In this document: positions 1 through 38,167 of the stretch, piece after piece
How the letters are laid out: the number at the start of each line of letters is the position of its first letter
Numbering within the stretch: the stretch's first letter is position 1
Source: Chitinophagales bacterium 65-1
GTDB taxonomy: Bacteria > Bacteroidota > Bacteroidia > Chitinophagales > Chitinophagaceae
DNA length: 38,167 nt
Assembly (NCBI GenBank): GCA_002050465.1
Contig: MWYX01000058.1
Coordinates: forward strand, 1 to 38,167
Reading direction: 5' to 3'
Made by a program: the position numbers and the translations under genes
Notes under the pieces: model-generated
What the model saw: the letters and a program-made list of their open reading frames with translations, nothing else
Database searches by the model: none
What the model was told of the DNA's origin: nothing

Positions 1-1
1 G

Positions 2-202
2 GGTAAAATAGATCTGCGTGAAATGAATGCCTGGGTAGAGATTGATAAAAGCGCTGCAGGTAAAATGATAAAATCGATTGATGGCAAAAAACACAATGGC
101 AGCCTGATACGTATGAATGAAGCTGATGGCGGGTTTAAGAGGCCAGCTGAAGAAGGCGGCAGCGGAAGAAAAAGAATTCCTTTGAGGGAGAAAAGGTATT
201 GA
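2..202 (+). CDS. C-terminal end of a DEAD-box RNA helicase (partial)
   Basis: The reading frame is open from base 2 to the TGA at 200-202 and enters from outside the window, so only the last 66 residues are visible. They read as the end of a DbpA-like RNA-binding domain (GKIDLREMNAWVEI near the start, then a short strand ending SLIRMNEA), followed by a low-complexity basic tail rich in Gly, Arg and Lys (EEGGSGRKR). That combination is typical of the C-terminus of Bacteroidota DEAD/DEAH-box RNA helicases, which remodel ribosomal or messenger RNA in the cytoplasm. The catalytic helicase domains lie outside the window, so the assignment rests on the tail alone. It could be another RNA-binding protein with a similar tail. 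Confidence 0.55.
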   Translation, partial: GKIDLREMNAWVEIDKSAAGKMIKSIDGKKHNGSLIRMNEADGGFKRPAEEGGSGRKRIPLREKRY

Positions 203-248
203 CAGAGCTATAGAAATGACATAATTTTATAGAAAGAAAATTTTAATT

Positions 249-485
249 ATGACAGCAACAGCGATTCGTAAAAAACTAATTAATTACCTTGAAAGTGCTG
301 ATGAAAAAAAAGTAAAGGCAGTATATACAATCTTTGAAGATGAAATAAACGAGTCCTCTGAATTTTTTTTAACAAAAGACCAGCTTGATATTTTAAATAA
401 GGAAAGAGAAAATCATTTAAAAGGTAAAAGCAAATCATACACTTGGGATCAGGCAAAGGAGATTATCAGGAGCAAAAAGAAATAG
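249..485 (+). CDS. Antitoxin of a RelE/ParE-type toxin-antitoxin pair
   Basis: A 78-residue, highly charged, mostly helical protein whose stop codon directly abuts the start codon of the RelE/ParE-like gene at 486. This order (small antitoxin first, toxin second) and size fit the 'putative addiction module component' antitoxins common in Bacteroidota. An N-terminal helix (AIRKKLINYLESADEKKVK) probably dimerises. The C-terminal part, with WDQAKEIIRSKKK at the end, would wrap the toxin. I see no recognisable ribbon-helix-helix or HTH, so whether it binds DNA by itself is open. An imperfect inverted repeat (CTATA at 208-212 and TATAG at 228-232) lies just upstream and could be an operator. The family call comes mainly from context. 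Confidence 0.7.
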   Translation: MTATAIRKKLINYLESADEKKVKAVYTIFEDEINESSEFFLTKDQLDILNKERENHLKGKSKSYTWDQAKEIIRSKKK

Positions 486-770
486 ATGTATAAACTGATA
501 ATAAAACCAGCTGCGGTGGAAATGGCGAGAGATGCATACGACTGGTATAATGATCAACAACAGGGATTAGGAGAAGTTTTTATTTCAGCATTAGACAATT
601 GCTTTGAAAGAATTACACAACATCCAAAAGCTTATAGTAAGATCAAAAAAAATTATCGCCAGGCAAGATTAAAAAAAATTCCTTATGTTATTGTGTTTGA
701 AATTTTCAAAACTGATGTAGTGGTTTTCTCTGTATTTCATACGAGCAGAAATCCAAAATATAAAATTTGA
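486..770 (+). CDS. RelE/ParE-family toxin
   Basis: A 94-residue basic protein with the RelE/ParE fold pattern: an N-terminal strand (YKLIIKPAAVEM), a two-helix hairpin (ARDAYDWYNDQQQGLGEVFISALDNCFERI), then strands containing QARLKKIPYVIVFEI and VVVFSVFHTSRNPK. The ending H-T-S-R-x-P matches the C-terminal strand of this family. RelE members cut mRNA in the ribosome and ParE members poison gyrase. The sequence does not separate these, although the helical hairpin with DWY and the absence of an obvious RelE catalytic Arg/Lys/Tyr set lean towards ParE-like. The start codon follows the antitoxin stop with no gap, so translation is probably coupled. Confidence 0.85.
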   Translation: MYKLIIKPAAVEMARDAYDWYNDQQQGLGEVFISALDNCFERITQHPKAYSKIKKNYRQARLKKIPYVIVFEIFKTDVVVFSVFHTSRNPKYKI

Positions 771-800
771 GAAATAAATTGAAAAATTAGATTTCTTTTT

Positions 801-1412
801 ATGGAAGATAAAACGATTAAAGAATTACTTCCTGGATTTTACAAAGAATATAATTTAGGAATGGATGGAGGGCAGAGCAGCTCATTCGTAAGAGTTGAGG
901 TTACCAAAAAAATCACTTTATACATTCCTAATTTTAAGGCAAGGAGAAAGGCAGTAATAAAACATGACATTCACCACATTGTTACAGGTTACCGTTCTAC
1001 ATTTAAAGGTGAGAGTGAAATTGGCGCATGGGAAATTGGTTCAGGCTGTAAACATTACTGGGCTGCCTGGGTGCTGGATGCTTCCGGATTTATGACAGGT
1101 ATAGTTTTTAATCTTTGGGGAGTTTTAAAAGCATTTGCCAGAGGAAGAAGAACAAGGAATTTATACTACGACGATATCTCCACAGAAGAAGCTTTAAACA
1201 TGAAAGTTAGTGAGCTGAAAAAATGTTTATCCCTCGACAAATATCCAACAAACACCAAACCAACATTTGTTGATTTGCTTTTATTTGCATTTTTTGCATT
1301 GATTTTTTCTATACTTTCAATTTTATTGCTTCCTTTTATTATGATTTATACGGTTTATATAAAAAGCAAAATTGAAAATAATTTTTTAACGGCAGAGAAA
1401 ATAGAAACATGA
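801..1412 (+). CDS. Coq4-like protein with C-terminal membrane segment
   Basis: A 203-residue protein of unassigned function. Residues 55-71 read HDIHHIVTGYRSTFKGE, which fits exactly the zinc-binding signature HDxxH-x11-E of the Coq4 family (H55, D56, H59, E71), followed by EIGAWEIGSG. Coq4 works in ubiquinone biosynthesis in mitochondria and some bacteria. Bacteroidota normally make menaquinone, so the substrate here is unknown. Residues about 156-186 form a strongly hydrophobic stretch (LLLFAFFALIFSILSILLLPF) long enough for one or two membrane passes, which standard Coq4 lacks. A shorter hydrophobic patch lies near 98-110. The gene begins 30 bases after the toxin gene but is probably independent of it. 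The family assignment rests on one motif and should be read as 'Coq4-like'. Confidence 0.6.
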   Translation: MEDKTIKELLPGFYKEYNLGMDGGQSSSFVRVEVTKKITLYIPNFKARRKAVIKHDIHHIVTGYRSTFKGESEIGAWEIGSGCKHYWAAWVLDASGFMTGIVFNLWGVLKAFARGRRTRNLYYDDISTEEALNMKVSELKKCLSLDKYPTNTKPTFVDLLLFAFFALIFSILSILLLPFIMIYTVYIKSKIENNFLTAEKIET

Positions 1413-1467
1413 GTTTGAGGTAGAGCAAATAAATAACGAATTGAAATGACGGCTTTGTGTGATAGCA

Positions 1468-1500
1468 AGTTTCTCCTATCGGGGGATATTTAGAGGAGGC
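1468..1500. repeat. Dispersed short repeat (CTCCT...GGGGGAT...AGAGGAGGC), copy 1
   Basis: A 33-base intergenic element of the form AGTTTCTCCTAT-C-GGGGGAT-ATTTAGAGGAGGC. It can fold: CTCCT at 1473-1477 pairs with AGGAG at 1494-1498. It resembles the elements at 29401-29432 and 3409-3437. It lies between the convergent Coq4-like and metallophosphoesterase genes, two bases from the stop of the latter, where it might act as a terminator. Confidence 0.45.
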
Positions 1501-1501
1501 T

Positions 1502-2752
1502 TCACACCAACTCTATAACCGTTATCTCCGGCAATATCCCTACCCTTCCCGGATAACCAATAAATCCAAAGCCACGGTTTACATATAATTTTTGTTTTCC
1601 TTGTTCATATAATCCTGCCCATTGCTTGTAAACATATTGAACAGGGCTCCAGTGAAATCCCGGAACCTCGATACCAAACTGCATTCCATGCGTATGGCCG
1701 CTTAGCGTAAGATCAATATCCGGATACTGAGATTGTACCTGCTCTTCCCAATGACTGGGGTCGTGACTCATTAAAATTTTAAATGGATATTTTTCTGCTC
1801 CGGCATAAGCAAGATCCATTTTTCCATGTTTTGGGAATCTTGCTTTGTTACTCCAGTTCTCAATACCAAGTAATGCTATTTGTTCGCCGTTCTTTTCCAG
1901 TACAACATGTTCATTCATCAATAACCGCCAGCCCAGGTCTGCATGTACTTTTGTAAGATTTAATAAGTTTTGCTGTTTGCTAATACCATTGTAAGGCCAG
2001 CTAACATAATCTCCATAATCATGGTTACCGAAAATGGAATACACACCTAAAGGCGCTTTTAATTGACTGAATACATCCAAGTATTCTTCCATTTCAGTTG
2101 ATCTGTCATTTACAAGATCACCACTGAATAATATGATATCAGGTTGTGCAGCCATTATCCTGTTTACACCTTTCATAACAGCTTGTTTATTTGTAAAGCT
2201 GCCTGAGTGGATATCGCTTATATGAACAATTTTTAATCCCTTAAAGGATGCTGGTAGATTATCAAACGAGAGTTTCAGTTTCCGTACATCATAATTATAC
2301 TTATTGCTGAAACCATACACCAGGCTGCCGAATAGGGTACTGCCTGCAGCCAATCCCATCCAGCTTAAAAAAGCCGACCGGCTTATGCCATCATCTGTAA
2401 GCTGCTCTCCTTCGGTGTCTTTGAAAAATAATTTTCCCGAAATCCATTGAATTACCCTCCTCACATCATCTACCAAAAAGAAAACCACAGAAATTAATTT
2501 CCCCATAAATAAACCTACAACGGTTGCAAATAAATATGTCCTCACCTTTTGGGGAACTGTTGCAGGATCTGTAAGAACAAAAAATAAGAAGATTAAAAGT
2601 GCGAATATTGAAATACCCCAGTAAATGGTATAAATTATTGTTTTGGTTCTTGGAGATGCTGAATGACTTAGTAACTTGATTGCCTGGAACACATACGTAT
2701 CCAGCAATATCATGATAAAAAATAAGATTATAATAAATGTAGGGCTTCGCAT
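1502..2752 (-). CDS. Membrane-anchored metallophosphoesterase (YkuE/YaeI-like)
   Basis: A 416-residue protein with a membrane N-terminus and a calcineurin-type phosphoesterase domain. Hydrophobic segments lie at about 5-28, 37-61, 72-94 and 130-147. The catalytic domain then shows all metal-site blocks in order: DIHSG (180-184), GDLVND (211-216), GNHDYG (242-247), MSHDP (328-332) and SGHTHGMQ (351-358). These ligate two metal ions. Relatives include B. subtilis YkuE and E. coli YaeI, where membrane-proximal UDP-sugar or phospholipid substrates have been proposed, but the substrate here cannot be read from sequence. The start lies 7 bases after the stop of the upstream FMN reductase, so the two are probably co-transcribed. 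Confidence 0.88.
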   Translation of the reverse strand: MRSPTFIIILFFIMILLDTYVFQAIKLLSHSASPRTKTIIYTIYWGISIFALLIFLFFVLTDPATVPQKVRTYLFATVVGLFMGKLISVVFFLVDDVRRVIQWISGKLFFKDTEGEQLTDDGISRSAFLSWMGLAAGSTLFGSLVYGFSNKYNYDVRKLKLSFDNLPASFKGLKIVHISDIHSGSFTNKQAVMKGVNRIMAAQPDIILFSGDLVNDRSTEMEEYLDVFSQLKAPLGVYSIFGNHDYGDYVSWPYNGISKQQNLLNLTKVHADLGWRLLMNEHVVLEKNGEQIALLGIENWSNKARFPKHGKMDLAYAGAEKYPFKILMSHDPSHWEEQVQSQYPDIDLTLSGHTHGMQFGIEVPGFHWSPVQYVYKQWAGLYEQGKQKLYVNRGFGFIGYPGRVGILPEITVIELV

Positions 2753-2759
2753 GAAAGGG

Positions 2760-3260
2760 CTAAAAATTTATAAATTCGTCTATCTGCTGGTGGATAGCTT
2801 GTAATGTACTTTTATTGTTTATTGTTCCATCTTCCTCCATTATCTTATCAATAACCGAAATTGGTAATTTATTAGGATGTACCAACATCTTCATATGATT
2901 TAATACACCAGTTATCTGATCCATCCCACGCAAATTGCCGGCGCGGCCTGTTGAAACGCCAACCAGTAAAGCTTTTTTATACCACCAGGCCTTTTTCACA
3001 TCACTTATATCAATCATCGTTTTTAATACGCCGGGGAAACTGCCATTATATTCAGGCATAATAAAAATAATTTTTTGTGCAGGAATTAAAAATTCATTTT
3101 GGGTTTTAGAAAAATCAGGGTTCATTTCCAATACATTCAATTTCTTTAAAGAAAATATTTTTGCATCTATTCCTTTTTCAATTAATATTTTTCGATAATA
3201 TTTTGCAACCTTTTCTGTATGGCTGCCCGGCCGGTTAGTTGCAGAAATGATTGTGTACAT
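2760..3260 (-). CDS. NAD(P)H-dependent FMN reductase-family protein
   Basis: A 166-residue flavodoxin-like protein of the NADPH-dependent FMN reductase family. The N-terminal loop SATNRPGSHTEKVA (6-19) is the usual phosphate-binding loop for FMN, and PEYNGSFPGVLKTMID (69-84) is the hallmark flavin-ring-binding and dimerisation loop of the family. A later segment, VGVSTGRAGNLRGMDQ, matches the third conserved loop. Such enzymes reduce FMN, quinones or azo compounds in the cytoplasm; the physiological substrate is not determined by sequence. The gene is first in a probable two-gene transcript with the metallophosphoesterase and is divergent from parA across about 177 bases. Confidence 0.87.
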   Translation of the reverse strand: MYTIISATNRPGSHTEKVAKYYRKILIEKGIDAKIFSLKKLNVLEMNPDFSKTQNEFLIPAQKIIFIMPEYNGSFPGVLKTMIDISDVKKAWWYKKALLVGVSTGRAGNLRGMDQITGVLNHMKMLVHPNKLPISVIDKIMEEDGTINNKSTLQAIHQQIDEFINF

Positions 3261-3328
3261 AATTAATGATTAACCAGCTATGTTAGAAGTTGGGGGATTA
3301 ATATCACCCTAATATTATACCGAATAAG

Positions 3329-3336
3329 TAAATTTG
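3329..3336 (+). promoter_or_regulatory. Possible -7 box (TAAATTTG) for parA
   Basis: An exact match to the Bacteroidota -7 consensus TAnnTTTG, in the divergent region about 100 bases ahead of parA. I do not see a TTG/TTTG -33 box at the right distance (about 19-21 bases), so the call rests on the -7 box alone. Confidence 0.3.
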
Positions 3337-3350
3337 CCAACCTGTCATTA

Positions 3351-3386
3351 ATGTACGAAGTAAGATGTACGATGTACGAAGTAAAG
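3351..3386. repeat. Short tandem repeat of ATGTACG(AAGTAAG)
   Basis: Three units beginning ATGTACG follow one another: ATGTACGAAGTAAG (3351-3364), ATGTACG (3365-3371) and ATGTACGAAGTAAAG (3372-3386). The element is non-coding, in the leader between the possible parA promoter and its start codon. No function can be read from the sequence. Confidence 0.6.
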
Positions 3387-3408
3387 ACATTAAACAAAAT
3401 TAGATAAT

Positions 3409-3437
3409 TAATTTCCCCTTCAGGGGATTAAGGGGGT
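3409..3437. repeat. Dispersed short repeat (CCCCTTCAGGGG...AGGGGG), copy 2
   Basis: Reads TTAATTTCCCCTTCAGGGG followed by ATTAAGGGGGT and directly joins the parA start codon. CCCC (3415-3418) can pair with GGGG (3423-3426) around a TTCA loop. It is related to the elements at 1468 and 29401. Its final AAGGGGG lies 2 bases before the parA ATG, so the repeat itself may supply a purine-rich ribosome-binding stretch, unusual in a phylum that uses few Shine-Dalgarno sites. Confidence 0.45.
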
Positions 3438-4244
3438 ATGGCAAAGATAATAGGAATAGCAAATCAAAAAGGTGGGGTTGGTAAAACTACTACTGCAATT
3501 AATCTTGCTGCGAGTTTAGGGGTATTAGAGTTTAAAACATTATTGGTTGATGCAGATCCGCAGGCAAATAGTACTACCGGACTGGGCTTTGATCTTCATA
3601 ATATATCGCAGGGATTATATGATTGTATGGTAAATACCACCAGTGCTAAGGATGTAGTTCTAAAATCTGATATATCATTTCTGGATGTGATTCCCTCACA
3701 TATTGATCTGGTGGGAGCTGAAATTGAGATGATTAATTATCCTAACCGCGAAAGTGTTTTAAAGAATATTCTAGATCCTCTACGGGATGAATATGATTTT
3801 ATAGTGGTTGATTGCTCCCCTTCTTTAGGATTGATAACAGTTAATGCTTTAACTGCTGCGGATAGCGTGATTGTTCCTGTTCAGGCAGAGTTTTTTGCAT
3901 TAGAAGGTTTAGGAAAATTATTGAACACTATAAAAATTGTACAAAATAGATTAAACCCTGAACTAAAAATAGAAGGTTTACTGATGACAATGTATGATGG
4001 CCGTTTACGCTTATGTAACCAGGTAGTAAATGAAGTAAGAAAACACTTTGAAGACCTGGTTTTTTCGACTATTATTCATCGTAATACCAAACTAAGTGAG
4101 GCTCCAAGCTTTGGTAAACCCGCAATTTTATATGATGCAGATAGTAAGGGTGCAATAAATTATCTCAACCTGGCAAAAGAAATTCTGCAGAAAAATAATA
4201 TGACAAAACTAAGCCAGGAAGAGAAGGTCTTGGAAAAAAGGTGA
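3438..4244 (+). CDS. parA: Chromosome-partitioning ATPase ParA (Soj)
   Basis: A 268-residue ParA/Soj ATPase without an N-terminal DNA-binding domain, the normal chromosomal size. The deviant Walker A box is KGGVGKTT (11-18) with the signature lysine K11. The A' region VDADPQANST follows at 37-46, and Walker B is FIVVDCSPSLGL (121-132). With ParB it moves or orients replicated origins by ATP-dependent binding to nucleoid DNA. parB follows after a 68-base gap that contains a short repeat (4278-4300). The ATG at 3438 is the natural start, since the protein begins MAKIIGIANQKGG as in close relatives. Confidence 0.97.
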   Translation: MAKIIGIANQKGGVGKTTTAINLAASLGVLEFKTLLVDADPQANSTTGLGFDLHNISQGLYDCMVNTTSAKDVVLKSDISFLDVIPSHIDLVGAEIEMINYPNRESVLKNILDPLRDEYDFIVVDCSPSLGLITVNALTAADSVIVPVQAEFFALEGLGKLLNTIKIVQNRLNPELKIEGLLMTMYDGRLRLCNQVVNEVRKHFEDLVFSTIIHRNTKLSEAPSFGKPAILYDADSKGAINYLNLAKEILQKNNMTKLSQEEKVLEKR

Positions 4245-4277
4245 GGAGTTTTAGCTTGATCAGGTGCAATTTTTTTG

Positions 4278-4300
4278 CTCATAACTCATAGCTCACAACT
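4278..4300. repeat. Short degenerate repeat (CTCATAACT / CTCACAACT)
   Basis: CTCATAACT, CATAG, CTCACAACT in succession in the gap between parA and parB. It looks like one of the short, simple intergenic repeats that also occur at 3351-3386 and inside rfaD. No coding or regulatory role is evident. Confidence 0.4.
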
Positions 4301-4312
4301 AATTTTTTAATT

Positions 4313-5227
4313 ATGTCAACAGCAAATAAAAGGGATGCTCTGGGTAAAGGCATTCGCTCTTTATTACAAAATATTGATGCGGACCTTAAATCAACTGCAG
4401 GCTCTTTAAAAAGTGAAGTAATAGAAAAAGCAAGTACAAGTTTAAGAGTACCACTTGATCAAATAGAGATAAACCCTAAACAACCAAGACGGGATTTTGA
4501 TGAAGTAGCATTAAGTGAATTAGCCGCTTCTATTAAAACGCATGATATTATTCAACCGCTTACAGTTACCAGACTTTCTGGTGGAAGGTATAGAATAATT
4601 GCAGGTGAAAGAAGATTCAGGGCAGCAAAAATTGCAGGATTAAAAGATATACCTGTATATGTGAGGGAAACTAAAGATTCGCAACTGCTGGAACTTGCAT
4701 TGCTGGAAAACCTGCAAAGGGAAAATTTAAATGCAATGGAGATTGCAATAAGTTACAGAAGACTTATGGAAGAACTGGATTATACCCAGGAACAACTGGC
4801 AGAAAGGATGGGAAAAGAACGAAGTACTGTAACCAATTATATCAGGCTTTTAAAATTGCCACCCGACATACAGGTTGCAGTAAGAAATGGAACTATTAGC
4901 ATGGGACATGCAAGAGCGCTGATAAATGTGGATGCTATAGATAAGCAACTTTTTATTTTTAATGAAATAAAAAATAAGGAATTATCTGTAAGGCAAACTG
5001 AGGAACTTGTAAGAAGATTTTATACGTCAGGAAATGCTGTTAATAATTCCGTAAAGTCGCCCCTATCACCGGCATTAAAAAAAATTGAAGATAATTTAGC
5101 TTCTCATTACAGTACCAAAGTAAAATTGAACCATAATAAAAAAGGTTATGGCAGTATTACTTTTGAATATTATTCTCTTGAGGAATTAAACTCGATGTTG
5201 GATAAGATGAAGGTGCCTGTGAACTAA
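4313..5227 (+). CDS. parB: Chromosome-partitioning protein ParB (Spo0J)
   Basis: A 304-residue ParB CTPase/DNA-binding protein. The N-terminal ALGKGIRSLL (9-18) is the conserved ParA-contacting peptide. The ParB/Srx nuclease-like fold carries the CTP-binding box GERRFRAA (98-105) and ENLQRENLNAMEIA (132-145). An HTH for parS recognition covers about 155-182 (TQEQLAERMGKERSTVTNYIRLL). A basic, short C-terminal dimerisation domain follows. It loads at parS sites near the replication origin and works with ParA. I found no exact canonical parS palindrome in this window. The next gene starts 4 bases after its stop. Confidence 0.97.
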   Translation: MSTANKRDALGKGIRSLLQNIDADLKSTAGSLKSEVIEKASTSLRVPLDQIEINPKQPRRDFDEVALSELAASIKTHDIIQPLTVTRLSGGRYRIIAGERRFRAAKIAGLKDIPVYVRETKDSQLLELALLENLQRENLNAMEIAISYRRLMEELDYTQEQLAERMGKERSTVTNYIRLLKLPPDIQVAVRNGTISMGHARALINVDAIDKQLFIFNEIKNKELSVRQTEELVRRFYTSGNAVNNSVKSPLSPALKKIEDNLASHYSTKVKLNHNKKGYGSITFEYYSLEELNSMLDKMKVPVN

Positions 5228-5231
5228 ATGT

Positions 5232-5867
5232 ATGCTCAACAAGAAATTATTTTTGTGTATTTTCTTTTTCTCATCAGCTTTTTGCAGTAAAAGTTTTGCG
5301 CAGCAAAACGACACTACCATTACCAAATTACAGGATAGTACAAGCCAAAAAAATATTTTATCACTTGATACATCTGCAAAAAAATTTAATCCTAAGGTTG
5401 CTACTTTCAGGTCAGCAGTACTTCCGGGCTGGGGCCAGGCTTACAATAAAAAATACTGGAAGATCCCGATTATTTATGGAGCACTTGGAACAACAGCAGC
5501 TATTTTTTTATATAATTTAAAAACCTACAAGCTCCTTAAACAAGCTATTATTTATCGGTCTGATACAATTCCTTCAAATGATGTATTAGTTGATCCGGAT
5601 TTTAAAAATCTTTCAACGGAATCAATCAGGAGTTATAGAAATTCATTCCGCCAGAATGTAGATTATTCTGTTTTATTTTTTATATTATTTTGGGGATTAA
5701 ATGTTGTTGATGCCACTGTTGATGCCCATTTAAAATCATTTGACGTTACTGATAATATTAGCTTTAAAATAAAACCCGGTTATAATCCTAACACCAATAC
5801 AGGGGGTATTAGTATTGTTTTTACGCTTAAAGATAAATACGCAAAAGCTTTACCTTCATTACAATAA
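5232..5867 (+). CDS. DUF5683-domain membrane protein
   Basis: A 211-residue protein with an N-terminal signal peptide (about 1-23, ending SKSFAQ), a Thr/Ser-rich linker, and then the conserved block FRSAVLPGWGQAYNKKYWKIPIIYGALG that defines DUF5683. A hydrophobic segment follows at about 80-95 and another at about 147-163 (VLFFILFWGLNVVDATVDAHL). The family is widespread in Bacteroidota and commonly follows parB and precedes dapB, the same order as here, but its function is unknown. The location is probably the cell envelope. The gene is 4 bases from the parB stop and 11 bases from dapB, so it is likely co-transcribed with both. Confidence 0.85.
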   Translation: MLNKKLFLCIFFFSSAFCSKSFAQQNDTTITKLQDSTSQKNILSLDTSAKKFNPKVATFRSAVLPGWGQAYNKKYWKIPIIYGALGTTAAIFLYNLKTYKLLKQAIIYRSDTIPSNDVLVDPDFKNLSTESIRSYRNSFRQNVDYSVLFFILFWGLNVVDATVDAHLKSFDVTDNISFKIKPGYNPNTNTGGISIVFTLKDKYAKALPSLQ

Positions 5868-5878
5868 TTTTCCTGATT

Positions 5879-6592
5879 ATGGAAATTGCATTAATTGGAT
5901 ATGGCAAGATGGGTAAATCCATTGAAGAAGCGGCTTTACAGAAAGGCCATAGTATTTGCTTAGCAATAAATTCAAAAAATGTACGTGATCTTACAAAAAG
6001 AAATTTAGCAAAGGCTGATGTAGCAATAGAATTTACAACACCCGAAAATGCTGTAACTAATATTCTTAAGTGCTTTGAGGCAGGAATACCTGTTGTATGT
6101 GGCACAACAGGCTGGCTTAATAATTTTGATACTGTAAAAGAAACCTGTACCCGGGTAAAAGGTTCATTTCTTTATGCAAGTAACTTTAGCCTGGGTGTAA
6201 ATATATTTTTTGAGCTTAATAAAAAATTAGTCCGGTTAATGAGTAAACAGAATTATAATATAATTATAGAAGAAACACATCATACACAAAAAAAAGATGC
6301 ACCAAGTGGAACAGCGATTACCATTGCGGAAATGTTATTAAAAGAATTACCTCAAAAAAAGAAATGGGTTAATAATAAAAGTGAGAATAAAGAAGAACTA
6401 TCAATTATTAGTAAGCGCATCGATCCGGCTGCTGGCATTCATGCTGTAAAATATCATTCAGAAGTGGATGATATTGAAGTAATTCATACAGCACATAACC
6501 GGCAAGGATTTGCAACCGGAGCAGTACTTGCCGCAGAATATGTAAAAGATAAAAAAGGAATATTTACTATGAAAGATGTTATAGGGATTTAA
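5879..6592 (+). CDS. dapB: 4-hydroxy-tetrahydrodipicolinate reductase
   Basis: A 237-residue DapB, which reduces (2S,4S)-4-hydroxytetrahydrodipicolinate with NAD(P)H on the route to diaminopimelate and lysine. The Rossmann loop is GYGKMGKSI (7-15). The catalytic motif EETHHTQKKDAPSGTA (131-146) contains the expected histidine pair H134/H135 and lysine K138. CGTTGW (74-79) is the conserved nucleotide-side loop. The length is at the short end for the family but both domains are complete. It is last in the parA-parB-DUF5683-dapB run, followed by a hairpin at 6602-6622. Confidence 0.96.
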   Translation: MEIALIGYGKMGKSIEEAALQKGHSICLAINSKNVRDLTKRNLAKADVAIEFTTPENAVTNILKCFEAGIPVVCGTTGWLNNFDTVKETCTRVKGSFLYASNFSLGVNIFFELNKKLVRLMSKQNYNIIIEETHHTQKKDAPSGTAITIAEMLLKELPQKKKWVNNKSENKEELSIISKRIDPAAGIHAVKYHSEVDDIEVIHTAHNRQGFATGAVLAAEYVKDKKGIFTMKDVIGI

Positions 6593-6622
6593 AAAAATAA
6601 AAGGTCTGTGCTGTACAGACCT
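6593..6622. terminator. Hairpin terminator between dapB and a beta-barrel gene
   Basis: AGGTCTGT (6602-6609) and ACAGACCT (6615-6622) form an 8-base-pair stem with a 5-base loop. The plus strand has an A-rich run on its left side, so read on the minus strand the stem is followed by TTTTATTTTTTT. It is therefore a good intrinsic terminator for the minus-strand gene ending at 6642 and a weaker one for dapB. Confidence 0.7.
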
Positions 6623-6641
6623 GTTTATTATAAAAATACTT

Positions 6642-7136
6642 TTAAAATATATATGCCAGCCGTGCACCAACAGCACCTGAAGTAGCGCCTCCTTTTGATT
6701 GAGCAGTATACTTAAGTAAAGCTGAAATGTTATTACTTATTTTAAATCCTATACCTGGTGCATATGTAAAAGCACTACCCCCACCTTTGGTATAAAAAGT
6801 AAGACCTAATTGAGCGGAAGCATAAATTTGCGGTGAAAATCCAAATTCAACACCACCTAATACAGGCAAATATCCTGCACTACCTGAACCGTAAGTACTT
6901 TTTAAAGAATAGTTTATATACCCGGCATATAGAGTTATTGCTGCATCATCAGCAATTGCAAAATTTCCCTGGCCTGAAGCGCCAAATCCAAAAGAATATA
7001 TGTCTCCAAAAGTTCCCACCGGCAAAGATAATTCTGCCCCCAGGCTAAATGATGTGTTAGATGATGATACTTTGTCCTGCGCAGCGGTATGTAGTATAAA
7101 TATTATACCAACAATAGCTAAAAATAATTTTTTCAT
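6642..7136 (-). CDS. Small outer-membrane beta-barrel protein (paralogue A)
   Basis: A 164-residue secreted protein. A signal peptide covers about 1-19 (MKKLFLAIVGIIFILHTAAQ). The rest is a series of amphipathic strands rich in Gly, Ser and aromatic residues, ending RLAYIF with the terminal Phe expected for recognition by the BAM assembly machinery. With roughly 145 mature residues it would form an eight-stranded barrel. It is clearly related to the next gene upstream (7259-7750): both share a [SA]GY[IL]PxLxG stretch and a C-terminal APxIG...RLAY block. The role is unknown; small barrels of this kind are often structural or adhesive. It has its own promoter-like sequence and a terminator on each side. 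Confidence 0.75.
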   Translation of the reverse strand: MKKLFLAIVGIIFILHTAAQDKVSSSNTSFSLGAELSLPVGTFGDIYSFGFGASGQGNFAIADDAAITLYAGYINYSLKSTYGSGSAGYLPVLGGVEFGFSPQIYASAQLGLTFYTKGGGSAFTYAPGIGFKISNNISALLKYTAQSKGGATSGAVGARLAYIF

Positions 7137-7178
7137 GATTTTTTTGTTTAATGAATATTAGGCATTAATGAACAAATA

Positions 7179-7209
7179 CAAAATTAGTTCGTTAACCTTT
7201 ATCATGCAA
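7179..7209 (-). promoter_or_regulatory. Promoter for the beta-barrel gene at 6642-7136
   Basis: On the minus strand the -7 box TAATTTTG (7179-7186) matches TAnnTTTG exactly and is preceded by TTG (7207-7209) 20 bases upstream, the spacing of Bacteroidota primary-sigma promoters. It lies about 43 bases from the start codon and just after the terminator of the preceding gene. Confidence 0.55.
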
Positions 7210-7214
7210 CATAA

Positions 7215-7240
7215 AAGAGGCCTCATTACAGAGGCCTCTT
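7215..7240 (-). terminator. Intrinsic terminator of the 7259-7750 gene
   Basis: AAGAGGCCTC (7215-7224) and GAGGCCTCTT (7231-7240) form a perfect 10-base-pair stem with a 6-base loop (ATTACA). On the minus strand it is followed by a short T tract (TTTTAT). It lies 18 bases downstream of the stop codon. Confidence 0.85.
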
Positions 7241-7258
7241 AAATTTCTTAGAATACAG

Positions 7259-7750
7259 TTAGAAATTGTAAGCTAACCTTGCAACAATTGCAGTTGGCCC
7301 AAAAGAAATATATTTTGCAGAGATGTCAAAATTCTTTCCGAATCCGTAACCTATACTTGGAGCCCATGCAAAGTTACCGTCATCATCGCTTCCGGGATTA
7401 TTGGTGGTATTGAAAGCATAACCGATTTGGCCATGGCCATATAAACCTTTACCTAAACCTAATTTAAGTCCGGCTAATAAGGGAATGTAACCAGAATGTC
7501 CTTTAGATCCGTTGAAATCATACGCCATGTTTTCGTACCCTGCGCTTGCAGTAAATTTTAAAGTAGACCCCATTGGAATATCCAATTGAATATCTGCGCC
7601 TGCAGCCAGCTTATAATCTGTAGAAGTACCGCTACCAACATTACCTGCAATGCTAAAAGTAGTTCCTCTAGGTACAACATCTGTTTCCTGAGCGTTTACC
7701 GAGACTGCAGTTACTATAAATGCAGTTACAGCTAATAATAGTTTTTTCAT
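7259..7750 (-). CDS. Small outer-membrane beta-barrel protein (paralogue B)
   Basis: A 163-residue secreted protein with signal peptide MKKLLLAVTAFIVTAVSVNAQ and a mature part made of alternating strands (FSIAGNVGSGTSTDYKLAAG, LKFTASAGYENMAYDF and so on), ending RLAYNF. It is a paralogue of the gene at 6642-7136 and equally fits an eight-stranded outer-membrane barrel. A possible -7 box (TAACTTTG, 7800-7807) lies about 50 bases upstream and a strong terminator follows the gene, so it appears monocistronic. A hairpin with a 10-bp stem and its own leader suggest strong expression, but this is inference. Function unknown. Confidence 0.75.
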   Translation of the reverse strand: MKKLLLAVTAFIVTAVSVNAQETDVVPRGTTFSIAGNVGSGTSTDYKLAAGADIQLDIPMGSTLKFTASAGYENMAYDFNGSKGHSGYIPLLAGLKLGLGKGLYGHGQIGYAFNTTNNPGSDDDGNFAWAPSIGYGFGKNFDISAKYISFGPTAIVARLAYNF

Positions 7751-7799
7751 TTTTCTTGAATTTTTGGTTTAAAATAATTAATGGATTTAAGTATCAAGG

Positions 7800-7807
7800 C
7801 AAAGTTA
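7800..7807 (-). promoter_or_regulatory. Possible -7 box (TAACTTTG) for the 7259-7750 gene
   Basis: An exact TAnnTTTG match on the minus strand 50 bases ahead of the start codon. A clear TTG -33 box is not visible at the usual spacing, so confidence is moderate. Confidence 0.4.
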
Positions 7808-7909
7808 TACCTTTTTGTTAGTTTTATCCTCCTTTTAGAAAAAATCATGCCGATTTAAAAAAACTCTTTTATACATTGTTCTTTATAAATAATTTTTTTA
7901 CAGAAATAA

Positions 7910-8566
7910 TTATTCTGTTGTATTACCTCCCAATAAATAGCCAATTCTTATTCCAAAGTATCTGTTTTTAAAAGATACTTCATTATCATTGCTAAGATCA
8001 CTAAATCCTAAATTATAATTAACGGATAAAAAGATGCCATTAGACAATTGGTATCCGGCTAGCAAATTACCTGAAAACTCAAAACGTTTTAAATCATCAT
8101 TGTTTGCATCACTTCCAAAGTTAATTTTCTCTTCGCCTGATGTATTTTGGCCGGGAAGAACTCCCCCTGTAATAGAGTATTTGGTTTTACCACTTAATCC
8201 ATATGCTAAGGCAGGCCCTGCCCCAACAAAAAAGCCCCCTGCAGCTTTGTAAATAAAATCAAGAGGAAGCTCGATATAGTTTAAAGTTATCTTACTTTCA
8301 GACGTTAAAGTACCTTCAGTTTCATTAACCTTACCTCCTTTTTGAGTATAATTTAATCCTGGCCGGAAAATAAAATTAGTTGAAAGAGGAAAACTAGTGA
8401 ACACTCCTGCAGTGAAACCTAATTTAGAATCCGTAGATTTATTTAAGGAGGAAGTTTGATCTTCAATTTTTACTGAAGCTAATGTAGCGCCACCGGTAAT
8501 ACCAAATTGGGCAAAGGCAGTGGTTGAAATAAATACAATTGCTACAATAATAAATAATTTTTTCAT
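7910..8566 (-). CDS. Outer-membrane beta-barrel protein (PorT-like)
   Basis: A 218-residue secreted protein. Signal peptide at 1-19 (MKKLFIIVAIVFISTTAFAQ), then FGITGGATLASVKI, the usual opening of the Bacteroidota 'outer membrane beta-barrel/PorT' family. The remaining strands (LGFTAGVFTSFPLSTNFIFRPGLNYTQKGG, ITLNYIELPLDFIYK, FFVGAGPALAYGLSG, FGIRIGYLLGG) fit that domain. LNYIELPLDFIYK is a characteristic family block. It is larger than, and not obviously a close paralogue of, the two barrels downstream. Its leader contains a (TAAG)n stretch at 8593-8607. The function is unknown; the protein is predicted to sit in the outer membrane. Confidence 0.8.
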   Translation of the reverse strand: MKKLFIIVAIVFISTTAFAQFGITGGATLASVKIEDQTSSLNKSTDSKLGFTAGVFTSFPLSTNFIFRPGLNYTQKGGKVNETEGTLTSESKITLNYIELPLDFIYKAAGGFFVGAGPALAYGLSGKTKYSITGGVLPGQNTSGEEKINFGSDANNDDLKRFEFSGNLLAGYQLSNGIFLSVNYNLGFSDLSNDNEVSFKNRYFGIRIGYLLGGNTTE

Positions 8567-8680
8567 TTTGATCTTTTTTGTTGAAAATTTATTAAGTAAG
8601 TAAGTAAATAACTTATACGGAATTAATATTTCAGACTCAACGTATAAAATTCAGCAATAGTATGTTCATAAAAATATTCA

Positions 8681-9628
8681 CTATACTTTATCTAAATTAT
8701 TTAACATATCAATAGTCATTTTTTCAAGATTATATTTAGGTTCCCACTTCCAATCATTGTTAGCCACGCTATCATCAATACTTTGTGGCCAGCTATCTGC
8801 AATTGCCTGGCGGTAATCAGGCGCGTATGTAATTACAAATCCAGGTATATGCTTTTTAATTTCCTGGGCTATTTCATTTGGCGAAAAACTTATGGCCGAT
8901 ACATTGTAAGATGTCCTGATTGAAATCTTTTCAGCATCTGCCTGCATTAATTCTATTGCAGCCCTTATAGCATCCGGCATATACATCATTGGTAAATAGG
9001 TATCTTCTTTTAAAAAGCATTTATATTTTTTTTCGCCCAAGGCATTATAAAAAATTTCAACGGCATAATCTGTGGTTCCCCCACCAGGTGAGCTTTTATA
9101 ACTAATAAGTCCCGGATAGCGCATACTTCTTACATCAACTCCATAACGATGATTATAATAATTACACCAGAACTCACCGGCATATTTACTAATTCCATAG
9201 ACTGTTACAGGTTCAATCACTGTTTGCTGAGGACAATTTTGTTTTGGCGATGTAGGACCAAAAACCGCGATACTGCTGGGCCAGAATACTTTCGTTAATT
9301 TCTCCTCTTTCGCAATATCCAATACATTCAAAAGGCTTTGCATATTTAAATTCCATGCAAGCATAGGGTTTTTTTCTCCTGTAGCTGACAATATAGCTGC
9401 AAGCAAATAGATTTGAGTAATACCTTGCCGGATAACCTGAACATGCAGCATCTCTTTATTCATAACATCAAGGCTTACATATGGCCCTGTTCCTTTTATT
9501 AAATCATTCTCTTCTCTTAGGTCTGAGGCAATAACTTTTGCCCCGCCATATAATCTGCGTAATTCCAATGTAAGTTCCACTCCAATTTGCCCGGAAGCGC
9601 CGATTACCAGTATTTTTTCTTTACTCAT
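8681..9628 (-). CDS. tdh: NAD-dependent epimerase-type dehydrogenase, probable L-threonine 3-dehydrogenase
   Basis: A 315-residue extended short-chain dehydrogenase. The NAD-binding loop is GASGQIG (10-16), the active-site serine region is WPSSIAVFG (116-124), and the catalytic pair is YGISK (Y144, K148). The closest family in memory is the SDR-type L-threonine 3-dehydrogenase (UDP-galactose-epimerase-like), which oxidises threonine to 2-amino-3-ketobutyrate; the conserved SYKSSPGGGTTDYAVEIF and DTYLPMMYMPDAIRA blocks are typical of it. A nucleotide-sugar epimerase is less likely because of those blocks. The gene is divergent from kdsA with about 54 bases between the start codons. In this window gcvP would take up glycine formed from threonine, which is metabolically consistent. 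Confidence 0.8.
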   Translation of the reverse strand: MSKEKILVIGASGQIGVELTLELRRLYGGAKVIASDLREENDLIKGTGPYVSLDVMNKEMLHVQVIRQGITQIYLLAAILSATGEKNPMLAWNLNMQSLLNVLDIAKEEKLTKVFWPSSIAVFGPTSPKQNCPQQTVIEPVTVYGISKYAGEFWCNYYNHRYGVDVRSMRYPGLISYKSSPGGGTTDYAVEIFYNALGEKKYKCFLKEDTYLPMMYMPDAIRAAIELMQADAEKISIRTSYNVSAISFSPNEIAQEIKKHIPGFVITYAPDYRQAIADSWPQSIDDSVANNDWKWEPKYNLEKMTIDMLNNLDKV

Positions 9629-9682
9629 ACGTTTTAAAAAGAACTGTAAATGTAAAATTGAATATTGAAAATAGTAGTTTTG

Positions 9683-10507
9683 ATGATGGAAAATTATTTA
9701 CAGAAGCTTTTTGCACACCAGCAATATGATAAGAATAATTTTTTTCTTATTGCAGGTCCATGTGTTGTTGAAGGAGAAGGAATGGTAATGGAAATAGCAG
9801 AAACAGTTACAGCCATTTGTAAAAAATACAAGGTTCCTTATATTTTTAAAGCTTCTTATAAAAAAGCAAACCGAACAAGCGCTTCTTCCTTTATCGGTAT
9901 CGGTGATGAAAAAGCATTGGAAATAATTAAAACCGCAGGAGAAAAGAACGCAGTTCCAACCATTACTGATATTCATACCGGATTAGAAGCATCTACTGCA
10001 GCGCACTATGCAGATATTTTACAAATTCCTGCTTTTTTATGCAGGCAAACAGAATTGTTGATCGCTGCAGCTAAGACAAATAAAATAATCAACGTAAAGA
10101 AGGGCCAGTTTTTAAATGGTGAGGCAATGAAATTCGCAGTAGAAAAAATTAAATCTGCAGGTAATAAAAAGGTAATGCTTACTGAACGGGGAAATAGTTT
10201 TGGATACCATGATCTTGTTGTGGACTTTAGAAATATACCCGAAATGAAGCTTAACAACCTTCCCGTAATTATGGATTGTACACATTCTTTACAGCAACCC
10301 AATCAAAGTGATGGTATAACTGGGGGTAATCCTAAACTTATTGAAACAATTGCTAAAGCTGCAATTGCTGTAGGTGCTGATGGGATTTTTATAGAAACGC
10401 ATCAAAATCCGATGATCGCTAAAAGTGATGGCGCTAATATGTTACCTCTACATCTTTTAGAAGATCTGATTAAAAAATTAGTGCATTTAAGATCTGCAGT
10501 AATTTAA
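9683..10507 (+). CDS. kdsA: 3-deoxy-8-phosphooctulonate synthase
   Basis: KdsA condenses phosphoenolpyruvate with arabinose 5-phosphate to give KDO 8-phosphate, the precursor of the KDO sugars that join lipid A to the LPS core. The TIM-barrel hallmarks are present: FLIAGPCVVEGE near the N-terminus, FKASYKKANRTS, KKGQFLNGEAMKFAVEK, MLTERGNSFGYHDLVVDFR, and the C-terminal DGIFIETHQNP. The length of 274 residues is normal. A longer reading from a TTG at 9665 is possible, but the double ATG at 9683/9686 gives the family's usual N-terminus, so I place the start at 9683. The presence of this gene and rfaD shows a Gram-negative envelope. Confidence 0.95.
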   Translation: MMENYLQKLFAHQQYDKNNFFLIAGPCVVEGEGMVMEIAETVTAICKKYKVPYIFKASYKKANRTSASSFIGIGDEKALEIIKTAGEKNAVPTITDIHTGLEASTAAHYADILQIPAFLCRQTELLIAAAKTNKIINVKKGQFLNGEAMKFAVEKIKSAGNKKVMLTERGNSFGYHDLVVDFRNIPEMKLNNLPVIMDCTHSLQQPNQSDGITGGNPKLIETIAKAAIAVGADGIFIETHQNPMIAKSDGANMLPLHLLEDLIKKLVHLRSAVI

Positions 10508-10558
10508 TGATCATTAAAATGCAAGGGTACCGGATACCTTATCTCAAAATTTATAGTT

Positions 10559-11554
10559 TTAACGCTGGAAAACCAATTGACTTGGCAGTGTATTAAATTC
10601 CTTTTTAAAAGCAGCAGCAAAGTTGCTGAGATTAGAATATCCCAATTGTGAACCTATTTCCTTTATTGAATATTTATGCGACATTATTAGCGCTTTTGCT
10701 TTCTGCATTCTGCCTTTTTGAAAATATTCATATACATTGATACCATACAGCTTTTTAAACTTATTTTTCAAAGTTGTTGTGCTCATAGCTGCCACTCTTG
10801 ATAAGAAGGAAATGGGTGGTGGTGGGGTAGAGAAATCTTTTACCAGGTATGATTCTACTTCCATCAGCCGCTTAACCTCATCATTCGGAATTTTGAGAGA
10901 ATCAGGAATACTTAAGTGATGGAAGTTTTCATATAGATTATTGAGAAATTTTTCTACCATTAACATGATACGATTTTCAATAATTGGCTTTTGCATAACA
11001 GCATTTGAATCTCCCAGAACCTCGTTAAACCATGACCTGTATTCAATATCAAATGGCGCAAAATTGTAATTATTGGTTTTTAATTGCAGATATTTCTGAA
11101 GAATACTATCCAGGCTATTGATATTTAAATACTGTGAAAGCCATTTTCTGGTAAACAATACATTTATGCTTCTTACTACAGTTCCTTTTGTAGCAGATGT
11201 TGCAAAATCAAACAAAGAGCTTGTGAGTAAAACTGAGGCACGTTTATGTTTTGATTCCCATATATAATCATTATCAATTTTTACCATTAATGTATCGGAA
11301 ATAGATACTTCGTCAAAACGTAGGATGTAAAATTCTTTATCTGAAGAGGTTCTTTGTAAATACAGATCAGTATGTAATGTATAATCAGATATCAGGCATT
11401 GTAATCCATTAGAAAGCACTGCATGCTTAAAATATCCATTTGCTATTTCATCAGGAATAACTAAAGTATCATCTTTTATTGTCGCATTCATCTTTTCAGA
11501 AAATGCCTCCAATACTTTTATATAATCTGTCTGCGTGTAATCAATCCTTAACAT
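10559..11554 (-). CDS. AraC-family transcriptional regulator (tandem copy 2)
   Basis: A 331-residue regulator. The last ~85 residues are an AraC/XylS double HTH: first helix pair in ISFLSRVAAMSTTTLKNKFKKLYGINVYEYFQKGRMQKAKALI, then the second in YSIKEIGSQLGYSNLSNFAAAFKKEFNTLPSQL, the classic AraC signature. The N-terminal ~240 residues match no ligand domain I recognise. They align by eye along their length with the neighbouring regulator at 11608-12567 (for example a shared 'NGLQ' and 'LRFDE/LNFDE' region), so the two are tandem duplicates. I chose the ATG at 11554 over the TTG at 11560. It would bind DNA; targets and inducer are unknown. Confidence 0.85.
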   Translation of the reverse strand: MLRIDYTQTDYIKVLEAFSEKMNATIKDDTLVIPDEIANGYFKHAVLSNGLQCLISDYTLHTDLYLQRTSSDKEFYILRFDEVSISDTLMVKIDNDYIWESKHKRASVLLTSSLFDFATSATKGTVVRSINVLFTRKWLSQYLNINSLDSILQKYLQLKTNNYNFAPFDIEYRSWFNEVLGDSNAVMQKPIIENRIMLMVEKFLNNLYENFHHLSIPDSLKIPNDEVKRLMEVESYLVKDFSTPPPPISFLSRVAAMSTTTLKNKFKKLYGINVYEYFQKGRMQKAKALIMSHKYSIKEIGSQLGYSNLSNFAAAFKKEFNTLPSQLVFQR

Positions 11555-11607
11555 CAGCAATTAAATTTTTTAAGGGTTTTTAAGTTTGGTGTGCAAATTT
11601 ATCTAAA

Positions 11608-12567
11608 TTATTCCATTAAACTTTTAGGATCAACGTTAAATTGCTTTTTAAAGGCCAATATAAAATTAGACAAGTTGGTATATCCCAAACGCTCACCTGC
11701 TTGTTTAACAGATAATTTTCGGGTTGTTAATAATTCATGCGCTTTTTGCATTCGCTGTTTTTGATAATAATTGTAAATGCTGATACCATATACCTGCTTA
11801 AATGCCTGGGTTAATTTCATTTTATTAATTGCATACTTTTTTGCAAGCCTTTCGATATTAGGTGGGGTAGCAGTAAATGTGTTTAATTTATATTCTACCT
11901 TTTTTAATATTTCAACATCTTCTGTGGTCAATTTATATTTTCCTTTAGGACGCAACAGATCAGCATGCATGCGGGTAAAAAACTGCTCAATTAATAATAA
12001 TATGCGATTCTGATAAAAAATATTTTGCATATACTCATTATTGTCTCCCTTCCATAAGTCATTTATAATTTGCCGATAATCATCATTCATTCTTTCTGTA
12101 TTGCCTGATTCGGTTTTTACAGGTATATATTTTTCGAACAAAGATATTTTTTCACCAAGTCCGGTATAATTTGAAAGCCATTGCCTGCTGAATAAAATTT
12201 TTAAATATTGAATTGAGGTTTTTTTCTTTACAACATCCCAATTTTTATAAGATGCTCCGGTTAATCTTACAAATGAATGAATAACAACAGAACCGGCTTT
12301 TTTTCGATCCGCAATTTCTGATTCATCAAAATTTAATACATAATCTCCCGGATCTGTATTTCCCATTTTTATTTGCACATTTTTATTAAAATGAATTTTT
12401 ATCATTAATGTTTGTAGTCCATTGGGAAGCATTATTATTTTTATAACACCCTCTCCAACATCATGGGGAACTATGATTGAATTATTTTCCGGATTAACTT
12501 GTAATTGACGGGCTATACTTTGTAATAAATCCTGGTAATTATTAGTTGCAAGGTTTAATACAATCAA
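11608..12567 (-). CDS. AraC-family transcriptional regulator (tandem copy 1)
   Basis: A 319-residue regulator with a C-terminal AraC HTH (NIERLAKKYAINKMKLTQAFKQVYGISIYNYYQKQRMQKAHELL, then KLSVKQAGERLGYTNLSNFILAFKKQFNVDPKSL). The N-terminal domain is shared with the next gene and not otherwise recognised. There is no in-frame ATG before residue 49, and the codons back to the nearest upstream stop contain none, so the TTG at 12567 is the best start. It lies 20 bases after the stop of the PspC gene, which suits re-initiation within one transcript. The downstream copy follows after about 53 bases. Role unknown. Confidence 0.82.
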   Translation of the reverse strand: MIVLNLATNNYQDLLQSIARQLQVNPENNSIIVPHDVGEGVIKIIMLPNGLQTLMIKIHFNKNVQIKMGNTDPGDYVLNFDESEIADRKKAGSVVIHSFVRLTGASYKNWDVVKKKTSIQYLKILFSRQWLSNYTGLGEKISLFEKYIPVKTESGNTERMNDDYRQIINDLWKGDNNEYMQNIFYQNRILLLIEQFFTRMHADLLRPKGKYKLTTEDVEILKKVEYKLNTFTATPPNIERLAKKYAINKMKLTQAFKQVYGISIYNYYQKQRMQKAHELLTTRKLSVKQAGERLGYTNLSNFILAFKKQFNVDPKSLME

Positions 12568-12587
12568 AAGGATCGCTTTAAAGGATG

Positions 12588-12809
12588 TTAAAGATATTTA
12601 AGGGGATTGCGCCTGGAGCTTTGGATATAATTTTTGATATTCATCCAGAATGCAATAAACAAATAAAATATTACCGGTGAACCAAAGGTTAAAAACGAAA
12701 TATAAATAAAATATCTTCTGATAACTGATGTTGCAATTCCCATTTTCTCGCCAATGGCAGCACAAACTCCAAACACCTGCCACTCAATAAAGTCTTTTAT
12801 TTTATTCAT
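12588..12809 (-). CDS. PspC-domain membrane protein
   Basis: A 73-residue single PspC domain: a cytoplasmic start MNKIKDFIEWQVFGVCAAIGEKMGIATSVIRRYF, then one hydrophobic span (IYISFLTFGSPVIFYLFIAFWM, about 35-56) and a short basic tail. PspC-domain proteins sense envelope stress or act as anti-toxin-like membrane factors in the phage-shock response. The small stand-alone form is common in Bacteroidota. It begins a probable operon with the two AraC-type genes, which hints that these regulators respond to an envelope signal; that link is inference from position. Confidence 0.85.
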   Translation of the reverse strand: MNKIKDFIEWQVFGVCAAIGEKMGIATSVIRRYFIYISFLTFGSPVIFYLFIAFWMNIKNYIQSSRRNPLKYL

Positions 12810-12847
12810 AATACAAATTTAAAAAAATAAAATATTCATTTCAAAAC

Positions 12848-12855
12848 CAAAGCTA
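12848..12855 (-). promoter_or_regulatory. Possible -7 box (TAGCTTTG) for the pspC-araC-araC run
   Basis: An exact TAnnTTTG match on the minus strand, about 38 bases ahead of the PspC gene. No convincing -33 box is seen. Confidence 0.35.
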
Positions 12856-12886
12856 AACTTATGTTTAAATCATCATACGATTTTTG

Positions 12887-12894
12887 TAAATTTG
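12887..12894 (+). promoter_or_regulatory. Possible -7 box (TAAATTTG) for aconitase
   Basis: An exact match to TAnnTTTG on the plus strand, about 80 bases ahead of the aconitase ATG, overlapped by a 10-base perfect palindrome (ATTTGCAAAT, 12890-12899). A good TTG box is missing; the ATGTTTAAAT at 12861-12870 has the right position but a poor match. Confidence 0.35.
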
Positions 12895-12976
12895 CAAATC
12901 GTAATTTTTATTCTTCAAATTAGTAAACTTTTGTAAGAGTTCTCTGTTTACAGTTTTACATAATAAATTGAAAGCC

Positions 12977-15268
12977 ATGGTATTTGATATAGAAATGATA
13001 CAGAAAATGTATACCAATTTTGGCGCAAAGGTACTGGCGGCACGCAAAGCGGTTAAAAAACCCCTGACACTTACCGAAAAGATTTTATATACGCATCTTT
13101 GGCAATCTGATGCTACTGCAGCTTATGAACGGGGAAAGAGTTATGTAGATTTTGCACCTGACAGGGTTGCTATGCAGGATGCAACAGCCCAGATGGCATT
13201 GTTACAATTTATGCAGGCAGGCAGAACAATAGTTGCCGTTCCATCTACAGTGCATTGTGATCACCTGATAATGGCAAAGGACAATAGCAAGGTTGATCTG
13301 GACAGAGCTGTTCATGAAAGCAGTGAGGTATATGATTTTTTAGCTTCAGTATGTAATAAATATGGACTTGGTTTTTGGAAACCTGGCGCAGGAATCATTC
13401 ATCAGGTTGTATTGGAAAACTATGCTTTCCCGGGAGGAATGATGATAGGCACAGATAGCCACACTGTAAATGCAGGGGGCCTTGGCATGATAGCAATTGG
13501 TGTTGGTGGCGCAGATGCCTGTGATGTAATGGCAGGCCTGCCATGGGAATTAAAATTTCCAAAATTGATCGGGGTTAAATTAACAGGTAAACTAAATGGT
13601 TGGGCTTCAGCTAAAGACGTTATATTAAAAGTTGCCGGCATTCTTACTGTAAAGGGAGGTACTGGTGCTGTTATTGAATATTTTGGTGAAGGAGCAGAAT
13701 CGTTAAGTTGTACAGGAAAGGGAACCATTTGTAATATGGGTGCAGAAGTTGGTGCAACTACTTCCACTTTTGGATATGATGATAGTATGGAACGTTATTT
13801 AAGAGCCACGGGAAGAACAGAGATAGCCCAGGCAGCTAATGCAATAAAGGAACATCTTAATGGTGATCCTGAAGTTTATGAAACTCCTGGAAACTTTTTT
13901 GACCAGGTAATTGAAATTAATTTAAGTGAATTAGAGCCTCATCTTAATGGACCTTTCACTCCCGATCTGGCAACACCAATTTCAAAAATGAAAGATGTAG
14001 CAGCAGCCAATGGCTGGCCTACAAAAATTGATGAGGGATTAATAGGAAGTTGTACCAATTCATCATATGAGGATATCAGCAGATCTGTAAGTGTTGCCAG
14101 GCAAGCTATTGATAAAGGATTAAAAACAAGATCTGATTTTTCTATAAATCCCGGTTCAGAACAAATAAGATATACAATTGAAAGAGATGGATTTTTAGAA
14201 ACATTTGAAACTTTTGGCGCAACCGTTTTTGCCAATGCCTGTGGCCCATGCATTGGAATGTGGGAAAGGTTAGGCGCAGAAAAGCAGGAAAAAAATACAA
14301 TTATACATTCCTACAATAGAAATTTTGCAAAAAGAAACGACGGTAATCCAAATACGCATGCATTTGTAGGTTCTCCTGAATTAGTTACTGCACTTTCTAT
14401 AGCAGGCGACCTGAATTTTAATCCGGTTACAGATACATTAACCAATGATAAAGGTGAGCAGGTAAAATTAGATCCTCCAACAGGTGATGAACTTCCAAAA
14501 AATGGCTTTGCAGTTGAAGATGCCGGCTTTCAGGCGCCTGCCGCAGATGGAAGCAATATTCAGGTTATGGTGGATCCGCAAAGCAAGCGATTACAAATTC
14601 TTGATCCCTTCCCAGCTTGGGAAGGAACTGATTTAAAAGACCTCAAATTATTAATAAAAGCAAAAGGTAAATGCACAACAGATCATATTTCCATGGCTGG
14701 CCCCTGGTTAAAATTCAGAGGACATCTTGATAATATTAGCAACAATTTATTAATAGGAGCTTTAAATTACTTTAATGAAAAAACAAACCTGGTAAAAAAT
14801 CAACTTACAGGTGTATATGGAGCACTACCCGATACACAAAGAGCATACAAAGCTGCCGGAGTAGGTTCAATAATTGTGGGGGATGAAAACTACGGGGAAG
14901 GCTCATCAAGAGAACACGCCGCTATGGAGCCAAGGCACTTAGGGGTACGGGCTGTATTAGTAAAATCTTTTGCAAGAATTCATGAAACAAATTTGAAGAA
15001 ACAGGGAATGCTGGCTATAACTTTTGCAAAAAAAGAAGATTATGATAAAGTTTTAGAAGATGACCTTATTGATATAGATGGATTAACATCGTTCCGTATA
15101 AATAAACCATTGATCGTACATCTTCACCATGAAGATGGCACAGAAGATACATTCCTTGTAAATCACACTTATAATGAACAGCAGATAGAATGGTTTAAAG
15201 CCGGTGGCGCTTTAAATATTATTAGGAGAGAGTTTGCAAACAGAATAAAGAGTGAAGCTGATAAATAA
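12977..15268 (+). CDS. acn: Aconitate hydratase, mitochondrial type
   Basis: Aconitase interconverts citrate and isocitrate in the TCA cycle using a [4Fe-4S] cluster. With the ATG at 12977 the protein has 763 residues, the size of the mitochondrial-type enzyme and shorter than AcnA or AcnB of E. coli. The cluster cysteines are C359 (in GSCTNSS), C422 and C425 (in CGPCIGMW), one residue off the positions known for mature pig aconitase. The active-site regions [13 protein letters not shown] and [15 protein letters not shown] are intact. A longer start at a TTG (12968) is possible but less likely. The gene stands alone, and a GC-rich hairpin follows its stop. Confidence 0.96.
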
Positions 15269-15271
15269 AAA

Positions 15272-15295
15272 CCGGGCAACTAAAAAGAAGCCCGG
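15272..15295. terminator. GC-rich hairpin after aconitase
   Basis: CCGGGC (15272-15277) pairs with GCCCGG (15290-15295) around a 12-base loop. On the plus strand no T tract follows, but on the minus strand the stem is followed by GTTTTTATTT-like sequence. It fits an intrinsic terminator for the convergent thioredoxin gene better than for aconitase. Confidence 0.5.
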
Positions 15296-15422
15296 GACTA
15301 ATCAAAAATCTTAACCATTTATCTTAACACTAAGAAACCATACAAAAGACGATTTCTTTCAATTATAGGTTGCAGTACAATTTCAATTTGTAATTTTTTA
15401 ACAATTAAAGAATAGTGAATAA

Positions 15423-15950
15423 TCACCAAGATGATTTGAACGTCTTTTCAAACTCCGGAAAATTTTTGGTTTTATAGGCCCCTTCTCCAAAATATTTTAG
15501 AATAGGTTCGATCTCCTTTGGTTTTAAATAACCGGCAATTGGAATGGGAGCTGAATTTTCGTCAGCAATGATTACAGTAGTTGGAAATGAGGCTCGCCCA
15601 TGAGAGAGGAATAATGCGAAATCATTTATACGGTAATTATTATTATATCTGTATGTTTTGTTTTTCCAGTTTACGTTGTCTTTCGATTCGGCATCAATCT
15701 TAGCCGAATAAAAGTGTTCATTTATATACGCAATAACTTTGCTGTTAGCGTAAGTATTTTTATCCATTACCTTGCACCAATAACACCAATTAGTATAAAG
15801 ATCAATAAGTATCGGCTTACTTTGGTCCTTTACCTTTATTGAGACTTCATCCATATTCAGCCATTTTATTTTTTCATTGCTGCCCGTTTTAAGTGTGGCT
15901 GAACAAAAAATTACCAGGCAAAATAATAAAGTAGGTTTTAGTTTTAGCAT
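15423..15950 (-). CDS. Exported thioredoxin-fold protein
   Basis: A 175-residue protein with an N-terminal signal segment (about 1-20, TLLFCLVIFCSATL) and one thioredoxin-like domain of the DUF255/thioredoxin_7 kind. The active site is WCYWCKVMDKNTY (C56 and C59), and a later ASFPTTVII (P124) supplies the cis-proline loop. The cysteine in FCSATLKTGS could be a lipobox-like site, but this is weak. It probably acts in the periplasm as a disulfide reductase or isomerase. The inserted stretch between the CxxC helix and the cis-Pro (about 92-118, rich in Asn and Tyr) is typical of Bacteroidota members. It is convergent with aconitase and divergent from ubiX. Confidence 0.85.
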   Translation of the reverse strand: MLKLKPTLLFCLVIFCSATLKTGSNEKIKWLNMDEVSIKVKDQSKPILIDLYTNWCYWCKVMDKNTYANSKVIAYINEHFYSAKIDAESKDNVNWKNKTYRYNNNYRINDFALFLSHGRASFPTTVIIADENSAPIPIAGYLKPKEIEPILKYFGEGAYKTKNFPEFEKTFKSSW

Positions 15951-16044
15951 ATCTTGTATAAGTTAAACGAATAAGTAAGGAGTTTATTGGTCCGGATGAA
16001 ATTAAATTATTATTGTTTGATACATACATTCATAAACTTAAAAG

Positions 16045-16620
16045 ATGCATAAAATTGTTTTAGCTATTACCGGAGCAAGTGGCTCTGTTTATGCAAAATT
16101 ATTGCTTGATAAATTAACCGGTATTAAAGAACAATGGGATGAACTAAGTGTGGTGATGACAGAAAATGCAAAATTAGTCTGGAAGACAGAATTAAATAGT
16201 GATTCCGGTGCATACCGGGATAGCAAATACAATATAAAATTTTATTCCCAACAGGATTTTTTAGCACCATTTGCGTCCGGATCAGGAAATTATGGTACCA
16301 TGATAATTTGTCCATGCAGCATGGGTACTTTAGGGCGAATTGCATCCGGCATTTCCAATGACCTTATCACAAGAGCTGCAGACGTAATTTTAAAAGAAAG
16401 AAGAAAATTAATTTGCGTTATAAGAGACACACCATACAACCTGATTCATATTCGCAACATGGAAACAGTAACTCTGGCTGGTGGAATTATTTGCCCTGCT
16501 ACACCATCATTTTACAGCAAACCTGCAACTATCGAAGAAGCTGCTGCAACTGTTGTAGATAGGGTGATTGATCTGGCTGGCTTACAGATCAATACTTTTA
16601 GATGGGGTGGGGATTTATAA
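16045..16620 (+). CDS. ubiX: Flavin prenyltransferase UbiX
   Basis: A 191-residue UbiX-type flavoprotein, which joins a dimethylallyl group to FMN to make the prenylated flavin used by UbiD decarboxylases. Characteristic stretches are MHKIVLAITGASGSVYAKLLL (FMN phosphate loop), IICPCSMGTLGRIASGISNDLITRAADV (the CPCSMxTL signature), the RDTPYNLIHIRNM block, and PATPSFYSKP near the end. The length is normal. No UbiD is present here, so the client enzyme is elsewhere. In this menaquinone-type phylum it may serve a decarboxylation in quinone or aromatic-acid metabolism. A bidirectional terminator separates it from lolA. Confidence 0.94.
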   Translation: MHKIVLAITGASGSVYAKLLLDKLTGIKEQWDELSVVMTENAKLVWKTELNSDSGAYRDSKYNIKFYSQQDFLAPFASGSGNYGTMIICPCSMGTLGRIASGISNDLITRAADVILKERRKLICVIRDTPYNLIHIRNMETVTLAGGIICPATPSFYSKPATIEEAAATVVDRVIDLAGLQINTFRWGGDL

Positions 16621-16662
16621 TAAAAAAACGTTGCTTCCCGTGTATGGAGCAACGTCTTTATT
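16620..16662. terminator. Bidirectional terminator between ubiX and lolA
   Basis: ACGTTGCT (16628-16635) and AGCAACGT (16648-16655) form an 8-base-pair stem. An A run on its left (T run on the minus strand) and CTTTATTATTT on its right suit termination in both directions between the convergent genes. Confidence 0.75.
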
Positions 16663-16677
16663 ATTTCATAGGATTAA

Positions 16678-17337
16678 TTATCTTAGGTCTACAACTTCTA
16701 CCTTAGGGTATTTTTTGGTATCGAAAACAAATAAAGCATCAGGCAAAGCCGTATTAGGTACCAGACTTATAACACTATATATGTAACGATTACCATTTTT
16801 TTCAAAAACTTTTGTTTGTCTTATCGTTTTACTTGCTTTATCTACAGCAACCAATACCTTAAAAAATGGTTTGCTTTTATCAATAGGTGTTAATTCAATT
16901 TCCTGCAACATTTTTCCGCCAATTTTCACATCCGGATTTGTTTTGTACAAAAAATCCTTGTCATAAAAATTAGTAAACATTTTTTGTGGTGTAATAGTGG
17001 TAGCAGAACGTTCAACTTTATTTATTTGTACTTCATTACTAGATTTATCGTATGTCCAGGTTGTATTTCCATCACTGTAAATTTCCTGTCCTGTTACGTT
17101 TATTCTATATTTTGTACCCTTTAGGTTTACCACGCCCGATTTGGTACCCTGAACTTTACCTGCAGCATTTTCTATTTTAAGATTGAATTTTGCTGTAACA
17201 GTTTTAAAGCTTTTGAATTTAGCGCTTACCTGATCTAATATTTTTTTGGCATCAGTATCATTTTTGCCCATTCCCTTAGGTTGTGCAAAAGTGGAAATAC
17301 CGGTTAAAATTAAAATTGAGAATAATAAATTTTTCAT
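16678..17337 (-). CDS. lolA: Outer-membrane lipoprotein carrier protein LolA
   Basis: A 219-residue periplasmic chaperone that ferries lipoproteins from the inner to the outer membrane. Signal peptide MKNLLFSILILTGISTFAQ (1-19), then a LolA-like open beta-barrel with the family's opening helix (DAKKILDQVSAKFKSFKTVTAKFNLKI), the GTKYRINVTGQEIYSDGNTTWTYDKSSNEVQINKVE block and the strand after TPQKMFTNFYDKDFLY. The length is typical. In Bacteroidota this LolA-like gene is often next to a FtsK/SpoIIIE-type gene, but here it stands between ubiX and a DUF4407 gene. A possible -7 box (TATCTTTG) lies 42 bases upstream. Confidence 0.85.
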   Translation of the reverse strand: MKNLLFSILILTGISTFAQPKGMGKNDTDAKKILDQVSAKFKSFKTVTAKFNLKIENAAGKVQGTKSGVVNLKGTKYRINVTGQEIYSDGNTTWTYDKSSNEVQINKVERSATTITPQKMFTNFYDKDFLYKTNPDVKIGGKMLQEIELTPIDKSKPFFKVLVAVDKASKTIRQTKVFEKNGNRYIYSVISLVPNTALPDALFVFDTKKYPKVEVVDLR

Positions 17338-17378
17338 ACTGTTTTGTTTAGTTAAATGCTCTCTTAATTATGAGAAAG

Positions 17379-17386
17379 CAAAGATA
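17379..17386 (-). promoter_or_regulatory. Possible -7 box (TATCTTTG) for lolA
   Basis: An exact TAnnTTTG match on the minus strand 42 bases ahead of the start codon; no clear -33 box. The rest of the 292-base gap up to 17629 shows nothing else I can identify. Confidence 0.35.
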
Positions 17387-17629
17387 TGTAATAGACGGCT
17401 GTTAGTGATTAAGAGTTTAAGCTCCCCATTCCAATAAACTGTTAATGTTATGTTGTGTTAAATACTATAATTAAAAAGTATTAGTTAATAAAATATGTTT
17501 GTGAAAGATAAGGCCCGCTTTCCTTATCCCCCTGCCTGCCAGCAGTAATGCTTCAACTTATCTCTTGAGTACACATGTACAATAATTTTTATTATTAGAT
17601 AATTTTTTCAAACATTCAAATTAATTACA

Positions 17630-18829
17630 ATGCCTGAAACAAACGTTTCTCTTTCTCAAAGGGAAAATTATGAGCCTTCGCAATTTTCTGAATTTTTATG
17701 GTGGCTGTCAACAGCAGAGAAAGAACTATTAATGGATAGCGTGGTTGACCGGAACCGCTACAAAATTGTTGGCATGACTGTTCTTACAACATGGGTTTTT
17801 GCAACGCTGGCCTGGACATACTTTTTTTCGACAATAATTGATAATGCATTTTTATATGTGGCACTTGGTGTGTTTATGGGATTTATCATTCTTACTATTG
17901 ACAGGGCATTAATAAAGGGAATTACCAAATTTAATAAGAGCAAATTCACTCCGCTTTTATTTAGAGGATTGCTCGCATTAACTATTGGTGTGTTTATGGC
18001 ACAACCTGCAATACTGTATATGTTTAATAAAGAAATAAAACTGCAGACTTCTTTAGATAACGAAAGAAAAAGAATTCAAAAAAGTGATGAGCTTACGGCT
18101 GTTTACAAAACCCGTAAAACAGAATTGGCAGCCCAGAAAACTGCAGTGCAAAATGAGTTGAATCAAAAATATATGGATGTTTCAAGAGCAAGAGATAATT
18201 ACATCGCAGAATCGGATGGGAGCGGTGGAACAGGTAAAATAGGGATAAAAGACATTGCCCGTGCAAAGAAAAAAGAATATGAAAAACTGGATGCGGAATA
18301 TCAAACCTTACTTGCTGCTTATCAGCCAGGATTAAAAGCTATTGAAAAAGAACAGCAAACAATTGATGAGAATATTAAAAAGGATGAGCAAGTTTTTACA
18401 GGTTATTTTAATGATGGGTTTTTAACAAGAATAGAAGCGCTGAATAACCTCATTAAAAACAATACTGCATTACAATTCAGGTATTATTTGCTGGTGATAA
18501 TTTTAATGTTGATAGAACTTATGCCCGTTATTGCAAAAACTTTGCTGCCTTCAGGAAGTTATGATGAAAAAGTACGGCTTAGGGAAGAAATGGAAAAAGA
18601 AATTGCTTATTCTAATATGAGGAAAGAACAGGAATTAAAAGAGATGTATAATGCCATGGCAAAAACAAATGATGAAGAAACTATTACTGCTTTTTTTTCC
18701 ATTACTAAAGAAGATAAGAGTGAAAAAATGAAAGCATTTTCCCAAAGGTGGCGGGATGAAAAACAAGAAACCTTTGATGGATTATGGAATAAAATGAAGA
18801 AAGAAATTTTAAGCAAACAGGAGAACTAA
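17630..18829 (+). CDS. DUF4407-domain membrane protein
   Basis: A 399-residue membrane protein of the DUF4407 family. Hydrophobic segments lie at about 48-68 (GMTVLTTWVFATLAWTYFFS), 72-92, 108-128 (LLFRGLLALTIGVFMAQPAI) and 280-300 (YYLLVIILMLIELMPVIAKT). Between the third and fourth is a long charged, coiled-coil-rich region (about 135-270, many Glu/Lys/Gln with an internal SDGSGGTGKIGIKD loop), and a second charged tail follows the last segment. Family members are widespread in Bacteroidota but have no established role. The topology suggests a large coiled-coil domain on one side of the membrane. The gene is convergent with pyrG across 34 bases and is not obviously in an operon. Confidence 0.8.
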   Translation: MPETNVSLSQRENYEPSQFSEFLWWLSTAEKELLMDSVVDRNRYKIVGMTVLTTWVFATLAWTYFFSTIIDNAFLYVALGVFMGFIILTIDRALIKGITKFNKSKFTPLLFRGLLALTIGVFMAQPAILYMFNKEIKLQTSLDNERKRIQKSDELTAVYKTRKTELAAQKTAVQNELNQKYMDVSRARDNYIAESDGSGGTGKIGIKDIARAKKKEYEKLDAEYQTLLAAYQPGLKAIEKEQQTIDENIKKDEQVFTGYFNDGFLTRIEALNNLIKNNTALQFRYYLLVIILMLIELMPVIAKTLLPSGSYDEKVRLREEMEKEIAYSNMRKEQELKEMYNAMAKTNDEETITAFFSITKEDKSEKMKAFSQRWRDEKQETFDGLWNKMKKEILSKQEN

Positions 18830-18863
18830 ATGGCTGCTGGTATCCAGTAACCGGTAAGCCTGT

Positions 18864-20575
<1,712 letters not shown>

Positions 20576-20576
20576 G

Positions 20577-20584
20577 CAAACTTA
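20577..20584 (-). promoter_or_regulatory. Possible -7 box (TAAGTTTG) for pyrG
   Basis: An exact TAnnTTTG match on the minus strand, 64 bases ahead of pyrG. The -33 side shows no TTG at the usual spacing. Confidence 0.35.
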
Positions 20585-20632
20585 CAGTTATTATTTTGGA
20601 GAGAAAAATGAAGAAAGGGTTTTGTGGAAAAA

Positions 20633-21643
20633 TTAATAATACCTGTTATTTGAAAGATAATTTCTTATATAATCACTAATGCCTTCTTCCAGGGTACAAA
20701 CCGGAGAAGTATAACCGGCATTTCTGATCTTTTCCATTTTAGCTTCAGTAAAATACTGGTATTTATTCCTGATGTCTGTCGGCATATCTATGTATTCAAT
20801 TTTAGTCTCAATATTCAAGGCAGTAAAAGTTGCTTTTACAAGATCCTTAAATGAGCGTGCTTTACCGGTGCCAATATTATAAATACCGGATGGTATTGAC
20901 CATTGATCATTGACCATTGACGATTGACTACTCATAAACCAATAGCATATTTTGATCACATCTTTTACATAGATAAAATCACGCAATTGTTCACCATCTT
21001 TATATCCTTGTTTGTGTGATTTGAATAGTTTTACAAATCCATTTTGTTTTATTTGATGAAACCCATGAAATATCATGCTGGCCATTCTGCCTTTATGATA
21101 CTCATTTGGACCGTACACATTAAAGAATTTTAAACCTGCCCAAAAAGGGGGTTGTTCATTTTGTTTGAGCGCCCATTTGTCAAATTCATTTTTTGAAACT
21201 CCATAGGGATTTAAAGGCTGTAATCTTTCAATTATGGAATGGTCATCAGAATAACCAAGTTCTCCGCTACCATAAGTTGCAGCCGATGAAGCGTAAACCA
21301 GAGGGATATTGTTTTTAGTGCAATAGCACCAGATCTTTTGCGAATAATCAACATTTAAATGCTGATGAATAGTATAATCAAATTCTGTGGTATCAGTTCT
21401 TGCTCCTAAGTGGAAAATAAATCTTACTTCGGGTTTTTCAATTTCCAGCCACTCAAAAAAATTTTCTCTTTCTACTCTTACTTTATATTTTTTTAGATGC
21501 AGGTTTAATTCTTTTTCGTCTTCATCAAATTCATCAACCAGTATCAAATTCTCAAATCCTTGTTCGTTTAAATATCCAACCATACAGCTTCCTATAAAGC
21601 CGGCAGCTCCTGTAATTACAATCACGGAATTATTATTTATCAT
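20633..21643 (-). CDS. rfaD: ADP-L-glycero-D-manno-heptose 6-epimerase, with an inserted repeat
   Basis: A 336-residue extended SDR enzyme that converts ADP-D-glycero- to ADP-L-glycero-manno-heptose for the LPS inner core. The NADP loop is TGAAGFIGS (11-19), and the catalytic pair is YGVSK (Y147, K151). The family blocks KFFNVYGPNEYHKGRMASM and DGEQLRDFIYVKDV are present. Between WFM (235-237) and SGIYNIGTGKARSF (252 onward) lie about 14 residues where E. coli has four; this extra stretch is encoded by a tandem heptanucleotide repeat (see 20895-20929). The gene starts one base inside the purL stop (TAATG), so it is translationally coupled to purL. Confidence 0.9.
   Translation of the reverse strand: MINNNSVIVITGAAGFIGSCMVGYLNEQGFENLILVDEFDEDEKELNLHLKKYKVRVERENFFEWLEIEKPEVRFIFHLGARTDTTEFDYTIHQHLNVDYSQKIWCYCTKNNIPLVYASSAATYGSGELGYSDDHSIIERLQPLNPYGVSKNEFDKWALKQNEQPPFWAGLKFFNVYGPNEYHKGRMASMIFHGFHQIKQNGFVKLFKSHKQGYKDGEQLRDFIYVKDVIKICYWFMSSQSSMVNDQWSIPSGIYNIGTGKARSFKDLVKATFTALNIETKIEYIDMPTDIRNKYQYFTEAKMEKIRNAGYTSPVCTLEEGISDYIRNYLSNNRYY
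20895..20929 (-). repeat. Five-copy heptanucleotide repeat inside rfaD
   Basis: On the plus strand five consecutive 7-base units read ATTGACC, ATTGATC, ATTGACC, ATTGACG and ATTGACT, each keeping ATTGA. They encode residues 239-250 of the epimerase (reading SQSSMVNDQWSI) on the minus strand. The unit length is not a multiple of three, so loss or gain of one unit would shift the frame. The units differ at the last two bases, which lowers the chance of slippage. Confidence 0.8.
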
Positions 21644-23859
21644 TATTCTGGTAGATAATTTTGAAAATACTTCTCAATTGCTGTATCATATTTATGTTTC
21701 CAATAAGATATGTTTTCCCAATCTTCATTATTAATCTCCACAGACCCATTTGTTACCACACCCAGTTTTTCATAAGGAGAATTTTTGATAAACTTTTCAA
21801 ACTCATTTATTTTTTTTTCTGTAACACTTACCACCACTCTGCCTTGTGCTTCTCCAAACCAATATGCATCTGTACGAATATCAGTTTTGCTTTGTACTAC
21901 ATTAAAACCCAACTCCCTGTTTAACCCGCTTTCAACAAGGGTTATAAATAATCCGCCTTCACTAACATCATGAGCTGATTCAATTAGTTTGTTTTTTATC
22001 AATACCCTTATTGTTTGATGTAAACTGTACTCTTCTTCAAGATCAAAATAAGGTGCAGGAGAATATTCTACATTCAGAATCTTGTGCAAATATTCTGAGG
22101 AACTTATATCATTTTTACTTTTCCCCAATAAATAAATTACATCACCCGGAGATTTAAAATCCAACGTCATTTTATTATTTATATCATCTAATACTCCTAC
22201 CATACCAATTGTAGGCGTTGGATAAACAGGGCCTGAAGGAGATTGATTGTAAAAGCTAACATTGCCACCCGTAACCGGCGTGTCAAATTTTTTACAGGCT
22301 TCGCTCATGCCTTTAATTGCATATACAAACTGGTAGTACACTTCAGGATCATAAGGATTTCCAAAGTTTAAACAGTTTGTTACCCCCAGGGGCTCGCCTC
22401 CACTACATACAATATTTCTTGCGGCCTCACTAACTGCTATCATGCATCCAACATAAGGATCAGCAAATACATACCTGCTGTTACAATCTGTTGTTATAGC
22501 CAAGCCTTTTTTATTCTCTCTTACCAAAATAACTGCAGCATCTGAAGGTTGATTGGTATTTGTATTTCCTGTACCTACCATGCTGTCATATTGATTATAT
22601 ATCCAACGCCTGGAAGCAATGTTGGGGAGAGAAATTAATTGCTCTGCAACACTTTTTAAATCTTCAGGCAATCGTATTTTATCAGGGTCAAATTCTTTTA
22701 TCTTTTTAAAATATTCAGGTTCCTTATACTCTCTTTTATAAACAGGAGCACCTCCACCTAATACTAAACTCTCTGCAGGAAGTTCCGCCTCCAATTCCCC
22801 ATACATATAAAATTTAAGCAGTTTATCATTCGTTACCTCACCTATTTGCGAGCACGGGATGTCCCATTTCTCAAATATTTTAATTACTTCTTCTTCTCTT
22901 CCCTTATTTATTATCAGCAACATTCTTTCCTGGCTTTCGCTTAATAATAATTCCCACGATTTCATATTTTTTTGCCGAGTGGGAACTTTGTCAAGATATA
23001 TCTTCATCCCCACCTCACCTTTTGCACTTGTTTCGGCTGTAGAGCAAATAATACCAGCTGCACCCATATCCTGCATCCCTGCCACGGCGCCTGTCGGAAT
23101 TATTTCCAGACATGCTTCCAAAAGCTTTTTTTCCTGGAATGGATCACCAACCTGAACAGCCGGCAGGTCTTCCATACTATTTTCAGTTATATCAGCAGAG
23201 GCAAATGCGGCACCACCCATTCCATCTTTACCGGTAGCACTACCCACAATAAAAACCGGGTTACCAATACCAATAGCTGTTGCACTTACGGTTTCTCCTA
23301 ATTTCACTATACCTACGCTCATTGCATTTACCAAAGGATTGGTGTGATAGCAATCTTCAAAATAAACTTCTCCCCCCACAGTAGGTACACCGAAGCAGTT
23401 TCCATAATGGCCGATGCCATGTACAACACCGCTCACTAAATGTTGGGTTTTATTTTCATATAAATTCCCAAATCGTAGAGAATTTAATGCAGCAATGGGC
23501 CTTGCACCCATTGTAAAAATATCACGATGGATACCTCCTACACCTGTTGCTGCTCCCTGAAAAGGTTCAATGGCGGATGGATGGTTATGACTTTCAATTT
23601 TAAATACAACCCCATAGCCATCCCCAATATCCATTAGTCCAGCGTTTTCTTCACCAGCCTTTACCAATAGTTTAGAACCTTCTCTTGGTAAAGTTTTCAG
23701 CCACTTAATTGAATTTTTATAACTACAATGCTCACTCCACATAACTGAATAAGCACTTAGCTCAGTAAAATTTGGAGTACGTCCCCGTATTTTTATTATT
23801 TTGGTAAATTCTTCAGGTTGTAATCCCAATTTTTGGGCTACGTCTACAGTTATTTCCAT
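21643..23859 (-). CDS. purL: Phosphoribosylformylglycinamidine synthase subunit PurL
   Basis: A 738-residue PurL of the small, three-component type that works with separate PurQ and PurS proteins, the fourth step of purine synthesis. The length and domain order match the B. subtilis-type enzyme rather than the long fused one. Diagnostic blocks include SEHCSYKNSIKWLKTLP, KIESHNHPSAIEPFQGAATGVGGIHRDI (ATP-binding), and the second half with SRYVFADPYVGCMIAVSEAARNIVCSGG and TPVTGGNVSFYNQSP. It is the first gene of a two-gene run with rfaD (1-base overlap). A -7 box (TATGTTTG) lies 17 bases before the ATG, giving a very short leader. Confidence 0.96.
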   Translation of the reverse strand: MEITVDVAQKLGLQPEEFTKIIKIRGRTPNFTELSAYSVMWSEHCSYKNSIKWLKTLPREGSKLLVKAGEENAGLMDIGDGYGVVFKIESHNHPSAIEPFQGAATGVGGIHRDIFTMGARPIAALNSLRFGNLYENKTQHLVSGVVHGIGHYGNCFGVPTVGGEVYFEDCYHTNPLVNAMSVGIVKLGETVSATAIGIGNPVFIVGSATGKDGMGGAAFASADITENSMEDLPAVQVGDPFQEKKLLEACLEIIPTGAVAGMQDMGAAGIICSTAETSAKGEVGMKIYLDKVPTRQKNMKSWELLLSESQERMLLIINKGREEEVIKIFEKWDIPCSQIGEVTNDKLLKFYMYGELEAELPAESLVLGGGAPVYKREYKEPEYFKKIKEFDPDKIRLPEDLKSVAEQLISLPNIASRRWIYNQYDSMVGTGNTNTNQPSDAAVILVRENKKGLAITTDCNSRYVFADPYVGCMIAVSEAARNIVCSGGEPLGVTNCLNFGNPYDPEVYYQFVYAIKGMSEACKKFDTPVTGGNVSFYNQSPSGPVYPTPTIGMVGVLDDINNKMTLDFKSPGDVIYLLGKSKNDISSSEYLHKILNVEYSPAPYFDLEEEYSLHQTIRVLIKNKLIESAHDVSEGGLFITLVESGLNRELGFNVVQSKTDIRTDAYWFGEAQGRVVVSVTEKKINEFEKFIKNSPYEKLGVVTNGSVEINNEDWENISYWKHKYDTAIEKYFQNYLPE

Positions 23860-23875
23860 ATCAAAAACATATCAG

Positions 23876-23883
23876 CAAACATA
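23876..23883 (-). promoter_or_regulatory. Possible -7 box (TATGTTTG) for purL-rfaD
   Basis: An exact TAnnTTTG match 17 bases ahead of the purL start codon, which would leave a leader of only about 10 bases. The -33 region (TTTAAAATTT) is a poor match. Confidence 0.35.
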
Positions 23884-24083
23884 CTGCGTCTGTAAATTTT
23901 AAATGGGTACAATATTTTAACTAACTACTCACACCAATATATTCATTAACCTTTCTAGAACATATATCGTTTATTAATATATATATATTGGTCGGATTTT
24001 TTGTTCACAAAACAGCAAATTTGAAAGAAATTCTTTTTTTAGAATAAAAAAAATCCTTTTTTTGCTGACTTAATCTAAAAAAT

Positions 24084-26276
24084 ATGTCATCCTTACGATT
24101 TAATTCAATTCATAATTTAACCGCCACCCCGGTTTCAGTTGACGTTAAAGGCTCACCAAGAATTACACAAATATTCGGTGAAAATGTTTTTACTTTAAAA
24201 ACAGCAAGAGAATTTTTAAGTGACGAAGCTTATAAAAGTCTTATAGGATCTATTAAAAGTGGAAACAAAATAGACAGGAAGATGGGTGACCAGATCGCCG
24301 CTGGTTTAAAAGGATGGTCAGAAAAAAAAGGAGTTACCCATTTTACTCATTGGTTCCAACCACTTACAGGAGCAACGGCTGAAAAACATGATTCTTTTTT
24401 TACAATTAAGAGTGACGGAAGTGCCCTGGAAGAATTTGACGGAGCTGCCTTAATACAGCAGGAACCAGACGCATCTTCATTTCCCAGCGGTGGATTAAGA
24501 GTAACATTTGAGGCAAGAGGTTATACGGCATGGGATCCCTCTTCTCCTCCTTTTATAATGGAAATCGGTCGGGGTAAAACATTATGTATACCAACCATAT
24601 TTGTTTCCTATACAGGAGAATCACTAGATACAAAAACCCCATTATTAAAAGCCCTGGTAGCATTAGATAATGCAGCTGTTGATGTTTGCCAGTATTTTGA
24701 TAGAAATGTAACCGAGGTAAATGCAACGCTGGGCTGGGAACAGGAATATTTTGTTGTTGATGCCAGCATAGCAAATGCCCGCCCTGATCTTGTAATGACA
24801 GGACGAACGGTTTTTGGCCATGCCCCGGCAAAAGGCCAACAACTGGAAGATCATTATTTCGCCTCTATACCTGAAAGAGTGTATGCCTTTATGAGAGATT
24901 ATGAAGACGAAGCTTATAAATTAGGTATTCCTTTGCGTACCCGTCATAATGAGGTTGCTCCATCCCAGTTTGAATGCGCCCCCATATATGAAGAAGTAAA
25001 TCTTGCAGTGGATCATAATACATTATTGATGGATGTAATGACAAGAGTGGCTAAACGCCATAACCTTGTTGTATTACTTCATGAAAAACCTTTTGCAGGC
25101 ATTAATGGGAGTGGGAAACATAATAACTGGAGCCTTGCTACCAATACCGGTGTTAACTTATTATCACCGGGTAAAACGCCAAAAACCAATTTAATGTTTC
25201 TTGCTTTTTTTGTGAATACTATTAAGGCGGTACATGACTATGCGGATTTATTAAGAGCATCGATAGCCTCTGCAGGCAATGATCACCGGTTAGGAGCCAA
25301 TGAGGCGCCTCCTGCAATAATTTCAATATTTATCGGAAAGTATTTAACTGATGTATTACATCAAATTGAAACCCGGGTCGGAGAAAAATTTGATGAACAG
25401 GATGAAGCACTGCTTAAGCTCGATATTCACAAAAGCATTCCCGAATTAATGCTGGATAATACAGACAGGAACCGAACTTCACCATTTGCTTTTACAGGTA
25501 ATAAATTTGAATTCAGAGCGGTAGGATCTTCAGAAAACTGCGCAGGTGCAATGACGGTATTGAATACAATTATTGCTGATACGCTTGTTAAATTTAAACA
25601 AGATGTAGATGCCGTTATTGAAAAAGGAGAAAAGAAAGAAATTGCTTTAATGCAAATAATACAGAAATACATTGTTGATAGTAAAAATGTTTTATTTGAA
25701 GGAGATGGCTACAGTGACAAGTGGGAGAAAGATGCTAAAAAAAGAGGTTTACCCAATGTGAAAACCACTCCACTGGCATTGGATGCGTTTGTAACCAAAA
25801 AAGCCAAAACACTTTTTGAACAAAATAATATTTATTCTCATAGTGAGCTGGAGGCCCGTCATGAAATTCTGTTAGAGAGTTATATAAAAAGGGTTCAAAT
25901 TGAAGCAAGGGTTATGGGAGACCTGGCTACAAATCACATCTTACCGGCTGCCATAAAATATCAGAATATTTTAATTCTAAATATTAAAGGATTAAAAGAA
26001 ACCGGTCTACCTGATACAGCCTCTACACACCAGTTACAAATTGTGGGTAAAATATCAGATTACATAAATGCAATGAGTACTAAAGTTGAGGAAATGATTG
26101 AAGCCAGGAAAGTTGCTAATGAAATAACTGATACAAGAGAGAAAGCAATTGCTTATTGCGATACAGTAAAATCATGTTTTGATGATATCAGATATAATGT
26201 AGATAAGTTAGAACTTTTGGTAGATGATAAATTATGGGAACTGCCAAAGTACAGAGAATTACTTTTTTTGAGATAA
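24084..26276 (+). CDS. glnN: Glutamine synthetase type III
   Basis: A 730-residue type III glutamine synthetase, the form typical of Bacteroidota and cyanobacteria, making glutamine from glutamate, ammonia and ATP. The N-terminal part is the GSIII-specific extension (MSSLRFNSIHNLTATP). Catalytic-domain blocks include THWFQPLTGATAEKHDSF, GWEQEYFVVD, RTRHNEVAPSQFECAP, HEKPFAGINGSGKHNNWSL and GNDHRLGANEAPPAIISIF. The C-terminal ~170 residues form the helical extension (NHILPAAIKYQNILILNIKGLKETG). It is convergent with gcvP. The 224-base upstream gap holds an (AT)n tract at 23975-23988 and a CAAATTTG that differs by one base from the -7 consensus, but no certain promoter. Confidence 0.97.
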   Translation: MSSLRFNSIHNLTATPVSVDVKGSPRITQIFGENVFTLKTAREFLSDEAYKSLIGSIKSGNKIDRKMGDQIAAGLKGWSEKKGVTHFTHWFQPLTGATAEKHDSFFTIKSDGSALEEFDGAALIQQEPDASSFPSGGLRVTFEARGYTAWDPSSPPFIMEIGRGKTLCIPTIFVSYTGESLDTKTPLLKALVALDNAAVDVCQYFDRNVTEVNATLGWEQEYFVVDASIANARPDLVMTGRTVFGHAPAKGQQLEDHYFASIPERVYAFMRDYEDEAYKLGIPLRTRHNEVAPSQFECAPIYEEVNLAVDHNTLLMDVMTRVAKRHNLVVLLHEKPFAGINGSGKHNNWSLATNTGVNLLSPGKTPKTNLMFLAFFVNTIKAVHDYADLLRASIASAGNDHRLGANEAPPAIISIFIGKYLTDVLHQIETRVGEKFDEQDEALLKLDIHKSIPELMLDNTDRNRTSPFAFTGNKFEFRAVGSSENCAGAMTVLNTIIADTLVKFKQDVDAVIEKGEKKEIALMQIIQKYIVDSKNVLFEGDGYSDKWEKDAKKRGLPNVKTTPLALDAFVTKKAKTLFEQNNIYSHSELEARHEILLESYIKRVQIEARVMGDLATNHILPAAIKYQNILILNIKGLKETGLPDTASTHQLQIVGKISDYINAMSTKVEEMIEARKVANEITDTREKAIAYCDTVKSCFDDIRYNVDKLELLVDDKLWELPKYRELLFLR

Positions 26277-26330
26277 TAATTACCAATGCTTTTATGGAAG
26301 CGCAACTGGTTAATTAAATTTATGATTTAT

Positions 26331-26358
26331 AAGTAAGTCATCTTTTGATAACTTACTT
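26331..26358. terminator. Hairpin between glnN and gcvP
   Basis: AAGTAAGT (26331-26338) and ACTTACTT (26351-26358) form an 8-base-pair AT-rich stem with a 12-base loop just before the gcvP stop. It could end both convergent transcripts, but the stem is weak and T tracts are short. Confidence 0.35.
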
Positions 26359-29286
26359 TTAATTCTCAGCTGATTCCATGTAACTTTCTGTTGGCTCACA
26401 GGTACAAATTAAATTCCTGTCACCATAGGTATTATTTACCCGGCTTACAGATGGCCAGAATTTATTTTCTTTTAAATATTCCAAAGGAAAGGCTGCCTGT
26501 TGGCGAGTATATGGATACTTCCATTCATCAGCAGTTATAATTGATAAAGTATGCGGTGCATTTTTTAAAGGATTGTTTGTTTTATCAGCCTTTGCATCAA
26601 CAATACTTTTTATCTCTTCATGAATATTTATTAATGCATCACAAAAACGGTCAAGCTCGGCCTTACTCTCACTTTCTGTAGGTTCTATCATAATTGTACC
26701 CGGAACCGGAAAACTTAACGTTGGTGCATGAAACCCATAATCCATAAGCCTTTTAGCAACATCTTCCGCTTCGATACCAGCGCTTTTAAATGGCCTTAGA
26801 TCTACAATAAATTCATGGGCACATGTTCCGCCTTTCCCGGTATAAAGTATCTTATAATATTTCTTTAATCTGAATTTCATGTAATTGGCATTCAGAATTG
26901 CATATTCAGTTGCTTTGCGAACACCGTCAGTACCAAGCATTTTTATATAAGCATAACTGATAAGCAAAATACTGGCAGAGCCATAAGGTGCAGCACTGAT
27001 GGAACCGTGAGATGTGAAAGGTGAAACGGTAGAAATTGTACCTCCTGACGTTTCACGTTTCAGGTTTGACAAAAAATGCCCGGGAAGGAAAGGTTTCAGT
27101 TTATCATTTACACAGATAGGTCCCATGCCAGGCCCGCCGCCACCATGTGGAATTGCAAAAGTTTTATGAAGATTAAGATGGCAGACATCAGCGCCTATGA
27201 GACCCGGAGATGTTAAACCGACCTGTGCATTCATATTTGCCCCATCCATATATACCAATCCCCCATTATCGTGAATTAACTGACAAATTTCTTTTATACT
27301 TTCTTCAAACACACCATGGGTAGAGGGATAAGTAACCATTAATCCTGCAAGGGAATCTCTATGTTTTTCTGCTTTTTCTTTAAGATCATTTACATCAATA
27401 TTCCCTGCCTCATCGCATTTTGTAACAATTACTTTAAATCCAGCTATTACAGCCGATGCAGGATTTGTTCCATGAGCGGAAATAGGTATTAATATTACCT
27501 TACGATGCTCTTCATTTTTATCCTGATGATACGCTTTTATCGTCAATAAGCCTGCATATTCTCCCTGGGCCCCGCTATTGGGCTGTAAACTACAAGCAGT
27601 AAATCCAGTAATATTACAAAGCATATCTTCTAATTCACTAATAATAATCTTATATCCTTCGGTTTGATCTCCTGGTGCAAAAGGATGGATTTTGCTAAAC
27701 TCAGGCCAGCTCACAGGAATTAATTCAGTGGCTGAATTTAACTTCATTGTACAGGAACCCAATGATATCATGGAATGTACAAGCGAAAGATCTTTATTCT
27801 CCAGAAACTTTAAATATCTCATCATCTCAGTTTCACTATGATGACTATTAAAAACAGGGTGTAATAAGTAACTTGACGTTCTTGTTAGAGATCCGGGGAT
27901 ATTTTCAAGATTGCTTTCATTATCAAAAGTTGTAACTGCAGTATCTTTTCCTTTGGCTGAAGCAAATATTCCGGCAATATTTAATATATCTAACTGTGTG
28001 GTAGTTTCATCAAGCGAAATGGTAATTGTTTTCTCATCAACATAATAAAAATTCATTTTATGAGCTTCTGCAATTGTCCTGATAATAGAAGCATCATCCA
28101 CATGTATTCTAATCGTATCAAAATAACTTTTACTCTTAACATCATAACCGATATCTATCAGCTCACTTACTAATGTTCTTGTTAATACTGCAATTCGTTT
28201 TGCAATATTTTTTAATCCCTCTGCACCATGAAAAACTGCATACATCGCAGCCATATTTGCTAATAATGCCTGGGCAGTACAAATATTTGATGTTGCTTTT
28301 TCTCTCCTTATATGTTGTTCTCTTGTTTGCAAAGCCATACGTAAACAACGATTACCTTGTGCATCTACACTTACACCTATTATACGTCCCGGAATACTTC
28401 TTTTAAAATCATCTTTAGTGGCAAAGAAAGCAGCATGCGGCCCACCAAAGCCTAATGGTACTCCAAAACGTTGGGAAGTGCCAATGGCAACATCAGCCCC
28501 TAATTCGCCCGGAGGTGTTAACAGCGTTAATGCTAACAGATCTGTAGCCATTACTACCTGAGCATTTACTTTATGAACTGCATCGATAAAATCCCGATAA
28601 TCTTCAATGTTTCCTTCACTATTTGGATATTGAATAATAGTACCAAAGAATGTGTCGTCTAATTGTACAGAATGAAAATTCCCAAATACGAGTTCTATAC
28701 CCAAAGGTTTTGCCCGTGTAATAAGAACATCTTTTGTTTGTTCAAATATTTTTTCATCTACAAAAAATTTAGGAGATGCAGGATGTTCATGATTACGGTT
28801 CTTATGATTAAATAACATTGCCATAGCCTCAGCGGCAGCTGTTCCTTCATCCAACAAGCTTGCGTTAGCAATAGGAAGTGCTGTTAGATCACTTACCATT
28901 GTTTGAAAATTTAATAAGCTTTCCAATCTACCCTGAGAAATTTCAGCCTGGTAAGGTGTATATTGTGTATACCACCCCGGATTTTCAAAAAGATTCCTGA
29001 GTATAACACCAGGAACTATTGTATCATAATACCCGCGGCCAATAAAAGATTTATAAACTTTATTTTTTGATGCAATTCTTTTTAATTCAGTCAAATATTC
29101 AAACTCACTCATTGCAGGAGTTATTTCAAAATCATCCTGAATGCGTATTGCAGCAGGTACCGTCTTATTTATTAATTCTCCTAAAGAATTTACACCAATT
29201 TCCTTCAACATTTCCTGCGTTTCCAGTTCATTAGGACCAATATGCCTGTGAGTAAATTCATTTGCCTGCTTTTCAAAAAGATTCAT
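26359..29286 (-). CDS. gcvP: Glycine dehydrogenase (aminomethyl-transferring), P-protein
   Basis: The P-protein of the glycine cleavage system, a PLP enzyme that decarboxylates glycine and hands the aminomethyl group to the H-protein lipoyl arm. At 975 residues it is the single-chain (fused alpha/beta) form. Its two homologous halves are complete. The PLP lysine is K708 within [20 protein letters not shown], followed by a C-terminal half with [20 protein letters not shown]. The N-terminal half shows [42 protein letters not shown]. The partner T and H proteins are not in the window. No glycine riboswitch is recognisable in the 226-base upstream gap. Confidence 0.97.
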
Positions 29287-29400
29287 TGCTATTATTTTTT
29301 ATAAATTTATTTTTTTACTTTAAAAACCTTCTCTGTCAGGTATAATGATAATTCACTTTACACTTCCCTATTCAGCAAGTTTAGCGTTAGTGCATTAGCA

Positions 29401-29433
29401 AGTCTCCCCTTAGGGAGAGATTTAGAGGGGGCC
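29401..29433. repeat. Dispersed short repeat (CTCCCCTTAGGGAGAG...AGAGGGGGC), copy 3
   Basis: AGTCTCCCCTTAGGGAGAGATTTAGAGGGGGCC lies in the divergent gap between gcvP and the cysteine-cluster gene. It shares the order CTCC(C), short loop, GGGAGA/GGGGGA, TTTAGA, GG(A/G)GGC with the element at 1468-1500 and is more distantly like 3409-3437. The left part can form a small stem (TCTCC with GGAGA). Confidence 0.5.
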
Positions 29434-29512
29434 TTTTATCGCCGCAAAGTTACGATGGAACAGCAAATAATAGCTAAAAATATCACTATACTGCATACAT
29501 TATCTTTACATT

Positions 29513-29998
29513 ATGAAAGACGGGGCTTTACATAATTGGGAAAAGAGATCTTCAGAAAATCAAAAGAAATATAAGCGGTTTTTGGAAAGACCCGATAAGA
29601 ATAATGTGCTAAAAGCGCTTCCTCAATTGCACAACGAGGCATTTTCTAAAATCAACTGCCTTGAATGTGCCAATTGCTGCAGAAATTACTCTCCTCGCTT
29701 TAAAACACCTGACATAAAGCGCATTGCAAAAGTTTTAAAAATGAAAGAAGGTGATTTTATTGAAACCTATTTGCGCCTTGATGAAGATGGAGATTATGTA
29801 GCTAATAAAACACCCTGCCCGTTTTTAGGAGAAGATAATTTTTGCAGTATTTATGAGAATCGACCCAGTGATTGTGTTCGCTTTCCTTATACAGATGAAG
29901 ATGTAATAATTAAAAGACCACAGCTTACAATAAAAAATTCTACATTCTGCCCTATTGTTTATTTTGTAATGGAAGGGCTTGTAAATGTACAAAAGTAA
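29513..29998 (+). CDS. YkgJ-family cysteine cluster protein
   Basis: A 161-residue cytoplasmic protein of the YkgJ/FliB-like zinc- or iron-chelating family (CxxCxxCC motif). C49, C52, C55 and C56 form CLECANCC. C102 (in TPCPFL), C111 (in NFCSIY) and C121 (in PSDCVRFPY) continue the signature, with a further C146 near the end. The N-terminal helix and the block PRFKTPDIKRIAKVLKMKEGDFIETYL are typical for Bacteroidota members. The metal and function are not established. The gene ends one base before the stop of the convergent response-regulator remnant. TATCTTTA, one base off the -7 consensus, lies just ahead of the ATG. Confidence 0.82.
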   Translation: MKDGALHNWEKRSSENQKKYKRFLERPDKNNVLKALPQLHNEAFSKINCLECANCCRNYSPRFKTPDIKRIAKVLKMKEGDFIETYLRLDEDGDYVANKTPCPFLGEDNFCSIYENRPSDCVRFPYTDEDVIIKRPQLTIKNSTFCPIVYFVMEGLVNVQK

Positions 29999-30377
29999 TT
30001 AGCCCATTGATCTGGTCTTAACCTTTAAAAGATCACTGATTTTGGTAAGAAGCGTTTTCTCGTCAAAAGGTTTTTTAACATAATCATTGGCTCCATAGTG
30101 ATCTACTGTCTGCAAAATTTCATCATCCCCTGATACCAATTATTACAGGAATATGTTTAAAATCAGGATGAAACTTTAATTGTTTACAAGTAACTCTTCC
30201 ATCATAACCGGTTAAAAAAACATCAAGCAAAATAATATCAGGTTGAAAGTTCTTTATTTTGTGAAATATATCTTCTGATTTTGTTACAACTGCAACTTCA
30301 AAATCTTTTGCTCGTAATAAAAGAAAAAGCATTGCGCTTATATCTTCATCATCATCAATAATCAACAGTTTATTCAT
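29999..30377 (-). pseudogene. Response-regulator receiver protein interrupted by a one-base frameshift
   Basis: A single receiver domain, intact except for one extra base. The first frame gives 80 receiver residues: acidic pocket DDDED (8-12), phospho-acceptor D52 in LLDVFLTGYDG, and KHIPVII at the end. It then runs into a stop after an anomalous GIRG. Dropping one base of the CC at 30136-30137 (plus strand) restores VSGDDEILQTVDHYGANDYV and KKPF with the conserved Lys, ending at TAA (29999-30001). The repaired product is 125 residues, the normal length of a stand-alone receiver. It is 14 bases downstream of the MBL-fold gene and probably shares its transcript. A sequencing error or a genuine mutation cannot be told apart here. 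Confidence 0.8.
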
Positions 30378-30391
30378 TAAAATGCAAAAAT

Positions 30392-31291
30392 TTATTTTGT
30401 TGCAGTTAGTTCTTCATACGCTGCAGTCAATCCCCTTTCAATACCGTCCCCCTGCCATTCATTTAAACCCGGAATTGACTTTGCTTTTAAAATTTCTTCT
30501 TTTGATTTTCCTGATTTTATTTCACCTGCAACAAATTGCAACAGTTTAGCGAGATAGTTTTGCATTGCTTTTATATCATCCTTATTTCCGGTTACTTTTT
30601 CAGGATCAAATGCATGACCGAAAATAAATATGGTTTCATGATCAAAAGTATTCAACGTTTTTTCTAAAACTTCAATCCAGTTCTTAATATTCGCCCCTGC
30701 GCTTCTGTCAATAAATGCATACCTGCGGTTAAAAATCAGGTCACCCATATGAGCAACATTTGCATGCTGAAAATGAATAATTGCATCACCGTTGGTATGA
30801 GCAGCTCCAAAATAATGTGCTTTTATTCTTTCAGAACCAACCTTCCTTTTCCAGGTATCTGCAAAAGTTATATCAGCAAATAATTGTTTATCTACTGTTT
30901 TCTGTTGTTCTGCAACACGCTTATGGTTAGCCAAACAATTTACATGCCCCACCACATGAGGCACCAAATCTTTAAACTCAATATTACCTGCTGTATGATC
31001 TCCGTGGTGATGCGTATTTATTAAAAGCTTAAACGGCTTAACACTTTTCTTTTTAAGTTCGGAGATCAAATGCTGAGCCTGTTCAGGAAACTCAGTATCA
31101 ACTACAACTATTCCTTTTTTAGATAGCATAAAACCAATTGTGCCTCCGCGTTCTGTAAAAATGCCTATATCGTTTCTTAGCATTTTTATCTTCCATGGAT
31201 CTGCATAAAAATGTGCTAAAACTTCTTTAGAAGATAAAGATAAAAGGCCGGTGGTTAATACTGTATTTCTGATAAAATTTCTCCGTAGCAT
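30392..31291 (-). CDS. Exported MBL-fold metallo-hydrolase
   Basis: A 299-residue metallo-beta-lactamase-fold enzyme. The N-terminus MLRRNFIRNTVLTTGLLSLSS has the twin-arginine pattern (RRNFIR plus hydrophobic stretch), so Tat export is plausible. The metal motif HHHGDH is at 94-99 (INTHHHGDHTAGN). A later H in GHVNC, the GAAHTNGDAIIHF block and FGHAFDP supply the remaining metal ligands. The substrate cannot be inferred; relatives include putative hydrolases and quinoprotein-relay enzymes rather than true lactamases. The broken response regulator follows 14 bases downstream, so the two probably form one transcript. Confidence 0.85.
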   Translation of the reverse strand: MLRRNFIRNTVLTTGLLSLSSKEVLAHFYADPWKIKMLRNDIGIFTERGGTIGFMLSKKGIVVVDTEFPEQAQHLISELKKKSVKPFKLLINTHHHGDHTAGNIEFKDLVPHVVGHVNCLANHKRVAEQQKTVDKQLFADITFADTWKRKVGSERIKAHYFGAAHTNGDAIIHFQHANVAHMGDLIFNRRYAFIDRSAGANIKNWIEVLEKTLNTFDHETIFIFGHAFDPEKVTGNKDDIKAMQNYLAKLLQFVAGEIKSGKSKEEILKAKSIPGLNEWQGDGIERGLTAAYEELTATK

Positions 31292-31392
31292 AAAAATGTA
31301 TTAAAATAATAAATTCAGGATCATTAAAATTATTTAAAAAATCTATAAGCGCATAAAAATATCCTCTTTCACAGAGAAATTTAGATGTGGCG

Positions 31393-32631
31393 TTAGTATT
31401 CCATTTTCCTAAGTGTTGGGGCTTTAAACCATGTAGCCGCAACTACAGCAATCGTCATACAACCACCAAATACCACTGAAGTTATAACTCCCATTAACCG
31501 TGCAGCTAGTCCGCTTTCAAATTGACCCAACTCATTACTCGAATTAATAAACATTGAATTTACACTCATCACCCTGCCACGCATATTATCAGGTGTTTTT
31601 AATTGAGTAATAGTTCCCCGGATAACAACGCTGATACCATCCACCAGTCCGGCAACAAACAATGCAGTAAATGATAGCCAGAATATTTTTGATAACCCAA
31701 ACACAATAATACATGCCCCGAATACTGCTACGGCAAACAGCAATGTTCTGCCTTGTTTACGTTTCAATGGGAATAATGTTAATAAAATAATTATACAAAT
31801 TGAACCCATATCAGCAGCAGCATTAAGAAATCCAAACCCTTCAGGACCTACTTTTAAAATATCTCTTGCATACACAGGCACCATTGCAACCGCACCCCCA
31901 AATAGAACTGCAAAAAGATCAAGGGAAAGTGCGCCTAATAATTCTTTGGTTTTAAAAACAAATTTCAAACCTTCTTTTACGCTATCCCAGGTCTTCTTTT
32001 CTCCACGTTTATTTAAAGCGGGTTTTTGTTTTAATCTTATTAAAAAAACAGATGCGCCAATAATTAAAAATGTAATAGTAATCAGTGTACCTGTTATTCC
32101 AAAAGCTGCAATTAAAAAACCACATACAGCATGCCCCGTTACTGAAGCTGATAACCATGTGCCCTGGTTCCATGTTGTGGCGTTTTGCAAAGTTTCCTTA
32201 GGAACTATATAGGCAATTAGGACTCCAAAGGTAGGACCGGTAAATGCCCTTATCACACCTGTAAAAAAAATAAGTATATAAATGCAAAACGCAATCTGAT
32301 TATTATTTAAATGAACAGATGTATAATCAGTTGACAGGAAGAGCAACATAATAACAGTGGAAAAATATAGAATAACACCTCCTAATAATAACTTCCGCTT
32401 CTCACTTATATCTATAATATGACCTGCATATAACGCCAGCGTTACCGCCGGAACTACCTCAGACAAGCCTATTAAACCAATCGCAAAGGGATCGTTGGTT
32501 AAATTATATATCCACCAGCCAACAAGAGTGCCCATCATACGCAAGCCCATAATAAAAAGAAAACGACCAGCCATCAAATTACGGTATTCAGCGATTTTTA
32601 TAGAGGCAAAAGGATCGTTTTTAATTATCAT
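31393..32631 (-). CDS. MFS transporter
   Basis: A 412-residue major-facilitator transporter with about 12 hydrophobic segments. The N-terminal half opens with FLFIMGLRMMGTLVGWWIYNLTNDPFAIGLIGLSEVVPAV and the loop-2/3 region contains the basic ISEKRKLLLGG. The middle loop (RLKQKPALNKRGEKKTWDSVKEGLKFVFKTKELL) is cytoplasmic. The pattern, with RGRVMSVNSMFINSSNELGQFESGLAARLMG near the end, fits the EntS-like (MFS_3) exporters in Gram-negatives. The cargo is unknown. The start is 11 bases after the deoxynucleoside kinase stop, so translation is probably linked, though the functional link is unclear. Confidence 0.88.
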   Translation of the reverse strand: MIIKNDPFASIKIAEYRNLMAGRFLFIMGLRMMGTLVGWWIYNLTNDPFAIGLIGLSEVVPAVTLALYAGHIIDISEKRKLLLGGVILYFSTVIMLLFLSTDYTSVHLNNNQIAFCIYILIFFTGVIRAFTGPTFGVLIAYIVPKETLQNATTWNQGTWLSASVTGHAVCGFLIAAFGITGTLITITFLIIGASVFLIRLKQKPALNKRGEKKTWDSVKEGLKFVFKTKELLGALSLDLFAVLFGGAVAMVPVYARDILKVGPEGFGFLNAAADMGSICIIILLTLFPLKRKQGRTLLFAVAVFGACIIVFGLSKIFWLSFTALFVAGLVDGISVVIRGTITQLKTPDNMRGRVMSVNSMFINSSNELGQFESGLAARLMGVITSVVFGGCMTIAVVAATWFKAPTLRKMEY

Positions 32632-32642
32632 TCATTCCTATG

Positions 32643-33275
32643 TCATGGTAAGTTTAAATAATGTTGACCGTCTTCATAATCTTTATTCAGCGCATCAATA
32701 ACTGTTTCCAAATGTTCATCGTTCCCTAAGAAATCAGATTTGGAAGCATCAATAAAAAGTGTTTTTATGTTATGCTGCTTAATGTATTGTGTATATGTTT
32801 CCTGCAAGGTAAACAGGTATTCCGATTCAATATTTTGTTCATAAGAACGGTTTCGTTTTTTTATATTCTCTTTTAATTTATTTACCGGTGCATGTAAATA
32901 AATCAGCAGGTCTGGTTGTATTAATTGCGGATTGATAATATCAAACAATTTTTGGTAAAGCAAAAATTCTTCTTCAGGTAAATTAACCTTTGCAAACAAT
33001 AGGCATTTTGTAAAAAGATAATCTGAAATAGTCAAATTTTGAAACATATCCTTTGTTTGCAGGAGATCTTTTAGTTGTTTATAACGTTCGGCCATAAAAA
33101 AAAGCTCCAAAGGAAAGGCGTACTGGCGTTGATTTTCATAAAACTTTGGCAAAAAAGGATTGTCAGCAAATTCCTCTAAGATCAATCTTGCATTAAAGTG
33201 TTTGCTTAATAAATGGGCCAGCGTGGTTTTACCTGCGCCTATATTCCCTTCAATAGTTATAAAGCTGTACTTCAT
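32643..33275 (-). CDS. Deoxynucleoside kinase
   Basis: A 210-residue dNK/deoxyadenosine-deoxyguanosine kinase-family enzyme that phosphorylates deoxynucleosides for salvage. The P-loop GNIGAGKT is at 10-17 in MKYSFITIEGNIGAGKTT, and the ADNPFLPKFY (about 41-50), AERYKQLKDLL (ERY) and KKRNRSYEQN (lid, about 133-142) blocks follow as expected. I place the start at the ATG at 33275 because a TTG four codons upstream adds only MALI. It is 67 bases downstream of folK and 11 bases upstream of the MFS gene. A -7-like TATTTTTG (33285-33292) just ahead of the ATG could give a very short leader. Confidence 0.9.
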   Translation of the reverse strand: MKYSFITIEGNIGAGKTTLAHLLSKHFNARLILEEFADNPFLPKFYENQRQYAFPLELFFMAERYKQLKDLLQTKDMFQNLTISDYLFTKCLLFAKVNLPEEEFLLYQKLFDIINPQLIQPDLLIYLHAPVNKLKENIKKRNRSYEQNIESEYLFTLQETYTQYIKQHNIKTLFIDASKSDFLGNDEHLETVIDALNKDYEDGQHYLNLP

Positions 33276-33284
33276 TATAAGCGC

Positions 33285-33292
33285 CAAAAATA
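33285..33292 (-). promoter_or_regulatory. Possible -7 box (TATTTTTG) for deoxynucleoside kinase
   Basis: An exact TAnnTTTG match, but only about 10 bases from the start codon and with no -33 box; it may be chance in AT-rich DNA. Confidence 0.25.
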
Positions 33293-33342
33293 ATAAGTAA
33301 AAAGAAGAAAAATATTTCTGGGCTAAAGAAGTATTGAAATAC

Positions 33343-33834
33343 TTACGATGATTTGCTTAATAGCCTGACTTCAAGCATATCTTTTGATGTGGATAATAAG
33401 TTTCTCATGCTCTGATTAAATACAGGATGTATTAAGTCAGCAGCTATTTCATTTAAAGGTGTCAAAAGAAATTTTCTGTTTTGTAATTCAGGATGAGGAA
33501 TGGTAAGGTTTGGCAGATTAATAATTTCATCATTAAAAAATAAAATATCGATATCAATTATTCTGGAAGCATTCTTGTAAGTTCTTATCCTTCCCATTTT
33601 ATTTTCAATAGAAAGAATCAATTGCATAATCTTATGAGGAGATAATTTTGTTTTTACCAATAACACCTGGTTTAAGAAATCCGGTTGGGATTTAATACCC
33701 CATGATCCTGTTTCATAAACTGAGGAGGACATTACAATACTTCCAACTTCATCTTTTATAAATGATCTTGCAATAGCAAGATTTTCAATCCGGTTGCCTA
33801 AATTTCCGCCTATAGATAAGTATACTGAATTCAT
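33343..33834 (-). CDS. folK: 2-amino-4-hydroxy-6-hydroxymethyldihydropteridine diphosphokinase
   Basis: HPPK transfers pyrophosphate from ATP to 6-hydroxymethyl-dihydropterin in folate synthesis. The 163 residues match the usual size. SIGGNLGNRIENL (7-19) is the N-terminal signature, RIIDIDILFF (91-100) holds the two metal aspartates D94 and D96, and IPHPELQNRKFLLTPL (112-127) is the ATP-side signature. The start codon overlaps the stop of the RES toxin gene by four bases (ATGA), so it is translationally coupled to a toxin-antitoxin pair. This is an unusual place for a folate gene. Confidence 0.95.
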   Translation of the reverse strand: MNSVYLSIGGNLGNRIENLAIARSFIKDEVGSIVMSSSVYETGSWGIKSQPDFLNQVLLVKTKLSPHKIMQLILSIENKMGRIRTYKNASRIIDIDILFFNDEIINLPNLTIPHPELQNRKFLLTPLNEIAADLIHPVFNQSMRNLLSTSKDMLEVRLLSKSS

Positions 33835-34289
33835 TCCTGCGTTTTAAGTAATCTTTTATCAAGTTCCAACAATTCAGAGTTAACCATTTTTACTTTTTTG
33901 AAATCTTTATGTAGCGGATTGATTAAAAAGTTGTGTTCCTGAGGAACAATGGCAGACGGAACTTTTAAAATCAAAGATTTACCGGCAAAAATAAATTGTT
34001 CTCCTATCCATTGAGTATAATTTAAATGTTGCTGCCAGTCATCTTTTAATTTAGTAAGTAAAATGTCCTGAAATTCTATATCAGGAATTTGTATAGTTAA
34101 CAAATATTGCTTTTGTGGAATATCAATTTCTCTTAAATGAACAAGGCTTTCTAAAATAGAAAGAGAAATATATTCACCCGTATATAACATTTTTATACCT
34201 TTTGAATTCCAACGGGAGCCGTTTATAGCTGCACCATTCCCGGAGATATCATCTTTATATAGTTCGTTTGAAATTCTGTAAACTATCAT
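33831..34289 (-). CDS. RES-domain toxin
   Basis: A 152-residue RES-domain protein, the toxin class named for its conserved Arg, Glu and Ser. It opens MIVYRIS (R5) and continues SGNGAAINGSRWNSKGIKMLYTGE (16-39) and SLSILESLVHL (42-52, E47), which are the characteristic blocks, with a later serine-bearing stretch (PSAIVPQEHNFLINPLH). Known RES toxins break down NAD+ or ADP-ribosylate a nucleotide-synthesis enzyme. Which applies here cannot be decided by sequence. The start overlaps the Xre-type antitoxin stop by four bases (ATGA), and its own stop overlaps folK by four. Confidence 0.92.
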   Translation of the reverse strand: MIVYRISNELYKDDISGNGAAINGSRWNSKGIKMLYTGEYISLSILESLVHLREIDIPQKQYLLTIQIPDIEFQDILLTKLKDDWQQHLNYTQWIGEQFIFAGKSLILKVPSAIVPQEHNFLINPLHKDFKKVKMVNSELLELDKRLLKTQE

Positions 34290-34741
34290 GCAAAAAGCCC
34301 ATGTTCTATTCTGCCTAACTGAGTAAGTACGAGATTAATTCCGTCTATGCTTCTTAAGGATTGTAACGATAATCTCCCTTCAAGCATGTAAGGATTACTT
34401 CTTAACCAACTGATGAATTTATCAAGACTTCCAAAAACCTCTATACCCCTTTTTATTACCTTATCTATCTGTAAAATCCTGTCAACAATACTAAAAGGAA
34501 AGCTGCTATTAGCTTTTGCATAGCGTTGCAGTGTTCTTTCAGAGATATGAAGTATTTGCGACCACTCCTGCAACGTAAATGGGATTTTATCAGCAATTTT
34601 TTTAAATTCTTTATAATTAAAATCCTTTACCAATGGCATTTGCTTTACCGCTGAAAAGTTTATTAAGGGCTCCTGTATCTTTGACACCTTAGTATGAGGT
34701 TTATACTCAGCCTTATTTTTAATATTTTTATTCTTTTCCAT
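34286..34741 (-). CDS. Xre/MbcA/ParS toxin-binding-domain antitoxin
   Basis: A 151-residue antitoxin. A helix-turn-helix region lies at about 56-75 (TLQEWSQILHISERTLQRYA). The C-terminal half (about 84-151) is the DUF2384 toxin-binding domain (IDKVIKRGIEVFGSLDKFISWLRSNPYMLEGRLSLQSL, ending IEHGLFA), the usual partner of RES toxins. I start at the ATG at 34741; the longer TTG reading adds four residues and would run into the operator palindrome. The promoter has two matching palindromes (see 34748-34793), consistent with autorepression by the antitoxin-toxin complex. The N-terminal 40 residues are charged and probably flexible. Confidence 0.92.
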   Translation of the reverse strand: MEKNKNIKNKAEYKPHTKVSKIQEPLINFSAVKQMPLVKDFNYKEFKKIADKIPFTLQEWSQILHISERTLQRYAKANSSFPFSIVDRILQIDKVIKRGIEVFGSLDKFISWLRSNPYMLEGRLSLQSLRSIDGINLVLTQLGRIEHGLFA

Positions 34742-34747
34742 TATTAT

Positions 34748-34759
34748 TGACAATTGTCA
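34748..34759. promoter_or_regulatory. Operator palindrome TGACAATTGTCA
   Basis: A 12-base perfect palindrome seven bases from the antitoxin ATG, overlapping the expected transcription start. It shares GACAxxTGTC with the palindrome at 34771-34780, the two centres 22 bases (about two helical turns) apart. Confidence 0.6.
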
Positions 34760-34761
34760 TA

Positions 34762-34793
34762 CAAATTTACGACATATGTCACTAATTTCAAAA
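34762..34793 (-). promoter_or_regulatory. Promoter of the Xre-RES-folK run
   Basis: Read on the minus strand: TTTTG (34789-34793), 19 bases, then TAAATTTG (34762-34769), an exact Bacteroidota -33/-7 pair. The start codon is about 20 bases downstream of the -7 box. Confidence 0.65.
34771..34780. promoter_or_regulatory. Operator palindrome GACATATGTC
   Basis: A perfect 10-base palindrome lying between the -33 and -7 boxes of the antitoxin promoter. It is the partner of the palindrome at 34748-34759; both read GACA-two bases-TGTC. Confidence 0.6.
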
Positions 34794-34835
34794 ATTTTTT
34801 AGATTAATTTTTTATCCAATAGTTTCGTTTAGAAT

Positions 34836-35939
34836 ATGAAATCATACAGCCAGACCAAAGCCATGCTTGCTATTACCAGGGGGAGCCTGAGAGCGATATT
34901 CAGAAGCCCTTCCGCGGTTATTTTTGGGTTTGGATTTCCCTTAATTTTTATTCTTGTTTTTGGATTTATAGGCGGAGGCGGCATATCAGTAAGAATTGCA
35001 TTAAAGAACCTTAGCGATACCAATAATATTCTGATGAAAAATGGCTTGCTTAAAAATCCATCTATCCGCTTAATTCAATATCAATCAGAAGGTGAAGCAA
35101 AAAGAGAGTTGTCCAAAGGGAATATTGCTGCAATAATAGAAATAGATTCTGCAATTACGGGCAATGGCTATCAATATATCTTTAAAACCACAACTTCATC
35201 AGCAAGTGTGGATAAATTTCCTGTTCTTCAATCACAATTAGGAGAAATAATACTACGGGCAGATGAAATAAATTTTCCTGAAAGACCCACTACAGCTAAG
35301 CTTGAAAGGCAACCTGATATACCAGGCAGGCGATACAAAACCATAGATTTTATTTTACCTGGGCAACTCGGGTTCTCTCTATTAAGTTCAGGGGTGTTTG
35401 GCGTTGCCTTCATGTTTTTCAGTTTAAGAAACACATTGGTTTTAAAACGTTTTTTTGCAACCCCGATAAAAAGATCCTATATAGTTTTAGGTGAAGGACT
35501 TAGCCGTGTTCTTTTTCAATTACTCACAGCTATCATCATTATTTTGATAGGCTATTTCTTCTTTGGGTTTACCCTGGTGCATGGAGTTTTAACCTTTATA
35601 GAGCTTCTTGTATTAAGTTTTATCGGGTTAATTGTATTTATGGGCTTTGGATTTATAGTTAGTGGCCTGGCAACCAGCGACAGCAGCATTCCGCCATTTG
35701 CAAATCTTATAACACTTCCGCAGTTTTTATTGGCAGGTACATTCTTTCCTATTGATCGCTTCCCCGGCTGGCTGCAGGTAATAGCCAAGGTATTACCGCT
35801 AACACATTTAAATACAGCTATGAGGAGCGTAGCCTTTGAAGGTGCACATCTTTGGGATGTAAGAATGGAAATAGGTATTTTATTATTGTGGGGTATTGTT
35901 GCTTATGCAATTGCTATTAAAGTTTTTCGGTGGGAATAA
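34836..35939 (+). CDS. ABC-2-type transporter permease
   Basis: A 367-residue integral membrane protein of the ABC-2 type. One membrane segment is at about 25-47 (AVIFGFGFPLIFILVFGFIGGGG), then a long extracytoplasmic region (about 50-175), then five more segments from about 178 to 362. The ABC-2 signature LITLPQFLLAGTFFPIDRFPGWLQVIAKVLPLTHLNTAMRSVAFEG is intact. It would act with an ATP-binding protein to export an unknown substrate, but no ATPase gene is next to it here. It is divergent from the antitoxin across a 94-base region that holds the palindromes. TAGTTTCG, one base off the -7 consensus, lies before the ATG. Confidence 0.87.
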   Translation: MKSYSQTKAMLAITRGSLRAIFRSPSAVIFGFGFPLIFILVFGFIGGGGISVRIALKNLSDTNNILMKNGLLKNPSIRLIQYQSEGEAKRELSKGNIAAIIEIDSAITGNGYQYIFKTTTSSASVDKFPVLQSQLGEIILRADEINFPERPTTAKLERQPDIPGRRYKTIDFILPGQLGFSLLSSGVFGVAFMFFSLRNTLVLKRFFATPIKRSYIVLGEGLSRVLFQLLTAIIIILIGYFFFGFTLVHGVLTFIELLVLSFIGLIVFMGFGFIVSGLATSDSSIPPFANLITLPQFLLAGTFFPIDRFPGWLQVIAKVLPLTHLNTAMRSVAFEGAHLWDVRMEIGILLLWGIVAYAIAIKVFRWE

Positions 35940-35999
35940 ATTCTACTGCTAATATTTCCTTCCAAATAATTTACATAAAACTTATTTTCTACCTGACCG

Positions 36000-36013
36000 G
36001 AAGAGCCGGCTTC
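36000..36013 (+). terminator. Weak hairpin after the ABC permease gene
   Basis: GAAG (36000-36003) and CTTC (36010-36013) can pair around AGCCGG, with a T-run nine bases downstream. The stem is only four base pairs, so it is a weak terminator at best. The rest of this 142-base gap shows nothing clear. Confidence 0.2.
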
Positions 36014-36081
36014 TGATAAAATAATTTTTTATAATGCAACGAACTTCACTAAACCATTGTCAACCACTTTGAACGCAGTAC

Positions 36082-36642
36082 ATGGATTACTACAAACTGG
36101 TAAAAGATACGCTTAAATTAAGGCCGGAAGCACAACGCCAATTATATGAGCACTTTGCCCAACAAATGCTTGGTGTTTGCTTTCGCTATACAAAAAGTAT
36201 TGCCGATGCTGAAGATATTTTACAGGAAGGCTTTGTAAAAGTATTTAAGCATTTACATCAATACAATTTTGAAGGTGAGCTTGGCTCATGGATAAGAAAA
36301 GTAATGGTGAATACTGCACTTAATTATCTCAAAAAAAATAAAAGATATCAATATGATCTGTCATTTGAGGAACTTGTTTTGCACCCGGTTTCAGCAGATG
36401 ATCCAGTAGTGAAATTACAGGCCAAGGAACTGGCAGAACTGATAAGGCAGTTACCAACAGGCTTTCAAACTATTTTTAATCTTCATGCTGTTGAAGGGTA
36501 CTCTCACGTAGAAATTGCAGCGATGTTAGGTATTACTGATGGCACCTCCAGGTCGCAATATGCAAGGGCAAGAACATTGCTTATTGAATGGATACAAAAA
36601 TTCTCATTAGAAATAAAACCGGAGAACTATGCGAGAAAATGA
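36082..36642 (+). CDS. ECF-type RNA polymerase sigma factor
   Basis: A 186-residue sigma-70-family ECF factor. Region 2 spans about 15-90 with LGVCFRYTKSIADAEDILQEGFVKVFKHL (the -10 recognition and core-binding helices) and LGSWIRKVMVNTALNYLKK. Region 4 spans about 118-170 with LIRQLPTGFQTIFNLHAVEGYSHVEIAAMLGITDGTSRSQYARARTLL (the -35 HTH). No region 1 or 3 exists, as is normal for ECF sigma factors. It overlaps the following gene by 14 bases, so the two are co-expressed, and the partner is probably its regulator. Confidence 0.95.
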   Translation: MDYYKLVKDTLKLRPEAQRQLYEHFAQQMLGVCFRYTKSIADAEDILQEGFVKVFKHLHQYNFEGELGSWIRKVMVNTALNYLKKNKRYQYDLSFEELVLHPVSADDPVVKLQAKELAELIRQLPTGFQTIFNLHAVEGYSHVEIAAMLGITDGTSRSQYARARTLLIEWIQKFSLEIKPENYARK

Positions 36643-37969
36643 ATTTGAAAAACAGGTACAGCAAAAAATGGATGAGCTAAAATTACATCCGTCCGACGCT
36701 GTATGGCAAAAAATAGAACCTCAGATCAAAAAAGAAAAACGACGCAGATGGATACTATTTTTTTTGCCACCAATATTCTTTGCTTTTTTATATGGCGGGT
36801 TTGTGTTATTAAACAGAACTAATTTAAGCCATGAAAATCAGCCTCAGCTAACAAAAAATTTTATTAAAAAAAATACTACTAATGAAAAATCTAAATCCAG
36901 ATTTGATTCAATAAAAAATAATCAACCTCTTACAGAAAATAAAAAAGCATTTGTTGAAACATCCATTGCCAAAGGCAATAGTGATCAAAAAATAAAAAAA
37001 CGGGGTAAATTTAAAAGCCCCGGTGGTTATAAACTTATTGCAGGTTTTACAAATGACATGCCCTATAATAAAAAAGAATTTGACACAACACAAAGGATTG
37101 TGAAAAATGAAAAACTAAAAATCGCTATTAATACTCAGGAACAGAAGAAAATATTCTCTGATAAGGGAAACAAATCTGATAGTACGAATATTCCTGAAGA
37201 TAAGTTATCAAACCAGGCTAAGCTTGATTTAATTACTGATATTAAAGAGAAAAAAAATGAAAATGTAATAAGCAATGATACTAACAAGATAAGAACAGCA
37301 AAAAATAAACATTCGTGGAATTGGGGTTTTTCTTTTTCAGGAGGCGTATCAGTTGTCGGCAATAGTATTTTTGGGTCTCAGGATAAGATCGCTGCCAATC
37401 CTAATTTTAATTCACCCGGTCAAATTAACCCCATTACACCTTCGGAAATAAAGACTGGCCTGGCTTTAATAACAGGCTTTACCTTTGAAAAATATATATT
37501 ACCAAAAATATTATTTGCAACAGGCTTCAATTATAAATTATTCAGCACAACCAATACAGTGGGGGTAGACAGCGCTAATTATTTCAGAGCAAACAGAGAT
37601 GTTAGCACCTATCATAACTATTTCCATTATATCGGATTACCCATTGAGTTTAAATTTCAAATAGCTAATTCTAAAAAAACTCAATTGTATTTAAATACAG
37701 GATTTTCTATATCGCAACTCATCAGCAGCAATGCTTTACAATTTAATAATGCTACAGGCCTGTATTATTATGATAATTCACAATTTAATAAAACACAAAT
37801 CGGTTTTAATACAGGATTTGATATTGCATTCAATACAAATCAGAGAAAGTCTTTTCTCCTTGGGCCTTATTTTAATTATAGCATTTCTAAAATTGCTGAT
37901 CAGGGATATAACAAACATCATTTTACTTTTATAGGGTTACGGACACAATTTATTTTTAGAAAAAAATAG
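36629..37969 (+). CDS. Membrane-anchored beta-barrel protein, probable sigma-factor partner
   Basis: A 446-residue protein of three parts. The first 40 residues are charged and lack a signal peptide (ENEFEKQVQQKMDELKLHPSDAVWQKIEPQIKKEKRRR), resembling the cytoplasmic anti-sigma segment found in Bacteroidota sigma partners. A single membrane segment follows at about 41-62. A charged, Lys/Asn-rich, probably disordered linker runs from about 65 to 225. The last ~220 residues (from WNWGFSFSGGVSVVG) form a beta-barrel-like domain of the outer-membrane beta-barrel family, ending TQFIFRKK. It overlaps the ECF sigma gene by 14 bases. I infer an anti-sigma-type regulator reaching from the cytoplasm to the outer membrane. 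Confidence 0.75.
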   Translation: MRENEFEKQVQQKMDELKLHPSDAVWQKIEPQIKKEKRRRWILFFLPPIFFAFLYGGFVLLNRTNLSHENQPQLTKNFIKKNTTNEKSKSRFDSIKNNQPLTENKKAFVETSIAKGNSDQKIKKRGKFKSPGGYKLIAGFTNDMPYNKKEFDTTQRIVKNEKLKIAINTQEQKKIFSDKGNKSDSTNIPEDKLSNQAKLDLITDIKEKKNENVISNDTNKIRTAKNKHSWNWGFSFSGGVSVVGNSIFGSQDKIAANPNFNSPGQINPITPSEIKTGLALITGFTFEKYILPKILFATGFNYKLFSTTNTVGVDSANYFRANRDVSTYHNYFHYIGLPIEFKFQIANSKKTQLYLNTGFSISQLISSNALQFNNATGLYYYDNSQFNKTQIGFNTGFDIAFNTNQRKSFLLGPYFNYSISKIADQGYNKHHFTFIGLRTQFIFRKK

Positions 37970-38056
37970 CTGTCGTGCCACGTTTTTACTACAAGGGTTG
38001 TCAATCTCCAAACAATCTATAAATAAAATAATAATTCAAGCCTAAAAGTGAGTTTC

Positions 38057-38167
38057 ATGAAAAAGATAATTTCAATTTTACCCGTCTGTGTTATTTCAAT
38101 TTTAATTTTCAGCTTTGATAAAGCAGTTAACAACAATCAAACAATAAATCCCCTTCTTGGAGACATT
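38057..38167 (+). CDS. Start of a secreted protein (partial)
   Basis: The frame from the ATG at 38057 is open to the window end (37 codons). It encodes a signal peptide: a short basic start (MKKI), a hydrophobic core (ISILPVCVISILIFSF) and a polar region (DKAVNNNQTINPLL). The mature protein is outside the window and cannot be identified. It follows the beta-barrel gene by 87 bases on the same strand, so it may be part of the same regulon, which is a guess from position. Confidence 0.6.
   Translation, partial: MKKIISILPVCVISILIFSFDKAVNNNQTINPLLGDI

What the first reader, a model, noticed from the sequence alone, without database searches (positions are those of the whole stretch)
36082..37969. 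ECF sigma factor overlapped by a gene for a possible cytoplasm-to-outer-membrane signalling protein
The 446-residue partner has a charged cytoplasmic start without signal peptide, one membrane segment at about 41-62 preceded by KKEKRRR (positive-inside), a long charged linker of about 160 residues, and a C-terminal beta-barrel-like domain. Its gene overlaps the sigma gene by 14 bases. Most known sigma regulation in this phylum uses a separate anti-sigma factor and a separate outer-membrane receptor. Here one chain could do both: hold the sigma factor in the cytoplasm and sense state at the outer membrane. The linker is long enough in principle to cross the periplasm. This layout is seen in the sequence; the mechanism is inference, and similar fused genes may exist in other Bacteroidota without having been described functionally.
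Basis: partly seen in the sequence, partly recalled or inferred. Interest (0 to 1): 0.6.

Follow-up and report, generated by a model that had tools for sequence, protein, structure and literature searches.

The report
Two-membrane anti-sigma switch controlling lipoprotein genes
A bacterial gene pair appears to encode a switch in which one protein reaches from inside the cell to its outer membrane and holds back a gene activator; this kind of switch was recently described in gut Bacteroides, and here it looks wired to genes for surface-anchored lipoproteins.

Summary
The sigma gene (36082-36642) and the partner gene (36629-37969) overlap by 14 bases. The partner has a 40-residue cytoplasmic start, one membrane helix, a disordered ~166-residue linker and a C-terminal 8-strand OmpA-like barrel. 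The surmise that such genes are functionally undescribed does not hold: this is the layout of the Dma/Reo anti-sigma factors studied in Bacteroides/Phocaeicola (PMC9308784, PMC13088901, PMC13114119).

Found here: (1) all 77 readable of 80 best relatives overlap, 67 by exactly 14 bases. (2) All 78 sigma upstream regions checked carry TGCAACG-N15-TTGTCA, an ECF-type promoter. (3) A second copy follows the partner gene in 48 of 76 loci, the window included; in 45 of the 47 others an LVIVD-type lipoprotein gene is next. (4) Of 57 non-sigma ORFs behind fetched exact sites, 41 encode predicted lipoproteins; behind control sites 0 of 23. (5) The genome has a sister pair whose partner lacks the barrel.

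In the window's own incomplete genome only the two local promoters convince. Sigma binding, location and signal are inferred. Verdict: new member of a known kind, with a testable predicted regulon.

The parts
36035..36062 (+). promoter P1, TGCAACG-N15-TTGTCA, 19 nt before the sigma start codon
   Evidence: only exact match in the own genome; in 78 loci (window and 77 orthologs) 62 exact, 14 with one and 1 with two mismatches within 160 nt, and the last, L206, exact 195 nt upstream
36082..36642 (+). ECF sigma factor gene (Das/EcfO-like)
   Evidence: Sigma70_r2 8.5e-16 and Sigma70_r4_2 1.9e-13
36629..36642 (+). 14-base overlap of the two genes
   Evidence: same overlap in 67 of 77 readable orthologs, 11, 17 or 20 bases in the other 10
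36629..37969 (+). Dma/Reo-like anti-sigma factor gene, 446 aa
   Evidence: architecture
36629..36748 (+). residues 1-40: cytoplasmic putative sigma-binding part with a P....W motif
   Evidence: F6, P21 and W26 invariant in 74 sequences; W26 at 90% or more in 73 wider sequences; P..W in 104 of 108 partners of related sigma factors
36749..36817 (+). residues 41-63: single inner-membrane helix after KKEKRRR
   Evidence: hydrophobicity and helix 23-63
36818..37312 (+). residues 64-228: disordered periplasmic linker
   Evidence: pLDDT 43-59 from 61 to 220; least conserved part
37313..37966 (+). residues 229-446: 8-strand outer-membrane beta-barrel
   Evidence: PF13568; AlphaFold2; OmpA/NspA/OmpW matches
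37976..38003 (+). promoter P2, one mismatch (TGCCACG-N15-TTGTCA)
   Evidence: same place in 48 of 76 testable loci including this one
38057..38167 (+). start of the next ORF with a signal-peptide-like start, cut by the contig end; not the LVIVD lipoprotein that follows P2 in most relatives
   Evidence: sequence, translated by eye; contig C8 is 38167 bases

Best explanation
The pair is a Das-Dma (EcfO-Reo) type envelope switch. The 446-residue protein is inserted in the inner membrane by its single helix with residues 1-40 in the cytoplasm, its linker crosses the periplasm, and its 8-strand barrel is placed in the outer membrane. At rest residues 1-40 hold the ECF sigma factor. A disturbance at the outer membrane, or failure to fold or keep the barrel there, releases or destroys the anti-sigma part. 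The freed sigma factor then transcribes from TGCAACG-N15-TTGTCA: its own operon (P1, positive feedback), the gene behind P2, and, in family members that have them, scattered lipoprotein genes. Shown here: layout, predicted barrel, conserved overlap, conserved promoter pair, and lipoprotein enrichment at the motif in relatives. Inferred: sigma binding, two-membrane location, signal, release step, and that this sigma factor reads this promoter.
For: Sigma and barrel domains; barrel model and OmpA-type matches; invariant P21/W26 start and variable linker; overlap in 77 of 77 readable orthologs; P1 motif in all 78 upstreams checked; P2 in 48 of 76 loci, 45 of the 47 non-window ones with an LVIVD lipoprotein homologue next, against 1 of 28 loci without P2; 215 exact sites against 23 reversed-control sites in 195 genomes; 41 of 57 non-sigma ORFs behind fetched exact sites are predicted lipoproteins, control 0 of 23, mechanical background ORFs 6-10%; distal sites are denser in genomes that have this sigma clade (20 in 80.7 Mb against 11 in 144.3 Mb, p 0.0013). 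Published relatives show anti-sigma loss inducing the regulon, strong induction of the sigma gene, and NigD surface lipoproteins as targets (PMC9308784 section 13; PMC13114119 passages; PMC13088901).
Against: In the window's own genome (79.5% complete) no distal lipoprotein target was seen: of 44 further sites with up to 2 mismatches 28 were opened and none precedes a clear lipoprotein gene, and at that laxity real and reversed pattern are not far apart, 46 against 31. The gene behind P2 in the window is not the LVIVD lipoprotein, and no homologue of it was found in the genome (an empty answer there proves little). 24 of 116 fetched exact sites have no ORF within 5-70 nt and 16 precede other ORFs. 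Eleven exact sites occur in genomes without this sigma clade; one of them, L259, precedes a predicted lipoprotein, and L260 looks like one by eye. No direct sequence comparison with Bacteroides Dma1 or Reo was possible.
Confidence: 0.85

Rival explanations
1. The partner is an outer-membrane protein co-transcribed with an unrelated sigma factor; its start is only an uncleaved signal anchor and it does not inhibit the sigma factor.
For: No anti-sigma Pfam or NCBIfam domain is recognised in residues 1-40; no binding test was possible.
Against: Residues 1-40 are the most conserved part of the protein. A P..W motif near the start recurs in 104 of 108 partner proteins read behind related sigma genes, 52 of them overlapping and 56 within 100 nt, including partners with no barrel. 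Published relatives with this layout act as anti-sigma factors (PMC9308784, PMC13088901).
Confidence: 0.07
2. The C-terminal domain is a soluble periplasmic barrel and the protein is only an inner-membrane anti-sigma factor sensing the periplasm.
For: Barrel-less paralogs show that an outer-membrane part is not needed for the scheme; soluble barrels such as PsbO also score Z about 9-10.
Against: Pfam OMP_b-brl_2 above cut-off and the best matches are integral outer-membrane 8-strand barrels, NspA Z 15.9 and OmpA Z 15.8, well above PsbO.
Confidence: 0.06
3. The TGCAACG-N15-TTGTCA promoter is read by several paralogous sigma factors, so the lipoprotein regulon is shared and not specific to this pair.
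For: A paralog clade (group B) has a closely similar upstream motif, TGCAGC-N15-TTGTC, one base shorter in spacing (its dyads in 13-16 of 25), and some exact sites lie in genomes that lack the window's clade.
Against: The clade's dyad CAAC-N18-GTCA is upstream of sigma in 0 of 25, 2 of 22, 0 of 10 and 0 of 7 members of four other groups, and distal sites are about three times denser where the clade is present.
Confidence: 0.25

Closest known systems
EcfO-Reo of Phocaeicola vulgatus / Bacteroides fragilis (PMC9308784, section 13 and passages read; PMC13114119, passages; Ndamukong 2013 not held, only cited)
   Same: ECF sigma gene followed by an anti-sigma gene with inner-membrane segment, periplasmic span and outer-membrane C-terminal barrel; sigma gene strongly induced when the system is on; regulon includes surface lipoproteins (NigD).
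   Different: Here the predicted targets are an LVIVD-repeat lipoprotein and many small, mostly unrelated lipoproteins; host is a Chitinophagaceae; signal untested. An EcfO motif is in print according to PMC7366714 (passage) but I did not see it, so motifs were not compared.
Das1-Dma1 and Das2-Dma2 of Bacteroides thetaiotaomicron (Pardue 2024, not held; PMC13088901: introduction, one results section, discussion, part of the references and passages read)
   Same: [quoted passage not shown] das2 and neighbouring genes are among the most induced in the dma2 mutant.
   Different: Role in vesiculation not tested here; a second promoter behind the anti-sigma gene and an LVIVD neighbour were not mentioned in what I read.
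Dma3 of B. thetaiotaomicron (PMC13088901, discussion)
   Same: Named there as a member of the Dma family.
   Different: Dma3 carries its sigma domain at its own N-terminus; here the genes are separate and overlap.
TonB-dependent transducer cell-surface signalling (recalled; one search listing, PMC11637429)
   Same: Outer-membrane state is passed to an ECF sigma factor.
   Different: There receptor and anti-sigma factor are separate proteins; here one chain holds both parts.

Membership tests
ECF sigma factors | sigma-70 regions 2 and 4 only | tested here: met
   PF04542 and PF08281 above cut-off, 186 aa
[quoted passage not shown]
   14-base overlap
[quoted passage not shown]
   hydrophobic window 45-61 behind KKEKRRR; helix 23-63; prediction only
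[quoted passage not shown]
   prediction only
[quoted passage not shown]
   no Bacteroides Dma/Reo sequence was at hand; a guessed accession was not held
[quoted passage not shown]
   needs two-hybrid, pull-down or deletion
[quoted passage not shown]
   needs fractionation
Autoregulated ECF system | own ECF-type promoter upstream of the sigma gene | tested here: met
   TGCAACG-N15-TTGTCA in all 78 loci checked; that this sigma factor reads it is inferred
Class I anti-sigma domain (zinc-finger/RskA type) | recognisable Pfam anti-sigma domain | tested here: inconclusive
   no such Pfam match at E up to 1; the 40-residue part may be a short unmodelled form

The most novel reading that the evidence does not exclude
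The barrel is a tethered client of the outer-membrane assembly machinery: the cell measures whether it can still fold barrels and export surface lipoproteins by whether this one chain stays pinned in the outer membrane, and it answers by making surface lipoproteins from one promoter type used across a bacterial family. The same cytoplasmic anti-sigma start has been re-used with another sensor, a conserved short periplasmic domain in place of the barrel, and in some relatives it is repeated two or three times, so one chain could hold several sigma molecules.
Probability: 0.3. Interest if true: 0.75.

Novelty: new member of a known kind. Interest (0 to 1): 0.5.

Why it matters
The experimental work on two-membrane anti-sigma factors that I saw is from gut Bacteroidales, where the signal is not settled. 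Here the class extends to a family of largely environmental bacteria with a highly conserved promoter. A regulon can therefore be read from sequence, and it points to lipoproteins, as NigD does in the gut species. That makes the question of what the barrel senses testable with a simple promoter reporter, and barrel-less sister pairs in the same genome give a natural control.

Tried and rejected
Rejected: that the layout is functionally undescribed (published class). Rejected: that the overlap is a chance or annotation effect (77 of 77 readable orthologs). Rejected: that the barrel call rests on Pfam alone. The upstream conservation in the barrel-less group (GCAACC ... GACTTAAT) was not taken as a promoter because it appears to lie within sigma coding sequence (my reading).

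I found no paper on the LVIVD link or a Chitinophagaceae lipoprotein regulon, which search only an open-access library.

The lipoprotein rule was loosened after a first, stricter rule visibly missed cases. Strict: 31 of 57 true and 1 of 23 control ORFs. Loose, applied to both: 41 of 57 and 0 of 23. Some single calls are doubtful: L271 (64 nt away) looks like an ordinary signal peptide, L260 and L377 look like lipoproteins but fail the loose rule. Of the ORFs behind exact sites 11 are LVIVD homologues and thus related; of the rest, apart from the sigma genes, the largest related groups printed have two members. The 116 sites are 56 loci given by two searches (four of them, L268-L271, from other families of the order) plus 60 fetched from listed rows, roughly in list order; rows already held and several near contig starts or next to a known sigma gene were skipped, and the list itself was cut. 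Control: 23 sites read in both directions, 46 tests. The background ORFs are mechanical ORFs, many not genes. Orthologs dropped: 3 of 80 without room for the partner; for P2 also L162 (partner runs off) and L198 (less than 300 nt). Alignment A5 left out L144, L145, L147 (my choice) and L162 (incomplete). In the tree three loci with a misread partner (L107, L112, L118) and three without a readable partner (L032, L042, L108) were left out, and 'barrel' there means any partner not in the barrel-less list: of 73 such partners scanned, 50 match PF13568 and 16 PF13505. Not all sigma hits were fetched. Site totals were typed by hand.

Full report
What is there. The first is an ECF sigma factor (Sigma70_r2 8.5e-16, Sigma70_r4_2 1.9e-13). 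The second carries OMP_b-brl_2 (6.6e-9, residues 231-422, above cut-off) and no other confident domain. The window is the whole of contig C8 (38167 bases) of a 1.96 Mb, 68-contig genome estimated 79.5% complete. Its nearest named relatives by the sigma factor are a Chitinophagaceae MAG (95%) and Ginsengibacter hankyongi (78%). G016, listed as the same genus as the window, has a contig of the same length (655202) and the same 78% match as the G. hankyongi record, so the genus is probably that one (inference).

Structure. AlphaFold2 on a 74-sequence alignment gave mean pLDDT 73 and pTM 0.57: helix 5-16, helix 23-63, a disordered stretch to about 225, and eight long strands at 231-443. Foldseek and VIA-align match the barrel to integral 8-strand outer-membrane proteins: OmpA E 6.3e-7, NspA Z 15.9 with 153 residues at 3.4 A, OmpA Z 15.8 with 161 residues at 2.8 A, OmpW Z 14.0. 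Conservation falls in the order start (0.60), barrel (0.42), membrane segment (0.40), linker (0.19), and linker length varies from 146 to 251 residues with 166 here. Apart from the start codon, F6, P21 and W26 are invariant.

A known class. Evans and others (PMC9308784, section 13 read) describe an unusual anti-sigma factor in Phocaeicola vulgatus predicted to span the periplasm and end in an outer-membrane barrel; in a mutant interrupted in it 15 genes change, 14 of them upward, and the toxin BcpT raises its sigma gene 33-fold. Pardue and others name the class Dma with Das sigma factors; I read parts of the 2026 paper (PMC13088901), not the 2024 one, which is not held. PMC13114119 (passages) states that Reo spans all five compartments and that the EcfO regulon includes NigD surface lipoproteins. 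The window pair is a member of this kind by architecture. I could not compare it directly with a Bacteroides sequence.

Conservation of the pair. A scan of named genomes returned the 80 best of at least 554 relatives of the sigma factor; their titles name mostly Chitinophagaceae, Chitinophagales or unspecified Bacteroidetes/Sphingobacteriales. In 77 the partner could be read, and in all 77 the genes overlap: 67 by exactly 14 bases, 10 by 11, 17 or 20, always in the same relative frame. This suggests translational coupling (inference).

The promoter. Comparing 160 nt upstream of the sigma gene in 79 loci showed CAAC-N18-GTCA in 78 of 79. With the full motif TGCAACG-N15-TTGTCA, 62 of 78 loci match exactly, 14 with one and 1 with two mismatches; the last, L206, has an exact copy 195 bases upstream of the sigma start. 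AAC and GTC elements at such spacing are the usual look of ECF promoters (recalled). In the window it lies at 36035-36062, 19 nt before the start codon, and is the only exact match in the genome. The second good site, 37976-38003, lies just behind the partner gene; a third one-mismatch site on C14 lacks the GTC element. At two mismatches the reversed control is not far behind (46 against 31 sites), so weaker sites mean little.

The second promoter and its gene. In 76 loci with enough sequence behind the partner gene, the window included, 48 have the motif there within two mismatches (15 exact, 23 one, 10 two). In 45 of the other 47 the next ORF is homologous to one family, mostly a lipoprotein of about 410-430 residues with LVIVD repeats (PF08309, 1.6e-13 in the one member scanned), in most cases starting 16-22 nt away. 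Of the 28 loci without the motif only one has that gene next. Promoter and gene thus come and go together. The window is an exception in detail: its next ORF (38057, cut by the contig end) is a different one with a signal-peptide-like start, and no LVIVD homologue was found in the incomplete genome.

A lipoprotein regulon. In 195 genomes of the family the exact motif occurs 215 times against 23 for the same pattern read backwards. Of 116 distinct fetched sites, 35 precede the sigma gene, 41 a predicted lipoprotein, 16 another ORF and 24 no ORF within 5-70 nt. Behind the control sites 0 of 23 ORFs (46 tests) were lipoproteins, and among mechanical background ORFs 6-10%. A stricter rule used first gave 31 of 57 and 1 of 23. 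Eleven of the ORFs are LVIVD homologues; among the other non-sigma ones the all-against-all search printed no group larger than two, so the enrichment is not one gene family counted many times. Among 59 relatives, distal sites are denser in the 18 genomes with this sigma clade (20 in 80.7 Mb) than in the 41 without (11 in 144.3 Mb), p 0.0013. In the own genome no distal lipoprotein target was seen among the 28 of 44 further sites that were opened.

Paralogs and modularity. The same genome has two more close pairs: C24, sigma plus a 432-residue partner with membrane segment and barrel, and C22, sigma plus a 220-residue partner with the same P..W start and membrane helix but no barrel. Of 108 partner proteins read behind related sigma genes, 104 have a P..W motif near the start. 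In a tree of 106 sigma factors the 22 with the barrel-less partner and its conserved periplasmic domain (YITI.GPEGQPVKISPK...) form one supported group (100/99) nested among the others on a tree rooted only for drawing; one further short partner, L098, lies elsewhere. The domain has no confident Pfam match. By eye, four of these partners carry two tandem copies of the P..W unit and one, L076, three. The window's promoter dyad is upstream of sigma in 0 of 25, 2 of 22, 0 of 10 and 0 of 7 members of four other groups; group B, to which the C24 pair belongs, has its own related motif TGCAGC-N15-TTGTC.

How it most likely works. The barrel pins the chain in the outer membrane, the helix pins it in the inner membrane, and residues 1-40 hold the sigma factor. 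Envelope damage or failed barrel assembly frees the sigma factor, which switches on its own operon and lipoprotein genes. In P. vulgatus ecfO-reo are reported as the most upregulated genes under either BcpT or Bd-A (PMC13114119, passage); PMC9308784 says that bacteroidetocin A, which I take to be Bd-A, binds and inhibits BamA. Failed barrel assembly is therefore a reasonable candidate signal, but that it acts through the barrel of the anti-sigma factor is inference.

Verdict. The main gain is a predicted promoter and lipoprotein regulon, shared across the family, for a two-membrane anti-sigma system.

Noticed in passing
L137:2707-3366 (own genome, contig C22) and alignment A3: Barrel-less sister partner: same anti-sigma-like start and membrane helix, then a short conserved periplasmic domain without confident Pfam match; 22 such partners go with one sigma group.
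   Followed up: partly
L071, L093, L095, L101 (two copies), L076 (three copies): By eye the P..W anti-sigma-like unit is repeated in tandem before the membrane helix, as if one chain could hold two or three sigma molecules. L085, taken as a barrel type, may also have two.
   Followed up: partly
L136:3902-5859 (own genome, contig C24): Second barrel-type pair, separated by 59 nt instead of overlapping; near a gpmI-like gene (recognised by eye); its group has its own upstream motif TGCAGC-N15-TTGTC.
   Followed up: partly
L140, behind P2 (about 6960-8300): In the Ginsengibacter hankyongi record the LVIVD lipoprotein gene is split over two reading frames; sequencing slip or decay, not told apart.
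   Followed up: no
L139 (about 1.3 kb behind the partner gene); L189, L196, L160: ORFs of about 185-200 aa with signal-peptide-like starts near the LVIVD gene or behind the partner gene; no Pfam match for the one scanned.
   Followed up: no
window 33831-34753: RES-domain toxin (PF08808, 1.5e-23) and Xre/MbcA-type antitoxin (PF09722, 5.6e-8), overlapping genes on the - strand.
   Followed up: partly
G003, G005 (loci L259, L260): Exact promoter motif before a predicted lipoprotein (L259) and one that looks like it by eye (L260) in genomes where no sigma factor of the window's clade was found; relic, missing contig or cross-reading by a paralog.
   Followed up: no
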